The position numbers and the translations under genes are program-made. Source: Planctomycetota bacterium (GTDB taxonomy: Bacteria > Planctomycetota > Phycisphaerae > Phycisphaerales > SM1A02). Taken from it: a stretch of 51,800 bases of DNA. Positions 1-51,800 of the stretch are shown piece by piece. Position 1 is the first letter of the stretch, and each line of letters starts with the position of its first letter. The DNA is taken from contig JADFSH010000010.1 in the NCBI GenBank assembly GCA_022560875.1, positions 1-51,800 of the forward strand. The letters are read 5' to 3'. The notes below the pieces were generated by a model. The model ran no database searches. It was not told where the DNA came from and saw only the letters and a program-made list of their open reading frames with translations.

Positions 1-517
1 CATCCAGCAGGCCTGCTTCAACCGCATAGCCTACGGGGGAATGGGGTACGGTCTGATGGAGGATTTTTCCCCGTTGACCGACAATGAGGATCATCGAATC
101 ACCCACATGGTATGGACGGACGGTTGAGCCTTCGATTTCGACCGCCGCGATGGTGGTGGCGGCACCGATCCCGAGTTCAGATACCCTGATATTGGCCTGC
201 TCAATACCCTCCATGATTACATCGCGCAGGATTCTGTTCCGGTCACCGGCCTTCCGGGCACATTCCGCGAGTGTTTGCAATGTCAGTTCCGCGGCGACAG
301 CGCCTCCCGGCTGTCCCCCCACGCCGTCGGCCACCGCGAGAATTGCCCGATTCTCGTCAATGGGGATTATCGCCGCAGCGTCCTCGTTGTCGGACGCTTT
401 CTCAGGACTGCGTGCGGAGTACACATGGACAAGGCCCGAGGCAATGGAAGCGCACTCATGAAGTTCCCCGTTTTGGCGGGCAAAGAATATGGCGTGAGAT
501 GGATTAGTGCAGTCCAT
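1..517 (-). CDS. PP2C-family serine/threonine phosphatase, C-terminus cut by window edge
   Basis: The minus-strand frame opens at ATG 517-515 and runs off the window, giving about 172 residues of an N-terminal portion. It shows PP2C landmarks: SDNED near residues 42-46, VADGVGGQPGG at 62-72 (metal-binding Asp and the Gly-rich turn), GAATTIAAV near 118-126, and HVGDSMILI at 137-145, which corresponds to the GDSRxY strand. Family members dephosphorylate Ser/Thr-phosphorylated proteins using two Mn/Mg ions and often oppose Hanks-type kinases. No kinase gene is visible here. It lies downstream of the FliN-like and pyrB genes on the same strand. The start is chosen as the first ATG in the conserved frame; the ribosome-binding site is weak. 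The family is fairly sure; the substrate is unknown. Confidence 0.8.
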   Translation of the reverse strand, partial: MDCTNPSHAIFFARQNGELHECASIASGLVHVYSARSPEKASDNEDAAAIIPIDENRAILAVADGVGGQPGGAVAAELTLQTLAECARKAGDRNRILRDVIMEGIEQANIRVSELGIGAATTIAAVEIEGSTVRPYHVGDSMILIVGQRGKILHQTVPHSPVGYAVEAGLLD

Positions 518-661
518 AACCAGCAGTCTATGTGGTTAATTCGGCACTTGACGCTCCCTGCATCGGCAAAAATTGCCTGTCGACGACTGACATTGAGCGA
601 CAAAGCCCCATCCAGGGCCTCGGAAGGATGATTTCAGGGTAAAATCGTGTCAAACCGGCGA

Positions 662-1033
662 TTATTGTCCGGCCAGCATTTGCTCAGCCAATGCTTCGGC
701 ATCAATCTCGCTGTCGCCATCCGAGGCAGAATTGGCGTTTCCATCCGCTAAATCGCACTTAGCTTTCTTGTTTCCCATCGCCTCGATGCGCTGTTTGATA
801 TCGCCTACGAAGGTGATACGAACCCCGAAATTTTCTCCCACCTTCACAGCTTTACCCATGGCGATACCCTGATTGTTGACCAGAATCTCCAAGTCCTCCT
901 CCGATCCCTTGGGTAATTCAATGATCGCCCCGGGAGCGAGGTTTCGAACTTCCTCCACGGATAACTTGTGCTTTGCGATCAGGACGATCAGCGGCACTTC
1001 CAATTGCAATAGACACTTTAAATCAGTGGGCAT
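662..1033 (-). CDS. fliN: FliN/SpoA-domain flagellar switch-like protein
   Basis: This 123-residue protein is mostly one SpoA (surface presentation of antigens) domain at about residues 5-75: a hydrophobic LLQLEVPLIVLIAK strand, then APGAIIELPKG, LEILVNNQGIAMGKAVKVGE and FGVRI, which is the standard FliN order. The C-terminal 40 residues are acidic and end in EALAEQMLAG. FliN forms the lower C-ring of the flagellar motor with FliM and FliG; SpoA domains also occur in type III secretion sorting platforms. No other flagellar gene is in the window, so the role rests on the fold alone. It sits between pyrB and a PP2C gene on the same strand with gaps above 100 bases, so co-transcription is uncertain. 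Confidence 0.72.
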   Translation of the reverse strand: MPTDLKCLLQLEVPLIVLIAKHKLSVEEVRNLAPGAIIELPKGSEEDLEILVNNQGIAMGKAVKVGENFGVRITFVGDIKQRIEAMGNKKAKCDLADGNANSASDGDSEIDAEALAEQMLAGQ

Positions 1034-1147
1034 GGGCGGTTTATCGGCTTGAGAGAGGTGTCAGGTTGAGAGGCGGTTTAGCTATGACCAACAGCTTCAT
1101 ATCAAATTCAGCGATGATCGGACCCCCTAGTTGTCCTGACTGCTTTA

Positions 1148-2086
1148 TCAGTGAACAATCAGCTTTTTCAGCACCGCCATACGAACCGCCACGCCGTTTG
1201 TCACCTGCTCGCGGATCACGCTCCGTTCGGGATCATCTGCCACCTCGCCATCGATTTCCAGGCCACGATTCATCGGTCCGGGATGCATGATGATCGCTTC
1301 CGGCCGGAGTCGCGCGGCACGTTGGGCGGATAAGCCGTAGAGGCGGCGGTAATCATCGCTAATGCCGCCAACCCCCTGTCGCTCGAACTGCACCCGGAGC
1401 ATCATGATCGCGTCCACATCATCCAGCACCGCGTCAAGATCATGGCTGACGATGACTCTGCCCGGTCCCGCGACAATCTTCTCGAAAGATGCCGGGGCCA
1501 GGGATGGCGGACCGATCAGATGCACCTGAGCCCCGAGGGTGGTCAAGCCGTGTACGTTTGATCTCGCGACGCGGCTGTTGGCGATGTCGCCCACGATGGC
1601 GATGGTTTTGCCTTTGAGTTCTCCGAGATGGCGACGCATCGTGAGCAGATCGAGCAGCCCCTGCGTGGGGTGCTCGTGGCGACCGTCCCCGGCATTGATC
1701 ACGGGAATCCGGACGGCCCTGGCCACCAGGTGAGGGGCTCCGGAGGGCTTGGCCCGAAGAACGATCGCGTCCACCCCCATTGCCTCGACTGTCAGGGCCG
1801 TGTCCACAATGGACTCCCCCTTGCTGACGCTGGAGCCGGAGCCGGAAAGATCGATACAGTCGGCCCCGAGTCGTTTCGCGGCGATGGTGAAGCTGCCCCG
1901 GGTTCGAGTGGAATCCTCGAAAAAGAGATTGGCGACGATTTTGCCCTTGAGTGAATCCTGCGGCGGGGCGGACCCGCGGGCGATATCAAGAAAGCCCTCC
2001 GCGAAATCCAGCCATTCGAGGATCTCAGCACGCGACAGACCCTCAAGGCCCAGCAGATGAAGTTGATCCCGGGTCGTCGTCACCAT
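1148..2086 (-). CDS. pyrB: Aspartate carbamoyltransferase catalytic subunit PyrB
   Basis: Catalyses the first committed step of pyrimidine synthesis, joining carbamoyl phosphate and aspartate to N-carbamoyl-aspartate in the cytoplasm. At 312 residues it has the usual length. Visible motifs: FFEDSTRTR at 55-63 (carbamoyl-phosphate binding), SSVSKGES at 85-92 (the 80s loop with its lysine), GRHEHPTQGLLDL at 135-147, a GDIANSRVARS stretch near 165, and HPGPMNRGLEID near the C-terminus (the 240s to 260s region). The Asp before STRTR, in place of Pro, occurs in other members of the family. No pyrI regulatory subunit or pyrC is adjacent. The ATG at 2086 gives a normal N-terminus; the divergent lipoprotein gene begins about 220 bases away. 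Confidence 0.95.
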   Translation of the reverse strand: MVTTTRDQLHLLGLEGLSRAEILEWLDFAEGFLDIARGSAPPQDSLKGKIVANLFFEDSTRTRGSFTIAAKRLGADCIDLSGSGSSVSKGESIVDTALTVEAMGVDAIVLRAKPSGAPHLVARAVRIPVINAGDGRHEHPTQGLLDLLTMRRHLGELKGKTIAIVGDIANSRVARSNVHGLTTLGAQVHLIGPPSLAPASFEKIVAGPGRVIVSHDLDAVLDDVDAIMMLRVQFERQGVGGISDDYRRLYGLSAQRAARLRPEAIIMHPGPMNRGLEIDGEVADDPERSVIREQVTNGVAVRMAVLKKLIVH

Positions 2087-2304
2087 TCAGTACATGATAG
2101 TCAGAGGAGTCTCAGCGGACGACCGGCATGCTTCGCATCACCCCCGATTCGCCGACAGGATAAACTGTTCAGTGACGTTGACGATGCCGTTTTGACGGAA
2201 TCAGCGAGAATCAATCACACACGTGTTGTCTCCACACACCTCCCCATGCTTCCGCATAATCGAGTTGTCGCCCACTACTGTTGAGACAAGGTACACTTCG
2301 GGAC

Positions 2305-3012
2305 ATGGCGAAGCTGAGTTGGTTGTTTTTTGTCCTGCTGATCCTGTCCGGATGTGCCTCGGAGCGGGGGCCGGAGTTTCTCATCATTCCCGCCTCCCAG
2401 TATCAGGCGGCGTTTGATGCTGCGGATGAGGTGATCAGGGTCGAGCGCATGCCCCCCACCCTCCGCGACCGACGGGGAGGCATCATCGAGTCCGAGCCGC
2501 GCATTGCCGGCTCCATCCTCGAGCCTTGGCGGAATGACAACGCCTCGTTCGAGCAGACCATGGAGAACACCATCTCCTTTCAGAGACGCAGGGTGCGGGT
2601 GGAGTTCACTCCCGCGGACTTCAATGCCTCTCCGCCTGCGGATCAGAATCAGGCACTTCCCGGCCCGGATGTGGTCGGCATTGGCGAACCAATGCGGGAC
2701 CTCACCCGATATGACGGCGATCTGGAACTGCGGGTGTGGGTCTATCTGGAGCGGTCCTACACCTTCGGCGTGAGGCGGAGTGCCTGGACGCAGAGCCTGC
2801 GTTCGCAGATGCAGATCATCTCGACGGAGACGGGCGAGGCATTGCAGGCCGAATCGACCCTCGCGCCGCCCAACTGGTCGGAGCGGCGTTCAATCGATCC
2901 GGATCGGGGAACCCCGATCACGCCGTCGGTATGGTCTCCAATCTCCCGTGACCCGGCCTTTGAGCGAAGGTTGCTTGAGAAGATTCGCAAGCGGCTGGAT
3001 GAGACGGGGTGA
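2305..3012 (+). CDS. Predicted lipoprotein of unknown function
   Basis: A 235-residue protein starting with MAKLSWLFFVLLILSGCAS: a short hydrophobic signal and an LSGC lipobox, so it is probably lipid-anchored after cleavage before Cys16. I chose ATG 2305 because it places the signal correctly; an upstream TTG at 2281 would add eight residues. The mature part is rich in Arg, Glu and Pro, with no domain I recognise. It contains RVWVYLERSYTFGVRRS, suggestive of beta structure, and ends in a basic helix (KIRKRLDE). The gene stands alone between divergent pyrB and the nuoD promoter. Confidence 0.7.
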   Translation: MAKLSWLFFVLLILSGCASERGPEFLIIPASQYQAAFDAADEVIRVERMPPTLRDRRGGIIESEPRIAGSILEPWRNDNASFEQTMENTISFQRRRVRVEFTPADFNASPPADQNQALPGPDVVGIGEPMRDLTRYDGDLELRVWVYLERSYTFGVRRSAWTQSLRSQMQIISTETGEALQAESTLAPPNWSERRSIDPDRGTPITPSVWSPISRDPAFERRLLEKIRKRLDETG

Positions 3013-3070
3013 CTTCCCACATTAGGGATGCTCTTCGTTCGTCCATAGTCTTCATCAGATGGTTCTTACC

Positions 3071-3099
3071 CTGACGACCCGTCCCTTCTTCCCTATACT
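3071..3099 (+). promoter_or_regulatory. Probable sigma70-type promoter of the nuoDEF operon
   Basis: CTGACG at 3071-3076 and TATACT at 3094-3099 are separated by 17 bases, close to the TTGACA/TATAAT consensus. The predicted transcript would begin near 3106 and give a leader of about 100 bases before nuoD. The leader contains a small inverted repeat, GTCGG/CCGAC, at 3143-3158. The position between the lipoprotein stop and nuoD fits. Confidence 0.5.
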
Positions 3100-3208
3100 G
3101 TCCCGCTCGTGAAATCTGTCACGAACCGTTTACCTCTCCCACGTCGGGCAAGTCCGACCGCGAAACGGTTTTACTACTGCCTGGTCCCGAATCCCCAGTC
3201 CCTTCCCC

Positions 3209-4498
3209 ATGCCCTATACCCTCCAACCAGATCAAGGCTACGACCTCGATATCGAGTCCACCGAGTATCTCAAGGATCATGTTCAGGCCTCTGATCGGTG
3301 GATACTCAATTTTGGTCCCCAGCACCCGGCCACCCACACCACCCTCCGTATCGTCCTTGAACTGGACGGCGAGCGGATCGTGCGGGCCATCCCCCACATC
3401 GGATACCTCCACAGCGGCTTCGAGAAGCTCGGCGAGCATCACGACTACAACCAGTATGTCTGCACCATAAGCCGCATGGACTACAACAGTCCCATTGTCA
3501 ACGACATCGCCTGGCACGGCGCGGTGGAAAAACTCTTCGACATCGATATCACTCCCAAGTGCAAGGTGGTGCGCACGATCCTGGCCGAACTCGGACGCAT
3601 CCAGAACCACCTGCTCTGCGTGGGAGCCGCGGGCATGGACCTGGGGGCTTTCACCGCGTTCCTCTATGGCTTCAACGAGCGCGAGTTCATCTACGACATC
3701 CTCGATTACATCTCCGGGCAGCGCTTTCACCCCGACTGGACGCGGGTGGGGGGGGCGATGTGTGAGATCCCCGATGATGAGATCTTCAAGAAAATGGTGC
3801 GCAACTTCATCGACAAGCGTCTGCCCAAGGCGATCAAGGACATCGAGACGCTGCTCAATCGCAATCGCATCTTCATTGATCGCACGCAGAACGTTGGGGT
3901 GGTGACGCATGATGAGGCGATCGCCTGGAGCCTGACCGGGCCGCTGGCCCGGGCCTCCGGCGTGAAGCGCGATATCCGCAAGGATGAGCCCTACCTGTGC
4001 TACAAGGACAACTGGGATGGACGGGGAGCCGAGCCGGTGACATTCTCCGTGCCCATCGCCAACGATGGTGATGTCCTTTCCCGCTATCTTGTCCGCCTTG
4101 AAGAAATCAAGCAGTCGGCGAATATCATCGACCAGCTAATCGACAACCTGCCCGAAGGCCCCCTCGATACCCACCCCGAAGGCAAGGCCCGCGTGCCTGC
4201 AAAAGGTGATATCTACGGCTCCATCGAGGCGACCATCCAGCAGTTTGAGATCTTCATGACCAATCGCGGCTGGGACACACCGGTCGGCGAATGTTACGGC
4301 TGCCACGAATCGCCCAACGGCGAACTGGGCTACTTCATTGTGGCCGATGGCGGCCGCTGCCCTTGGCGGGTGGCGGTGAGGCCGCCTTCGTTTCTCAACT
4401 ACCAGTGCTTCCCGAAGATGCTGGAGGGTCACATGCTTGCCGACCTTGTCGCCGTGATCGGTTCGATTAACGTCATCGCCGCGGAGCTAGATAGATAG
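3209..4498 (+). CDS. nuoD: NADH-quinone oxidoreductase subunit D (49 kDa type)
   Basis: Subunit of the peripheral arm of respiratory complex I that forms the quinone-binding cavity with NuoB. The 429 residues match the family length. Visible landmarks: FGPQHPATH at 35-43, HIGYLHSGFEK at 63-73, YDYNQYVC-like and MDYNSP stretches, GVGGAM-type GGAMCEIPDD, RPPSFLNYQ near 395-405 and the closing IGSINVIAAELDR. NuoC is not fused to it, so nuoC must be elsewhere, as must nuoA, nuoB and nuoG-N. The start at 3209 gives an N-terminus of normal extent. It is first in the run nuoD-nuoE-ORF79-nuoF, all plus strand with gaps under 60 bases. Confidence 0.96.
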   Translation: MPYTLQPDQGYDLDIESTEYLKDHVQASDRWILNFGPQHPATHTTLRIVLELDGERIVRAIPHIGYLHSGFEKLGEHHDYNQYVCTISRMDYNSPIVNDIAWHGAVEKLFDIDITPKCKVVRTILAELGRIQNHLLCVGAAGMDLGAFTAFLYGFNEREFIYDILDYISGQRFHPDWTRVGGAMCEIPDDEIFKKMVRNFIDKRLPKAIKDIETLLNRNRIFIDRTQNVGVVTHDEAIAWSLTGPLARASGVKRDIRKDEPYLCYKDNWDGRGAEPVTFSVPIANDGDVLSRYLVRLEEIKQSANIIDQLIDNLPEGPLDTHPEGKARVPAKGDIYGSIEATIQQFEIFMTNRGWDTPVGECYGCHESPNGELGYFIVADGGRCPWRVAVRPPSFLNYQCFPKMLEGHMLADLVAVIGSINVIAAELDR

Positions 4499-4532
4499 GA
4501 AGATTCACCGCGGTGAGTCATGAGGAATACCT

Positions 4533-5057
4533 ATGGCCTGGAATGTCAAACCGTCCGCGACGACGCAGATCCAGAAGCGCGATGCGCCCTATCTCACCGA
4601 GAAGATGGCCCGGCGATTCACCCGTAAAATCCTGCCCCGTTATGAAACGAAGATGGGTGCGCTGATGCCGATCCTGAACGAAGTGCAGCATGAATATGGC
4701 TACATTCCCTATCAGTCGATGATCGAGATCGCAACCTTCCTCGAGATACACCCCGGTGATGTGCTCGACATGGTTTCCTTCTACGAGGAGTATCACACCG
4801 AGCCGGTCGGCAAGTACGTCATCGGCGTGTGCCAGTCCATCGCCTGCGAGGTGTGCGGGCATCAGGCGATACTCGACCATCTGCGGGGCAAGCTCGGCAT
4901 CGAGCCGCACGAGACCACCGATGACGGCAGGTTTACCCTCCTGACCATGGAATGCCTCGGGGCCTGCGAAGGCGCGCCTTGCGCCTTGATCAATGACGAC
5001 CGCCATGACAATCTCTCGATCGATCAAATCGACCGACTTATCGACGACTTGGAGTAA
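4533..5057 (+). CDS. nuoE: NADH-quinone oxidoreductase subunit E (24 kDa type, 2Fe-2S)
   Basis: Part of the NADH-dehydrogenase module of complex I, holding the N1a [2Fe-2S] cluster. At 174 residues it has the expected length. The four ligand cysteines are Cys100 and Cys105 (CQSIAC) and Cys141 and Cys145 (CLGAC), the normal Cx4C plus Cx3C pattern. The helical N-terminus carries YGYIPYQSM and the DMVSFYEEYHTEPVGKY stretch typical of NuoE. A purine-rich GAGGAAT sits just before the ATG. It lies 34 bases after nuoD and belongs to the same operon. Confidence 0.95.
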   Translation: MAWNVKPSATTQIQKRDAPYLTEKMARRFTRKILPRYETKMGALMPILNEVQHEYGYIPYQSMIEIATFLEIHPGDVLDMVSFYEEYHTEPVGKYVIGVCQSIACEVCGHQAILDHLRGKLGIEPHETTDDGRFTLLTMECLGACEGAPCALINDDRHDNLSIDQIDRLIDDLE

Positions 5058-5102
5058 TCGTATCGCGTGCGGCCCCGGCCGCATTGTTCGTTGTACCTGA
5101 CT

Positions 5103-5342
5103 ATGGAAGAACCATTGAACAAACGCAGCTTGATGAGATCAGTGGGTTTGTTTTGCCATCACATCATGGATGCGGTTAGGTCTGATTCTGCAGCACGGAA
5201 GAAACATGTCGTCAACAAGAAAGTCGAGGAGATCGAAAAGGAAAACCTGATCCTCCGTCGCACCACGATCGATGAAATCGAATTCAAAAAAAGGGAACCT
5301 TCCCCCTCTCCGTATTCCCACGATCACAATTCTGAAAGCTGA
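5103..5342 (+). CDS. Small conserved-looking protein between nuoE and nuoF
   Basis: A 79-residue reading frame fills the gap between nuoE and nuoF on the same strand. The sequence starts MEEPLNKRSLMRS, has a GLFCHHIMDAV segment, then a charged helical part (KKVEEIEKENLILRR, likely coiled coil) and a polar end rich in Ser, Pro and His. It has no signal peptide and no domain I recognise. The in-operon position, 45 bases after nuoE and 36 before nuoF, argues for a real gene. Base composition is somewhat more AT-rich than the nuo genes. An upstream ATG at 5067 is possible but would begin in the nuoE trailer. Confidence 0.5.
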   Translation: MEEPLNKRSLMRSVGLFCHHIMDAVRSDSAARKKHVVNKKVEEIEKENLILRRTTIDEIEFKKREPSPSPYSHDHNSES

Positions 5343-5378
5343 TCACAGAACGCAGCCAGTTCACTCCCGAGATACCCC

Positions 5379-6728
5379 ATGCCCGTCACCGATCCCGTAC
5401 TCACCAAGCGTATTCCCACTTGGCCCTGGGGCGATCCCAAGGATCGTCATATCGTCACCTACGACGAGTTCACGAAAACCGGCGGCTATCAGGCCCTCGA
5501 AAAGGCCCTCGACATGACACCCGCCGAGGTGGTGGATGTGGTCAAGGACTCCCAACTTCGAGGCCGGGGAGGCGCGGGTTTTCCCTGTGGTCTGAAGTGG
5601 ACGTTTCTTCCCGAAGTAGACGGCGGGCGTCGATACCTTGCCGTCAACTGTGATGAGGCCGAGCCGGGGACGTTCAAGGATCGCCTGCTCATCGACTTCG
5701 ATCCGCACATTATCCTCGAAGGCATTGCCATAACCTGCTACGCCTGTCATCTTGACACTGCGTATTTCTTCATTCGGGGCGAATACCGCCATCAGGCTCG
5801 AGTCGTCGAGAATGCCATCACCGAAGCGTACGACAAGGGCATCTTCGGCAAGCAGGGACTCATGTGCGGTAAGAGCAAGTACGCCGTGGAGTGCTATCTG
5901 CATCGCAGTGCGGGTGCGTACATCTGTGGCGAGGAAACGGGGTTGCTGGAGGCGATCGAGGGAAAGCGGGCATGGCCCCGCATCAAGCCGCCGTTTCCCG
6001 CGGTCAAGGGATTGTTTGGTCGTCCAACCATCGTCAACAACGTGGAGACGCTCGCCGCTGTCGGCCCAATTCTCACCAATGGAGTTCAGTGGTGGACGAA
6101 GATGGGCTGCGAATCATCGATCGGCGCCCCCCCGAGTTACGGTCCCAAGCTCATGGGGGTTTCGGGTCATGTCACCACCCCCGGCGTCTTTGAATGCGAT
6201 CTCGGCATCCCCCTGAGCAAACTCGTCAATGATTTTGCGGGCGGGATGCGCGGCGGGAAGAAATTCAAGGGAGCCATCGCGGGCGGTGTGTCGATGGGCA
6301 TCCTCGGCCCCGATCAATTCGATGCCGAGATGGACTTTGACATCGGGCGCAAGTACGACGTGCTCGGACTGGGAACCGCTTGCCCGACAATCTTTGATGA
6401 GGACACCGACATGGTCGCGGTGGCCCGGAATATCGCGCGATTTTTCAAGAACGAATCGTGCGGCCAGTGCACTCCCTGTCGAGAGGGCACGCAGTGGATA
6501 TACATGCTGCTTTGTCGCATTGAGAAAGGCTACGCCACCAGCAAGGATCTCGATCTGCTGTTGGAGATTTCCGGTTCGATGGGCATCATGCCCGGCACCA
6601 CCATCTGTGGCCTCGCCGACGGCAATAACTGGGCGGTGCGGACCATCGTGAACAAGTATCGCGACGAGTTCGAGGCGAGGATCCGTCCGAGCAGCGTGCC
6701 GGTGGGGATGACGGTTGGAGCAAGTTGA
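5379..6728 (+). CDS. nuoF: NADH-quinone oxidoreductase subunit F (51 kDa type, FMN, 4Fe-4S)
   Basis: Binds NADH and FMN and starts electron flow into complex I. The 449 residues contain GRGGAGFP at 62-69 and VNCDEAEPGT at 89-98 (FMN and NADH site), GAYICGEETGLLEAIEGKR around 179-197, the SLBB-type middle region, and the N3 [4Fe-4S] ligands Cys361, Cys364 and Cys367 (CGQCTPC) with Cys410 (TTICGLAD). Downstream one expects nuoG; instead the gene is followed two bases later by a lipoprotein gene and then by repeated copies of its own 3' end (7504-7542, 8351-8554, 10142-10267). This copy is the only full-length one and appears intact. Confidence 0.96.
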   Translation: MPVTDPVLTKRIPTWPWGDPKDRHIVTYDEFTKTGGYQALEKALDMTPAEVVDVVKDSQLRGRGGAGFPCGLKWTFLPEVDGGRRYLAVNCDEAEPGTFKDRLLIDFDPHIILEGIAITCYACHLDTAYFFIRGEYRHQARVVENAITEAYDKGIFGKQGLMCGKSKYAVECYLHRSAGAYICGEETGLLEAIEGKRAWPRIKPPFPAVKGLFGRPTIVNNVETLAAVGPILTNGVQWWTKMGCESSIGAPPSYGPKLMGVSGHVTTPGVFECDLGIPLSKLVNDFAGGMRGGKKFKGAIAGGVSMGILGPDQFDAEMDFDIGRKYDVLGLGTACPTIFDEDTDMVAVARNIARFFKNESCGQCTPCREGTQWIYMLLCRIEKGYATSKDLDLLLEISGSMGIMPGTTICGLADGNNWAVRTIVNKYRDEFEARIRPSSVPVGMTVGAS

Positions 6729-6730
6729 TC

Positions 6731-7461
6731 ATGCGATTGTTTCTGGCACTTTTCGGATTCGTGCTCTTTTGCGGCTGCAGCGGCGAAGTTGAGCATGACG
6801 CTTCGGAGGCCGAGGCGATTGTCCAGACGGCGGATCCCGCTCGCTTTGAAGTATTCCAGAGACTCCCGGAAAAATTGAGTGATGCCGTTGTTTTTCGCAA
6901 GGAGCGGCATGATCGTCTCGTACTCGACGAAATGTTCAGCGGTGTGATGACCGAAAAGGAGTTTCTTAAAGTCTTTCTCGACTATCAATCGCAAATCGAG
7001 CGAGTCATCGACGCCACGCTGACCATGACGTCACCCATACCGCCGGCACCGGATTTTGACGATGACGACACACAGAACGATCGCCATTTAGACACCGTGC
7101 CCGGGAGATTGCTGAACAACAGTCGACTGCTTCTGGCAGATGCCATCCGTTGCTGGGAAATCGGAAAATACAAGAGCTGTGGCCGGCGTTATGCGGCGTC
7201 AATGCGTATCGACCGTGCATGCTTGATGATGTGGACACAATGACTCAATTTCGCGGCGCTCAGGTGTGCATTCCCACAATCCTGGAACTGGACCTGCGTC
7301 TCGCCGACGGCCTGGCCGAGCGGCTTACCGAACCTGCTCGAGGTGAGTTGCTGAATCTGATTCTGAAAATGGATACGAGCCGCGTACCGGGGTGGGACGA
7401 TTCATCGCCCGTCGCCGAAGCAAAGCGTCGGGCCATTCGCTATCTCGAGGATGGCCGCTAG
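6731..7461 (+). pseudogene. Frameshifted lipoprotein gene A, paralogue of the 7545-8276 gene
   Basis: Starts at ATG 6731, two bases after the nuoF stop, with a lipoprotein signal (FGFVLFCGCSG). The first frame ends at a TGA at 7241-7243 after RIDRAC and a short out-of-frame tail. The homologous sequence continues in another frame from about 7220 (DTMTQFRGAQ, then ILELDLRLADGLAERL) to the TAG ending at 7461. Both halves align with the intact paralogue next door (FNNSRLLVTDALRCW and IIELELRVNDGLGDKL there). The whole span is 731 bases against 732 in the paralogue, so a single lost base near 7220-7240 is the likely lesion, unless it is a sequencing error. Function unknown. Confidence 0.75.
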
Positions 7462-7464
7462 ACA

Positions 7465-7508
7465 TTCGCAGGCCGCAACGTCAGTATCGCACGAGTCCGG
7501 CCTGCGAA
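7465..7508. repeat. 10-bp perfect inverted repeat between lipoprotein A and the nuoF-tail copy
   Basis: TTCGCAGGCC at 7465-7474 pairs with GGCCTGCGAA at 7499-7508 across a 24-base loop. It begins four bases after the lipoprotein A stop and its right arm overlaps the start of the short nuoF-tail copy. It could act as a transcription terminator without a T-run, or mark a recombination join. Confidence 0.55.
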
Positions 7509-7542
7509 CGTGGCGATGGGAGTGACGGTTGGAGCAAGTTGA
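7504..7542 (+). repeat. nuoF 3'-end copy 2 (39 bases, last 12 codons and stop)
   Basis: Read in the nuoF frame this gives ANVAMGVTVGAS then TGA, against SSVPVGMTVGAS then TGA at the end of nuoF. The matching run continues past the stop into TCATGCG, the start of the following lipoprotein gene, just as nuoF runs into lipoprotein A. It is therefore a duplicate of the nuoF/lipoprotein junction. Confidence 0.75.
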
Positions 7543-7544
7543 TC

Positions 7545-8276
7545 ATGCGTGTTGTTTCTCTTCTTCTCTGCGTCATCTGCCTGACCGCATGTGCAGAAGT
7601 GGAGAGCAAGGACGACCCGATCATCGTTCCTGATCTATCGAGCATCGATTCCCCCTTCGATGCTTTCGTGCGGCTGCCGAAGCAGCTGCATGATGGCCTG
7701 AAGATGCGCAAGAGCCATGTCGATCACGTTGCCATCGAGGACATCTACGCGACGCAGTTCGAGTCCGAGGAGTTGGTCGAGCTGCTCGTTCGCTGGCAGC
7801 CGTACATCATCAACCTCATCGAAGCTTCGCATCGTATCGAGCCGCCCTTGCCTGCCGAACCCAAATACACCGACGCCGAGCTATCCGAAGGCGCGTACCT
7901 GAACGGCATCACCGCCCGCCTGTTTAACAATAGTCGTCTGCTCGTGACCGACGCCCTTCGTTGCTGGTCGATCGGCGATTACGACGGTTGCGGGGCACGC
8001 TTTGATGCAGTCCTCCGCATGGCGATCTGCTCGTATCGCAGTGAGGAGACGATGCACCAACACAACGGCACGCTGTTGCTGCAAACCGTCATTATCGAAC
8101 TCGAACTGCGCGTCAACGACGGCCTGGGCGACAAGCTCGCCCCCGATCGCGTCCGTGAGATTCTCGCCACGATACGCGATCTTCAGGAGGCTCGCCTCCA
8201 GGCCGGCATTCGGTCGAACACCGGCGATCGGATCCTGGGTCATCTCATCGAGGTCTTCAGTCAAGAAGGTGAATGA
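7545..8276 (+). CDS. Lipoprotein B of unknown function, intact paralogue of the frameshifted gene
   Basis: A 243-residue protein beginning MRVVSLLLCVICLTACAE, a signal with lipobox LTAC. The mature part is alpha-helical in character, with RLPKQLHDGLKMRK, an acidic middle, the block NNSRLLVTDALRCW about 140 residues in, and ELELRVNDGLGDKL. These blocks are shared with lipoprotein A upstream, where about a third of residues match by eye. ATG 7545 was chosen over the longer upstream frame because it places the signal and mirrors the lipoprotein A start. The stop overlaps an ATG (ATGA at 8273-8276) that opens the frame of the next nuoF-tail copy. Function is unknown; a membrane-anchored role is inferred from the lipobox. 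Confidence 0.7.
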   Translation: MRVVSLLLCVICLTACAEVESKDDPIIVPDLSSIDSPFDAFVRLPKQLHDGLKMRKSHVDHVAIEDIYATQFESEELVELLVRWQPYIINLIEASHRIEPPLPAEPKYTDAELSEGAYLNGITARLFNNSRLLVTDALRCWSIGDYDGCGARFDAVLRMAICSYRSEETMHQHNGTLLLQTVIIELELRVNDGLGDKLAPDRVREILATIRDLQEARLQAGIRSNTGDRILGHLIEVFSQEGE

Positions 8277-8350
8277 CCAGCATGCCGGGCTTTTTTGCGC
8301 AACTCCAATCTTCCGAGAGTCGGATTCACACCCGGAAGTTCCGGCGGCCG

Positions 8351-8554
8351 TGCGGGATCGAGAAGGGTGATGCCACCAGCAAGGATCTCGATTTGCTGCT
8401 TGAGATTTTCGGTTCGATGGGCATCATGCTCGGCAACACCATCTGCGGCCTCGCCGACGGCAATAACTGGGCCGTGCGAACCATCGTGAATAAGTATCGC
8501 GAAGAGTTCGAGGCAAGGGTGAGGCCCGTGAGCGTGGCTCTTGCGGCTTTGTAG
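8351..8554 (+). pseudogene. nuoF 3'-end copy 3, open frame but lacking the catalytic domain
   Basis: Matches NuoF residues 379-440: about 54 of 62 residues are identical by eye, starting CGIEKGDATSKDL and running through TICGLADGNNW to RVRPVSV, then ending VALAAL and TAG. Only one of the four N3 cluster cysteines is present and the FMN/NADH domains are missing, so it cannot work as NuoF. The frame has no stops and can be read from ATG 8273, which overlaps the lipoprotein B stop, as a 93-residue protein. It shares YREEFEARVRPVSVA with copy 4 but not with nuoF itself. Confidence 0.8.
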
Positions 8555-8567
8555 TCTATGGTATGAT
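8541..8567 (+). promoter_or_regulatory. Possible promoter of the AT-rich three-gene module
   Basis: TATGAT at 8562-8567 matches five of six -10 positions. A TTGCGG at 8541-8546 lies 15 bases upstream, short for a -35 element. It sits between the end of nuoF-tail copy 3 and the first module gene at 8592, so the leader would be short. Confidence 0.35.
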
Positions 8568-8591
8568 TCGGACGATCTTCTTTGGGTTGTA

Positions 8592-9125
8592 ATGATGTTT
8601 GAAATTGCCAAATTATCTGGGACGCCTGAACGCGAGATTCCTCTAGGCACAATGCGAGGAACTCAAATTCCAAATGCTGTGGCCATTGCCGAAGTGCCTG
8701 ACTATGCCTCTAGGCGTTACGACAGGATGCGCATGTCACATCAATGGGAACAACGTAAACATCCATGTGGTATCTACAACTGTTTCGGTCATGTCTTTGC
8801 CACTCGTCGAACAAGTATTTACGATGATGAAAACATGTGGATTAGACTGATTCAGGCAGAAGATGGATATCGTCTTATCGGTCCAAGTGATCAAGCCGTT
8901 GTAGGCGATATAGCTTTGTATTTGCACAAGGCGGATCTGAGTTTTCTTCATGTAGGACGAATTGTTGTGGCCGACTATACTGGAGATCTACCATTGATCA
9001 AAGTGCTGAGTAAATGGAATGATACTGCAGGTGAGGACATACACGTGATACATGATGTACCATATCCAAGCATGGGATTAGAATGTGAAATTGAGATCTG
9101 GACTGATCGAAGGGGCGACACATGA
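8592..9125 (+). CDS. Uncharacterised protein, possible papain-like (NlpC/P60-like) fold; first gene of AT-rich module
   Basis: 177 residues from ATG 8592 (a second ATG follows at once at 8595). No signal peptide. The order of features recalls small papain-fold proteins: a Cys in GIYNCFGHVFATRR about 60 residues in, VVGDIALYLHKAD, then SFLHVGRIVVADY with a candidate His, and a closing KVLSKWNDTAGEDIHVIHDVPY segment. That reading is inference; no catalytic assignment is certain. Codon use is clearly more AT-rich than nuoF or ybeY, pointing to recent arrival. Its stop overlaps the next start by four bases (ATGA at 9122-9125), so translation is probably coupled. Confidence 0.55.
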   Translation: MMFEIAKLSGTPEREIPLGTMRGTQIPNAVAIAEVPDYASRRYDRMRMSHQWEQRKHPCGIYNCFGHVFATRRTSIYDDENMWIRLIQAEDGYRLIGPSDQAVVGDIALYLHKADLSFLHVGRIVVADYTGDLPLIKVLSKWNDTAGEDIHVIHDVPYPSMGLECEIEIWTDRRGDT

Positions 9126-9637
9126 CAAGCATACCCAAAATAATTGAGGCCTTTTGCCTTGACCGATTTGAAGACCAAGTTGCCGCCGCTTCAACACCTG
9201 CTGTTTTACGCAAGCTCATACGGAATACTGATGAATTCGCAGTTTTGCAGGAACAGATCTTTTCGGGCGCCATCAACTCAACGCATATTAAAGCATCCGT
9301 GGCGGAGTTGTTGAAGTCGTTCGAAAAAGGCAAGCCATTTCGATTTCAATCGGCTTTAGCGGCAATCGCCATAGCAATGGAGAACTCATTCTCGGAATAC
9401 AGCGATGAATACCTTTCGTCGCTCTCGAAGGTTCGTGTCGCTGAACTCTCTATTGCAACTAGAGTAGCAGAGCTTGCGATTTCGTTGAAATCACATAGCA
9501 CTTGGACTCCGCCACACGAGATAAAAGGTGTGTTAGTAGGGTTGACATCTGGACCAAAGACAATCCAATTTGTGGAACTTCAGGAACAAGAGTCGATGAG
9601 TTGTGATCTGACCGAGGTGGTATATGCCCAGGCTTGA
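9122..9637 (+). CDS. Uncharacterised helical protein, second gene of AT-rich module
   Basis: 171 residues with no family I recognise. The first 130 residues look all-alpha (LRKLIRNTDEFAVLQEQIF, then VAELLKSFEKGK, SALAAIAIAMENSF, LSKVRVAELSIATRVAELAISL). The last 40 residues may form a small beta region (GVLVGLTSGPKTIQFVEL). No signal peptide or membrane segment. It overlaps the previous gene by four bases and the next by fourteen, so the three are almost certainly one operon and may form a complex. Base use is AT-rich like its partners. Confidence 0.6.
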   Translation: MTSIPKIIEAFCLDRFEDQVAAASTPAVLRKLIRNTDEFAVLQEQIFSGAINSTHIKASVAELLKSFEKGKPFRFQSALAAIAIAMENSFSEYSDEYLSSLSKVRVAELSIATRVAELAISLKSHSTWTPPHEIKGVLVGLTSGPKTIQFVELQEQESMSCDLTEVVYAQA

Positions 9638-10079
9638 ATTTTTCATCGTCGCCCGATCGTTTGCGGCGGACAAGTTTACAAATAGACTTAGTCTCTTTGA
9701 CATCTTTGAAACAGTCCAACCCATACGATTCCCTGCGGTAATTCCGAGAATGGTGGCAATGAGTGCGTGGCACTATGGAAATGCAGAGGAGAGGCAAGAG
9801 CAATTTCAGGCGACAGTGATTATAAAGATGCCAGGGCCTGAAGAAGATGTCATCATCAATACCAACTTTGAAAACCCGGGAATACTTCACCATACTGTCG
9901 CAGGAGTTTCAAATACTATTGTGTCACGGCCTGGAACCATTGAAATTGAACTCAAACTGAATGGTGAGCATCAAGCTTTTCACAGGATTCAGGTTGTAGA
10001 GGCAAATGACAAGCAGATAGATGACGGATCTTTACTTTACCCTGGGTCGAATGAACAACAAGAGGCGAAGGCCGAATAG
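9624..10079 (+). CDS. Uncharacterised protein resembling DUF6941-type domains, third gene of AT-rich module
   Basis: 151 residues starting MPRLEFFIVARSFAADKF. The pattern of an N-terminal strand, then NRLSLFDIFETVQ and FPAVIPRM, followed by beta strands (ATVIIKMPG, GTIEIELKLNGE), resembles small bacterial proteins of the DUF6941 type, which have a KLSLIGIFD-like motif in the same place. The match is from memory of the motif and is tentative. The C-terminus is polar (SNEQQEAKAE). It begins inside the end of the previous gene. A 60-base AT-rich spacer separates it from nuoF-tail copy 4. Confidence 0.6.
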   Translation: MPRLEFFIVARSFAADKFTNRLSLFDIFETVQPIRFPAVIPRMVAMSAWHYGNAEERQEQFQATVIIKMPGPEEDVIINTNFENPGILHHTVAGVSNTIVSRPGTIEIELKLNGEHQAFHRIQVVEANDKQIDDGSLLYPGSNEQQEAKAE

Positions 10080-10141
10080 TTACACACTCGTAATCTGCAA
10101 TAAATAATCGCGATACACGAATAGAGCCAACAAGTGCTAGG

Positions 10142-10267
10142 ATCTGCGGCCTCGCCGACGGCAACAACTGGGCCGTGCGTACCAACGTGAACAAGTATCG
10201 CGAAGAGTTCGAGGCAAGAGTCAGGCCCGTGAGCGTGGCAGTGAGTGTGACGGTGGGAGCGGGTTGA
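10142..10267 (+). pseudogene. nuoF 3'-end copy 4 (last 41 codons and stop)
   Basis: In frame it reads ICGLADGNNWAVRTNVNKYR, then EEFEARVRPVSVAVSVTVGAG and TGA, matching NuoF residues 409-449 with the stop in the same place. It keeps the VTVGA ending that copy 3 has lost, and shares REEF and RVRPVSVA with copy 3 rather than with nuoF. It begins abruptly after AT-rich spacer DNA and marks the right edge of the accessory locus before ybeY. Confidence 0.8.
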
Positions 10268-10357
10268 GGAACCGGTAGTGAATGGCCGATATTCATCCTT
10301 GTTTCGGGCATGAAAATGCGGTATTTTGATGCCTCCACCGCGATTTTTTGATTCGAC

Positions 10358-10387
10358 TTGTCGTTTGGTCGAGTGGATTCATATGCT
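10358..10387 (+). promoter_or_regulatory. Possible promoter of ybeY
   Basis: TTGTCG at 10358-10363 and TATGCT at 10382-10387 with an 18-base spacer. They lie just before the first possible ybeY start at 10408. Confidence 0.35.
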
Positions 10388-10407
10388 ATGCTTGATCGAC
10401 CGCTCGA

Positions 10408-11058
10408 ATGGAGATCGATCGATCCACGGCTAAGACTAAGACGTTCATGAACACGAACACAACCACGATACAAACCACTGATCAAGCCACCGGGAGTCGG
10501 GGCGGGGAACCGGACGATCCTGGCTCGTCGGCGGATTCCGATCTTCCTCCTGAACCTGTCCCTGTCAATGCCCAGTCAGATTCAAACCGCTCTCGACCAG
10601 CGGTCGATGTCATTGGGCCAGAGAGCGACAGCCAGGAAGTTCTTGATACTGTCTGGGTACGGGATCGTCTGCGGGAAGCGGTTCGTCTCATCGATCGACC
10701 GGTGACGAGAATCACCGTTTCAATCATCGACGATACCGAAATGTCGCGTCTGAATAAGCGACATTGCGGGGTTGATTCCTCGACGGATGTGCTGACGTTT
10801 CCAATGTCAGATGCTCAGGCTCCGATCGAGGCGGACATCGCGGTGGGGGTGGATGTCGCCCGCCGCGTGGCCGGCGAATTGGGACATCGCGTCGAACATG
10901 AATTACTGCTTTACGCCTTGCACGGTGTGCTGCACTGCGCGGGTTTCGATGACCACAGTGAGAAAGACTATCTCACGATGCACGCCGAGGAGGATCGTAT
11001 TCTCCGGGCCGTCGGAATTGGTGCAGTCTTTGAAGGAAGAAGTGACAGATCATGCTGA
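10408..11058 (+). CDS. ybeY: Endoribonuclease YbeY (rRNA maturation factor) with N-terminal extension
   Basis: A metal-dependent RNase involved in 16S rRNA 3'-end processing and ribosome quality control. The core at about residues 80-216 carries ITVSIIDDTEMSRLNKRH, the STDVLTFPM strand and the zinc motif HGVLHCAGFDDH. The first 75-80 residues are a low-complexity extension rich in Thr, Ser, Pro and Asp that the family normally lacks. Starting at ATG 10447 would shorten it by 13 residues but not remove it. The stop overlaps the start of the next gene by seven bases. Pairing of ybeY with a CorC/HlyC gene is common in bacteria. Confidence 0.9.
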   Translation: MEIDRSTAKTKTFMNTNTTTIQTTDQATGSRGGEPDDPGSSADSDLPPEPVPVNAQSDSNRSRPAVDVIGPESDSQEVLDTVWVRDRLREAVRLIDRPVTRITVSIIDDTEMSRLNKRHCGVDSSTDVLTFPMSDAQAPIEADIAVGVDVARRVAGELGHRVEHELLLYALHGVLHCAGFDDHSEKDYLTMHAEEDRILRAVGIGAVFEGRSDRSC

Positions 11059-12350
11059 TGGAAACCGCCATCATCCTGGCCCTGGTCGTGGCGACGTATC
11101 TTTCCGCATTGTCCATGGCGCTGCGTTCCATGAGTCGCTTGGCATTGCAGCGCAGGCTCGAGCCGGTCGATCGGGTCGTCGCCGGACAGTGGCTGGTAGA
11201 TCATCTTGATCCGGTGGAAATGTTCACCTCGCTGGCGAAAATCTGTTTTCGAGTCGGCATTTTCGTTCTCGTGCTGGTGGAGTTCATTGGCGTCGGCGAA
11301 AGCGCGAAGCTGGAACCCCTTCCGCTTTTTGAAAGCTTTGCTCTCACTGTGTTGCTGTTGTGGTTGTTTACGGCAGTGCTTGCCTCGGCCCTGGCGAAGT
11401 ATGCGGGTACGGATCTGATTGTCATTTCCCTGCGGTTGCTGCGGGCCTTCGGCGTGCTCGGCATTCCCATCGCCTGGCTGGTCGGATTCGTTGACGAAGC
11501 GGTCAAGCGTCTCGCGGGTGTCAATCTGGATGAAGCCAGTGAGGCGGAGGCGGAACTATTGCTGAGTATCGAGGAGTCGCAACTCGAAGGTGGGCTGGAT
11601 GAGGAGGCCGCGATATTGCTGGAAAACGTCGTGGAGTTCCGCAACACCGACGTGGGTGAGGTCATGACGCCGCGTACGGATATAGAGGGCATCGAAGAAA
11701 CCGACGACCTCGCGTCAATTCGATCATTCATCATCGACGCCGGCCACTCGCGTATTCCCGTTTACCGGAAAAATCTCGATCAGATCGCGGGCATTCTTTA
11801 TGTCAAGGATCTCGTGCCGTTTCTGGGTGAGGATGCATCGGGGTTCAAACTTGAACCGCTTCTCCGCCAGCCCATTGTGGTGCCCGAATCCAAACCCGTG
11901 CGCGAACTGCTCAATGAGTTTCAGCGCAGCGAGATCCACCTCGCGATCGTCATTGATGAATACGGCGGCACCGCGGGACTTGTCACCATCGAGGATGTGC
12001 TCGAGGAAATCGTCGGCGAGATCCACGATGAGCACGAACCCGATGATGAAAAGGAACCCGAACTCGTCTCGCTCGACGACACGCACGCCGAGGTCGATGG
12101 CCGCTTCCACATCGACGACCTCAACGAACGCTTGCGCCTCGACCTTCCCGAGGACGACGACTATGACACGGTGGCGGGTTTCGTGCTCGCCCAACTTGGC
12201 CGCGTGCCCAAGGTGGGCGATGCGTTCGAGACGCATGACGCGCGATTCACCGCCCTCGCTGCGACCCCCACCCATGTCAATCGAATCGGCATCGAGCTGC
12301 TCTCAACCGCCGCCCGCAACGGAAGAAAGTCGAACGGTAACGGGAAATAA
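11052..12350 (+). CDS. CNNM/CorC-HlyC family membrane protein with CBS domains
   Basis: 432 residues. The N-terminal third is membrane-embedded (DUF21/CNNM-like, about residues 1-150, with helices at ETAIILALVVATYLSAL, FRVGIFVLVLVEFIG, FALTVLLLWLFTAVLA and FGVLGIPIAWLVGFV). It is followed by the VGEVMTPRTDI motif that opens the first CBS domain, the IPVYRKNLDQIAGILYVKDL segment, a second CBS domain with EYGGTAGLVTIEDVLEEIVGEI, and a C-terminal CorC/HlyC transporter-associated domain (about 340-420). Family members are linked to magnesium and cobalt efflux; the old haemolysin name is not supported. Overlap with ybeY implies one operon. Confidence 0.9.
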   Translation: MLMETAIILALVVATYLSALSMALRSMSRLALQRRLEPVDRVVAGQWLVDHLDPVEMFTSLAKICFRVGIFVLVLVEFIGVGESAKLEPLPLFESFALTVLLLWLFTAVLASALAKYAGTDLIVISLRLLRAFGVLGIPIAWLVGFVDEAVKRLAGVNLDEASEAEAELLLSIEESQLEGGLDEEAAILLENVVEFRNTDVGEVMTPRTDIEGIEETDDLASIRSFIIDAGHSRIPVYRKNLDQIAGILYVKDLVPFLGEDASGFKLEPLLRQPIVVPESKPVRELLNEFQRSEIHLAIVIDEYGGTAGLVTIEDVLEEIVGEIHDEHEPDDEKEPELVSLDDTHAEVDGRFHIDDLNERLRLDLPEDDDYDTVAGFVLAQLGRVPKVGDAFETHDARFTALAATPTHVNRIGIELLSTAARNGRKSNGNGK

Positions 12351-12422
12351 TACTTCCTGTTCACGTGGGCGTTCTTTCATATTTTTTTGTCGTGTACATT
12401 TTTTACTTCTACCATCCCCCCC

Positions 12423-13388
12423 ATGTACGGCTCACACCTTTCCATTGCCGGGGGGATGGTCAACGCGCTTGATGAGGCGGCGCGGCTGGGGATGGACTGC
12501 GTGCAGGTGTTCACCAAGAACCAGCGGCAGTGGGCGGTCAAGCCGCTTGATGCCGTCGAGCGCGAGGCCTGGCTGGCAAAGCTCAAGGAACTCGGCTGGG
12601 ACACCCCCCGGAATGGGGGTCGGGGTCGGGGACCGGTGCGGGTGATTTCCCACAACAGCTATCTCATCAACATGGCCTCGCCCGATCCGGATGCGTGGAA
12701 GAAATCCGTCGATCTTCAACGCGTTGAAATCGAACGTTGCGAAGAATTGCACATCCCCCTTTGCGTGGCCCATCCAGGGGCCCACCTTGGCAAGGTCTTT
12801 CCCCGCAAGCCCGGCGAGCCGAACGTGCTCGATGGCAAGCCCAACAAAGATGAAATCGCCGGCCTCAAACGCATCGTCAAGGCTCTGGATGCCATCCACA
12901 AGTCCCTGCCCGGCTACCAGACCATCACCTGCCTGGAAACCACCGTCGGCTCAGGGACCAATCTCGGCTATGACTTTCAGCATCTGGGCTATATTCGAGA
13001 GCATGTCCGGGAGCCGGAGCGGGTGGGGTTCTGCTTCGACACCTGCCATGTCACCGCGGCGGGGTATGACATGACCACCTCCCGGATGGCGAACGCCGTA
13101 CTCCGGGAGTTTGCTTCGATCTGCGGCTCGAAACACCTGAAAGTCTTTCATTTCAACGACTCGATAGGGCAGGTGGGCTCCCGGAAGGACCGTCACGCCC
13201 ATATTGGTGATGGGCAATGCGGGCTGAGTTGCTTTCAAGCCATCATCCAGCGCAAGGGTTACGAGAGCGTCCCAAAAATCCTGGAGACTCCCAAAGAGGG
13301 GCATTCAGACGGTTTGGAATGGGATATCGTGAATATCCGGCGTCTGCAACGGCTTGAGAGACGTACTGTGGGAAGAGATAGCCGATAG
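12423..13388 (+). CDS. nfo: Deoxyribonuclease IV (AP endonuclease, EndoIV family)
   Basis: Cuts DNA 5' of abasic sites in base excision repair using three zinc ions. The 321-residue frame from ATG 12423 begins MYGSHLSIAGG, with the first metal His in the TIM barrel. Then come VQVFTKNQRQW, SHNSYLINMASP, CVAHPGAH, ITCLETTVGSG, GFCFDTCHVTAAGYD, KVFHFNDS, the DRHAHIGDG metal motif and ILETPK. Relative to the usual sequence there is a short Gly/Arg-rich insertion (RNGGRGRGPVR) just before SHNSYLI, encoded by repeated GGGGTC units at about 12615-12630. Starts upstream of ATG 12423 would add unrelated residues. Confidence 0.93.
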   Translation: MYGSHLSIAGGMVNALDEAARLGMDCVQVFTKNQRQWAVKPLDAVEREAWLAKLKELGWDTPRNGGRGRGPVRVISHNSYLINMASPDPDAWKKSVDLQRVEIERCEELHIPLCVAHPGAHLGKVFPRKPGEPNVLDGKPNKDEIAGLKRIVKALDAIHKSLPGYQTITCLETTVGSGTNLGYDFQHLGYIREHVREPERVGFCFDTCHVTAAGYDMTTSRMANAVLREFASICGSKHLKVFHFNDSIGQVGSRKDRHAHIGDGQCGLSCFQAIIQRKGYESVPKILETPKEGHSDGLEWDIVNIRRLQRLERRTVGRDSR

Positions 13389-13434
13389 GAAGGAGACAGA
13401 TAGTGGTTGTTAGCCCAGCAGAAGGTGGTTATTC

Positions 13435-14454
13435 ATGAAACGCGTGTGGATGGCGGGATGTTTGGCGATTCTCGGACTGACATATCTGGTCGGTTGTGGA
13501 TCGACGGACCGAGCCTCGGGAGGCGATTCTCTTCTTGAGCGTTTACTTCAGTCGGGCGACATGGGACCACCCGCGCCGGACAAAATGACGCTGGCCCGGC
13601 AGGCTCGCACGGATGGCGAATACGAAGTGGCCCTCGCCCTGTTTCGTGAAATACTGGCCGCGAATCCCACTGATGTTCTGGCATTTATGGGCATTGGCGA
13701 TGTGTACCTCGACCAGGAGGATTACACCGGGTCCGAGCCGTATTACGCCCGGGCCGTCCGTATCGAACCCCGCAACTACAGCGCTCAGTCGGGTTATGGG
13801 AAGGTCTTGTATCTGCTGAAACGATTTGTCGAAGCGGTCCACGTTTTTCATATCGCTCTGACGATCAATCCGGAAGGGGTTGAGGCGAATCTCGGACTCG
13901 GTGCGACCTATTTTCAGATGGATGAACCGGAGCACGCCATGGTCTTCGCCGAAAAGGCCGTGCAATCCGCACCCTCCAATGGAGAGGCCCGGGCGAATCT
14001 CGGGATGGTGTACGAGGCGATCGACCGCAATGACGAGGCGATCGACCAGTACCTCTTCGCAATGGAGCTTCTGGATGATGCGGAAGAAGTGATGGTGAGG
14101 TTGACCAGTATTCTCTACAAGGAACAACGCTTTCAGGAGGCGGCGAACACCGCCGATGCACTGGTCAAGCTCGCCCCGTCGGCAGAATCCTACTCCCAGT
14201 TCGGTCGTGCGCTGTTCAGGCTGGGGTCGTATGACCGGTCAATCGAGTCGTACCGGAAAGCGGTCGAACTCGATGCCTCTTACTGGCCTGCGCAGAACGG
14301 TATCGGAGTAAACGCCCTGAATACCTGGATCTGGAGTGAAAAGCAGGACGAACAGGCGCGGCTCGAAGCCCGCGATGCCTTCCGACGCTCTCTGCAGGCC
14401 AACAACGACCAGCTGCAGGTGATCATTCTGATGCAGAAGTGGGGTCTGCTTTAG
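13435..14454 (+). CDS. TPR-repeat lipoprotein
   Basis: 339 residues with a signal and lipobox (ILGLTYLVGCGS). From about residue 45 to 320 it consists of tetratricopeptide repeats, for example DGEYEVALALFREILAANP, EDYTGSEPYYARAVRIEP, DEPEHAMVFAEKAVQSAP, DRNDEAIDQYLFAMELL and GSYDRSIESYRKAVELD. TPR proteins act as protein-binding scaffolds; a lipid-anchored one may act in type IV pilus or envelope assembly (PilW/PilF-like), which would suit pilT next door, though they are convergent. That link is inference. It begins 46 bases after nfo on the same strand. Confidence 0.85.
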   Translation: MKRVWMAGCLAILGLTYLVGCGSTDRASGGDSLLERLLQSGDMGPPAPDKMTLARQARTDGEYEVALALFREILAANPTDVLAFMGIGDVYLDQEDYTGSEPYYARAVRIEPRNYSAQSGYGKVLYLLKRFVEAVHVFHIALTINPEGVEANLGLGATYFQMDEPEHAMVFAEKAVQSAPSNGEARANLGMVYEAIDRNDEAIDQYLFAMELLDDAEEVMVRLTSILYKEQRFQEAANTADALVKLAPSAESYSQFGRALFRLGSYDRSIESYRKAVELDASYWPAQNGIGVNALNTWIWSEKQDEQARLEARDAFRRSLQANNDQLQVIILMQKWGLL

Positions 14455-14570
14455 AGCAGAGTCTTTCATTCGTAGCATGAGTGGTATGGTCAGGGCCGTT
14501 ACTTCAACGGTTCTGCCCATGACGATTGCAGGATGTGCAGGCGGTCACCGACCCTGCATGGACAAGCTCC

Positions 14571-14589
14571 GTCCCGATTTCATCGGGAC
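14571..14589. terminator. Hairpin between convergent TPR gene and pilT
   Basis: GTCCCGAT at 14571-14578 and ATCGGGAC at 14582-14589 form an 8-bp stem with a TTC loop. No T-run follows. The position between two converging genes suits a bidirectional terminator or a barrier for Rho-dependent ending. The rest of the 195-base gap shows nothing recognisable. Confidence 0.5.
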
Positions 14590-14649
14590 CGCTTACCCAT
14601 GCCACCCGTTACACATAGTGTCAAAGCGATTGAAACGCCTCGACGTTTC

Positions 14650-15762
14650 TCACCTCCCCTTCGACACCAGCGTGTCCGCCTTGACCTCGATGCCCTTGAC
14701 GCGGGAGCGCAGGGCCTCGACGTTGGGCGCGTATTTCTGGGCCGTGCGCAGGTCCAGGTAGCTCTCGTTGATCAGTCGCACAAGACTGGATGTGAAATCG
14801 TGCATGCCTTCCTCGACGGAACCGGCCATGATTGCCGGTAGTTCATCGTCCGCGCCGTCGCGGATGCGATCGGCTACCACGGAATTGACGATCAGCACCT
14901 CCGTCGCGGGAACTAGCTGGAGATCCTTGCGTAGCGAAGGCACCAGCCGCTGGGCGCACACCGCCCGCAGGCTGGAGGCGAGGCTGGAGCGGATGAAATC
15001 GTGATCCTTCTGGGGGAAGAACTCCAGCATCCGCGAGAATGCCTGCATCGTGTCGGAGGTGTGCAGCGTCACGAATACCAAGTGGCCTGTTTCCGCGGCT
15101 TGGATCCCTGCCAGCACCGTCTCTCGGTCGCGAAGCTCGCCGATCATGATCACATCCGGATCCTGACGCACCACCGAACGCAACGCTTGTTTGAAGTCCA
15201 CCACGTCGATGCCGATTTCTCGCTGGCTGATGTAGGACTGGTCGGAGGTAAAGGCGTACTCGATCGGGTCTTCGATGGTGATGATGTTCACCTGGCGGGT
15301 CTTGTTGATGTGGTTGATCATCGCGGCGAGGGTGGACGATTTGCCGCTGCCCGTCACGCCGCAGATCACGATCAGCCCGTCGTGGGTGCGATCCATTATC
15401 TGCTCGTAAATGGGAGGCAGGTATAAGTCCTTGAAATCGGGGATCTTCTCATTCACGCGACGGATGGCGGCATGCAACTCCCCGGCGGAGCTGAAGATGT
15501 TGCAGCGGAATCGGGTTCCGGATTCGATGCGATAGGAGAAGTCGATCCCCCCTTTTTCCTCCAGGTCTTTAAGGAGGTGATCGGGGATAATCGGGGCCAG
15601 CAGCTTGTGGGTTTCCTCGCCATTCAGTGACGGGGAGTCGATACGATGAAGCTTTGAGGCGATGCGGATCACGGGGGGCGATCCCGTCTTGATATGCAGG
15701 TCAGACGCCTCAAGCTCACGCAACTTCTGAAGAAGACGAAGAATCGTCATACCACTGGACAT
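14650..15762 (-). CDS. pilT: Type IV pilus retraction ATPase PilT
   Basis: A hexameric AAA-like ATPase that depolymerises type IV pili and powers twitching. 370 residues from ATG 15762-15760, chosen because AAAGGGG lies just upstream; the longer frame to 15825 adds residues outside the family. Landmarks: ASDLHIKTGSPP at 19-30, Walker A GVTGSGKSST at 135-144, the Asp box around ITIEDPIEY, Walker B DPDVIMIGELRD, the His box FVTLHTSD, and the C-terminal AIRNLI-like region replaced here by KYAPNVEALRSRVKG. The major pilin and assembly genes are not adjacent, though a prepilin-like gene lies at 37.8 kb. Confidence 0.95.
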   Translation of the reverse strand: MSSGMTILRLLQKLRELEASDLHIKTGSPPVIRIASKLHRIDSPSLNGEETHKLLAPIIPDHLLKDLEEKGGIDFSYRIESGTRFRCNIFSSAGELHAAIRRVNEKIPDFKDLYLPPIYEQIMDRTHDGLIVICGVTGSGKSSTLAAMINHINKTRQVNIITIEDPIEYAFTSDQSYISQREIGIDVVDFKQALRSVVRQDPDVIMIGELRDRETVLAGIQAAETGHLVFVTLHTSDTMQAFSRMLEFFPQKDHDFIRSSLASSLRAVCAQRLVPSLRKDLQLVPATEVLIVNSVVADRIRDGADDELPAIMAGSVEEGMHDFTSSLVRLINESYLDLRTAQKYAPNVEALRSRVKGIEVKADTLVSKGR

Positions 15763-15884
15763 GCTCTGACCCCTTTCCTCGATCAATCGTGGAGATGACC
15801 CCTTATTCGCCACCTCAACCGGCATCCTATTAGGATACGATCATTTCCCGTGCAGTGACAGGATTCAGTATGAGATTCATCCCC

Positions 15885-15958
15885 CGGCTCCCCCGACAAC
15901 CCCCCCGGACATCCCCCTGAACCCCCCTGAACTCCCCCGGTCCCCTCGAACCGCCATC
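15885..15958 (+). repeat. C-rich, G-poor repetitive tract upstream of the carboxylase gene
   Basis: A tract of C-runs spaced by GAAC, GACA or CTGAA, with the unit CCCCCCTGAAC imperfectly repeated. On plus-strand RNA it would be very C-rich and unstructured, the signature of a Rho-utilisation site. It lies in the leader of the carboxylase gene; pilT points the other way. Confidence 0.5.
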
Positions 15959-15984
15959 AGACTTCAGACGGATAGACGACCCAT

Positions 15985-17649
15985 ATGACTCCACCCAGCC
16001 CAAAAAAACGAACCTCGAAGCGTGATACTTCTCTGAAAGCCGCCAATGAGCAATCGCTCGCCGATATCGAGATCATCCGGAGCGGAGGCGGTCCGAGAGG
16101 TATCGAACGCCAGCATCATCATGGTCGTCTCACCGCCCGTGAGCGTATCGAAAAGCTCATCGATGCCGGCCTGGGTCAGTTTGAGTGCGGTATGTATGCG
16201 GGCTGGAACATGTACCAGGAATATGGCGGAGCGCCCGCCGCGGGAGTTATCACGACGATAGCCCCCGTTGGCGGCAAGCTGTGCATGATCATCGCCAACG
16301 ACGCGACGGTGAAAGCCGGGGCATTTTTTCCCATGACCTGCAAGAAGACCATCCGGGCCCAGATGATCGCCCAGCGGTCTCGGCTGCCTCTGCTTTATCT
16401 TGTAGATTCCGCCGGGGTTTTCCTGCCTTTGCAGGAAGACGTCTTTCCCGATACCGATGACTTCGGACGCATCTTCCGTAATAACGCGGTGATCTCCGCC
16501 GAGGGGATCATGCAGATCGCCGCGATCATGGGCAACTGCGTGGCGGGAGGCGGCTATCTTCCCGTGCTCTGCGACACCCTGCTCATGACCGAAGGCAGCG
16601 GGCTGTACCTTGCCGGCCCCGCCCTCGTCAAGGCCGCCATCGGCCAGGAGGTCGATAGCGAGGAACTCGGCGGGGCGACCATGCACGCGGAGATATCCGG
16701 CACGATCGACTTCAAGGAGCCGGATGACGAAGCCTGCCTAAAGAGGCTCCGATCGCTCGTGCATGCCGACATGCGTCATTCCCCGCTGGGCGATCCGCCG
16801 TATGAACCGGTCAAGCCGAAGCGAAAACCGGAGGCGGTATTCGATATCTTCGAGACTGACTCGGCCCGTCAGTACGACATGCTCGAACTGCTCGAATGCA
16901 TTGTCGATGATGAAAGCCTCAATGAATACAAGGCCGGCTTCGGCCAGTCCATCGTCTGCGCTTACACTCGGATCGGGGGCTACCCGTGCGGCATCGTGGC
17001 CAACCAGCGGAAGCTCACTACCCGTAAAATGCCAGGCGGCAAGGCGGGACCGTCATCCGGCGTGAACATGCCTGCGGTGATTTATGTCGATTCCGCCGAC
17101 AAGGCGGCGCGGTTCATCATGGATTGCAACCAGAAGAAGATCCCCATTCTCTTTCTGCACGACACCACCGGGTTCATGGTCGGACGCGACAGCGAGCAGG
17201 AAGGAATCATTCGTTCCGGGGCGAAGATGGTCAACGTCATGAGTAACTGCATCGTGCCGAAGATCACCCTCATCATCGGCGGCAGCTACGGCGCGGGAAA
17301 TTACGCGATGTGCGGCCGGGCCTTCGATCCCATGCTCACCCTCGCGTGGCCGAGCGCACATTGCTCGGTGATGGGAGCATCCCAGGCGGCCAGCACGCTT
17401 CTGCAGATCGACATGGCGGCCCGCAAACGTCGAGGTGAGGAGATTGATGAAAAGATGCAGGAGGAGCTACTCGCCGCGATCACTTCGTCCTACCAGGAGC
17501 AGCAGGACATTCGCTACGGGGCCGCCCGGGGCTGGGTGGACAGAATCATCGAACCGGACAAGACCCGAGAAGAGCTTATTTTCGCCCTCCAGATCGCCGG
17601 CACGTTCCCGATCACCGGAGAGTTCAAGACGGGGGTGTTGCAGACCTGA
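15985..17649 (+). CDS. Acyl-CoA carboxylase, carboxyltransferase beta subunit
   Basis: 554 residues, two crotonase-fold carboxyltransferase halves. The first half shows HGRLTARERIEKLIDAG, a GGAPAAGVITTIAPV strand and VDSAGVFLPLQEDVFPD. The second shows GIVANQRKL, FIMDCNQKKIPILFLHDTTGFMVG, the oxyanion-type GGSYGAGNYAMCGRAFDP and WPSAHCSVMG. The FMVG and NYAMCGRA stretches are closest to methylcrotonoyl-CoA or geranoyl-CoA carboxylase beta subunits; propionyl-CoA carboxylase is an alternative. The enzyme transfers CO2 from biotin to an acyl-CoA. No biotin carboxylase/alpha subunit lies beside it, so the partner must be elsewhere. Confidence 0.9.
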   Translation: MTPPSPKKRTSKRDTSLKAANEQSLADIEIIRSGGGPRGIERQHHHGRLTARERIEKLIDAGLGQFECGMYAGWNMYQEYGGAPAAGVITTIAPVGGKLCMIIANDATVKAGAFFPMTCKKTIRAQMIAQRSRLPLLYLVDSAGVFLPLQEDVFPDTDDFGRIFRNNAVISAEGIMQIAAIMGNCVAGGGYLPVLCDTLLMTEGSGLYLAGPALVKAAIGQEVDSEELGGATMHAEISGTIDFKEPDDEACLKRLRSLVHADMRHSPLGDPPYEPVKPKRKPEAVFDIFETDSARQYDMLELLECIVDDESLNEYKAGFGQSIVCAYTRIGGYPCGIVANQRKLTTRKMPGGKAGPSSGVNMPAVIYVDSADKAARFIMDCNQKKIPILFLHDTTGFMVGRDSEQEGIIRSGAKMVNVMSNCIVPKITLIIGGSYGAGNYAMCGRAFDPMLTLAWPSAHCSVMGASQAASTLLQIDMAARKRRGEEIDEKMQEELLAAITSSYQEQQDIRYGAARGWVDRIIEPDKTREELIFALQIAGTFPITGEFKTGVLQT

Positions 17650-17727
17650 ACCCGTTTAAAGGTCGGGTTCGCCTGGCGAGTAGCGAGACATGGCATAGCG
17701 CCCCCCTCCACACGGGGCAAGCCCCGT
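17648..17727. terminator. Two hairpins between convergent carboxylase and hypothetical gene
   Basis: GAACCCG (17648-17654) with CGGGTTC (17664-17670) forms a 7-bp stem starting on the carboxylase stop. ACGGGGC (17712-17718) with GCCCCGT (17721-17727) is a second near-perfect palindrome just before the end of the opposite gene. Neither has a T-run. Together they probably separate the converging transcripts. Confidence 0.5.
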
Positions 17728-17729
17728 CG

Positions 17730-18209
17730 CTAAACAGATCCGGCTTCTTCCGGCGTTATTTCAAAGCGCGTGTACAGGGGAAGCGAAAAGGAATCGCCGT
17801 CAAAATAGGCAGGGGATATGTGTTCTAACCTCATGGGCGGTCTTGATTCCTGGCCGGCCCAGGTCACGAGCATGCTGACGCGATCGTGCGATGACAGCAC
17901 TTGGCAAAGATATTTTTGAAGCGCGAGGAGTGATTCACAGTTGCGGGCCCGTTCGGTGATCTCATACTCCAGCAGGTCCGAGTCTTCGGTAGAAATGCTC
18001 TCGCGGATGGAGTCAACGGAGAGATAATTAAATGAGCAGCCGCACCCTTCATGCGAGCAGACGTAATAGATTCTCTTCGACTCCAGAATCGTGTGGACGC
18101 CATCGGGAGAACTGGTCGCCTCGACGATTCGCAGTTGCGATTCATCGATGCCGAACGAGTCGGCGGCGGGAAGGGGATTTTCTGATCCCAGATACACTGA
18201 AATACACAT
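17730..18209 (-). CDS. Conserved hypothetical protein with Cys-rich CSHEGCGC motif
   Basis: 159 residues beginning MCISVYLGSENPLP. The pattern of an N-terminal MCI-VYLGS strand followed about 40-50 residues later by a YYVCSHEGCGCSFNY motif recurs in small bacterial hypothetical proteins I have seen, but I know no function. The clustered cysteines may bind a metal. The middle is helical (EITERARNCESLLALQKYLCQVL), and the end is a strand-rich segment. No signal peptide. It faces the carboxylase gene convergently and is divergent from the SRPBCC gene. Confidence 0.65.
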   Translation of the reverse strand: MCISVYLGSENPLPAADSFGIDESQLRIVEATSSPDGVHTILESKRIYYVCSHEGCGCSFNYLSVDSIRESISTEDSDLLEYEITERARNCESLLALQKYLCQVLSSHDRVSMLVTWAGQESRPPMRLEHISPAYFDGDSFSLPLYTRFEITPEEAGSV

Positions 18210-18361
18210 GTGACATCAATTGTACGAGTCACGCGGAGAGGAGCAAGGCCGGAGGGGAGACGGGGGTTACGCTGATTAACGCAGCGGGCTGTTGAGCGCA
18301 CGGTTGTGGAACCCATCGAAATCCACTAAATTGAATCGTGGCTGGGGAAGGCAGGTGATAG

Positions 18362-18883
18362 ATGAAATGGGTATTGATTGTTGTCGGATTGCTTCTTGTC
18401 TTAATCTGTGCAGTCGTGATTGTGGGACTGCTGCTACCGAAGTTGCATGCCGCATCGCGCCGGGCGAAATACAATCGACCCGCGGAGGAAGTGTGGGAGG
18501 TGATCAGCGATCTCCTGACTCACGCCGAATGGCGCCGCGGCGTCATCGAGATGAAGCGGGTGGAAGACCAGGGCGACAAGGCCGTCTGGAAGGAAGTCCG
18601 CCGCCGCGGAGATTCCATCTCGTATCTGGTCGAGGAAAGCGAGCCGCCCCGGAAGCTGGTCACACGGATCGTGAACAACCGCCAGTTCGGGGGCACCTGG
18701 ACGTGGGAGATTGAGCCGGTCGATGAGAACCAGTGCATGCTTCGAATCACCGAGAGGGGCGAGATCTATAACCCAATCTTTCGAATCGTGGCCCGGTATT
18801 TCATGGGATACACCGGCGTCATGGATACCTGCTTGACCGATCTGGCGGCCAAGTATGGCGAACCGGTGGAATTTGTGGAGTAA
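18362..18883 (+). CDS. SRPBCC-family protein with N-terminal membrane anchor
   Basis: 173 residues. A single hydrophobic helix (WVLIVVGLLLVLICAVVIVGLLL, given here only as residues 3-25) anchors the protein. The rest has the START/polyketide-cyclase-like order: NRPAEEVWEVISDLLTHAEW, a RRGVIEMKRV strand, WTWEIEPVDENQCMLRITERG, and a long C-terminal helix with MDTCLTDLAAKYGE. Members of this superfamily bind hydrophobic ligands; no ligand can be inferred. It starts about 150 bases from the divergent hypothetical gene. Confidence 0.8.
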   Translation: MKWVLIVVGLLLVLICAVVIVGLLLPKLHAASRRAKYNRPAEEVWEVISDLLTHAEWRRGVIEMKRVEDQGDKAVWKEVRRRGDSISYLVEESEPPRKLVTRIVNNRQFGGTWTWEIEPVDENQCMLRITERGEIYNPIFRIVARYFMGYTGVMDTCLTDLAAKYGEPVEFVE

Positions 18884-18889
18884 CGCCGC

Positions 18890-19000
18890 GTGGCGCTGAA
18901 GTTGACCCAGAGCTATGTAAAGAAAACGAGCGAGATTTTCTGGCCGGTCGATCGAAATGTGATCTTGGCGTTCTACAAGTGCGGAGCCAACAAGATCTGA
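18890..19000 (+). CDS. Possible 36-residue small protein (GTG start)
   Basis: Seven bases after the SRPBCC stop a GTG opens a frame reading (M)ALKLTQSYVKKTSEIFWP and ending FYKCGANKI with TGA. It is basic and shows no membrane segment. The close spacing would suit translational coupling, but there is no ribosome-binding site of note and it may be chance or a gene remnant. Confidence 0.25.
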   Translation: MALKLTQSYVKKTSEIFWPVDRNVILAFYKCGANKI

Positions 19001-19071
19001 ATTACCCGTCGCTGTATCACCGACGGAATCCCCTGGGCACATTCTCGCCAAAAGACCGGATTGGTTAGACT

Positions 19072-19926
19072 ATGCCCGATATGGGTGTGAATCTGCAGGA
19101 CAAAGTCATAATCATCACCGGGGCGAGCAGCGGTATCGGGGCCGCCACCGCGATCGAATGCGCGAGAAGCGGCATGGATCTCGTTCTTAATGCCCGAAGG
19201 GCGGAGAAGCTCACCGAAGTCGCCCGGGCCATCGAGAAACTTGGCCGCAAGGCGACCCTTGTCATCGGAGACGTCACGGAGAAAGACCTTTCCCTGAGGC
19301 TTCTTGACGAGGCGGAACAGGCGTTCGGCGGGTATTACGCAGTTTTTTCCAACGCCGGCCACGGGCTTGATCGCCCCGCTCATGAGACGAGCGAGGACGA
19401 GCTTCGACATATCTTCGAGGTTAACTACTTTGCTTCGGTCGATCTCATCAGTGCGTCGGCGAAGCGACTGATCGAACAGGGCCGACCCGGGCATCTGCTC
19501 ATGAATTCGAGCTGCCTGGCAAAATTTACCCTCCCCCACCACAGCGCCTACTCCGCAACCAAGGCGGCCCAGAATCACTTCTGCCGGGCCATGCGGCTGG
19601 AGCTGAAGCCCGAGCGTATCGAGGTGTCTTCGGTGCATCCCATCACCACCACGACGGAGTTTTTTCAGGTCAGCCAGACGCTCAGCGGCAACAAGGATTT
19701 TGACGGTATCGTCCCCGATCACGCTCCCAGGATGTTCATCCAGCCTCCCGAGCGGGTGGCCCGGGCGATCATCAGGTGTTTGCGAAAGCCCCATGCGGAA
19801 GTCTGGACCAGCTTCATCGTCCGGGCGACGGCAGGAATGATGACCATCTTCCCCTCCATGTTCGATGTCCTGATGCGCAAACAGGCGGCGGCGGAGCGGG
19901 CAAAGCGGGGCAAGGCTGCCACCTGA
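19072..19926 (+). CDS. Short-chain dehydrogenase/reductase
   Basis: 284 residues with a Rossmann fold: TGASSGIG at 16-23 for NAD(P) binding, NARRAEKL suggesting an Arg that favours NADPH, FSNAGHG (NAG motif), NSSCLAKF with the catalytic Ser and YSATKAAQ with the YxxxK pair. The C-terminal 80 residues (PPERVARAIIRCLRKPHAEV, then a helical hydrophobic stretch IVRATAGMMTIFPSMF) resemble the classical SDRs that follow DltE or YqjQ-type members. The substrate is unknown. It stands alone on the plus strand. Confidence 0.88.
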   Translation: MPDMGVNLQDKVIIITGASSGIGAATAIECARSGMDLVLNARRAEKLTEVARAIEKLGRKATLVIGDVTEKDLSLRLLDEAEQAFGGYYAVFSNAGHGLDRPAHETSEDELRHIFEVNYFASVDLISASAKRLIEQGRPGHLLMNSSCLAKFTLPHHSAYSATKAAQNHFCRAMRLELKPERIEVSSVHPITTTTEFFQVSQTLSGNKDFDGIVPDHAPRMFIQPPERVARAIIRCLRKPHAEVWTSFIVRATAGMMTIFPSMFDVLMRKQAAAERAKRGKAAT

Positions 19927-20064
19927 CCCGGCCTCTTCCTCATCAAGTGTCTTGTCCCCTGTCCGAGTCCGCGATGCTTCAGTCGTGGGCCCTTCATCTG
20001 ACGTTGGAAAATGAAGTCTCATAACTGCGATATTGGCCTGAAAATGGAGATTGAGTATAAAATA

Positions 20065-20113
20065 GTATCAAATATGATACTTTTTTCAGTCAATAAGGTA
20101 TTATATATGATAC
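20065..20113 (+). promoter_or_regulatory. Twin palindromic operators and promoter of the XRE-Fic module
   Basis: GTATCA-AATA-TGATAC at 20065-20080 is a perfect 6-bp inverted repeat. GTATTA-TATA-TGATAC at 20098-20113 repeats it with one mismatch, 33 bases (about three helical turns) downstream. The second overlaps a good -10, TATGAT at 20106-20111. These are probably operators through which the HTH protein represses its own promoter. Confidence 0.65.
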
Positions 20114-20138
20114 GATATAGTTGATAAGGAGCCCTCAG

Positions 20139-20522
20139 ATGAATGAACGTCTACTTTTTAATCTCGATCTTGATGACCGTCGCCGTCAGCTTGGAATGAC
20201 CTTTCCGGCACTTGCCGAGCGAAGCGGAATACCCACACCCACCGTAAAGAGGGTGCTTGGTGGTGGGTATGAAAATGCATCGTTCCAAACGATTGTCCGA
20301 ATCGCAGAGGCAATGGGTATGGTCGTGAGCGGAAGTGTTGAGCGGGATGCTCAGGAGTTGAGGATGGAGCAGGCCAGGGTCAAGGCACGCAAGTATGTGG
20401 ACATGCTCCAGGGAACCTCCGCCCTTGAAGGCCAGGCCGTCAGTGAACACACCTTGCTAGCGACATTCGATGACTTTGTTCATGAGTTGTTGAATTCAGA
20501 TCGAAAGTTATGGACGGCATGA
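20139..20522 (+). CDS. XRE-family HTH antitoxin/regulator, mobile mystery protein A-like
   Basis: 127 residues from ATG 20139, chosen because ATAAGGAG lies eight bases upstream; the TTG at 20121 would include the ribosome-binding site. An HTH at about residues 15-60 (FPALAERSGIPTPTVKRVL, then YENASFQTIVRIAEAMG) is followed by a helical tail with SALEGQAVSEHTL and ending LNSDRKLWTA, which resembles the tail of mobile mystery protein A, the usual partner of Fic-type mobile mystery protein B. It likely binds the palindromes upstream and neutralises the Fic protein. Its last 13 bases overlap the toxin gene. Confidence 0.8.
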   Translation: MNERLLFNLDLDDRRRQLGMTFPALAERSGIPTPTVKRVLGGGYENASFQTIVRIAEAMGMVVSGSVERDAQELRMEQARVKARKYVDMLQGTSALEGQAVSEHTLLATFDDFVHELLNSDRKLWTA

Positions 20523-21115
20523 ATCCATTTGGCTCTCCGATTCCCGGCGAAACCCCACTAAATGATATTTCGGGACTGAAGATCAAGGGAATCAATGAGC
20601 GCCAGGAACTGAACGACTACGAATTCAGGAACATCGCCAGAGCATCTAAAAAATATTTGCTGGGGAAGCCCTCGCGTCGCTTGGTACCTTTCGATCTGTC
20701 ATGGCTTAGAAAACTGCACTTTGAGATGTTCGGAGATGTTTGGGAGTGGGCCGGGCATTACCGAGTTTCAGAAACGAATATTGGAGTGAACCCGGTTCAA
20801 ATTGAAACACAACTGTACACACTGCTTGAGGACTTGAAAGCATGGCAGGCATCGGATGTGGAAATGTTGGAGCAGTGTGTGCGTCTCCATCACCGCTCAG
20901 TGCAGATTCATCCCTTTACCAACGGCAATGGTCGCTGGGCACGAATGCTGGGCAATATATGGGCCAAGATGCACAGGCAACCCATTGTGGCCTGGCCGGA
21001 GAAAGTCATTGCCAACACAAGCCCTGAGCGAGATGAATACCTTGCCGCTATTAAAGAAGCGGACGATGGAAATCTAGCTCCGCTCATCGAGTTTCACCGG
21101 CGCTTCACGGATTGA
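20510..21115 (+). CDS. Fic/DOC-family protein, mobile mystery protein B-like toxin
   Basis: 201 residues with the Fic core. The active-site loop HPFTNGNGRWAR at 134-145 fits the consensus HPFxxGNGRxxR fully, so AMPylation-type nucleotide transfer activity is likely. Upstream, the FGDVWEWAGHYR motif at 74-85 and INERQELNDYEFRNI are typical of mobile mystery protein B. The start may be ATG 20510 or 20519. No inhibitory (S/T)xxxE(G/N) helix is obvious within this protein, so control probably comes from the HTH partner encoded just upstream and overlapping. The pair looks like a mobile toxin-antitoxin module, more AT-rich than its flanks. Confidence 0.88.
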   Translation: MDGMNPFGSPIPGETPLNDISGLKIKGINERQELNDYEFRNIARASKKYLLGKPSRRLVPFDLSWLRKLHFEMFGDVWEWAGHYRVSETNIGVNPVQIETQLYTLLEDLKAWQASDVEMLEQCVRLHHRSVQIHPFTNGNGRWARMLGNIWAKMHRQPIVAWPEKVIANTSPERDEYLAAIKEADDGNLAPLIEFHRRFTD

Positions 21116-21137
21116 TTCGGGAAAATAACTTCTTGAA

Positions 21138-21176
21138 TTTCTTCTCTGCGAACTCTGTGCCTCTGTGGTGAAAGAA
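21138..21176. repeat. Short CTCTGTG-type degenerate tandem repeat
   Basis: Units TTCTCTGCG, AACTCTGTG and CCTCTGTGG follow one another, then TGAAAGAA. Similar tandem CTCTGTG/CTCTGCG strings recur in intergenic DNA of many unrelated bacteria. It fills the convergent gap between the Fic gene and murJ. Confidence 0.45.
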
Positions 21177-22751
21177 TTACTTCTTCCATCCCAGCGCCCA
21201 GGAAAGTTCGGGCATACGCAGCGAGAGGGCGGTGATGGCGACGATTATGCCGCCGCTTCCCACCAGCAGGACGAGTCTGCCCAGCGACTCGGTCCAGCCC
21301 ACCGGCCCTTGAGAAAATGACGAGGCAAACAGCATGACCACCCCGGTCATCGGCAGTGCCGCGATGATCGTTTGCCCCCAACTCAGAAGCACCTCGCGAT
21401 TGATGAGGTGGGCGACATGACGCCGGACCACGAGCAGCAGCAGTGACACCTGCACGATGGCGCAAAAGGCGGTGGACCAGGCCAGGCCCGCCTCGCGGAG
21501 GGGGGTCCAGATGAGCGTGCAGTTGAGGGTGAGATTGAGAACCACGACTCCAATCGCGATCTTGACCGGCGTCATCGAGTCATCCTTCGCATAAAACGCG
21601 CGGGTGAGGACATGCACCATCGAGTACGCCCAGATGGCGGGTGCGTAACCCAGCAGGACAAAGGCGACCCGGTCGGTGTTGTCCGATGTGAACTGTCCCC
21701 CCTGCAGCACGACTGCGGCAAGTTCATGACGCACGAGCAGCAGCCCCACGCTGGCGGGCAGGCCGATGAACACCACCAGACGCAGCCCCCGACGGACCGT
21801 ATCGGCAAAAGCGGCATCGTCATCGGCCTGTCGGGCCAGCAGGGGAAAGATCGCCGTGGCGACTGCGATGCCGAACACGCCGAGCGGAAACTGATAGAGA
21901 CGCTGGGCAAAGCTGACGGTGGCCATCGCGTCCACGCCCAGGGGATACGCATGGCCGAATATCGTCGAACCGATGGCGGCGGGATAGCTGGCGATGAGTC
22001 CGTCAAAGAAGGTATTGAGCTGTAGCACCCCGAGTCCGACGATCATGGGCAGGGCCAGACGCTTGACCTTGCGGAAGGGTTCGCGGGCCGCGGCGTAATC
22101 GCTTCTCCACCAGGCAAACCGGCGCAAGGCGAGCAAAGACCACGCTACCTGGAGCACCCCCGCAACCACCAACGCTCCGGCGACAATTCCCACATGATGG
22201 ACTTGTCGTCCTTCTCCTGAAAAATCGAAAACAAACGGCGTGAGAGTCGCGGCGGTGACGATGCACAGATTCAAAATGATCGGAGCCGCCGCGGTCGGCC
22301 CGAACCGATGATGCACCTGGAGCATCGCCCCCAGAATCGCCACCAGGCACACCAGAGGCATGTAGGGAAGCATGAGCATCATGAGCCACACCGCAACATT
22401 GGCATGATCAGCGCGAAGGGAGATGAAAAACAGGATGATTTCCCCCAGCAGGGTCACCACCCCCAGCAGGACCATGAGCCGGGCCACGGTCAGCGAGGCG
22501 AGACGACGGGCGAGTTCGGGATCGGACGATTCGAGCTTGGTGTATGTCGGAAGAAACGCCGCGGACAACGCCCCTTCGCCGAACAGGCGACGAAAGAGAT
22601 TGGGAATCATGAACGCGAAGAAATACGCGCTCATGAGTTCACCCGAGCCGAACACCCGACTGAGGGTGGCGTCGCGGGCCAGACCGGTGAGGCGACTGAA
22701 AAGCGTCAGCACCGTCACCGTGCGCGTGTTGCGTTCAAATCCGTCGCTCAT
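21177..22751 (-). CDS. murJ: Lipid II flippase MurJ
   Basis: A 524-residue MOP-superfamily membrane protein that flips lipid-linked peptidoglycan precursors across the inner membrane. It begins with the typical TVLTLFSRLTGLARDATLSRVFG and NLFRRLFGEGALSAAFLPTY motifs, and carries about 13-14 hydrophobic helices, including LALPMIVGLGVLQLN with the following IASYPAAIGS, and FAQRLYQFPLGVFGIAVATAIFPLLAR. Planctomycetes have a thin peptidoglycan wall, so the gene is expected. It is third in a minus-strand run parA-vanZ-murJ with gaps of 22 and 36 bases. Confidence 0.95.
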   Translation of the reverse strand: MSDGFERNTRTVTVLTLFSRLTGLARDATLSRVFGSGELMSAYFFAFMIPNLFRRLFGEGALSAAFLPTYTKLESSDPELARRLASLTVARLMVLLGVVTLLGEIILFFISLRADHANVAVWLMMLMLPYMPLVCLVAILGAMLQVHHRFGPTAAAPIILNLCIVTAATLTPFVFDFSGEGRQVHHVGIVAGALVVAGVLQVAWSLLALRRFAWWRSDYAAAREPFRKVKRLALPMIVGLGVLQLNTFFDGLIASYPAAIGSTIFGHAYPLGVDAMATVSFAQRLYQFPLGVFGIAVATAIFPLLARQADDDAAFADTVRRGLRLVVFIGLPASVGLLLVRHELAAVVLQGGQFTSDNTDRVAFVLLGYAPAIWAYSMVHVLTRAFYAKDDSMTPVKIAIGVVVLNLTLNCTLIWTPLREAGLAWSTAFCAIVQVSLLLLVVRRHVAHLINREVLLSWGQTIIAALPMTGVVMLFASSFSQGPVGWTESLGRLVLLVGSGGIIVAITALSLRMPELSWALGWKK

Positions 22752-22787
22752 ACGTCAGAATGTATCGGCCGCCCCGGACTTTGGGCG

Positions 22788-23936
22788 TCACTGTTCAATA
22801 TATCCCGCTCCCGCGAGTTCCGGGGAGCGGGCAAAGTGCTGGCCACATTCCCCGCAGCGTCCGGCCCCGGCGGAGGTTGGCGTACCCCGAAGATCATGGC
22901 CGCACTTGCGACAGCGATAAGGCTGATCGTAAAAACGAGCAAGTTTCGTGCGATAGTGACGGGTGGCGAGGGCGAAGACCATGAAAAGCCCGGCAAGATC
23001 CACCGCCTGCATGAGCGCTTTCTCGGTGCCTATGATGCGCACCAGGCGGGGCAGCGCGGGTGAGCCATACCCCAGTGAAATCAACTTGTCATAGGCGAGC
23101 GCCGTCGCCGCGATAAGCATAAATCCTGCGATCAGCATCACAATGCTCGTCACCACGGGAATGATTGCCAGCCGCAAGAAGACCGCGAGCCTGGGCGAAG
23201 CGGACTCCAGCCAGTAAGCAAGATGCACATCGCAGCCGCAATTCGCACACCGGCTTCGGCCGAAATCGTCGTAGAAGAGATCGGCACACGATTCACTACA
23301 GGAAAAACAATCGCGATGCTTCAGGACTGACTGGTAATAGGCTCGCCGGATGCCGGACCAGATGAGAAATGTGGTAAAGATCCAGATTATCAAAGCCAGA
23401 TAAAACGGCCCGGTGATTCCCGTCGGCGTCAGCATCGGCCACAGCGCTATGAGGGGAACCGCGCAGGCGACAAACACGCCGGCCAGCACCGCCCACGCCC
23501 GCCATTGACTGAAGATTTCCTCGATGATGTAATTATGCAGGGCCAGACGCATGCGATTGCCCACGCCGCCTACTGGTCGCATGGCCCATATCCACAGGCT
23601 CATGGTCGTGATTCCCAGCACATTGGCCAGAAGATCCTGCCAGGTTGCCCAACGATGGAGCATCTCGATGCTCTGGGAATACTCATCGAGGGTTGCCCAG
23701 AGCAGAGAGATGAGAAAAACCAGACCCAGCCGCGCGATCCAGCGCGATCGCCACAAGAGCAGCGGCATCAGACCGAAGGCGAAAAGATGGATCAGCTTGT
23801 CGTTGGGGCCGGAGGGACCGAGATCAAGTCGCGGCCAGTGGGTTGCAGTCGTCAGAACCAGGGCGTACATCACGAACACCGCCCGCCACGAGAAGGTGAC
23901 GCGCCGGATTCGTAATGCGGCTTTATCCATTGGCAA
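22788..23936 (-). CDS. VanZ-like membrane protein with C-terminal zinc ribbon
   Basis: 382 residues. The first 130 form a VanZ-like domain (ATHWPRLDLGPSGPNDKLIHLFAFGLMPLLLW, given as about residues 31-62, then LLWATLDEYSQ and WQDLLANVLGI). Four more hydrophobic segments follow. Two Cys clusters interrupt or end the chain: CFSCSESC with CANCGCD in the middle and CRKCGHDLRG with CGECGQHF near the end, each able to bind zinc. The CRKCGHDLRG ribbon is characteristic of planctomycete proteins. Function unknown; VanZ itself is linked to low-level glycopeptide resistance. Co-directional with murJ. Confidence 0.8.
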   Translation of the reverse strand: MPMDKAALRIRRVTFSWRAVFVMYALVLTTATHWPRLDLGPSGPNDKLIHLFAFGLMPLLLWRSRWIARLGLVFLISLLWATLDEYSQSIEMLHRWATWQDLLANVLGITTMSLWIWAMRPVGGVGNRMRLALHNYIIEEIFSQWRAWAVLAGVFVACAVPLIALWPMLTPTGITGPFYLALIIWIFTTFLIWSGIRRAYYQSVLKHRDCFSCSESCADLFYDDFGRSRCANCGCDVHLAYWLESASPRLAVFLRLAIIPVVTSIVMLIAGFMLIAATALAYDKLISLGYGSPALPRLVRIIGTEKALMQAVDLAGLFMVFALATRHYRTKLARFYDQPYRCRKCGHDLRGTPTSAGAGRCGECGQHFARSPELAGAGYIEQ

Positions 23937-23958
23937 CCGGAGTGGCTATGAGAGCAGA

Positions 23959-24942
23959 TTAAACTGGGTAAGAATCGACGGTAGTTATACTGTCTGACTT
24001 AGCCGGCGGTTCTTCGGATACTGGAATGATCTCGATATCCACGTCAGACGCAGGTTTGGCTTCAATAGTGGTGGCCGGCGGCCTGATCGAGATAACCTCC
24101 TGCACGTTCACATCCAGATTCCAGCGTTTGATGAGATTACGCGCAAGGCGACGATAGTCAATCGCGCCCTTGCACCACGGTGAATAGTCGAAGATCGTCT
24201 GTCCGAAGCTGGGGGCCTCGGCTAGTTTCACATTGCGTCGGATGGGCGGATCGATCAGGACGCAATCGCGCCAGGGGACATCCTGCCCGCGGGACCGGGT
24301 GAAAAAGTCTTCGAGATCGGCGACGACTTCCTTGGCCAGCGTGGTCTGCCCTTCGTGCATGCAGAGCAAGATGCCGGTAACGAGCAAATCGGGATTGACC
24401 GACTGGCAGACCAGCCCCACCGTCTCCAGAAGCTTGCCGACTCCCTGCAGGGCCAGAAAATGAGCCTGCATGGGGACGAGCACCTCGCCCGCAACCGACA
24501 ATGCGTTCACCGTCAGCAGCCCCAGACTCGGCGGGCAATCCACCAGGATCACATCGTAATACGACGCGATCGGCTCGAGCTTGCGTTGAAGCAGACGCTG
24601 GCGATCAGGCGTTCGGGCCAGTTCCATCTCCGCACCAGCCAGATCGACTTCAGAGAGGATCACATCGAGGTTCGGCCGCGCGCTTATGAGCGTTTCCCGC
24701 GCTGTGCATTCCGGGTCGATAAGCAGGTCGTAGACCGTGTGCTTGATACGGTCTTCCTCGATGCCCAGATGTAACGTGAGATGGGCTTGGGGGTCGAGGT
24801 CGATCAGGCACACCTTCAAGTCGAACTGAGCCAGAGCCGCCCCCAGATTGACTGTCGAGGTGGTCTTCCCCACGCCCCCCTTCTGGTTCAGCATGGCGAT
24901 GATGCGGGAGGAGGGCTTCGGGTTGTTGGGAGGGCTGCTCAT
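23959..24942 (-). CDS. parA: ParA/Soj-family ATPase
   Basis: 327 residues. Deviant Walker A QKGGVGKTT at 20-28 with the signature lysine, CLIDLDPQAHLTLHLG (Walker A' with Asp), ILVDCPPSLGLLTVNAL (Walker B), and RRNVKLAEAPSFGQTIFDY, the ParA/MinD C-terminal motif. The last 50 residues are a Pro/Thr/acidic tail not usual in ParA. ParA proteins move DNA or other cargo along the nucleoid, normally with ParB, but no parB is adjacent, so the cargo is uncertain; chromosome segregation is one option, positioning of another complex the other. It heads the run to vanZ and murJ. Confidence 0.9.
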   Translation of the reverse strand: MSSPPNNPKPSSRIIAMLNQKGGVGKTTSTVNLGAALAQFDLKVCLIDLDPQAHLTLHLGIEEDRIKHTVYDLLIDPECTARETLISARPNLDVILSEVDLAGAEMELARTPDRQRLLQRKLEPIASYYDVILVDCPPSLGLLTVNALSVAGEVLVPMQAHFLALQGVGKLLETVGLVCQSVNPDLLVTGILLCMHEGQTTLAKEVVADLEDFFTRSRGQDVPWRDCVLIDPPIRRNVKLAEAPSFGQTIFDYSPWCKGAIDYRRLARNLIKRWNLDVNVQEVISIRPPATTIEAKPASDVDIEIIPVSEEPPAKSDSITTVDSYPV

Positions 24943-25102
24943 GGCATGAAGTATAGAAATCGAGCCTCGGAAGCCCGTGGAGTAAGATCCTGATGACAGG
25001 ATGGCCGCAGGAAGGGCGTTGAAGTACTCTTCGGCAATTTCATCGGCAGGGCATATAAAGTAGCCCGTCGGCGATCGTCAATCCTGAGGGATCCAGCTGC
25101 TT

Positions 25103-25855
25103 ATGCCCACAATCTCCGATTATGCAATCTGCATCCGGCGCTGGGATTTTTCTGAGACCTCCCAGACCGTGAGCCTGTTTACCCGTGAATCAGGCATCAT
25201 CCGCGGGCTCGCCAAAGGCGCGAAGCGTGAAAAGGGGAAATTCTCCGGGGGGTTCGACCTGCTGACCCTGGGTCAGGTGGTGGCGATCATCAAACCCGGC
25301 CGTGATCTGGCGACTATCACCGAATGGGATCTTCAGGAAACGAACCGACATCTGAGAGCAAACCTGAAAGTGAACAAGACGGCGTTGTATATCGCAGATT
25401 TGATCCACCACATGTTGACCGATCATGATCCGCACCTGACGCTTTTTGATCAGCTCAGAGAAACGCTGGATCGGATGCGTCAATTATCAGAGGTGGATAA
25501 CCATCTCTTTCAGTTTCAATGGAATCTGCTGGATGAGACGGGGTATCGCCCCCAGCTCGATCATGATGCAGAGACAGGAGGGGAGCTTGATGACGATGTC
25601 CCGACGCTGGCGTTCAGCCCGGTCGCGGGCGGGGTGGTGGCGGATTCGGGAGCGGGGGATCGCTGGCGGGTGAGAGTGGAGACGGTGCGCATTCTGCGTC
25701 AAGTGGCCGCAGGAATCCCGCTTGACAGTGTTGATCCGTCATTGGTCGAGAGGGGTAATCGGCTCCTGGCCGCTTATTTCCGGGAGCTCATCGGGAGCGA
25801 ACCCGCGGCCATGCGCTGGCGGTTCGGAGAATTGATGGGGAAACCAAGTAATTGA
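25103..25855 (+). CDS. recO: DNA repair protein RecO, lacking the zinc-finger cysteines
   Basis: 250 residues. An N-terminal OB fold (DYAICIRRWDFSETSQTVSLFT, quoted here as about residues 5-26, then GIIRGLAKGAKREK) and the helical C-terminal domain with FQWNLLDETGYRPQLDH. RecO loads RecA with RecR onto SSB-coated DNA. In most RecO proteins the sequence after the GYRP-type motif has a four-Cys zinc finger (CxxCG and a second pair near SPxAGG). Here that stretch, LDHDAETGGELDDDV through FSPVAGGVVADSG, contains no cysteine. A TATAAA at 25054-25059 may be its -10 element. It diverges from parA. Confidence 0.88.
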   Translation: MPTISDYAICIRRWDFSETSQTVSLFTRESGIIRGLAKGAKREKGKFSGGFDLLTLGQVVAIIKPGRDLATITEWDLQETNRHLRANLKVNKTALYIADLIHHMLTDHDPHLTLFDQLRETLDRMRQLSEVDNHLFQFQWNLLDETGYRPQLDHDAETGGELDDDVPTLAFSPVAGGVVADSGAGDRWRVRVETVRILRQVAAGIPLDSVDPSLVERGNRLLAAYFRELIGSEPAAMRWRFGELMGKPSN

Positions 25856-25899
25856 TGGCACGCGGTCGGACTTCTCAAACGAGAGTGCCGCTCTCGGAT

Positions 25900-27120
25900 T
25901 TATTCTGGATTCATTCTTCCCGTCACGATAGGTCGGATCGGAAACGACTCCCATAGATCCCGCAAATCATCGAGTGAGACCGCATTGATCCGCTCCAATT
26001 CCTCATCGAGCGAACGATATTCCCCACGATAGATCCAGAGGCGGCCCAGGCGTCGCATACGCCCGGCCGGTAACTCGCTGTGCAAAGTGAAGCTGGTGGT
26101 GATCATGCTTCTGACTCTCTGAAGGTCGTCATCCGTCAGCGATTCGATGAGTGATTCGATCTCCCGGAGCATAATCTGCTCGACTTCCTCCTGGCGCTCA
26201 GGATCGCACACACTGTAGAGCATATATTCGCCGAGTCCGTCGCGCCCGTCGTATTGAGCGGCAGCTTCCTCGGCGAGGCCGGTTTCCACCAGGGCCCAAT
26301 ACAATCGCGAACCCTCCACATCCCCGAGAATTTGTGTGAGGATCGAAGCGGCGTAGCGACGATCGTCGTCTGCCGCGGGGGCAGGGGCGATCATCAGGGT
26401 ATAGCTGCGATGCACCGTCGAGGATGTGTCGGTAAACGAATCAGCTTGGTGAATGACCTGTGGATACTTACGTTGCGTCCGACTGGTGTTCCATTCTGCG
26501 CACCCCTGGCGGATCTGATCGACGGACGCATCAAAGTCGAAACGCCCCCCCAACGCGACCACGGTGTTGTCAGCTGAGTAGCGATCTGTGAAGTAATCCA
26601 ACATCTGGTCACGACTCAGATTGCTCACGGTTTGCGTGGTGCCCAGCACGCGATGACCAAGGGGGTGGGCGCCGTAGTAATTCTCCATGGTCCGCTCGTA
26701 CAGAACCCAGAAGGGTTGATCAGCGTACATGGCGATCTCTTCGAGGATGACTCTTTTTTCATCGTCGAAGTCCTTGTCCCTCAGTGAAGGGCGAAGAATG
26801 TCCGCCAGAATCTCCGTTGCCTGTGGGAGCTGATCGGGAAGGCAGTGGGCCCAGAAGGCGGTCATTTCCCCTGAGGTGAAAGCATTGTGAACCGCTCCGA
26901 TCTCGTCAAAATGACGATCAACATCTTCCCCGCTGCGGGTTTCGGTGCCCTTGAACATCATGTGCTCAAGAAAATGACTGACGCCCATCACATCAGGAGT
27001 TTCATCGCGGGCTCCGGTCTTGACATAAAAGCCGATCGCCGCAGTATGGGCTTCGGGTGAGCATTCACCGATGATGGTCAGGCCATTGGGCAGCGAGGCT
27101 TGCTGAAAGTCGATGGACAT
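25900..27120 (-). CDS. M16-family zinc metallopeptidase (insulinase/mitochondrial processing type)
   Basis: 406 residues starting MSIDFQQASLPNGL at ATG 27120-27118; a longer frame to 27159 adds residues not found in the family. The inverted zinc motif HFLEH is at 49-53, with the third ligand Glu in ILEEIAMY around 128. Also visible are the GARDE N-terminal loop, FTSGEMTAFW and HPLGHRVLGTTQTV. These are usual for bacterial M16B proteins such as Bacillus MlpA. Usually one inactive partner is encoded nearby; none is here, so a homodimer is likely. On the minus strand between recO (convergent) and the methyltransferase. Confidence 0.92.
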   Translation of the reverse strand: MSIDFQQASLPNGLTIIGECSPEAHTAAIGFYVKTGARDETPDVMGVSHFLEHMMFKGTETRSGEDVDRHFDEIGAVHNAFTSGEMTAFWAHCLPDQLPQATEILADILRPSLRDKDFDDEKRVILEEIAMYADQPFWVLYERTMENYYGAHPLGHRVLGTTQTVSNLSRDQMLDYFTDRYSADNTVVALGGRFDFDASVDQIRQGCAEWNTSRTQRKYPQVIHQADSFTDTSSTVHRSYTLMIAPAPAADDDRRYAASILTQILGDVEGSRLYWALVETGLAEEAAAQYDGRDGLGEYMLYSVCDPERQEEVEQIMLREIESLIESLTDDDLQRVRSMITTSFTLHSELPAGRMRRLGRLWIYRGEYRSLDEELERINAVSLDDLRDLWESFPIRPIVTGRMNPE

Positions 27121-27218
27121 GCCAAAATTGTAGCGGCCCTGAGGTTGATTTGCCCGCACCAGTCGTAGCCATCGGTTCGGTCAGGAAAATCGATTGATCT
27201 CTGAAGAATTCGGACGCA

Positions 27219-27875
27219 TCAACCCCGTTTGAACAGGGCTCGAATTCTGTGTACGGGGGGTTGATCATCATCGAGAAATTCTGCGATGTCTCCGCTCATT
27301 ACGAGATCGGCACTGGAGGCGGCTTGCAGGAGATCATCTCGGCTCAGGGGCCAGGGCGGACCGTCTTCGAGAGACTGACCCGCATCGATTCCCTTGCAGA
27401 CGATGAGTAATTGACCATGGCGAGAGAGAAGCTTTGCGATTGACAACATGGCCTCATGTCGTCGCTCCGGCAGGATTGACTGCAATGTCTTGATTTCGAC
27501 CACGAGATCGAAACGATGTCGCCAACGCAGGGGAAGGTCGAAGAGATCGGCCACGTGATAGCATTGGTGATTTGATGGATCCAGGCGTCGGGCCCAATTC
27601 ACTGCGGTCTCGCTGCAGTCGAAGGCGGTAACATCGTAACCACGATGGATCAGGGCCTGAGCGTCATTTCCCAGGCCGCAACCGATGACCATGACCCTCG
27701 CACCACTGCGAATCAAAGATGGCGCGACATTATTGAGCCAGTTGACGAGTGCGGGGTCAGGTCGGTTTTTTGCCCAGGGGATGCATGAAGGATCGCCATC
27801 GGCATTGGAATACACTGCCTCAAAATCTTCAACCTGAGACAGGAGACCGCCTACAGCTTCAGTAGAGGTCGTCAT
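27219..27875 (-). CDS. Class I SAM-dependent methyltransferase
   Basis: 218 residues. Motif I VMVIGCGLGNDA at 61-72, motif II DVTAFDCSETAVNWARR, an acidic residue at YHVADLFDLP (motif III) and FDLVVEIKTLQSILPERR (motif IV). The N-terminal WAKNRPDPALVNWL resembles thiopurine/thiol methyltransferase-like proteins that use small substrates. No substrate can be named from sequence alone. A candidate promoter with AGTGTA (27925-27930, reading TACACT on the minus strand) lies upstream. Confidence 0.82.
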   Translation of the reverse strand: MTTSTEAVGGLLSQVEDFEAVYSNADGDPSCIPWAKNRPDPALVNWLNNVAPSLIRSGARVMVIGCGLGNDAQALIHRGYDVTAFDCSETAVNWARRLDPSNHQCYHVADLFDLPLRWRHRFDLVVEIKTLQSILPERRHEAMLSIAKLLSRHGQLLIVCKGIDAGQSLEDGPPWPLSRDDLLQAASSADLVMSGDIAEFLDDDQPPVHRIRALFKRG

Positions 27876-27924
27876 GGTCTTCTCCGTTGTGCAAGATCGA
27901 TCCCTCCGTAACGATCAGATGCAT

Positions 27925-27954
27925 AGTGTACCAAAGAGGGAACCGACAATCCAA
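27925..27954 (-). promoter_or_regulatory. Possible promoter of the methyltransferase gene
   Basis: On the minus strand TTGGAT (27954-27949) and TACACT (27930-27925) are 18 bases apart. The leader to the ATG would be about 45 bases. Confidence 0.35.
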
Positions 27955-28102
27955 CAAAATAGGCCTCTCGACCGGATCGCCGGATGACTGTGATGCCTGA
28001 CGTGAAAATTCCTTAATAAGATTATCAGACGTTACATGAAGGAAACCCCCTTGGAGCATTCAATGACGTCAGGCACTTTTTCGTGCGTTATTCGTCGTCT
28101 GG

Positions 28103-29578
28103 CTATTGGTGAATTGCTCGGTTTTCCGTGGCCAGCACCGCTTCATGGATCGCTTCGTGCATGGTGGGATGGGCATGGACAGTCGAGATAATGTCCTCGG
28201 CGGTAGCTTCAAGACGTATGGCGAGGCTGATTTCCGCGATGAGTTCCGTTGCGTCTTCCCCGATAATGTGTGCTCCGAGGATTTCACCATAAGGCTTGGA
28301 AGTGAGGATTTTCACCATGCCTTCCATCGCCCCGATGGCGATGGCCTTGCCGTGGGATTTGAACTGGTACGTACCAACCTGATAGTCGATGCCCTTTTCT
28401 TTCACGGCCCGCTCAGTCATGCCAATCGAGGCGATCTGGGGATTACAGTATGTGCAGCCGGGGAAAGCCGCATAATCCACGCCAAGCGTATGGTGACCTG
28501 CGATGCGCTCTACACAGGCGACGGCTTCCTCCGAGGCGACGTGGGCGAGCCAGGGAGGGCCAATGACATCGCCAATGGCGTAGATGCCCGGCACCGAAGT
28601 CTGGTAGGACGGCTCTTCGGCACTGCGGAAATCCGTGTGGATGTGATTCTTTTCAATCGTGATACCAAGGCGGTCATCGAACAATCCGTCGAATCGTGCC
28701 CGGACGCCGATGGCCACAAGTACGACGTCGCATTCGATCTGCTCGGTTTTCGATTTATCCATGACGCTGGAGATGGAGACCTTCGCCCCGCCCTTTACGC
28801 TCTCGATCGCGCTGACAGTGCAGCCGGTATGAAAATTGATGCCCTGCTTCTTGAAGGACTTGAGGGCGAGCTTTGAAATCTCCTCATCCTCCACGGGCAG
28901 GATGCGATCGATCATCTCCACCACCGTTACCTTGGTACCGAAGGCGTTGTAGAAGTAGGCAAATTCCATACCGATCGCTCCCGAGCCTACCACGAGCATG
29001 CTTTTGGGCTGCTTGGGTAGATTCATGGCGTCGTAGGAACTGATGATCGTTTTCCCATCACAGGGGGCGAACGGCAGCTCGATAGGTGCGGCCCCGGTGG
29101 CGATGATGATTCGATCAGCGGTGAGGGTCTCCGTGACATCCCCTCCCTCGCCGTGGTAGTAGTCGCCAGTGGGTTTGCGAACCTCGATGGTGCAGGGGCC
29201 GTGGGCGGACTTGCCGGAGGTGATCCGGGCATGCCCGGAGATGTGATCAATCTTGTTCTTTTTGAGAAGAAATCCGACGCCGCCGGTGATCTTGTCGGTG
29301 ATTCCCCGACTGCGACCGATGATCTTCTTCCAATCCACTTTGACCTTTTCAAAGCTGAAACCCCATTCGTCACCATGGGAGATGGCCTCGCGATACAATT
29401 CAGCGTTGTGGAGCAGGGCTTTGGAGGGGATGCACCCCCAGTTGAGGCAGACCCCGCCAAGTCGATCACGCTCGATGCAGGCGGTTTTCAAGCCGAGTTG
29501 AGCGGCTCGAATGGCACCGACATAACCACCTGGGCCTCCGCCGATTACGATCAGGTCATAGTGCTTTGCAACAGCCAC
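28103..29578 (-). CDS. lpdA: Dihydrolipoyl dehydrogenase (E3)
   Basis: 491 residues. FAD-binding GGGPGGYVG at 13-21, the redox disulfide in GGVCLNWGCIPSKAL (Cys44, Cys49), the NAD-binding GSGAIGMEFAYFY, the second FAD motif GIYAIGDVIG and the C-terminal HAHPTMHEAIHE with the catalytic His-Glu pair. It reoxidises dihydrolipoamide in pyruvate, 2-oxoglutarate or branched-chain dehydrogenase complexes and in glycine cleavage. No E1, E2 or lipoylation genes are adjacent, so it probably serves several complexes. The length is normal and the frame intact. Confidence 0.95.
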   Translation of the reverse strand: MAVAKHYDLIVIGGGPGGYVGAIRAAQLGLKTACIERDRLGGVCLNWGCIPSKALLHNAELYREAISHGDEWGFSFEKVKVDWKKIIGRSRGITDKITGGVGFLLKKNKIDHISGHARITSGKSAHGPCTIEVRKPTGDYYHGEGGDVTETLTADRIIIATGAAPIELPFAPCDGKTIISSYDAMNLPKQPKSMLVVGSGAIGMEFAYFYNAFGTKVTVVEMIDRILPVEDEEISKLALKSFKKQGINFHTGCTVSAIESVKGGAKVSISSVMDKSKTEQIECDVVLVAIGVRARFDGLFDDRLGITIEKNHIHTDFRSAEEPSYQTSVPGIYAIGDVIGPPWLAHVASEEAVACVERIAGHHTLGVDYAAFPGCTYCNPQIASIGMTERAVKEKGIDYQVGTYQFKSHGKAIAIGAMEGMVKILTSKPYGEILGAHIIGEDATELIAEISLAIRLEATAEDIISTVHAHPTMHEAIHEAVLATENRAIHQ

Positions 29579-29710
29579 GGTAGGTTATCCCTTCCAATAG
29601 TCGAGAAGTCGGGCATTCTAGCGAGGATTGGGGATGGCGATAGACGATAAAGTGAATGAAGATTTTCACCGGGTAATTGACGGATGTCCATCAATGTCGT
29701 CTCTCGGTGA

Positions 29711-30384
29711 CAAATAGTAGAGCCGGGTTTCGTCGAGGAGGTAAACGCTATTCTCCTTGTTACCGGTGTGAGTGGCAGCCTGATTGAAGTCGAAATTACG
29801 GAAAATATGATCATTAAGGATTCCGAGATGATCATCGACGTGATGAATCCGCTCCGTGTGAGCGGGATCGGACTGTATATGGACGATTTCGGCACCGGTT
29901 ACTCTTCACACAGTTGCCTTCATCGGATCCCCTTTATGTGCTGAAGATAGATCAGGCTTTCATCAAGACCACGGAATCGAATCGTGAGTACGCCGCCATC
30001 GTTGACGCTATCGTGATCCTGGCTCACAACCTGAATATGAAGGTGACGGTCGAGAGCATAGAGGAGGCTGATCAAATCGCTCAGATGATCGCCCTGGATT
30101 ATGACTACGGGCAGGGTTACTACTTTTCCCGACCGGTTCCCTCTGAACTGGCAGAGGCCTTGATCTTCCCCCAGCCGGTCCATAAAAATCGGCTTAAACG
30201 AGTTACACTTCCGGGGGGGAGAAGTCTAGCTGGTGGGATAGTCCAGATTTTCGATTTTAAATATGAGTCATTTAGCTCGAAGCTCACAATCTTCGTGTTA
30301 TCAAAGTGTGGATATCGTGTGACCCCAAAGGGCATAAGGCTGAAAATATCACATAAGTCAATTGTTATCAGATATTTATGGTAA
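29711..30384 (+). pseudogene. Decayed EAL-domain (cyclic-di-GMP phosphodiesterase) remnant
   Basis: Frame A, from about 29711, reads FVEEVNAILLVTGVSG, LIEVEITENMIIKD and LYMDDFGTGYSSH-type sequence, typical of the middle of an EAL domain. It hits TGA at about 29941. Frame B picks up at VLKIDQAFIK and goes through DAIVILAHNLNMKVTVESIEE to QGYYFSRPVP, the C-terminal end of the domain, then continues to 30384. The first third, including the EAL motif itself, is absent and a one-base shift near 29934 breaks the rest. It is a gene fragment, not a working enzyme. Nothing else is seen in the 1-kb gap between lpdA and the phosphoesterase. Confidence 0.85.
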
Positions 30385-30611
30385 ATATGAAGAGTGTCTT
30401 GCTGCCATTCGATGGTGACGGAGAGCAATCAAAATGCATCGAATTTTCGCACCGTGCAAGCAATGTTGTGACCAGCCGAATAAGACTTCGGCTCCCTTTC
30501 CGATTGTCCCGGAGTTTCGAGCAATCCTCGGGTATTCATCGAGGCGAAGGGAATCATTGACGATCGAGTAACCCGTCTCTAGCATCACCGATTCCCCTTC
30601 ATTAGGAGCAA

Positions 30612-31376
30612 ATGTTGCGTACTGCATTGATCAGTGACATCCATGCCAACCTTGAAGCACTCCAAGTGGTTCTGGCGGACATTGAGACCAAGAATGTAGA
30701 ACGTGTCATCAACCTCGGCGATATCCTCGGCTACGGTCCGAATCCGGTCGAATGCGTGGATCTTGTCGCGGAGCGATGTGAATGGTCCCTCATGGGGAAT
30801 CACGACTTCGGGGCGCTCTATGAACCGACGAATTTCAATGCCGCCGCCGAGGCTTCCGCGTTCTGGACCCGTGCCCAGTTCGAGGCTGAGCAGGACAATA
30901 AGCTGGCTGCGGCAAGATGGGAATTTCTGGGTCGATTGCGTGTTCGTGTTACGTACGGAGACTTCCTGTGTGTGCACGGCTCACCCCGTCGCCCCATCAA
31001 TGAATACGTTTTCCCCGAAGATGCCATCAACTCGCCGGTCAAGATGCAGCAGATTTTCGACCGCGTGGATAAGTACTGCCTCGTTGGCCATACGCATGTC
31101 CCCGGCGTGTTCACCGATGAGCCGGACTACTATCCGCCGGATGATCTCGATAGCGTCTACAAATTCCAGAACGGGGAACGGGCGATCATCAATCCGGGGT
31201 CCGTCGGTCAGCCCCGAGATATGGATCCCCGGGCAAGTTACGCGATTCTTGATGAGACGGAAAAAAAGGTCGAGTTCTACCGGCTTGAATACGACTTTGC
31301 TGCCGTTGCTGAGAAAATTCACGCGATTCCTGAACTCAGCGATTGGCTCGGGGATCGACTCATGGAAGGTCGCTAG
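30612..31376 (+). CDS. Calcineurin-like metallophosphoesterase (YfcE/MJ0936 type)
   Basis: 254 residues with the full metal-binding set: SDIHAN at 8-13, GDILGYG at 36-42, GNHDFG at 62-67, CVHGSP near 117 and GHTHVP near 158. The INPGSVGQPRD motif follows. This arrangement is that of small phosphodiesterases acting on nucleotides or other phosphoesters; the substrate is not evident. TAGGAG sits just upstream of the ATG. It lies 68 bases before yidC on the same strand. Confidence 0.9.
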   Translation: MLRTALISDIHANLEALQVVLADIETKNVERVINLGDILGYGPNPVECVDLVAERCEWSLMGNHDFGALYEPTNFNAAAEASAFWTRAQFEAEQDNKLAAARWEFLGRLRVRVTYGDFLCVHGSPRRPINEYVFPEDAINSPVKMQQIFDRVDKYCLVGHTHVPGVFTDEPDYYPPDDLDSVYKFQNGERAIINPGSVGQPRDMDPRASYAILDETEKKVEFYRLEYDFAAVAEKIHAIPELSDWLGDRLMEGR

Positions 31377-31444
31377 ACGCAACGACTGATGATTACGAGA
31401 CTCATCGTGCGACATCTGGGTGTCGATGGAGAAACCAGCAACGG

Positions 31445-33781
31445 ATGACTCCCCGCGCCCTCCGATACATCGTGACCGTTGTGGTGTTCATCGTCGCGGG
31501 CGCAATTCTTTCCCTCCTGGTTTTCACGCCGAAGGCGAGATCGACCGGTTCGGCGCTGTCATCCGAGCAGATTGCACAAAAAACAGAACTTCCAGTTTTG
31601 GAAACTGAGAATAATAGTGATCCGGAGCCGGCCATCCCCGCTTCGATTACGACTTCAAATGACAAAGAGAGCGCTGCACCATCTGAAGCACAAGCAGAGT
31701 CGGTTGCGGATGCCATCAATACCGATCTACAGGGTCTGCACGCGTCGGCTTCCGATCGGGGCCGATCGAACGCTGATCTCTCTGGCGTCCCGCCCGCCTC
31801 TCTCGGCTCGCTGGATCCCAGGCTCTCGAAAATGCTGATCGAATTCGACATTCTCGGGGGCGGCATGAAGACGATCACCTTCAGCGATATCTGGCTGACC
31901 GCAAAGGCGCGTCGCGACGCCGAGCGGCATTTTGAGGCGGTTCGGAAAGGTGCCGCGAACATCCCTCCGCTTCCCGATGATGATCTGCGTTACATCCTCA
32001 CGACTGCGCAGCCCCTGTCCTGGCAATCCGCTTCCACCGGGGCCTGGAATATCACGGACATTCCCATTCTCGCTGCCCAGTCGGTCATCATCGAGGGCCG
32101 GACGATCAACCTCGCCAATGCCGAAAGCTGGTCGGAAATCGCGCCCGGAGAATTTGAGTCCTTCATCCTCGATGAAGCCGGCGATAAAGTCCTCACCATC
32201 AACCGTAAATTCACACTTGGCAGCGACTACGAGATTGCGCTCGATCATCGCATCACCAACCACACCGACCTTCCGCTCAAGATCATCTGGCGACAGTACG
32301 GACCTGGTGACCTTTTCGTGGACCGGGCCCGTTACATCGATCGCCGGCGTTTTCGCTTCGGTTACCTGTTGAACATCAAGCAGGATCCCAACCGGGAATT
32401 CGTCAAGCTTGACAACAACATGCTGCTCGAACGACGCACGGCACTCAAGCAGTACGAAAAGTCGCTGAAAGAAACGCTCTCGCCCGAGGAGCGTGATGAG
32501 CTTCGTACGCTGTGGCCGAATCGCGAGTCGGAAGAAAACGGATATGAGCTGTCATCATTTTCCTCGACGAATCGCTACTTTGCTTTGGCGGTGCATCCGA
32601 AGATCGACGATCAAGGACGCGGCTCGAAGTCCCTCAGTGACGTTGTGAGGGAAGTCGAGATCTTCTCGACCGACACGAAAGCCACCGAGCCCTCGATCTT
32701 CACCTATCTCTACAGTCCTGAGTATTCCATCGAGCCGGCGGGAACGCTGGCCCTGGACATGGGTATCTATGCGGGGCCGCTCGACCGGACCATTCTAAAT
32801 AAGGAGCCACGTTATACCTCGATCAGCCTGGGGGGACTGATTCTCTATCAGCTCTCCAGCATGTGCGCCTTCTGCACGTTCCAATGGCTCGCACAAGGGT
32901 TGCTGGCATTCCTCTCCTTTGTTCATTCGATTGTCTTCGACTGGGGCGTGGCGATCATCGTGCTGGTGATCATCGTGCGTGCTCTCCTGCATCCGCTGAC
33001 CAAGAAATCGCAGGTCGGCATGCAACGGTTCGGGAAGCAGATGCAGGCCCTCAAGCCCGAACAGGAAAAGCTCCAGAAAAAATACGGCAACGATCCCAAA
33101 CGCCTGCAGCAGGAACAGATGCGTCTCATGAAGGAGCACAACATCAACCCGCTGCAGCTGCTCGGCTGTCTGCCCATGTTCCTCCAGATGCCAATCTGGA
33201 TCGCTCTTTATGCCATGCTCTACCTCGCCTACGACCTGCGACAGGAACCGGCGTTCTATGGCATCTTTCAGATGATCGGTGGATGGTCGTTTCTCGCCGA
33301 TCTCAGCGCCGCCGATCATTTCTTCGGCGAGTTCGACACGCCCCGCAAGTTCCTGTGGATGAACGTAACCGGGCTCAATCTTCTGCCGCTGCTCATGGGG
33401 GCGATCTTTTTCATCCAGATGAAGTACATGTCGCCCCCACCGAGCCCCTCCATGTCCAAGGAGCAGCTCCAGCAACAGAAAATCATGAAAATAATGATGC
33501 CGGTGATGTTCCCGATCATGCTCTATAGCGCGCCGTCGGGGCTGACCCTCTATATTCTCACCTCCAGCAGCATCGGTATCATCGAAAGCCGCTACATCCG
33601 CGCCCATGTCAGCGAGATGGACCTGAAGGGATCCCCTGACAAAGAAAGGGGGAAGCCTCAGCTTGGAAACAAGAAAAAGAAGAAATCGAAAGATCCCCAG
33701 GGCCGCGCATTTACCGACGCTCTGGAGCGGGCGAAGGCGAAGGGTCGCCCATCCGCGAAAAAGTTCAAGAAGCGAAAATGA
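31445..33781 (+). CDS. yidC: Membrane protein insertase YidC
   Basis: 778 residues, longer than the usual 550. ATG 31445 puts an N-terminal anchor (IVTVVVFIVAGAILSLLVF) at the start; the frame back to 31343 lies partly in the preceding gene. A Thr/Ser/Ala-rich linker and a periplasmic beta-supersandwich domain follow. The conserved insertase core begins near FVHSIVFDWGVAIIVLVIIVRALLHPLTKKSQ (about residues 490-520), with the hydrophilic-groove Arg in IIVRALLHPLT, then NPLQLLGCLPMFLQMPIWIALYAML. The end is a Lys-rich tail (KKKKKSKDP and KKFKKRK), typical of ribosome-binding YidC proteins. It inserts proteins alone or with SecYEG. Confidence 0.94.
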   Translation: MTPRALRYIVTVVVFIVAGAILSLLVFTPKARSTGSALSSEQIAQKTELPVLETENNSDPEPAIPASITTSNDKESAAPSEAQAESVADAINTDLQGLHASASDRGRSNADLSGVPPASLGSLDPRLSKMLIEFDILGGGMKTITFSDIWLTAKARRDAERHFEAVRKGAANIPPLPDDDLRYILTTAQPLSWQSASTGAWNITDIPILAAQSVIIEGRTINLANAESWSEIAPGEFESFILDEAGDKVLTINRKFTLGSDYEIALDHRITNHTDLPLKIIWRQYGPGDLFVDRARYIDRRRFRFGYLLNIKQDPNREFVKLDNNMLLERRTALKQYEKSLKETLSPEERDELRTLWPNRESEENGYELSSFSSTNRYFALAVHPKIDDQGRGSKSLSDVVREVEIFSTDTKATEPSIFTYLYSPEYSIEPAGTLALDMGIYAGPLDRTILNKEPRYTSISLGGLILYQLSSMCAFCTFQWLAQGLLAFLSFVHSIVFDWGVAIIVLVIIVRALLHPLTKKSQVGMQRFGKQMQALKPEQEKLQKKYGNDPKRLQQEQMRLMKEHNINPLQLLGCLPMFLQMPIWIALYAMLYLAYDLRQEPAFYGIFQMIGGWSFLADLSAADHFFGEFDTPRKFLWMNVTGLNLLPLLMGAIFFIQMKYMSPPPSPSMSKEQLQQQKIMKIMMPVMFPIMLYSAPSGLTLYILTSSSIGIIESRYIRAHVSEMDLKGSPDKERGKPQLGNKKKKKSKDPQGRAFTDALERAKAKGRPSAKKFKKRK

Positions 33782-33841
33782 GCGATTGCTGTCGGCGATC
33801 GATTCGAGAATCCATACTCTTTTTCGGGTACGGCTTCCCCG

Positions 33842-34180
33842 CTACATCTGATCGAGCAGGATCAGGTTGCCATCCGGATCAGCGAACAGGGCATGAGCGG
33901 GGCCTTCGGTCTGGTCCTGGGCCTCGTCATTGAGTTCAAAATGGTAACCCTTGTCCTGAAGCTCTTCCTGAAGCTTGCGAAAGTTCTGAGGATTGAAGGT
34001 GAGAATGTTCTGTTCAAACATGCCGTGGAACAGGCCGGTCATTGTCACGTCGTTCTTGAGCATGAGCCAGTTGTCATCAATATCGCCACCGACAATCCGG
34101 AACCCCAGAGCCTGGTAAAACTCAAGCGTCTCTGTCAGGTTCGTGACGTTGAGACTGATGGAAAAGGGGCCGAGATCCAT
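33842..34180 (-). CDS. VOC-family (glyoxalase/bleomycin resistance-like) protein
   Basis: 112 residues, one vicinal oxygen chelate domain: ISLNVTNLTETLEFYQALGFRI at the N-terminus and HALFADPDGNLILLDQ at the C-terminus, with an acidic metal ligand position near the end. It resembles the small VOC proteins of unknown substrate rather than glyoxalase I. It follows nusG by 76 bases on the same strand, so it may be read through from secE-nusG, and faces yidC. Confidence 0.85.
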   Translation of the reverse strand: MDLGPFSISLNVTNLTETLEFYQALGFRIVGGDIDDNWLMLKNDVTMTGLFHGMFEQNILTFNPQNFRKLQEELQDKGYHFELNDEAQDQTEGPAHALFADPDGNLILLDQM

Positions 34181-34256
34181 TGGCTGATCCTTGTGCTGGC
34201 GAAGCGCATGGTATCGCGCGACAGGTATGACATCGCATCAGCAAGCGATTGGGATC

Positions 34257-35216
34257 TCAGGACTCATCCGCCTTGGCGATCTGCCAGTATTCCAACTCAA
34301 CGGGAGCCTGGCGACCGAAGATCGTCACCAACACCCGGACCTTGCCCTTGTCCGGCATGATCTCATCGACAGTGCCTTCGTAATTTTCAAAGGGGCCTTC
34401 CTGGATGGTGACGGCATCACCCTTGGTGAACTCCATCTTGACGATGGGGGTCTCTTCGGGCTTGCGCGAGTCGAAGAGCATCTTCTCGACTTCATGCGGG
34501 GCCATGGGAGTCGGATGACCCGCGGTACCTACGAAATCGCCCACCCCGGTTGTTTCCTTGATCAGGAAAAAAACATCCTGAGGGATGCGGCCGTCGTCTT
34601 CGAGTTTCATCTCGACAAAAACGTAACCGGGGTAAAGCTTCGTCTCGGTGATGCGGGCCTTGCCGGCCTTGAGAGTCTTGGTCTTCTCCGTGGGAACCAT
34701 GATCCGGCCCACGAGGACATCGAGACCTTCAATCTGGACCTTCTTGAGCAAGGTCTCCCGGACGTAATTTTCCTTGTTGGAAGCCACCCGCAGGACAAAC
34801 CAATTCATGCCGGCTCGATAGGCGGGCATGTCCATGGCGGGATCGAAGGGACGATCACTTTCGTCTTCGCTGGAAGCGTCATTCTTTCCCGGGATCTCTT
34901 CCTTGTCCTTTGCCTCGGGCGATGTTTTGAGGTCCGAAGATTTGTCGCTTTCATCGATTGCGATTGCTGAAGTCGCGTCAGGTGTATCCCTTGCCGTATC
35001 GGATTCGACGATGATCTCGATGGGTGGAGAATCGGCAGAAGGATCGACAGATGTGGTTGTCATGGCGTCTTCGGTTTGTTTATCTGTTGATTCGGAACTC
35101 TGAACAGATGAAGCCGCCTGTTCAAGCGTGTTTTCAGAAAGGTTGTCTTGCTCGGCCATTGCCGGCTCCTGTGCATCTGGAAGGGGTGATTGCGGATCGG
35201 CGGATGAAGTGCTCAT
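34257..35216 (-). CDS. nusG: Transcription termination/antitermination factor NusG with acidic N-terminal extension
   Basis: 319 residues. The core from about 137 has WFVLRVASNKENYVRETL, then LYPGYVFVEMKL of the NGN domain, and the C-terminal KOW domain EFTKGDAVTIQEGPFENYEGTVDEI. NusG binds RNA polymerase to suppress pausing, and couples to Rho and ribosomes through the KOW domain. The preceding 136 residues are rich in Ser, Asp, Glu, Thr and Pro and probably disordered; ordinary NusG has none of this. The internal ATG before NWFVLR could be a secondary start. It follows secE, 27 bases away, as in most bacteria, but rplK does not follow. Confidence 0.92.
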   Translation of the reverse strand: MSTSSADPQSPLPDAQEPAMAEQDNLSENTLEQAASSVQSSESTDKQTEDAMTTTSVDPSADSPPIEIIVESDTARDTPDATSAIAIDESDKSSDLKTSPEAKDKEEIPGKNDASSEDESDRPFDPAMDMPAYRAGMNWFVLRVASNKENYVRETLLKKVQIEGLDVLVGRIMVPTEKTKTLKAGKARITETKLYPGYVFVEMKLEDDGRIPQDVFFLIKETTGVGDFVGTAGHPTPMAPHEVEKMLFDSRKPEETPIVKMEFTKGDAVTIQEGPFENYEGTVDEIMPDKGKVRVLVTIFGRQAPVELEYWQIAKADES

Positions 35217-35243
35217 GACAGTTGCATAGAAAATGCCTTGGGT

Positions 35244-35654
35244 TCAATTACCTTCGAGTACTCCAAAGAATTTGAAGATGTTCTGAAAGATAAGGTCAAA
35301 GCAGAAGCAAAAGATTGCGATGAAGATCGTCAAGAGAATGACGACCCAAGTGGAGCCGAGGATTTCGCGACGACTCGACCAATTGACTTTCTTCATCTCG
35401 CCCTCAGTGGCGATCATGAAATCAACCACCTTCGGTTTTACGCCAATGAGGTAGTAGCCGAGGATACCAAACAGGGCGGTGACCAGAAGGGCACCGGTCG
35501 CCTGGATATACACGGGCTCTACGGTGCCAATGCGAACCCCTCCGAGGAGATCCCATAACCAGATGGCACCCATGAGGACGATGGTGGCGAGAGCCACTGC
35601 GGAGCAGACTCGCGTGTAGTAGCCTTGGTTTTTCTTGTAAATGCCTACGCCCAT
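35244..35654 (-). CDS. secE: Preprotein translocase subunit SecE (three-helix form)
   Basis: 136 residues from ATG 35654-35652, chosen because a longer frame would run into the tRNA-Trp gene. Three hydrophobic helices: TRVCSAVALATIVLMGAIW, YIQATGALLVTALFGILGYYL and STWVVILLTIFIAIFCFCF. The conserved amphipathic segment EGEMKKVNWSSRREIL before the last helix is the SecE signature. SecE clamps SecY in the translocon. It is between tRNA-Trp and nusG on the same strand. Confidence 0.93.
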   Translation of the reverse strand: MGVGIYKKNQGYYTRVCSAVALATIVLMGAIWLWDLLGGVRIGTVEPVYIQATGALLVTALFGILGYYLIGVKPKVVDFMIATEGEMKKVNWSSRREILGSTWVVILLTIFIAIFCFCFDLIFQNIFKFFGVLEGN

Positions 35655-35684
35655 GAACAGGAGTCTCCGTAAGTAAGCGTACAA

Positions 35685-35757
<73 letters not shown>

Positions 35758-35759
35758 AA

Positions 35760-35852
35760 GGAACAGCCATCAGCTCTCTCAGCCATCAGTCGTCAGCTTC
35801 ATGCTCCACGATCGGAACCAGGAACTGAGGGCTGAACGCAAAACGCTGAGTG
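35760..35852. repeat. Degenerate CAGCCATCAG / GCTGA-type short repeats
   Basis: Between tRNA-Trp and rpmG the plus strand has CAGCCATCAG twice (35764-35773 and 35780-35789), then TCGTCAGC, GGAACTGAGGGCTGA and ACGCTGAGTGCT. These give repeated GCTGA/TCAGC units 6-10 bases apart. No folded structure is obvious. Such short degenerate TCAGC repeats occur in intergenic DNA of several phyla. Confidence 0.45.
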
Positions 35853-36032
35853 CTACTTCCGCTTGATCTTATGCAGCGTGTGCTTGCGCAGCCGGGGGCT
35901 GTACTTCTTCAGGCCCGCTTTGACCTTCTCGGCAATGCCGCCTTTGACGCGTATGCTGGTGCGATAGTTCAAGTCACCGCATTCAGTGCACTGCAACCAG
36001 ACATATTCGCGATCACCCGCTTTCTTGGCCAT
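35853..36032 (-). CDS. rpmG: 50S ribosomal protein L33
   Basis: 59 residues, [19 protein letters not shown] at the start and [12 protein letters not shown] at the end. The N-terminal CTECG and the [11 protein letters not shown] stretch match L33. The usual second CxxC pair is replaced: after CTECG no further cysteine occurs ([11 protein letters not shown] in place of KKYCPRCRKHT), so this is the zinc-free (C-minus-like, half) version. It lies between tuf and tRNA-Trp, the standard place for rpmG. Confidence 0.92.
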
Positions 36033-36062
36033 GGGTACCCACTTTCACCAAACTTGACTGCC

Positions 36063-36123
36063 TCCCGCGTTGGGCGGGAAGAAGGCGGCGTCCGGTCTGC
36101 GCCGGGTCGGGTGCGGACCGGAC
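36063..36123 (-). terminator. Tandem strong hairpins between tuf and rpmG
   Basis: TCCCGC (36063-36068) with GCGGGA (36074-36079), and GTCCGGTC (36090-36097) with GACCGGAC (36116-36123); the latter stem extends inward to about 13 pairs with wobbles. No T-run follows. They may partly terminate or process the tuf transcript so that tuf outnumbers rpmG-secE-nusG. Confidence 0.55.
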
Positions 36124-36139
36124 ACCTCTTCAATGATGT

Positions 36140-37339
36140 CTACTCGATAATCTTGGACACAACGCCGGATCCGACGGTGCGCCCGCCTTCACGAACCGCG
36201 AAACGAAGGCCCTCTTCCATCGCGATGGGCTTGTCCTCGAGGTCCACACTGATGGTGACGTTGTCGCCGGGCATGCACATTTCCGCACCACCAAGCAGGT
36301 TCAGCTTGCCGGTCACGTCGGTGGTCCGGAAGTAGAACTGGGGCTTGTAGCCAGAGAAGAACGGCGTATGACGCCCGCCTTCCTCCTTGGTCAGCACATA
36401 CACTTCGGCTTCGTACTTGGTATGAGGCGTAATGGAGCCTGGCTTGCAGAGTACCTGTCCGCGTTCGATGTCATCCTTCTCGATACCGCGGAGCAGGGCT
36501 CCCACGTTGTCGCCGGCATAGCCCTCGTTGAGGGTCTTGTTGAACATCTCCACGCCGGTGACGGTGGTCTTGCGGGTTTCTGCGCTGAGACCGACGATCT
36601 CGACTTCCTCGCCGACCTTGATCTCGCCACGCTCGATGCGACCGGTGACTACGGTGCCGCGTCCCTTGATGGAGAATACGTCTTCCACGGGCATGAGGAA
36701 GGGCTTGTCGCGCTCACGCTTCGGCTCGGGGATGTAGTTGTCGAGTTGCTCAATAAGCTCGTCGATGCACTTGCAGGCTTCGTCATCCTTGCCCTCGGAT
36801 TCCATGGCCTTGAGGGCGGAGCCGCGGATGATCGGGATATCGTCCCCGGGGAAGTCATAGTAACTGAGCAGCTCGCGGACTTCCAGCTCGACAAGTTCCA
36901 GCAGTTCCTCATCGTCGATCATGTCGCACTTGTTGAGGAACACGACCATGGCGGGTACGCCTACCTGACGGGCGAGCAGGATGTGCTCACGGGTCTGGGG
37001 CATGGGGCCGTCGTCAGCGCCCACCACGAGGATCGCACCGTCCATTTGGGCGGCGCCGGTGATCATGTTCTTGACATAATCGGCGTGGCCGGGGCAATCC
37101 ACATGCGCGTAGTGGCGTTTTTCTGACTCGTATTCCTGGTGCGAGGTCGCGATCGTGATGCCGCGTGCCTTTTCCTCTGGTGCGTTATCGATCTGGTCGA
37201 AGGCCCGGGCGGTGCCGAGACCTTTCGTCGCCTGACGCATAGTGATCGCCGCGGTCAGAGTCGTCTTGCCGTGGTCGATGTGACCGATGGTGCCGACGTT
37301 GACGTGTGGCTTTGTTCGTTCAAATACCGCCTTAGCCAT
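36140..37339 (-). CDS. tuf: Translation elongation factor Tu
   Basis: 399 residues from ATG 37339-37337 ([20 protein letters not shown]). G1 GHIDHGKT, with Ile where Val is usual, at about 18-25; G2 region [14 protein letters not shown]3 [13 protein letters not shown]4 NKCDM; G5 GSALKAM. The C-terminal domains carry [13 protein letters not shown] and the ending GVVSKIIE. Delivers aminoacyl-tRNA to the ribosome in a GTP-dependent way. It comes after tRNA-Thr and before rpmG on the minus strand. Confidence 0.97.
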
Positions 37340-37493
37340 TTTAACTACTCCAAACAAATACGATTCAAAGGGCCGGAATACGAGTGAAACCGGCACGTTT
37401 ATTCTACGATCATAACGGCGAAGACGCTCCCCGCCGCTTTCCTCCTGGTCATTATCCTATCGCGAATGACGCACATTGCGCTGAATCACGAAA

Positions 37494-37565
37494 AGCCACC
37501 GATGGGACTCGAACCCATGACCTCACCCTTACCAAGGGTGTGCTCTACCACTGAGCTACGGTGGC
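37494..37565 (-). tRNA. tRNA-Thr (GGT anticodon)
   Basis: Minus-strand cloverleaf: acceptor GCCACCG/CGGTGGC, D arm GCTC/GAGC, anticodon stem CACCC/GGGTG with loop TTGGTAA (anticodon GGT), T arm ATGGG/CCCAT around TTCGAGT. CCA not encoded. It precedes tuf, as in many bacteria. Confidence 0.93.
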
Positions 37566-37633
37566 AGGCGGGGCATCAGCCGGTGGCCTGACCTTTGGGC
37601 CGCATAAACCCTCCAGCCTGTGAAACCCCAACG

Positions 37634-37657
37634 AAAAACCGTCCCAAGCAGGGACGG
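37634..37657 (-). terminator. Rho-independent terminator after the prepilin gene
   Basis: On the minus strand CCGTCCC-TGCTT-GGGACGG is followed at once by TTTTT, a textbook intrinsic terminator. It lies about 100 bases beyond the prepilin stop and before tRNA-Thr. A promoter-like TTGTCA (37696-37691), 16-base gap, TACACT (37674-37669) overlaps its upstream side; any transcript from it would meet the terminator within a few bases. Confidence 0.75.
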
Positions 37658-37754
37658 AGCATCCGCAAAGTGTAGCCGCTCCCGCCGATCTGACAAGGCC
37701 ATCGGACGAAGGTTTTTCGGACTTTGCCACCGGCGACTTGAAGCGAATTATCCC

Positions 37755-38705
37755 TTACGGGGTACTGGATAATGGATTCGTAACGTTGATTCGCAGTATT
37801 TCCTGAAGATAGGTGAGGTCCGGCCAAGGCCCTACATTCTCGATATGGCCATCGAGGAACAGCATCAGACAGGTGCCGCTGTATCGAAAATCCACTTCAC
37901 CGGTCGGATTTGGATCATCAACCTGAAGCGAAAACCCTCCTGACCCGCCAACTGAGGGGTTGTCGTACGCTTCCTCGGTGGCGGCGATGACCTCACCATA
38001 AAATGAGTCCACCATATACATCGAACGCTCAGGAACCGCGATTTGACCGTTGGTATGCCAGAATCCGAGTGGTGGCGCCCCGGGGACATCGGGCCGATTG
38101 TTGAAAAAGTCATTCGCAGCGAAGAATCCCGGAATATTCTCCGAATCCGCACCCGTGCCAAACGGGGTGAGAATACCTTCTCCCAGTGATGGGGCCTGCT
38201 TGGAGTTTTTGGAGTTGAAAGCGGCAGAGCGGAGGGGATTCGTCAGATCGTTGTCCAGATAGTCGTACAACTCCTTGGTGGGAGAGTCATAACGGAAGCT
38301 GAATCCCAAATCGGTCTCAGCGGATGGCAAGGCCGCCACCATGTTGCTGAAGTTATTGATCGTCCAGAGAATGTCCGTCCAAGTCCCCTGGTGCTCGGCC
38401 CCGGCGGAAAGTGTGAGACTGCTCGTACTTTGCGGGATCGATCGGACTTTTCCCGGATACGGCGTGAGAGACGCATCTGAGTAATCAAACTGGCTTGGAA
38501 GGATGACATCGCCATTGTCCGAGGAATATTCCCCCATCCACATGCTGATTTGCCTCATGCGACTCATCGATTCGGCTTTTTTTGCCACTCGGCTGACACG
38601 AAGCAAGACCGGAAAAAGAAAACCTATAAGGACGGCAATGATGCCTATAACAACAAGGATTTCCACTATGGTGAATGCTTTAGGTCTCTCGTTTTGCTTG
38701 AACAT
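37755..38705 (-). CDS. Type IV prepilin-like protein, DUF1559-like (planctomycete pseudopilin)
   Basis: 316 residues from ATG 38705-38703. After a short basic leader the cleavage/methylation segment AFTIVEILVVIGIIAVLIGF has Glu at +5 and one long hydrophobic helix, the class III signal of type IV pilins and pseudopilins; Ala replaces the usual Gly at -1. The globular part lacks close relatives I can name but ends near CLMLFLDGHIENVG, the DGH signature seen at the end of the large planctomycete prepilin family. Probably a minor pilin or secretion pseudopilin processed by PilD; pilT at 14.7 kb may act on the same system. Confidence 0.85.
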   Translation of the reverse strand: MFKQNERPKAFTIVEILVVIGIIAVLIGFLFPVLLRVSRVAKKAESMSRMRQISMWMGEYSSDNGDVILPSQFDYSDASLTPYPGKVRSIPQSTSSLTLSAGAEHQGTWTDILWTINNFSNMVAALPSAETDLGFSFRYDSPTKELYDYLDNDLTNPLRSAAFNSKNSKQAPSLGEGILTPFGTGADSENIPGFFAANDFFNNRPDVPGAPPLGFWHTNGQIAVPERSMYMVDSFYGEVIAATEEAYDNPSVGGSGGFSLQVDDPNPTGEVDFRYSGTCLMLFLDGHIENVGPWPDLTYLQEILRINVTNPLSSTP

Positions 38706-38752
38706 GGCTTTGCTCCGCCCGAGTCCATTCGGGGGCTCTTTTTGAGGAAAAC

Positions 38753-38758
38753 AGTATA
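38753..38758 (-). promoter_or_regulatory. Possible -10 element of the prepilin gene
   Basis: TATACT on the minus strand, 48 bases upstream of the ATG. No good -35 lies at the right distance. A small CCCGA/TCGGG hairpin lies in the leader at 38719-38734. Confidence 0.3.
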
Positions 38759-38886
38759 CTTTTACCATATCCAAAATTGACGGATGTTCCAGTCTTTCAA
38801 GAAGATACGTCAAATTCCCTCCGGTGGATGCGTCTAGATTGCTCCCATCTGGAAAGAGGTTCTTTTAGGTCGTCCTCTTGAGCCAG

Positions 38887-38902
38887 AACCCCTCGGGGGG
38901 TT
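38887..38902 (-). terminator. Hairpin at the rho stop codon
   Basis: AACCCC (38902-38897 on the minus strand) pairs with GGGGTT (38892-38887) around a CCGA loop. The stem starts inside the rho TAA stop. A second stem, AAGAGG/CCTCTT, follows about 20 bases on. It probably ends or stabilises the rho mRNA. Confidence 0.5.
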
Positions 38903-40346
38903 ATTGCAGGTTCATGGTCATCAGGAATTCTGCGTTGGATTTCGTCTTGCCCAGACGGTTCTTGAGTAGCTCCATTGCTTCAACCACTGACATGTCCGAG
39001 ACGACCTTTCGCAGCCTGACCACCAGTTCCAGCTCTTTGGGGTCCAGGAGTAGTTCCTCGCGTCGGGTGCCGGAGGCGGCAATGTCGATGGCCGGCCAGA
39101 TCCGCTTCTCCACCAGCTTTCTGGTCAGATGAAGCTCGGAATTACCCGTGCCCTTGAATTCCTCGAAAATAACCTCGTCGGCCCTGGAACCGGTATCCAC
39201 CAGTGCGGTGGCAATGATGGTCAGTGAACCCCCGTTTTCGATGTTCCGGGCAGAGCCAAAGAATTTCTTCGGCTTGATAAGAGCTTGGCTGTCCACGCCA
39301 CCCGTGCCAATTTTGCCCGTATTGGGCATGGCGTTGTTGTAGCCTCGAGCCAGACGGGTGATGGAATCCAGCAGAATCACGACATCGTCGCCGTATTCAA
39401 CCATGCGACGGGACTTCTCGGTGACCATTTCCGCAATCTGGATATGACGCCGCGCCTCCTCGTCGAACGTACTGGCCACAACTTCAACTGAATCGGGCGT
39501 GTTGCGTTTGAAATCGGTCACTTCCTCCGGACGTTCGTCAATCAGGAGCACAATGACGTGCGCCTCGGGGTGATTTTTGGCGATCGCGTTGGTCAGCTTC
39601 TGGAGGATGATGGTTTTTCCGGTTCGGGGCGGGGCGACAATCAGAGCGCGTTGGCCGAATCCGAGAGGTGTGACCAGATCAATGATTCGAGTTTCAATGC
39701 CGTCAGGCTCGGCTTCGAGCATGATTCGCTGATCGGGATGCAGAGGGATGAGATTTTCGAAGGTGGGAAGATCGTGAAGAAGTCCGGGATCTCTGGCGTT
39801 GACTGATTCCACTCGAAGGAGGGCGAAATAGGTTTCGGTTTCCTTGGGAGGACGTATCAAACCCCTTACGGTTTGCCCCTTCCTCAGGCCGAACCTTCGG
39901 ATTTGTGAGGGGCTGATATACACATCATCGGGCGAAGGCAGGTAGGAGTATTCCGGACTACGCAGGAAGCCAAAGCCATCGGGAAGAATCTCGAGCGTTC
40001 CTTCGCCGATCATGAGTCCTTGTTTTCGAGCCCTCGACTTGAGAATCTCGAACACGAGATTCTGCTTGGGCATGGTAATGAAATCTTCGATTTTTTCCTG
40101 CTTGGCGAGCTTGGCCAACTCCTCATTGTTCATGTGTTGAAGCGCGGCCAGATTAAGTTCATCCTTCTTCGCCAGGTCGTACTTGCCCTGAATCTCCTCT
40201 TCTAGCGCGGCAGCTTCCGCCTCAAGCTCAGCATCGGTTGGTACCTCGCCGGGTTTGAGCGTCATCGTGGTGATTGCAGATTTATTGCTGGAATGACTTC
40301 CGGAACTGCCCTTCTTGCGACGTCTGCGTGATTTCTTGCTGGCCAT
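38901..40346 (-). CDS. rho: Transcription termination factor Rho
   Basis: 481 residues. A basic, Ser-rich N-terminal extension ([17 protein letters not shown]) precedes the Rho N-terminal helical part ([21 protein letters not shown]), the cold-shock RNA-binding domain with [24 protein letters not shown] (quoted as about residues 120-143), Walker A APPRTGKT, Walker [17 protein letters not shown], the Q-loop and R-loop segments [10 protein letters not shown] and [13 protein letters not shown], and a C-terminal MTMNLQ. Rho is a ring-shaped RNA helicase that terminates transcription. AGGAG precedes the ATG. The upstream leader is long (see 40502-40644). Confidence 0.96.
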
Positions 40347-40501
40347 ACCTTCAAAATCTCCTGGGGGATCAATTCACGTGGGCTGCTGACAATCCTTGAG
40401 CAAGCATCCTTCACCCTTGGGTGTCCCACCATCGCTTACGAATGATCGCGTGTTCTCACCGGCTGGTTCGAGTTGAATGAAATTGTTTCAACTGACCGTC
40501 A

Positions 40502-40579
40502 TCATTCGTTCAGGTGGAATCCCGGTGATGAGTTGAATAAGGCTTGAATCGTCAACTGAGCGGATTTGGTTTCGTCCAT
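40502..40579 (-). CDS. Possible rho leader peptide (25 codons)
   Basis: Within the 442-base gap between coaE and rho the minus strand has ATG at 40579-40577, 25 sense codons (MDETKSAQLTIQALFNSSPG and five more) and TGA at 40504-40502. It begins about 30 bases after the predicted start of the rho transcript. E. coli rho also has a short leader peptide gene. Homology is not claimed. Confidence 0.3.
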   Translation of the reverse strand: MDETKSAQLTIQALFNSSPGFHLNE

Positions 40580-40614
40580 GCGTTCCTGATTGAAGAGTCG
40601 AAACCGTATTGTTG

Positions 40615-40644
40615 ATTGTACAGAAACAAAGTAGTCGAGTTCAA
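40615..40644 (-). promoter_or_regulatory. Probable promoter of rho
   Basis: On the minus strand TTGAAC (40644-40639) and TACAAT (40620-40615), 18 bases apart, close to consensus. It implies a leader of about 260 bases before rho. Nothing else is recognisable in this gap apart from the small open frame. Confidence 0.5.
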
Positions 40645-40788
40645 TTGTCATCCGGGCGGTGATCCGGGGGTGGACCCGGGGGGGTGAGACACGATTGACC
40701 TTTGATGACCGAAGAGGGATCAGGATACCGAATCAGCCGGTGAAATCATGGTTTCCGGGAATCGTGAGGGAGACGTGCCTGCCGGAAT

Positions 40789-41415
40789 TCATACTGCCGG
40801 CGGTGCGATCCGATCGAGAATCTGATTGAGTTGATTTCTCAAACCGTCCAGATCATCGTTGTTGGATACTACATAATCGGCTCGGTTTCGCTTCTCGTCA
40901 AGTGGCAACTGGGAATCTTCTCGTTGCCGGAGCATGGCCTCGTCCCACCCCCGGGCCTCCCGAACCCGTCGGAGCCTCATTTCGGGCATCGTATCGACGA
41001 AAATCACCGCATCGCAGACAGAATCCACCCCGGCCTCAAAAAGCAGCGGAGCGTCGATCACCAGTGCTCTGGCTTCCAATCCGACCGAGGCGAAATAGGC
41101 TTTTCGCCTTTTTTCAATCCAAGGATGCGTGAGCATTTCAAGTCGTTTGCGTTCATTGGCATCCGCAAAGACGATTCCGGCCACCTTGCTGCGGTCGATC
41201 CCCCCCTCCTTGTCCAGGATGTCCCGGCCCCACCATGAGATCAACTCCGCCAGAATATCCGGATCCCTCAGCGCAGCCCGGGCCGCTTCGTCGGAATCAG
41301 ATACCGCGCAGCCGAGATCGCGCAGGATCTTCGCCGCCGCACTCTTACCCGAGCCGATCCCCCCGGCAAGACCGATGATAGGTGCCAAGTCCCTCACTTC
41401 ACGATCTTTTTCCAA
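40789..41415 (-). CDS. coaE: Dephospho-CoA kinase
   Basis: 208 residues. P-loop GLAGGIGSGKSAAAK with Walker A at 18-25, DSDEAARAAL (canonical Asp-x-Asp acid pair), the LTHPWI motif, the VIDAPLLFEAG strand (base region) and the lid IFVDTMPEMRLRRV, and the NRADYVVSNN end. Phosphorylates the 3' OH of dephospho-CoA, the last step of coenzyme A synthesis. Its start lies inside the end of cysS, an overlap of 22 bases, so the two are co-transcribed. Rho follows downstream after a gap with its own promoter. Confidence 0.93.
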   Translation of the reverse strand: MEKDREVRDLAPIIGLAGGIGSGKSAAAKILRDLGCAVSDSDEAARAALRDPDILAELISWWGRDILDKEGGIDRSKVAGIVFADANERKRLEMLTHPWIEKRRKAYFASVGLEARALVIDAPLLFEAGVDSVCDAVIFVDTMPEMRLRRVREARGWDEAMLRQREDSQLPLDEKRNRADYVVSNNDDLDGLRNQLNQILDRIAPPAV

Positions 41416-42950
41416 GTCGTTCCTTCCGAGCCGTCTTTGATGGCGATATTCAATTCCAGCAGCTCATCACGGATGCGATCTGCAGTGGTCCAGTCTTTGT
41501 TGTCTCTCGCTAGATTACGGTCGGCGATTTTGGACTCGATGATCGCTACGTCTTCACCGGCTCCCGCTGCTGCCTGCTCCCACTCCAGATCAAGCACGCC
41601 CAGGACCGAATTCATCTCCTGTAGAGCCTCCAGCTCGTCGGCGTATGTCGTATTGCCCGAGGCCGACTCGGGAGGATCGGCATTGATTGAGTACATTCCC
41701 GCCGCAGAGCTTAACGCCCCGATCGCCCCGGCGATGTTGAGGTCTGAAGTCAAGGCCTGTTTGAATGCGGGCAGCGCCACCACGAGCGGCCCGGGGCCAT
41801 CGAGCTTCGCGTCGGCGTGCTTCGACAGCCACGATTCGAGCTTTTTCCAGCGATCGATCTGGCGCTGGGAATCCGTAAGCCCCTGAAACGTGAAATTCGC
41901 GTTGGAGCGATAGTGAGTCTTGATCAGTTCCAGCCGCAGCGCGGCAGGGGTGGCGCCTTTGCCCAGCACATCTCGTACGGTGAAAAAATTGCCCTTGCTC
42001 TTGGACATCTTTTCACCTTCCACGATCAGGAATCGCGTATGGAACCAGAAGCGAGCGAAGAGGGCCTCATCCGACGCCCCGCAGGTCTGGGCGATTTCGC
42101 ATTCGTGATGCGGGAATATATTGTCTTCGCCCCCGCTATGGATATCGATTACGCCGTTGGTTTCCTTACCCAGCAGCGAGCCGGCCATGACCGAGCATTC
42201 CAGATGCCAGCCCGGATAGCCCTCGCCCCAGGGGCTTTCCCATCGCATGAGATGTTTGGGGTCGGGCTTCCAGAGCATGAAATCCGCGGGGTGGCGTTTG
42301 AGGGCCTGGGTCGCCTCATCCACACGCCCGCCCTGACCGGAGCGAATCTGATCCGGCGTGTTGCCGGACAGTCTGCCGTATTCCGGAAACGACTGCACAT
42401 CGAAATACACGACCCCATCCTCAGCCACGTAGGCGTGATTTTTTTTGATAAGGGTTTCAATGTGTGAAATCATTTCCCGGATGTACTTCGTGGGACGAGG
42501 CATGATATCCGGATTCGACTGTTGATCGAACGCTATTTTTAGTCCGAGTTGTCGAGCATCTTTCAGAAAGGCGTCCGCATAGAAATCCGCGATGGCAAAA
42601 GGATCGCCGGGATCGATTTCGGTATCGGCGGGCAGTGTGCCGTCTTGTTTGGCCTGAGCAATTCGTCTGGCGGCGACTTCCATTTTGTCTTCACCCCCGC
42701 CGTCCGCTATGTCATCGTCGGTCATGTGCCCGACATCGGTGATATTCATCACGTGCCGCACGTCGTAGCCGAGCAGTTCCAGAGTGCGGCGAAGGACATC
42801 GGCGTTCAAGAACGACCGAAAATTACCAATATGGGCGTAGTCATATACTGTTGGGCCGCAGGAATAGAACAACACCTGCTTCCGGTCGGGATCGAGGGGA
42901 GTGAAGTCCTCCTCGCGATTGGTCAGCGTGTTATACAGTCTCAGCGTCAT
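41394..42950 (-). CDS. cysS: Cysteinyl-tRNA synthetase
   Basis: 518 residues. Zinc ligand Cys31 in YSCGPTVYDYAHIGNFRS (HIGN at 40-43, the HIGH equivalent), NITDVGH, the second zinc region GWHLECSVM with HSGGEDNIFPHHECEIAQ and the KMSKSKGN loop near 300. The C-terminal part has the usual helical bundle. It charges tRNA-Cys. The 3' end overlaps coaE. It diverges from the nucleotide-sugar epimerase gene, so this marks the left edge of the polysaccharide region. Confidence 0.96.
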   Translation of the reverse strand: MTLRLYNTLTNREEDFTPLDPDRKQVLFYSCGPTVYDYAHIGNFRSFLNADVLRRTLELLGYDVRHVMNITDVGHMTDDDIADGGGEDKMEVAARRIAQAKQDGTLPADTEIDPGDPFAIADFYADAFLKDARQLGLKIAFDQQSNPDIMPRPTKYIREMISHIETLIKKNHAYVAEDGVVYFDVQSFPEYGRLSGNTPDQIRSGQGGRVDEATQALKRHPADFMLWKPDPKHLMRWESPWGEGYPGWHLECSVMAGSLLGKETNGVIDIHSGGEDNIFPHHECEIAQTCGASDEALFARFWFHTRFLIVEGEKMSKSKGNFFTVRDVLGKGATPAALRLELIKTHYRSNANFTFQGLTDSQRQIDRWKKLESWLSKHADAKLDGPGPLVVALPAFKQALTSDLNIAGAIGALSSAAGMYSINADPPESASGNTTYADELEALQEMNSVLGVLDLEWEQAAAGAGEDVAIIESKIADRNLARDNKDWTTADRIRDELLELNIAIKDGSEGTTWKKIVK

Positions 42951-43064
42951 CGATCTACACAGTACGAAAGGCCCCCAGGTGGGGCAAGTGAGGTGCGACA
43001 GTCGCTACCATGCTGGCCCCTACCTCGTTGATATCTGGATGAATCGACTTCTGACCCCGTTGAC

Positions 43065-44042
43065 ATGAAGACCAATCCCCAGCCTCAATACAGCAATCAC
43101 TTTCGGGATGCCCCCGTTCTCATCACCGGGGGGGCGGGATTCATCGGCTCGCATCTGGTCGAGCGTCTGCTTGAACTCGGGGCGAGCGTACGGGTGATCG
43201 ACGATCTCTCCACGGGCAAGCGGTCAAACCTGCCGGGAGATGAGGTGACATTCATTGAATCATCCATTCTCGATGAGGCGTCACTGGGTCGGGCGATGGA
43301 GGGATGTCGTTACGTCTTTCATCAGGCCGCATTCATTTCCGTGCCCCTGAGCGTGGAGAAACCATCTGAGTGCTTCGAGATCAATGTCATCGGCACGGAA
43401 AAGGTGATCCGGGCTGCCCGGGACGCGGGAGTGCAACGAATGATGTTCGCCGCCACTTCCGCTGCCTACGGCGAATCAACAACACTTCCCAGTCGCGAGG
43501 ATCAGGAGCCGGATTGCTGCTCACCCTACGCGGCAAGCAAGGTGGCGGGCGAGGCCATGCTGACGGCCTACAGTCACAGCTATGGCATATCCACGGTCGC
43601 CCTGCGCTATTTCAATGTGTTCGGACCGCGTCAGGATCCCAAATCCGCCTATGCCGCGGCGATATCCGCATTTGGGGAAGCGCTTATCAACGGTCATCGC
43701 CCGACTATTTTCGGCGATGGAAAGCAAACCCGTGATTTCGTGTATATCGCCAATGTCGTTCACGCTAATTTACTGGCGGCCAGTAGTGACAAGCCGCTGG
43801 GGGGTGATGTGTTCAACGTGGGCATGGGCGAACATGTCAGTCTGCTGGAAATTCTTCATCAAATGGGGGAATTGTTGAAAATTGATGTCGATCCGGTGTT
43901 TGAAGAGCCGCGTGCCGGTGATGTGCGGCATTCCCTGGCCGATGTGTCCCGGGCTCGCGATCAGCTTGGATATGAGCCGATCGTGAGTTTCGAGGACGGA
44001 CTGCAATTGACGCTTGAGTGGATGAAAACCCAGTTGACGTAA
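43065..44042 (+). CDS. NAD-dependent nucleotide-sugar epimerase/dehydratase (extended SDR)
   Basis: 325 residues. GGAGFIGSH at 22-30 for NAD binding, VIDDLSTGKRSNL (the NAD adenosine end), HQAAFISVPLSVEKP, AATSAAYGESTT with the catalytic Ser and CSPYAASKVAGE with the YxxxK pair, NVFGPRQDP and QTRDFVYIANVV. These are typical of UDP-glucose/UDP-GlcNAc 4-epimerases of the WbpP type; other substrate choices remain open. The gene sits beside wecB and wecC in opposite orientation and probably supplies sugar nucleotides for the same polysaccharide. Confidence 0.88.
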   Translation: MKTNPQPQYSNHFRDAPVLITGGAGFIGSHLVERLLELGASVRVIDDLSTGKRSNLPGDEVTFIESSILDEASLGRAMEGCRYVFHQAAFISVPLSVEKPSECFEINVIGTEKVIRAARDAGVQRMMFAATSAAYGESTTLPSREDQEPDCCSPYAASKVAGEAMLTAYSHSYGISTVALRYFNVFGPRQDPKSAYAAAISAFGEALINGHRPTIFGDGKQTRDFVYIANVVHANLLAASSDKPLGGDVFNVGMGEHVSLLEILHQMGELLKIDVDPVFEEPRAGDVRHSLADVSRARDQLGYEPIVSFEDGLQLTLEWMKTQLT

Positions 44043-44259
44043 AGACGGATGACAGTTATAGCCAGCGCCGTGCGAGATTCACTGGCCAACTGCCGCCGCA
44101 CCGGCGAGTCGTTGGGCAACGAACCGGTGACAGATTTCAATCCGCAACTCCACAAGATGCTCAAGTCGATACAGCCGGCGCGTTGAATTGCACATAGCGC
44201 GGAGAACCTCATAGGGGTGGGCTCCATTCATGGTTCGACGCGGATGCAGAAAGTGCTCG

Positions 44260-45408
44260 TCAATCGCCCTCTCGGAGCAGGCGCCGGCGCAGGATGTCGA
44301 CGATACGCCCGGCCGCTTGGCCGTCGCCGTACGGGTTAATCGCTTCACTCATGCGCCGGTACGCAGCGTCGTCGTCGAGCAGGTGTGAGACCTCGGCCAC
44401 GATCGATTCGCGCATCGCGCCGACGAGTTTCACGGTTCCCGCCTTGACCCCCTCGGGGCGCTCAGTCGTGTCACGCATCACGAGCACGGGCTTGCCCAGG
44501 CCGGGCGCCTCCTCCTGCACGCCACCCGAGTCGGTCAGAACGAGCTTGCAGTGCTTCATGAGAGCGACGAACAACCGGTAGTCCTTGGGCGGAATCAAGC
44601 GGATGCTCTCGATCCCCCCGAGGGCATCATGCACCGGGCCGCTCACTTTCGGGTTGAGATGAACGGGATAGATGAATCGGTGTCCCGGATAGCGTTTTGC
44701 CAGCACCGCCAGCGCCGCGCAAATGTTCTCGAAACCACCGCCGAAGTTTTCCCGTCGGTGGCCGGTCACGAGGATGAAGGGCACAGTGCGCCAGTCATGA
44801 CCGAGTTCGTCCCGCAACGCTGCATCGATCGACGCTGCGACATCCGGTTGCTCCTGCTTCGCGACTTCGATCTGCAGCGCATCGATCACCGTGTTGCCCG
44901 TGACCGTGATTGTCGCGTCGTTCACGCCCTCCCGCAGCAGGTTCTCCCGGCCGTACTCGGTCGGCGGAAAGTGGAGGTCCATCAACGGCGTTGCAAGGCG
45001 TCGGTTGGCCTCCTCGGGAAAGGGTGATCGCATGTTGCCCGTGCGCAATCCCGCCTCCACATGACCGACCGGAATCTGCCGGTAGAAACACGCCAGGGCC
45101 GCGACGAACACCGACGTCGTGTCGCCCTGCACGAGCGCGAAGTCCGGCCGGCGATATTCCAGGAAAGCGTCGATCGACGTCATCAGCCGGGCCGTGAGCC
45201 CCGCGAGCGTCTGGTTTGGCGCCATCACATCGAGCGACTCGTCCACGGGCAGTTCAAACAGGTCGATCACCTGTTGCAGCATCTCGCGGTGCTGACCCGT
45301 CGAGACGACCAGCGGCGAGAGATCGCCGTCGCGCTGCAGCGCCTTGATGACCGGCGCCATCTTGATGGCTTCAGGCCGGGTACCGATGAATATGGCGACT
45401 TGGGGCAT
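44260..45408 (-). CDS. wecB: UDP-N-acetylglucosamine 2-epimerase (non-hydrolysing)
   Basis: 382 residues. GTRPEAIKMAPVI at the N-terminus, a STGQHREML motif, VQGDTTSVFVAALACFY, HVEAGLRTGN, TGHRRENFG and LTDSGGVQEEAPGLGKPVLVMRDTTERPEG, all standard for WecB. It interconverts UDP-GlcNAc and UDP-ManNAc. Paired with wecC (54 bases upstream on the same strand), so the product is UDP-ManNAc and then UDP-ManNAcA. The two genes are more GC-rich than the flippase and polymerase genes beside them. The gap of about 220 bases to the epimerase holds a possible 50-residue frame of doubtful value. Confidence 0.94.
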   Translation of the reverse strand: MPQVAIFIGTRPEAIKMAPVIKALQRDGDLSPLVVSTGQHREMLQQVIDLFELPVDESLDVMAPNQTLAGLTARLMTSIDAFLEYRRPDFALVQGDTTSVFVAALACFYRQIPVGHVEAGLRTGNMRSPFPEEANRRLATPLMDLHFPPTEYGRENLLREGVNDATITVTGNTVIDALQIEVAKQEQPDVAASIDAALRDELGHDWRTVPFILVTGHRRENFGGGFENICAALAVLAKRYPGHRFIYPVHLNPKVSGPVHDALGGIESIRLIPPKDYRLFVALMKHCKLVLTDSGGVQEEAPGLGKPVLVMRDTTERPEGVKAGTVKLVGAMRESIVAEVSHLLDDDAAYRRMSEAINPYGDGQAAGRIVDILRRRLLREGD

Positions 45409-45462
45409 GCCGGCTCCACGTGTAATGACTCGGATTCGCGAACGGCTCCGCTCCGCGCCGCC

Positions 45463-46674
45463 TCAACTGCCCAGCGCGCCGCAGGTGTCGATGATGATCT
45501 TCTCCGCCAGATTTGGATGCTGGATCTTCTTGAATGGCGAGTGCGCCACGAGCATCACGAGGATGTCCCCCCGCTCGATCGCCTCGTCGATCGACACCAG
45601 GGTCATCCCCTCGACGTCCGGGATGTTCGGCTCCACGACGAGGATCTCGCCCACCTGCTGCTCGATCAGCGCCCTGGTAATTTTCAGCGCAGGTGACTCG
45701 CGCAGGTCGTCGATGTCCGGTTTGTACGACAACCCGAAGCACGCGATCGTCGGGTGCTTGAACCGCTCGGCCCGGGCCCGCACCTTCTCGATGACGTACT
45801 CCGGCTTGCGGTTGTTCACCTCGCGGGCCGCTCGGATGAGCGTTGTCTTGTCCGGGCACTCGTGGATGAGAAACCACGGGTCGACCGCAATGCAGTGACC
45901 GCCCACGCCGCAACCCGGCTGCAGGATGTTCACCCGGGGGTGGCGGCTGGCGATGCGGATCAACTCCCGCACATCGAGCTGCAGGTCGTCGCAGATCATC
46001 GACAACTCGTTCGCCAGCGCGATATTCACATCGCGGAACGAGTTCTCCACCAGCTTGGCCGTCTCGGCCATTCGGCAGTGACACAGCAGCAGCTCCCCGG
46101 TCACGAACGTGCTGAAGAACTCCGCCGCCGCCTCGGTCGAGGCCTCGTTGATGCCGCCGATGATCCGGTCGTTCTCGACCAACTCGCGGAGGATGCGGCC
46201 GGGCAGGACCCGCTCGGGCGCGTGAGCGAAGCGCAGGTCGTCGCTGGTCAGGCCGGTCTTCTCCCGGACGATCTCGGCGATCATCTCCGTCGTGCCGGGC
46301 GGGCAGGTCGATTCGAGGATCACCAGATTGCCCTTGCAGAGGAAGGGGCAGATCGTCTCGGTCGCGCTGCGGACGTAGCTCAGGTCCGGCCCGTTCGCCT
46401 CGGTCACCGGCGTGGGAACGCAGATCATGAAGATGTCCGCCTCGGTCGGGGCGGAGTGGGCCTTGAGCTTGCCGGTCTGGACGGAGGCCTGGACCAGCAG
46501 GTCCAGGTCGGGCTCGATCACGTGGGACTTGCCGGAGTTGATGATCTCGACCGCCTTGGGATCGACCTCCACGCCGTGCACGTTGTACCCCCGCGATGCG
46601 AGGACGGCACCGGTGGGCAGTCCGATGTAGCCGAGACCGATAACACAGATGGTCTTGTCGAGGATTATGGTCAT
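45463..46674 (-). CDS. wecC: UDP-N-acetyl-D-mannosamine dehydrogenase
   Basis: 403 residues. Rossmann motif VIGLGYIGLPTGAVLASRG near the start, PTPVTEANGPDL, STCPPGTTE, APERVLPGRI, ENDRIIGG, the catalytic Cys in GCGVGGHCIAVDPWFL and the C-terminal FGLSYKPDIDDLRESPAL. Oxidises UDP-ManNAc to UDP-ManNAcA with two NAD. WecC and its Vi/WbpO relatives look alike; the wecB neighbour favours the ManNAc substrate. Its start faces the flippase gene across a 137-base AT-rich divergent spacer that probably holds both promoters. Confidence 0.93.
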   Translation of the reverse strand: MTIILDKTICVIGLGYIGLPTGAVLASRGYNVHGVEVDPKAVEIINSGKSHVIEPDLDLLVQASVQTGKLKAHSAPTEADIFMICVPTPVTEANGPDLSYVRSATETICPFLCKGNLVILESTCPPGTTEMIAEIVREKTGLTSDDLRFAHAPERVLPGRILRELVENDRIIGGINEASTEAAAEFFSTFVTGELLLCHCRMAETAKLVENSFRDVNIALANELSMICDDLQLDVRELIRIASRHPRVNILQPGCGVGGHCIAVDPWFLIHECPDKTTLIRAAREVNNRKPEYVIEKVRARAERFKHPTIACFGLSYKPDIDDLRESPALKITRALIEQQVGEILVVEPNIPDVEGMTLVSIDEAIERGDILVMLVAHSPFKKIQHPNLAEKIIIDTCGALGS

Positions 46675-46811
46675 GGCGGGCGACTACTCTTGTGACGAAA
46701 TAGCAATACCTCGATGCTTGATGCCTTCACTCCTATTGATCGGCCTCTTGCCGGTCCGATTGAACATGGATGAGGATAATAGCATACTGATCGCAGGAGA
46801 TTGTTAGCCCG

Positions 46812-48134
46812 ATGGCGACGAAGAACCCTACGCCTACTTCGCCAGGCGAACCCGACAAGACCAGCCGGGTTCGTTGGCTTCGCCGGATGGCTGGCTATGC
46901 GTTCTGGACAGCGCTGGGGGCCATGCTCCCGGTGGCATTGGATCGCTTGATTATCCATCCCATCCTCAACCAAGAATTAGGCGCAGACGTATTCGGCGCC
47001 TTCATCTGGGTGCTAGGAATTGTCAATCTCTTCGGAAATGTCGCTGCCAATGGCTTCACCCTGCTCTTGATGCGAGATCATGCGCGTCAGGAACATGCAG
47101 TCGCGACAAGGATGTTCCGAACAGCTCTTATTTTGACGGCGATCCTGTCGATCGTCATACTGCCAGTCGCGTTGGGTGCCAGCGCGCTCATCGCGAACAA
47201 GACGGTTCTCGAACACGGTTGGCCCCTATTCACTCTGCTAGGTGTTTATGCGCTCGCGCGCGCTGGGTTGCTCATCCTCATTTTAGATCTTCGATTCAAG
47301 CGCCGATTCAAGGCTATCTTGGCGATGCGCGCGGTTGAGGCCCTGATCCTGCTGTTAATCATTGCAGTTGCCCCCACAAGGTCACTGTGGCTGATAGGGA
47401 TTATCTATGTTGCCAGTGTGCTAGTCATGGCTCCCATTGGTGCCAAGTTCACAAGTGCCATTGGGAGCTCTGGCGGATGGTTCGACAGCCGTTGCTGCCG
47501 CGCGCTCCTAGGCGGATGGTATGCTGGCGCGCTCCTCACGCTGATCGAGCAATCCAACGTGTATGCTTCGCGTCTGGTTCTAGGCGTGTTTGCCGACACG
47601 AGTGAAGTTGCAATTCTCTACGCGGGCACGGCCATGGGGAATCTCTTTGTAATGCCCGTATCAATTATCGCAACGCTAGTTGTATCTCTCTTAGGCGGCC
47701 GTAGAGACTTTGTATTCGCAGGTCGCAAGGGCGTGTTGTACATGGCCGCGACGTTCGGATTGGCGATTATCGTCGGTTCGGCATCGTGGGTTTTCGGTCG
47801 CTGGTTGGTATCAACTCAATATCCTGACCTGGCCTCGCAGACACTTCAGTTTTATCATTGGATCGCAATAGCGAACGGTTGCGTCTGCGTGAAGTTGATG
47901 ATAAGTCCGGTGGTATTGAAATATAGTTCTTTGCGTGCCATAATACTGCTAACGACGACCAGCTTTCTCATTCAGATCGCTGTTCTTGCTGTGTTCATCC
48001 CGCGCCTTGGAGCGACAGGAGCTGCGATGGGGCTCGCATCTGGATCCGGTGCGGCAATGGCACTCTGGTTTGCTAATGCATTGAGGATGTGGAGGTCCGC
48101 CGGTACAAATTCGTTACATTTCCGAAAGATATGA
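46812..48134 (+). CDS. Oligosaccharide flippase-like membrane protein (Wzx/MOP type)
   Basis: 440 residues with about 12 hydrophobic helices, among them VLGIVNLFGNVAANGFTLLL, ALILTAILSIVILPVALGAS, GVYALARAGLLILILDL, IIVGSASWVFGRWLV and ATGAAMGLASGSGAAMALWF. The LGADVFGAFIWVLGIVNLF stretch and the general plan match O-antigen flippases that move lipid-linked repeat units. Cytoplasmic loops are basic. It uses AT-richer codons than wecB/wecC. It is the only plus-strand gene between the wec pair and the glycosyltransferase, with which it is convergent. Confidence 0.83.
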   Translation: MATKNPTPTSPGEPDKTSRVRWLRRMAGYAFWTALGAMLPVALDRLIIHPILNQELGADVFGAFIWVLGIVNLFGNVAANGFTLLLMRDHARQEHAVATRMFRTALILTAILSIVILPVALGASALIANKTVLEHGWPLFTLLGVYALARAGLLILILDLRFKRRFKAILAMRAVEALILLLIIAVAPTRSLWLIGIIYVASVLVMAPIGAKFTSAIGSSGGWFDSRCCRALLGGWYAGALLTLIEQSNVYASRLVLGVFADTSEVAILYAGTAMGNLFVMPVSIIATLVVSLLGGRRDFVFAGRKGVLYMAATFGLAIIVGSASWVFGRWLVSTQYPDLASQTLQFYHWIAIANGCVCVKLMISPVVLKYSSLRAIILLTTTSFLIQIAVLAVFIPRLGATGAAMGLASGSGAAMALWFANALRMWRSAGTNSLHFRKI

Positions 48135-48249
48135 CATGCGCCAAGGTAGGCCGAACATTTCTACTTCTCCATCGGAATCTGGTCAGCGAGGAGATTCTTC
48201 TTTGAATCTACACCAATTCGCGGACCTGATCGTCTGTCGCGTTTGCACG

Positions 48250-48528
48250 CTAAATTCTTTGCCCGTGGACTTCAAACGGTTCAGCCTTGCTCAGTCGGGT
48301 CGTAATCTCATCCACATCTCGCAGATACAGTGTGTTGGAATCTCTGAACAATAGCGCAACCCCTCCCTCCGGCCCAGTCAGCGAAGGACCACCCCATGCC
48401 CCAGACTCTCATAAGCACTGGTACATAAAATGGGGGCAGGTCATATCTTCGAAGGTTCCAGCGCCGATTTCTACCGCCAATACAGGGGTGAAGTCCCGGC
48501 CATGGTCTTTATCGACGCCACCGTCATG
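48250..48528 (-). pseudogene. Possible decayed gene remnant beyond the glycosyltransferase
   Basis: A minus-strand frame of about 92 codons with one in-frame TGA. It reads DGGVDKDHGRDFTPVLAVEI, then CPHFMYQCL and the stop, then TGPEGGVALLFRDSNTLYLRD, quoted in parts, to AEPFEVHGQRI and TAG at 48250-48252. The sequence looks protein-like on both sides of the stop, but I cannot name a family. Its 5' part overlaps the last codons of the glycosyltransferase. A small plus-strand frame in the same place looks less natural. Otherwise the 389-base gap shows nothing. Confidence 0.35.
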
Positions 48529-49753
48529 TCAATGGCGTTTCCGCGATGCGACTTTTCATCAATTCATCGATGAACGCAACAAAGCGATCGGCCTGATTGA
48601 CAGTGGTGAAATGGGCCAGCGCGTGGCGCCGGGCATGGAGCCCCATCTCCACCCAGCGTGGTTGGTCGTCGAGGGCGCGTTTTAGGCCGATCTGAAGGCT
48701 CTGGGCATCCGGCTCGGCCACGTGCCAGCCCGTCTCGCCGTCTATCACCGTTTCCGCGGGACCGCCGAGAGCATACACGAGCATCGGGCATTTCATCAGC
48801 ATCGCCTCGATCACGGAAAGACCGAAGGCCTCGGGAGTGAGACAATTGTTGACCGCAACGTCAATGATGGGGTAATACCGTTCGGGATCGTCGACTGCGC
48901 CGACGAGGTGCAAACGCTCTCCTGCCCCGGCCTGTTCGGCAATCTCGATGAGACCCTCTCCGTAGCTTGCATCCTTGACCCCGCCCAGCAGGAGTAGGTG
49001 CACGGGCGGATCGTGATCGAGCAGGCCCAAGATCGCCTGCAGGACCTCCCGCTGCCCCTTATCGCGGATGACACGCGCGACCATGCCGATCACGATCGCC
49101 TCGGGAGGTATATTCAGATCGTCTCGCCGAACTGGTTCGACGTGATCGGGATCGAATCGCTCGGCGTCGGCGGAAAGGTGAAAGACTCTCGCCTCAACCC
49201 GATCGGTGCCGAGCGTGGATGCAGTGTAGGCGCTGTTGGCCAGAGGCAGAATGCCATACCGCGCGCAGACGTTCTGGTAAATACGTTGATTCAGACGGAA
49301 TGGTACGCGCCGCCCCACGCAGCCCGCCATTTCCCAGACGCAGGCAGCGCCAGACCCCCGCGCGGCAAGCCCGGCAAGTCGGACGAGCGTCGGCAACATG
49401 ACGTGCAGTAAATCGACGCCCTCACGACGCAAGGTCTCAATAAGTGGTTTTCGCGCCCGGCGATTGACATTCAGCAGGCGAAGATATTTGACCATGCGAC
49501 GTGCCGTCGAACCGGACAGATTGGGCGGTGGCTCTATGCCGAGCGTGATAACCTCGTAGCCATGAACCCTGCAAACACGAGTTAGTTCACCGTCCTGCAT
49601 GGCGATGACGATTGTGCGCCAGCCTCGCTTCTGAAGTTCGTCGCCCAGATTGAACAATGCCCGGGCGATGCCATACCCCTCATGGCCGGCGATCAACCAG
49701 GCAATGGTGATTTGATCGGCGGTCGATAAAGTGTCGCATTCAGACATCATCAA
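48524..49753 (-). CDS. Glycosyltransferase, family 4 type
   Basis: 409 residues, GT-B fold. N-terminal TIAWLIAGHEGYGIARALFNLGDEL is an acceptor-binding domain; the C-terminal domain has IGMVARVIRDKGQREVLQAI, LLLLGGVKD and EAFGLSVIEAMLMKCPMLVY, with the EX7E pair Glu-(AFGLSVI)-Glu, and GGPAETVIDGETGWHV. Adds a sugar from an activated donor to a lipid-linked intermediate; the donor cannot be told. It lies 42 bases after the polymerase gene on the same strand. The start used is ATG 49753. Confidence 0.9.
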   Translation of the reverse strand: MMMSECDTLSTADQITIAWLIAGHEGYGIARALFNLGDELQKRGWRTIVIAMQDGELTRVCRVHGYEVITLGIEPPPNLSGSTARRMVKYLRLLNVNRRARKPLIETLRREGVDLLHVMLPTLVRLAGLAARGSGAACVWEMAGCVGRRVPFRLNQRIYQNVCARYGILPLANSAYTASTLGTDRVEARVFHLSADAERFDPDHVEPVRRDDLNIPPEAIVIGMVARVIRDKGQREVLQAILGLLDHDPPVHLLLLGGVKDASYGEGLIEIAEQAGAGERLHLVGAVDDPERYYPIIDVAVNNCLTPEAFGLSVIEAMLMKCPMLVYALGGPAETVIDGETGWHVAEPDAQSLQIGLKRALDDQPRWVEMGLHARRHALAHFTTVNQADRFVAFIDELMKSRIAETPLT

Positions 49754-49795
49754 GAGGCACCAAGAGGCGACAATAGTCGCGATTGTTCATAATTC

Positions 49796-51148
49796 TCATA
49801 GCACCGGCGGTGCTATTCGACCGATCGGAATGATTTCAGGCTCCTCCGGAGTCTCGTCGATGACCCATGTTTCCTGAGCCGCATCCACGATCGCCAACTT
49901 CGCCACAATGAGGAACCAGAGAAAAATTTCAGGGCTCAACAGGAAGCTCCCCTGCTTCATGGCGATCATCAACCAATAGAACCCGAATGCCAGAATGATG
50001 GTCACCGTCGCGCGCGATTGAGGATCGTGCTGATGCGTTCTCAGCAGTCCAACGCCATAGCGCCACGCGTAGTAGATGGTGCCGGTGAGCAGTAGCAGAC
50101 CTACCAACCCCTGCTCGCAAAGCATTTCGACAATCAGATTGTGAACGTAGACTTTTGATTCCAAGGCTTCAAATGCTGCCGTACCGAGCCCGAACAGCCA
50201 GCTCAGGGGATGGCTGAGATACTCGAAAAAGAGAATGGCGATAAAATCAAAACGAGTCTGAATGCTCGCAACCATGTCGACCGGTGCCCATCTTTCACGA
50301 TTCAGTTCCGAAACGAACAAGCTAAACGTAAACATGAAACCGATGATGAGAATCAGTACACCGAACGCGGTGGCGAAGAATTGGCGAACATCACGCACTG
50401 GCCGGGCAACTGGATAGAACAGAATGCAGGTGACGATGGCGGCGAGAACCTGCCCACGCGACCCGGTGCCGATAGCCAGCCCTAAACCACATACGAATGC
50501 TACCAATCGGATGATCTGGTCGAAGAAACGCCCCGGGTCAGGACGGAAGAACACTGACGCGATCGCGAGCATGCCACCAAGTGTGCCCAACGCCAGCACG
50601 CTGCCTGCGCCCTCCTTCCCAGCTTGCATGCCCAGGTCGATCGTGAAGCGTCCGGAGTAATAGGACGTGTTCGGATTCACGAGGATAAGAATTGTGATGA
50701 CAGACCCCATCCACAGGAGTAATCGGATGAGTCGGCGAAATTCATGGAGGTCGTAAAGCAAGAGCGGGAGGATTAGCAGCATTAGCACGTAGTAGGGCAG
50801 ACCAAACAACATATAGCTGGTGGCCATTTCGGGGCCTGGCGTGTGTAGAATGCCGACAGCCGCCTTGATGTAGATCAACCAGATCAGGACGCTCACCGGA
50901 TTGAGCATGCCGAGCGAAAGCCGGTGTCCGCGTATGAATCTGGACGCCAGGGCCACGACCGCCAGCACGCCGATCAGCAGGTTGAACAGTTTTGGATTAG
51001 CAGCGAACAGCGGCACATATGATGCGATCAACTGCTCCAACGGAAACATGACCATCAACAGCACGATTACCCAACGCGTGTCGTACAACACATAGAGCAC
51101 CCCAAGTACGACCGCTGCGGAAACCAGAATGCTCAGGATCGACATCAT
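49796..51148 (-). CDS. O-antigen polymerase/ligase-like membrane protein (Wzy/WaaL type)
   Basis: 450 residues with about 11-12 hydrophobic helices. Key features are an internal GTGSRGQVLAAIVTCILF segment (the G-x-G-S-R-G motif of O-antigen ligases/polymerases), a long periplasmic loop between helices with NRERWAPVDMVASIQTRFD, and a LGTAAFEALESKVYVHNLIVEMLCEQGLVGLLL stretch, given as about residues 335-367, which has the VHN and QG-GLLL pattern of this family. Wzy and WaaL are not reliably separated by sequence. It is translationally coupled to a 55-codon frame upstream (ATGA overlap at 51145-51148). Confidence 0.82.
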   Translation of the reverse strand: MMSILSILVSAAVVLGVLYVLYDTRWVIVLLMVMFPLEQLIASYVPLFAANPKLFNLLIGVLAVVALASRFIRGHRLSLGMLNPVSVLIWLIYIKAAVGILHTPGPEMATSYMLFGLPYYVLMLLILPLLLYDLHEFRRLIRLLLWMGSVITILILVNPNTSYYSGRFTIDLGMQAGKEGAGSVLALGTLGGMLAIASVFFRPDPGRFFDQIIRLVAFVCGLGLAIGTGSRGQVLAAIVTCILFYPVARPVRDVRQFFATAFGVLILIIGFMFTFSLFVSELNRERWAPVDMVASIQTRFDFIAILFFEYLSHPLSWLFGLGTAAFEALESKVYVHNLIVEMLCEQGLVGLLLLTGTIYYAWRYGVGLLRTHQHDPQSRATVTIILAFGFYWLMIAMKQGSFLLSPEIFLWFLIVAKLAIVDAAQETWVIDETPEEPEIIPIGRIAPPVL

Positions 51149-51312
51149 GGGATTTCAGTCCATCGGGAATTCGGTAACACAAGCGCCCGATAATCCGTCA
51201 CGTCGAACCGCTCACCGAATGACGGCACACGCTGAAACCGTCTTTCTGTGAGGCTCATAGGACCAAAAGAAGGCCCAACGACCTCGAAGACAACTGTAGT
51301 CCTATCGGCCAT
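51145..51312 (-). CDS. Possible 55-residue protein coupled to the polymerase gene
   Basis: A minus-strand frame from ATG 51312-51310 to TGA 51147-51145 encodes MADRTTVVFEVVGPSFGPMS, then LTERRFQRVPSFGERFD and ends WTEIP. The TGA overlaps the ATG of the polymerase gene (ATGA), a typical sign of translational coupling. An in-frame stop lies seven codons before the ATG. It has no signal peptide or membrane segment. It may be a real small protein or the tail of a decayed gene. Otherwise the 51149-51424 gap shows nothing. Confidence 0.4.
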   Translation of the reverse strand: MADRTTVVFEVVGPSFGPMSLTERRFQRVPSFGERFDVTDYRALVLPNSRWTEIP

Positions 51313-51424
51313 TTGGGCGCGACTATTTTGTCATGAAAATGGAGATTCGCGGCCTTCGCGGGGGTCTCGGTAGGAGCAATGTTGTTAAGTGCTAGAATCC
51401 ACGATCCGATATGATTGGCATCGC

Positions 51425-51652
51425 ATGAAATCCGCCCTCATGAACAGCGCCGAGTTGCCCTTGGAGTTGAAAGATAGCCAGATAGCAGCCCATTCACGTC
51501 AGAAACGCATCTGTGTTGCAATTGTGGACCGCTGTGTCCCGCTATACCGTGAAGCGCTCTATCGGTCGCTGACGAATACCGTTGGGCCGCGACTTCACGG
51601 CATTCCAACAGGATACCATGATACCCATGATCCGGATACACAAGACTTGTGA
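51425..51652 (+). pseudogene. Truncated glycosyltransferase N-terminus
   Basis: 75 codons from ATG 51425. After a polar leader it reads KRICVAIVDRCVPLYREALYRSL, quoted as about residues 29-50, the beginning of a GT-B glycosyltransferase (the strand and loop before the first helix, as in CVAIVDR-PLYREALYRSL). After LTNT the frame loses sense and stops at 51650-51652. The stop overlaps the GTG that opens the next glycosyltransferase. It looks like the front of one gene left behind when another replaced it. Confidence 0.55.
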
Positions 51653-51800
51653 TTCGAGTAGCGTATTGCCACAATGTCTGCATGCACTATCGCGTTCCAC
51701 TACTGGAGCGTGTCGCAGCATTTGATGACATCGAACTAGTCGGCCTGTTTGGACAGTCACATTGGCAAAGTAGTAAGTTTCGAACGTACACTGGCACGAC
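51649..51800 (+). CDS. Glycosyltransferase N-terminus, cut by window edge
   Basis: A plus-strand frame from GTG 51649 runs off the window with 50 codons: VIRVAYCHNVCMHYRVPLL and ERVAAFDDIELVGLFGQSHW. The strand RVAYC, the HYRVPLLERVAA helix and ELVGLFGQ strand are what one expects at the start of a GT-B glycosyltransferase. The GTG overlaps the preceding stop (GTGA). It belongs to the polysaccharide locus; the rest lies beyond the window. Confidence 0.7.
   Translation, partial: MIRVAYCHNVCMHYRVPLLERVAAFDDIELVGLFGQSHWQSSKFRTYTGT

Follow-up and report, generated by a model that had tools for sequence, protein, structure and literature searches.

The displacement of gene 3' ends by modules is already known from rhs loci and from T6SS immunity arrays. 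For rhs, a C-terminal displacement model predicts a locus anatomy like the one seen here (Jackson et al. 2009, PMC2935791), and a circular intermediate with a single crossover was proposed (PMC2935791). In Vibrio cholerae, T6SS effector-immunity modules are displaced sequentially (Kirchberger et al. 2017, PMC5361080), and homology-facilitated illegitimate recombination, which has been described (PMC3240628), was proposed for the T6SS arrays (PMC5361080). The locus analysed here, behind a planctomycete nuoF gene, shares with rhs an intact gene and, behind it, a series of dissociated pieces of that gene, which vary in length and are separated by low-GC material, and it resembles rhs in downstream displacement and homology-limited insertion. 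However, an rhs fragment joins a variable toxin tip and alters the protein, whereas here a conserved housekeeping gene end forms the tail, the NuoF protein is essentially unchanged and the cargo lies behind the stop. The anchor is nuoF and not a member of the Rhs family, and the tips are conserved NuoF ends. As in the V. cholerae arrays, new modules appear to join a conserved anchor at one end and to push older material downstream; there, the genes concerned are secretion genes under diversifying selection, whereas nuoF and serC, a second case described below, are metabolic.

Integrative elements also occupy the 3' ends of protein-coding genes, as SGI1 does in trmE and e14 in icd, and they have decayed CIME relatives. 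Like these, the inserts studied here regenerate the gene end, have direct repeats on both sides and possibly accrete. Unlike these, they carry no integrase, no constant core was seen, and those behind nuoF measure about 0.8-1.7 kb apiece. A literature search for nuoF as an insertion site in planctomycetes found nothing relevant.

The window is the whole contig C152 (51.8 kb) of the metagenome-assembled genome G000, which comprises 3.66 Mb in 226 short contigs with 3.67% contamination. The sequence-only reading had noticed four nuoF 3' ends in the same orientation, and a self-BLAST across all 51.8 kb (E<=1e-4) confirmed that these ends, in a single orientation, are the only internal repeats of the contig (Table 1). 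Since there are no other repeats at this cut-off, chance is excluded. The three dissociated fragments lie downstream of the intact gene in the same order and orientation, have different lengths (54 nt in copy 2, 195 nt in copy 3 and 126 nt in copy 4) and are separated by different modules. The native end was matched by copy 3 at 89.5% (6519-6680 versus 8357-8518, E 3e-56), by copy 4 at 81.7% (6603-6728 versus 10142-10267, E 1e-28) and by copy 2 at 88% (6695-6744 versus 7509-7559, E 4e-10). Copies 3 and 4 matched each other at 93.9% (8441-8538 versus 10142-10239, E 1e-36).

Table 1. Features of the nuoF-ybeY interval and of similar loci in the same genome. Positions refer to the window unless another contig is named.
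Feature	Position	Strand	Basis or remark
nuoF, intact, 449 aa, present 3' end	5379..6728	+	Pfam Complex1_51K 1e-42, NADH_4Fe-4S 1e-27
Module 1, lipoprotein A, frameshifted near 7225	6731..7461	+	no Pfam family; about 30% identical to lipoprotein B
Tail copy 2, eroded nuoF end, stop kept, continuing into the lipoprotein B start	7496..7549	+	81% over 54 nt versus native
Module 2, lipoprotein B, 243 aa	7545..8276	+	homologues restricted to own genome, G001 and, weakly, G074
Tail copy 3, nuoF codons about 376-440, own stop lost	8344..8538	+	89.5% over 162 nt, 84% over 193 nt versus native
Module 3, three-gene operon, AT-rich (about 45% GC)	8592..10079	+	composition; last gene DUF6941 4e-8
Genes of the module 3 operon	8592-9125, 9122-9637, 9624-10079	+	third gene DUF6941
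Tail copy 4, last 42 codons of nuoF and stop, probable original terminus	10142..10267	+	82% versus native, 94% versus copy 3
ybeY, ancestral nuoF neighbour	10408..11058	+	Pfam YbeY 2e-24; synteny
serC, ApeA/HEPN gene, displaced serC tail	G000 contig C12 (L155) 3445-6186	-	second clear case
End of a 116-aa membrane protein repeated past a 337-aa ORF	C193 (L228) 1094-1251, 2441-2599		weaker case; 88.7%
FtsX-type permease end and two further tails	C38 (L188) 146-1143	-	weaker case

Each of the four ends had been read as closing with a stop. This holds for the native gene, copy 2 and copy 4, which alone retain the stop of nuoF. In copy 3, the homology to nuoF ends at about 8538, after RVRPVSVA, and the TAG at 8552-8554 lies in unrelated sequence; its stop is therefore not that of nuoF. 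The motifs REEF and RVRPVSVA are indeed common to copies 3 and 4 and missing from native nuoF, as had been seen. The tails start at various codons of nuoF (about 376, 409 and later). Copy 2 reads RVRPANVAMGVTVGAS up to its stop, and its similarity to the native end extends beyond this stop into the start of lipoprotein B. It looks like the translation start region of lipoprotein B, and it has probably survived because it serves as such.

Lipoprotein A has its start codon 2 nt past the nuoF stop and is read in frame 0 until 7243 and then in another frame. When the two lipoproteins were aligned, they proved to be diverged homologues. The earlier view that a different module follows each tail is thus correct for the operon and ybeY but not for the lipoproteins. 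Among 101 relatives, lipoprotein B homologues were found in the congener G001 (32%) and weakly in G074, and otherwise in its own genome only. The first gene of the operon was absent from all 391 other genomes of the phylum, and its AlphaFold model (pLDDT 29.5) was unusable; the third had distant matches only, in 3 of 300 genomes of the order. A plasmid search with two of the three operon genes and an RNA family search gave no match. Defence profiles searched with the nuoF cargo gave nothing beyond a weak NsnC match at 0.006.

The interval was then compared with relatives from the Planctomycetota, mostly Phycisphaerales. In most relatives that retain both genes together, the gap between nuoF and ybeY is 9-480 bp, and in a few it is 1.2-4.5 kb, with unrelated contents where inspected. 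Copy 4 ends 140 bp before ybeY, a position that matches the nuoF stop in the relatives. Since nuoF adjoins ybeY in most of them, copy 4 is most simply read as the former nuoF terminus, with all the material in between inserted into the nuoF tail and the gene completed anew each time. This supports the original proposal of DNA gained beside a conserved gene end that was regenerated.

Displaced nuoF tails are rare. When a 69-aa tail query, which cannot pick up the short, eroded copy 2, was run against 181 genomes of the family, the host alone gave three matches and every other genome at most one, so extra nuoF tails were present in 0 of the 180 others. A sensitive search of 96 nuoF downstream regions, each against the tail of its own gene, returned nothing comparable. 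The content of the interval does differ among relatives, as had been expected, and is mostly nothing; cargo flanked by tails, however, was found in no second genome among those compared. Neither donor DNA nor a circle nor an empty and filled strain pair was found. In G001, the only congener, a lipoprotein homologue lies just before ybeY in the same interval, and this interval holds no nuoF tail remnants. Two contigs of G001 (L033, 1-330, and L057, 1-400) apparently break within one lipoprotein gene between nuoF and ybeY, and the order there is probably nuoF, lipoprotein, lipoprotein B homologue, ybeY. Another cargo of 4.5 kb, with sigma-factor-like and PDZ-like genes and without displaced tails, was observed between nuoF and ybeY in G013 (L035, 5600-10020). 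In another Phycisphaerae genome (L106), 348 nt from the 5' part of nuoF recur upstream of the gene (4547-4894 versus 6726-7069, 81.6%), possibly a mirror image of the tail pattern.

A tree of the tails had been suggested, and it was built from 77 of them. The native end and copies 3 and 4 formed a group separate from every other tail (96.1/100), the sister species included, and copies 3 and 4 were sisters (79/99). The tails therefore derive from the host lineage or near kin. Of the 7 differences between copies 3 and 4, 6 are at third codon positions, as are 16 of the 27 between the native end and copy 3. With third positions prevailing, much of the divergence arose while the tails were still working gene ends. 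This agrees with alleles of relatives as well as with ends that a single evolving gene had in succession. Residues that are almost never seen in NuoF number three in copy 3 and one in copy 4 and are signs of lost constraint; those of copy 3 are F, L and N, at positions where A, P and T occur in 71, 70 and 73, respectively, of 74 relatives.

The anchor is not private to nuoF, since the same scar was found behind serC when about 1.23 Mb of the host genome was scanned for displaced gene ends, with paralogues excluded partly by eye. Here, serC is intact and a cargo gene of 481 aa begins directly at its stop. The displaced serC tail of 132 nt is 92% identical, ends at the stop and lies 65 nt before rlmL. 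All 10 differences between the two serC tails fall on third codon positions and one alters a residue; by chance this would be expected at (1/3)^10, about 2e-5, assuming position-free mutation. The cargo gene, with the domains ApeA_NTD1 (2e-29) and HEPN_Apea (2e-20), is a putative foreign, defence-like gene, and ApeA-like genes elsewhere in the order were limited to distant matches in 2 of 349 other genomes. For the cargo genes, these ApeA-like domains are the only basis for a predicted function.

Two weaker cases were also found (Table 1). The repeats in C193 differ without a third-position bias, and the spacers in C38 are hairpin-rich, with inverted repeats of the type TTGAATGGTTAGTTTAAT and without a clear gene. 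After removal of paralogues and repeated domains, no displaced gene ends of this type were detected in 400 kb of a complete genome of the family and in 1.23 Mb of relatives' loci, the latter being centred on nuoF and not a random sample. Dockerin C-termini, zinc-ribbon C-termini and cox3 paralogues imitate the scan pattern and were excluded on inspection.

On balance, we lean towards reading the locus as successive insertions stacked at the nuoF 3' end, which arose by homologous recombination with an incoming nuoF tail and its cargo. Incoming DNA from a relative would carry the gene tail joined to the cargo and would pair with the resident nuoF tail. It may enter as a circle via one crossover, or as a linear piece with homology at one end and illegitimate joining at the other. 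Both the circle with one crossover and homology-facilitated illegitimate recombination yield the observed product, and the data do not separate them. The result would be an intact nuoF with a donor-derived end, followed by the cargo and the displaced resident tail. Repeated rounds would push older modules and tails towards ybeY, which would make copy 4 the oldest end. The tail copies, their order, rarity and clade membership, the ancestral nuoF-ybeY adjacency and the second instance at serC are observed, whereas we infer the donor DNA, the order of events, the recombination route and the expression. From the close starts of lipoprotein A and of the serC cargo behind the respective stops, the new genes probably make use of host transcription and translation.

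Unequal crossing-over and recombination through the tail had both been considered. Compared with pure unequal crossing-over, the latter is the better fit, given that the modules differ, the tail differences are mainly at third positions and serC shows the same scar. The displaced tails also vary in how long they are and where they start, which would be expected if there were no fixed site. Against recombination through the tail, the displaced tails of the best loci fall within about 110-200 nt, a possible hint of a defined site, and the lipoprotein homologue of G001 sits in the same interval without tails. Copies 3 and 4, being nearer to each other than to the native end, could be two halves of one displaced tail that was split by the operon.

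The main rival to recombination through the tail is a recombinase acting in trans, which we regard as unlikely. Small elements without an integrase, similar to CIME, would enter gene 3' ends and bring a replacement end as e14 does. The direct repeats terminate exactly at the stop in serC and in nuoF copy 4, every repeat pair opens with a perfect run of about 23 nt, and the genome has several tyrosine recombinases, including a type of 216 aa that consists of the catalytic domain only and is present in about six copies. The 23-nt run of serC differs in sequence from that of nuoF copies 3 and 4. However, the absence of an integrase noted earlier was confirmed, with no recombinase in the nuoF interval or between serC and its tail; the start points differ within nuoF, no common core was seen by eye across nuoF, serC and the other cases, and the nuoF tail was absent from a collection of viral contigs. 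These closely similar copies, of 216-253 aa where read and apparently without an N-terminal domain, were observed on the contigs C90, C93, C193, C68 and C215 (L226-L230). C93 has repeats of about 80 nt (near 1310, 3400, 3770 and 4180) alternating with small ORFs, in what looks like an integron-like array. Integron-type sites were rejected as the cause at nuoF, where the repeated site that lies beside the small recombinase was not found.

Serial tandem duplication appears more doubtful still. Unequal crossing-over would have copied a unit of nuoF tail and lipoprotein, the units would have diverged and an unrelated operon would later have split one of them. The homology of lipoproteins A and B, which have the 3' end of the leader in common, speaks for this, and copies 3 and 4, with an overlap of 98 nt, could be a single split tail. 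But identity is only 30% between the lipoproteins against 81-88% for the leader, and copy 4 is followed by ybeY and not by a lipoprotein. Only with lipoproteins A and B does the segment behind the first repeat recur behind another; copy 3 leads into the operon. Duplication also leaves serC unexplained, with its single foreign cargo gene and tails that differ at third codon positions only. An assembly artefact, in which sequences of co-existing strains were joined into one contig, is very improbable: the metagenome assembly, with its 226 contigs and 3.67% contamination, and tail pairs resembling alleles from different strains would allow it, but the joined sequences show no visible overlap at the joins and no gaps, and the same directed 3'-end anatomy occurs at two unrelated loci on different contigs.

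As far as our searches went, what is new is that conserved housekeeping gene ends act as anchors, that one genome uses more than one gene in this way and that the cargo lies behind the stop; the pattern rests on one genome and one assembly. It seems that new DNA can enter at ordinary gene ends with no integrase nearby. As a general route, we propose only tentatively that small promoterless cargo, including a defence-like gene, may travel on the 3' end of a conserved housekeeping gene and be inserted directly behind its stop in relatives, with the host gene restored each time and a dated series of displaced ends left behind. If this is right, highly conserved gene ends would offer foreign genes a generic way in, because the sequence shared with any relative suffices for recombination and the insert is harmless. 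The scars would be searchable in any genome and usable for ordering events, and the route would account for the presence of lone accessory genes, with no mobility genes, behind core genes and under a host promoter.

What the first reader, a model, noticed from the sequence alone, without database searches (positions are those of the whole stretch)
8592..10079. Three-gene AT-rich operon of unknown function inside the nuoF-tail locus
Seen: three overlapping genes (4- and 14-base overlaps), visibly AT-richer than both flanks, none in a family I can assign with confidence. The first has a Cys, His and GDIALY arrangement recalling papain-fold enzymes, the third a DUF6941-like motif. Tight overlap suggests a complex, for example an effector with partners, or a defence module. 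This is the strongest candidate here for a new system; function is inference.
Basis: partly seen in the sequence, partly recalled or inferred. Interest (0 to 1): 0.8.

Follow-up and report, generated by a model that had tools for sequence, protein, structure and literature searches.

The report
Mobile three-gene papain-like hydrolase operon
Three overlapping genes inserted behind nuoF form a small operon that recurs, in the same order, in scattered members of at least six bacterial phyla; its first gene is predicted to be a papain-like cysteine hydrolase, and because the same enzyme domain also tips an Rhs toxin the operon is probably an undescribed conflict (toxin or defence) module, although no activity has been shown.

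Summary
Three genes (8592-9125, 9122-9637, 9624-10079) overlap by 4 and 14 bases. Their G+C is 45.3% against 56.5% for the window, the lowest stretch of that length in it. Gene 3 is DUF6941. Gene 1 matches no family alone, but its relatives hit CHAP and NlpC/P60, Cys63 and His119 are invariant, and its model resembles NlpC/P60 and CHAP enzymes. Gene 2 is a helical bundle with a disordered tail and no family. A motif scan found the same ordered operon in Gemmatimonadota, deltaproteobacteria, Acidobacteriota, Dechloromonas, a spirochaete and another planctomycete. The three proteins diverge in step. DUF6941 alone is common and usually stands without genes 1 and 2. The operon is rare, sits beside a serine recombinase in Dechloromonas, and its gene-1 domain is the C-terminal tip of an Rhs protein. 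Two loci have lost gene 1 but kept genes 2 and 3. Best reading: a mobile conflict module whose cytoplasmic papain-like effector is held by its two partners. The module is well supported; the function is inferred (about 0.5). No confident PADLOC match; no paper in the searched library names DUF6941.

The parts
8592..9125 (+). Gene 1 (P1, 176-177 aa): predicted papain-like (NlpC/P60-CHAP type) cysteine hydrolase, motif YNCFGHVFATRRT (Cys63), GD..LY, LHVG (His119), GED.H; no evident signal peptide
   Evidence: C63, H119, E147 invariant in 10 homologues; members hit CHAP 4.9e-6; model pLDDT 82; papain-like matches
9122..9637 (+). Gene 2 (P2, 171 aa): eight-helix bundle (1-128) with disordered C-terminal tail ending in Ala; no family
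   Evidence: (pLDDT 74; 129-171 below 50); operon partner in other genomes
9624..10079 (+). Gene 3 (P3, 151 aa): DUF6941 protein
   Evidence: PF22091, E 4.2e-8, 34 bits, above gathering score
5379..6728 (+). nuoF, intact gene whose 3' end is repeated downstream
8344..8540 (+). Left nuoF-tail copy (90% identical to the tail of nuoF over 159 bases); lacks the last codons
10142..10270 (+). Right nuoF-tail copy (94% identical to the left copy over 98 bases), runs to the stop codon

Best explanation
The operon is a small, horizontally moving conflict module. Gene 1 makes a cytoplasmic papain-like (NlpC/P60-CHAP type) cysteine hydrolase, the effector. Its most likely chemistry is hydrolysis or transfer on a peptide, amide or similar bond of a cellular target, through Cys63 and His119. 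Gene 2, a helical bundle with a flexible tail, and gene 3, a DUF6941 protein that looks mostly beta from its sequence, bind and restrain or present the enzyme until a trigger (infection, stress or loss of the element) frees it. Shown: the operon, its recurrence, the conserved Cys and His, a papain-like fold model, a mobile-element setting in some genomes, and the use of the same domain as an Rhs tip. Inferred: activity, target, complex formation, which partner inhibits, and the trigger.
For: Same gene order in nine loci, one of them cut by the contig end (window; L105, L108, L109, L110, L113, L115, L136, L140), from at least five phyla, six with the damaged acidobacterial copies; several joints are 1- to 4-base overlaps. 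Pairwise distances of the three proteins correlate (Mantel r 0.85-0.91, p 0.0002-0.005). Tyr61-Asn62-Cys63, His119 and Glu147 are invariant in 10 gene-1 homologues; members hit CHAP (4.9e-6) and NlpC/P60 (0.0098); nearly all leading VIA matches are papain-like hydrolases or toxins, Z up to 6.2. The gene-1 domain follows an RHS core (TIGR03696, 3.7e-17) as a C-terminal tip in L135. In Dechloromonas the operon sits beside a large serine recombinase (5.5e-29); in L104 gene 1-2 relatives sit with ParA/ParB-like genes and an integrase-like gene. Gene 1 is broken in L107 and L134 while genes 2 and 3 stay open, as expected if gene 1 is the costly part. It is patchy: at most two operon-type loci per 247-343 sampled genomes of a phylum. 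No member has an evident signal peptide or membrane segment.
Against: No biochemical or phenotypic data. Structural matches are weak (best Foldseek E 0.1, none papain-like at the top; VIA Z under 8). The third catalytic residue is unresolved. Most neighbourhoods are ordinary metabolic genes; only L108 has a TIR-NB-ARC gene nearby. Two broken gene-1 copies could partly be draft-assembly artefacts. Toxin and regulatory or processing roles cannot be told apart by sequence.
Confidence: 0.5

Rival explanations
1. Gene 1 is an interbacterial effector exported by a delivery system encoded elsewhere; genes 2 and 3 are its immunity protein and an adaptor or chaperone.
For: A gene-1-type domain is the tip of an Rhs protein (L135); leading structural matches include the T6SS effector Tae3 (4hz9, Z 5.4) and a papain-like toxin of a toxin/immunity pair (9l5u, Z 4.7). 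Tox-NlpC/P60 tips of Rhs-type toxins are documented (PMC3482391).
Against: The operon's gene 1 has no N-terminal trafficking domain or evident signal peptide; no secretion genes were seen in the neighbourhoods examined; partners lack signal peptides, unlike periplasmic immunity proteins.
Confidence: 0.2
2. A regulatory or processing enzyme set: gene 1 trims or modifies a specific cellular protein for the host's own benefit, with genes 2 and 3 as substrate adaptors.
For: Ordinary metabolic neighbours in several loci; DUF6941 is a common standalone protein in the window's phylum (150 of 294 genomes).
Against: Patchy distribution and mobile-element contexts; the Rhs tip architecture; loss of gene 1 with retention of the partners.
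Confidence: 0.22
3. The papain-like fold is a scaffold without enzyme activity, and the module is a binding or sensing complex.
For: The third catalytic residue is not clear; inactive peptidase domains are known in polymorphic toxin systems (PMC3482391).
Against: Cys63 and His119 are invariant across homologues as little as 26% identical to the window protein.
Confidence: 0.08

Closest known systems
NlpC/P60 and CHAP (papain-like) cysteine hydrolases, e.g. Trichomonas NlpC1/NlpC2, MepS
   Same: Cys at a helix start, later His in a beta strand, GD.(x)Y motif between; fold model matches (Z 6.2 and below); several members hit CHAP or NlpC/P60
   Different: Window protein itself hits neither profile; no evident signal peptide; distinct YNC.G.V.A.RRT motif and SKW...GE..H tail; company of two fixed partner genes
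Papain-like toxins of polymorphic systems (Tox-NlpC/P60; Tox-PL1 with an NC-H-DxQ signature; PMC3482391)
   Same: Asn-Cys ... His pattern, and one gene-1-type domain sits C-terminal to an RHS core
   Different: Standalone gene without trafficking domain, in a fixed operon with DUF6941; no Pfam match to a papain-fold toxin model
Cpe1-Cpi1 papain-like protease toxin and immunity protein (PMC12136450)
   Same: Papain-like fold, cytoplasmic site of action (proposed here for gene 1); weak structural match to a papain-like toxin of a toxin/immunity pair (9l5u, Z 4.7)
   Different: Cpe1 is associated with T6SS or CDI delivery and has one immunity partner; this module has two partners and no delivery genes
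DUF6941 (PF22091) standalone proteins
   Same: Gene 3 is a member
   Different: The DUF6941 loci examined elsewhere have no gene 1 or 2 relative nearby

Membership tests
DUF6941 (PF22091) | Profile match above Pfam gathering score | tested here: met
   34 bits against cut-off 27, E 4.2e-8; operon homologues L115, L136, L134, L113 also pass
NlpC/P60-CHAP papain-like superfamily | Profile match to PF00877 or PF05257 | tested here: inconclusive
   Window protein: no match. Homologues: CHAP in 3 of 10 (best 4.9e-6), NlpC/P60 in 1 (0.0098)
NlpC/P60-CHAP papain-like superfamily | Conserved nucleophile Cys followed by His in the right order | tested here: met
   C63 and H119 invariant in 10 homologues
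NlpC/P60-CHAP papain-like superfamily | Papain-like alpha+beta fold | tested here: inconclusive
   Model pLDDT 82, pTM 0.78; VIA list led by NlpC/P60, CHAP and amidases, Z at most 6.2; Foldseek E 0.1 at best
NlpC/P60-CHAP papain-like superfamily | Third catalytic polar residue and hydrolase activity | not testable with these tools
   E147 invariant and H150 nearly so; geometry and activity not measured
T6SS amidase effector-immunity pairs (Tae-Tai) | Immunity partner with signal peptide, delivery by T6SS | tested here: not met
   Partners have no evident signal peptide or membrane segment (hydropathy only); no T6SS genes seen near the operons examined
Polymorphic (Rhs) toxins | Toxin domain C-terminal to RHS or other trafficking region | tested here: not met
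   Window gene 1 is standalone; a homologous domain in L135 does follow an RHS core
Known anti-phage defence systems (PADLOC 2.0.0) | Confident match to a system protein | tested here: not met
   Only isolated weak hits: NsnC 0.006 for one gene-2 member, PglX 0.0058 for one gene-1 member
Toxin-antitoxin module | One product toxic alone and neutralised by a co-encoded partner | not tested
   Needs expression; loss of gene 1 with genes 2 and 3 kept in two loci is compatible

The most novel reading that the evidence does not exclude
An undescribed abortive-infection system of the type sensor-adaptor-effector: the DUF6941 protein and the helical adaptor sense infection or a phage product and release a cytoplasmic papain-like hydrolase that disables the cell. 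It would be spread by small mobile elements over many phyla.
Probability: 0.22. Interest if true: 0.75.

Novelty: new variant of a known kind. Interest (0 to 1): 0.55.

Why it matters
It gives the widespread DUF6941 family, for which no paper was found in the searched library, a specific setting with a likely enzyme and a third partner. It also supplies a compact system that can be tested with a few plasmids in a laboratory strain. If gene 1 is an intracellular papain-like effector, it adds a protease- or amidase-type killer to bacterial conflict systems, where most known effectors act on nucleic acids, nucleotides or membranes (general knowledge).

Tried and rejected
Single-sequence searches for gene 1 in 61 relatives and 392 genomes of the phylum gave only itself plus one chance local match (L101/L102: no papain motif, unrelated neighbours). 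Pattern scans of viral contigs with genes 1 and 2 and with alignment A1, and tblastn in plasmids (genes 1-3 and gene-1 relatives) and phages (gene 1 and one relative), found nothing; a looser motif in viral contigs gave one chance hit. A genome scan with gene 3 found no relative. Considered and set aside: phage lysin (no signal peptide or phage context; PHROG hits at chance level); housekeeping enzyme of the nuo cluster (a relative has nuoF-ybeY-corC without it); known defence system (PADLOC hits near 0.006 and isolated). PDB profile searches for genes 2 and 3 gave chance matches only. Structural matches of gene 2 (ENTH/VHS/HEAT-like, Z at most 7.8) are what any helical bundle gives and are not read as function. 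L133 (CHAP-like end of a larger protein) is a remote domain relative and not the operon.

Full report
Check of the observation. The stretch has 45.3% G+C; the mean for windows of that length is 56.5% (sd 3.1) and no other is lower. GC3 is 36-47%, against 57-73% in nuoF, the lipoprotein genes, ybeY and the corC-like gene. The operon lies between two diverged copies of the nuoF 3' end (8344-8540 and 10142-10270), about 94% identical to each other over 98 bases. Such copies were found in no other genome of the 41 searched with NuoF and not in the 15 relatives' nuoF regions compared in detail. A relative with the plain order nuoF-ybeY-corC (L075) suggests the whole 3.7-kb stretch was gained.

What the proteins are. 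Gene 3 is DUF6941. Genes 1 and 2 match nothing alone in Pfam, NCBIfam, PHROGs or PADLOC beyond weak isolated hits. Gene 1 carries YNCFGHVFATRRT, GDIALY and LHVG, the spacing of a papain-like enzyme. I turned the first motif into a degenerate DNA pattern and scanned 84,980 species genomes. Twelve loci came back, and nearly all encode true relatives or remnants. The alignment of ten proteins keeps Tyr61, Asn62, Cys63, Gly65, Arg71-Arg72-Thr73, Asp90, Gly104-Asp105, His119 and Glu147 in every row, at 26-43% identity to the window protein. Members hit CHAP (best 4.9e-6) and NlpC/P60. The AlphaFold model (pLDDT 82, pTM 0.78) is placed by VIA-align among NlpC/P60, CHAP and amidase structures, with Z 6.2 at most. 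That Z is modest and the direct Foldseek list is uninformative, so the fold rests on motif, profile and model together. Gene 2 is modelled as eight helices plus a disordered tail. In most of its relatives that tail ends in alanine, which may be a degradation or docking signal (inference). None of the proteins has an evident signal peptide or membrane segment by hydropathy.

The operon travels as a unit. Relatives of genes 2 and 3 follow gene 1 in L105 (Gemmatimonadaceae), L108 (cut by the contig end within gene 3), L109 and L110 (Deltaproteobacteria, Desulfobacca), L115 (Planctomycetota), L113 (Dechloromonas), L136 (the Spirochaetaceae genome of L111) and L140 (the deltaproteobacterium of L106), and, with gene 1 damaged, in L107 (Acidobacteriaceae) and L134 (same phylum). 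L104 (Prevotellaceae) has genes 1 and 2, and its contig then ends. Reading frames commonly join by ATGA. Distances between the seven complete sets compared correlate across the three genes (Mantel r 0.85, 0.85 and 0.91), so they have been inherited together. The set is rare: in samples of 343 genomes of the window's phylum, 247 of the Acidobacteriaceae MAG's phylum, 299 of the Dechloromonas phylum and 247 of the Desulfobacca phylum, at most two loci each carry the operon or a remnant. By contrast DUF6941 occurs in 150 of 294 genomes of the window's phylum, and none of the DUF6941 loci examined there has a gene-1 or gene-2 relative. The window's own genome has a second, separate DUF6941 gene.

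Clues to function. (a) In L135 a gene-1-type domain follows an RHS core domain (3.7e-17), the place of the toxin tip in Rhs proteins. The next gene, on the same strand, has a signal-like start, as an immunity gene for a periplasmic toxin would. (b) In Dechloromonas the operon sits beside a large serine recombinase and a Rep-like gene. (c) In L107 and L134 gene 1 is broken, while genes 2 and 3 stay open. That is the pattern left by a costly effector and harmless partners, but both genomes are drafts. (d) L108 has a TIR-NB-ARC-TPR gene about 2.5 kb upstream, but the other neighbourhoods are mostly metabolic. These clues favour a conflict module with a cytoplasmic papain-like effector restrained by two partners. 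They do not say whether the trigger is phage, stress or loss of the element, nor what bond is cut.

Comparison with what is known. NlpC/P60 toxins, Tox-PL1 with its NC-H-DxQ signature (PMC3482391) and the protease toxin Cpe1 with its immunity protein (PMC12136450) are the nearest functional parallels. Gene 1 may work like them; it is not filed in any of these groups, because the window protein passes none of the profiles tested and lacks their delivery parts. No paper in the library mentions DUF6941, and searches for papain-like toxin-antitoxin or NlpC defence systems found no such operon. The module is therefore rated a new variant of a known kind (papain-like effector with partners).

Limits. 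No activity, binding or phenotype was tested. Gene 3's fold was not predicted. The third catalytic residue is open. Collection scans see only motif matches, so the distribution is a lower bound.

Noticed in passing
window 6506-10274: Partial copies of the nuoF 3' end at 7496-7549, 8344-8540 and 10142-10270 divide the nuoF-ybeY gap into segments, like displaced gene ends left by successive insertions into the 3' end of nuoF, but with no recombinase gene in the gap.
   Followed up: partly
window 6725-7243 and 7542-8276: Two related lipoprotein-like genes in tandem; the repeat unit (about 814 bases) includes the last bases of nuoF.
   Followed up: partly
L067 (G013) 4989-10079: A family member has quite different cargo in the same nuoF-ybeY gap, so the gap may be an insertion hotspot in this family.
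   Followed up: partly
L135 5524-6504 (-) and 4769-5509 (-): RHS core protein with a gene-1-type papain-like tip, followed by a gene with a signal-like start that may encode its immunity protein.
   Followed up: partly
gene 2 homologues (alignment A2): The disordered C-terminal tail ends in Ala in most members (YAQA, NWAA, MKAA, KAAA, MEVA), reminiscent of ssrA-type degradation tails.
   Followed up: no
L109 and L110: Between these close relatives gene 1 is less conserved (67%) than genes 2 and 3 (86% and 83%), so gene 1 may be the fast-evolving part.
   Followed up: no
L108 76-2298: TIR-NB-ARC-TPR gene about 2.5 kb upstream of the operon in a deltaproteobacterial MAG.
   Followed up: no
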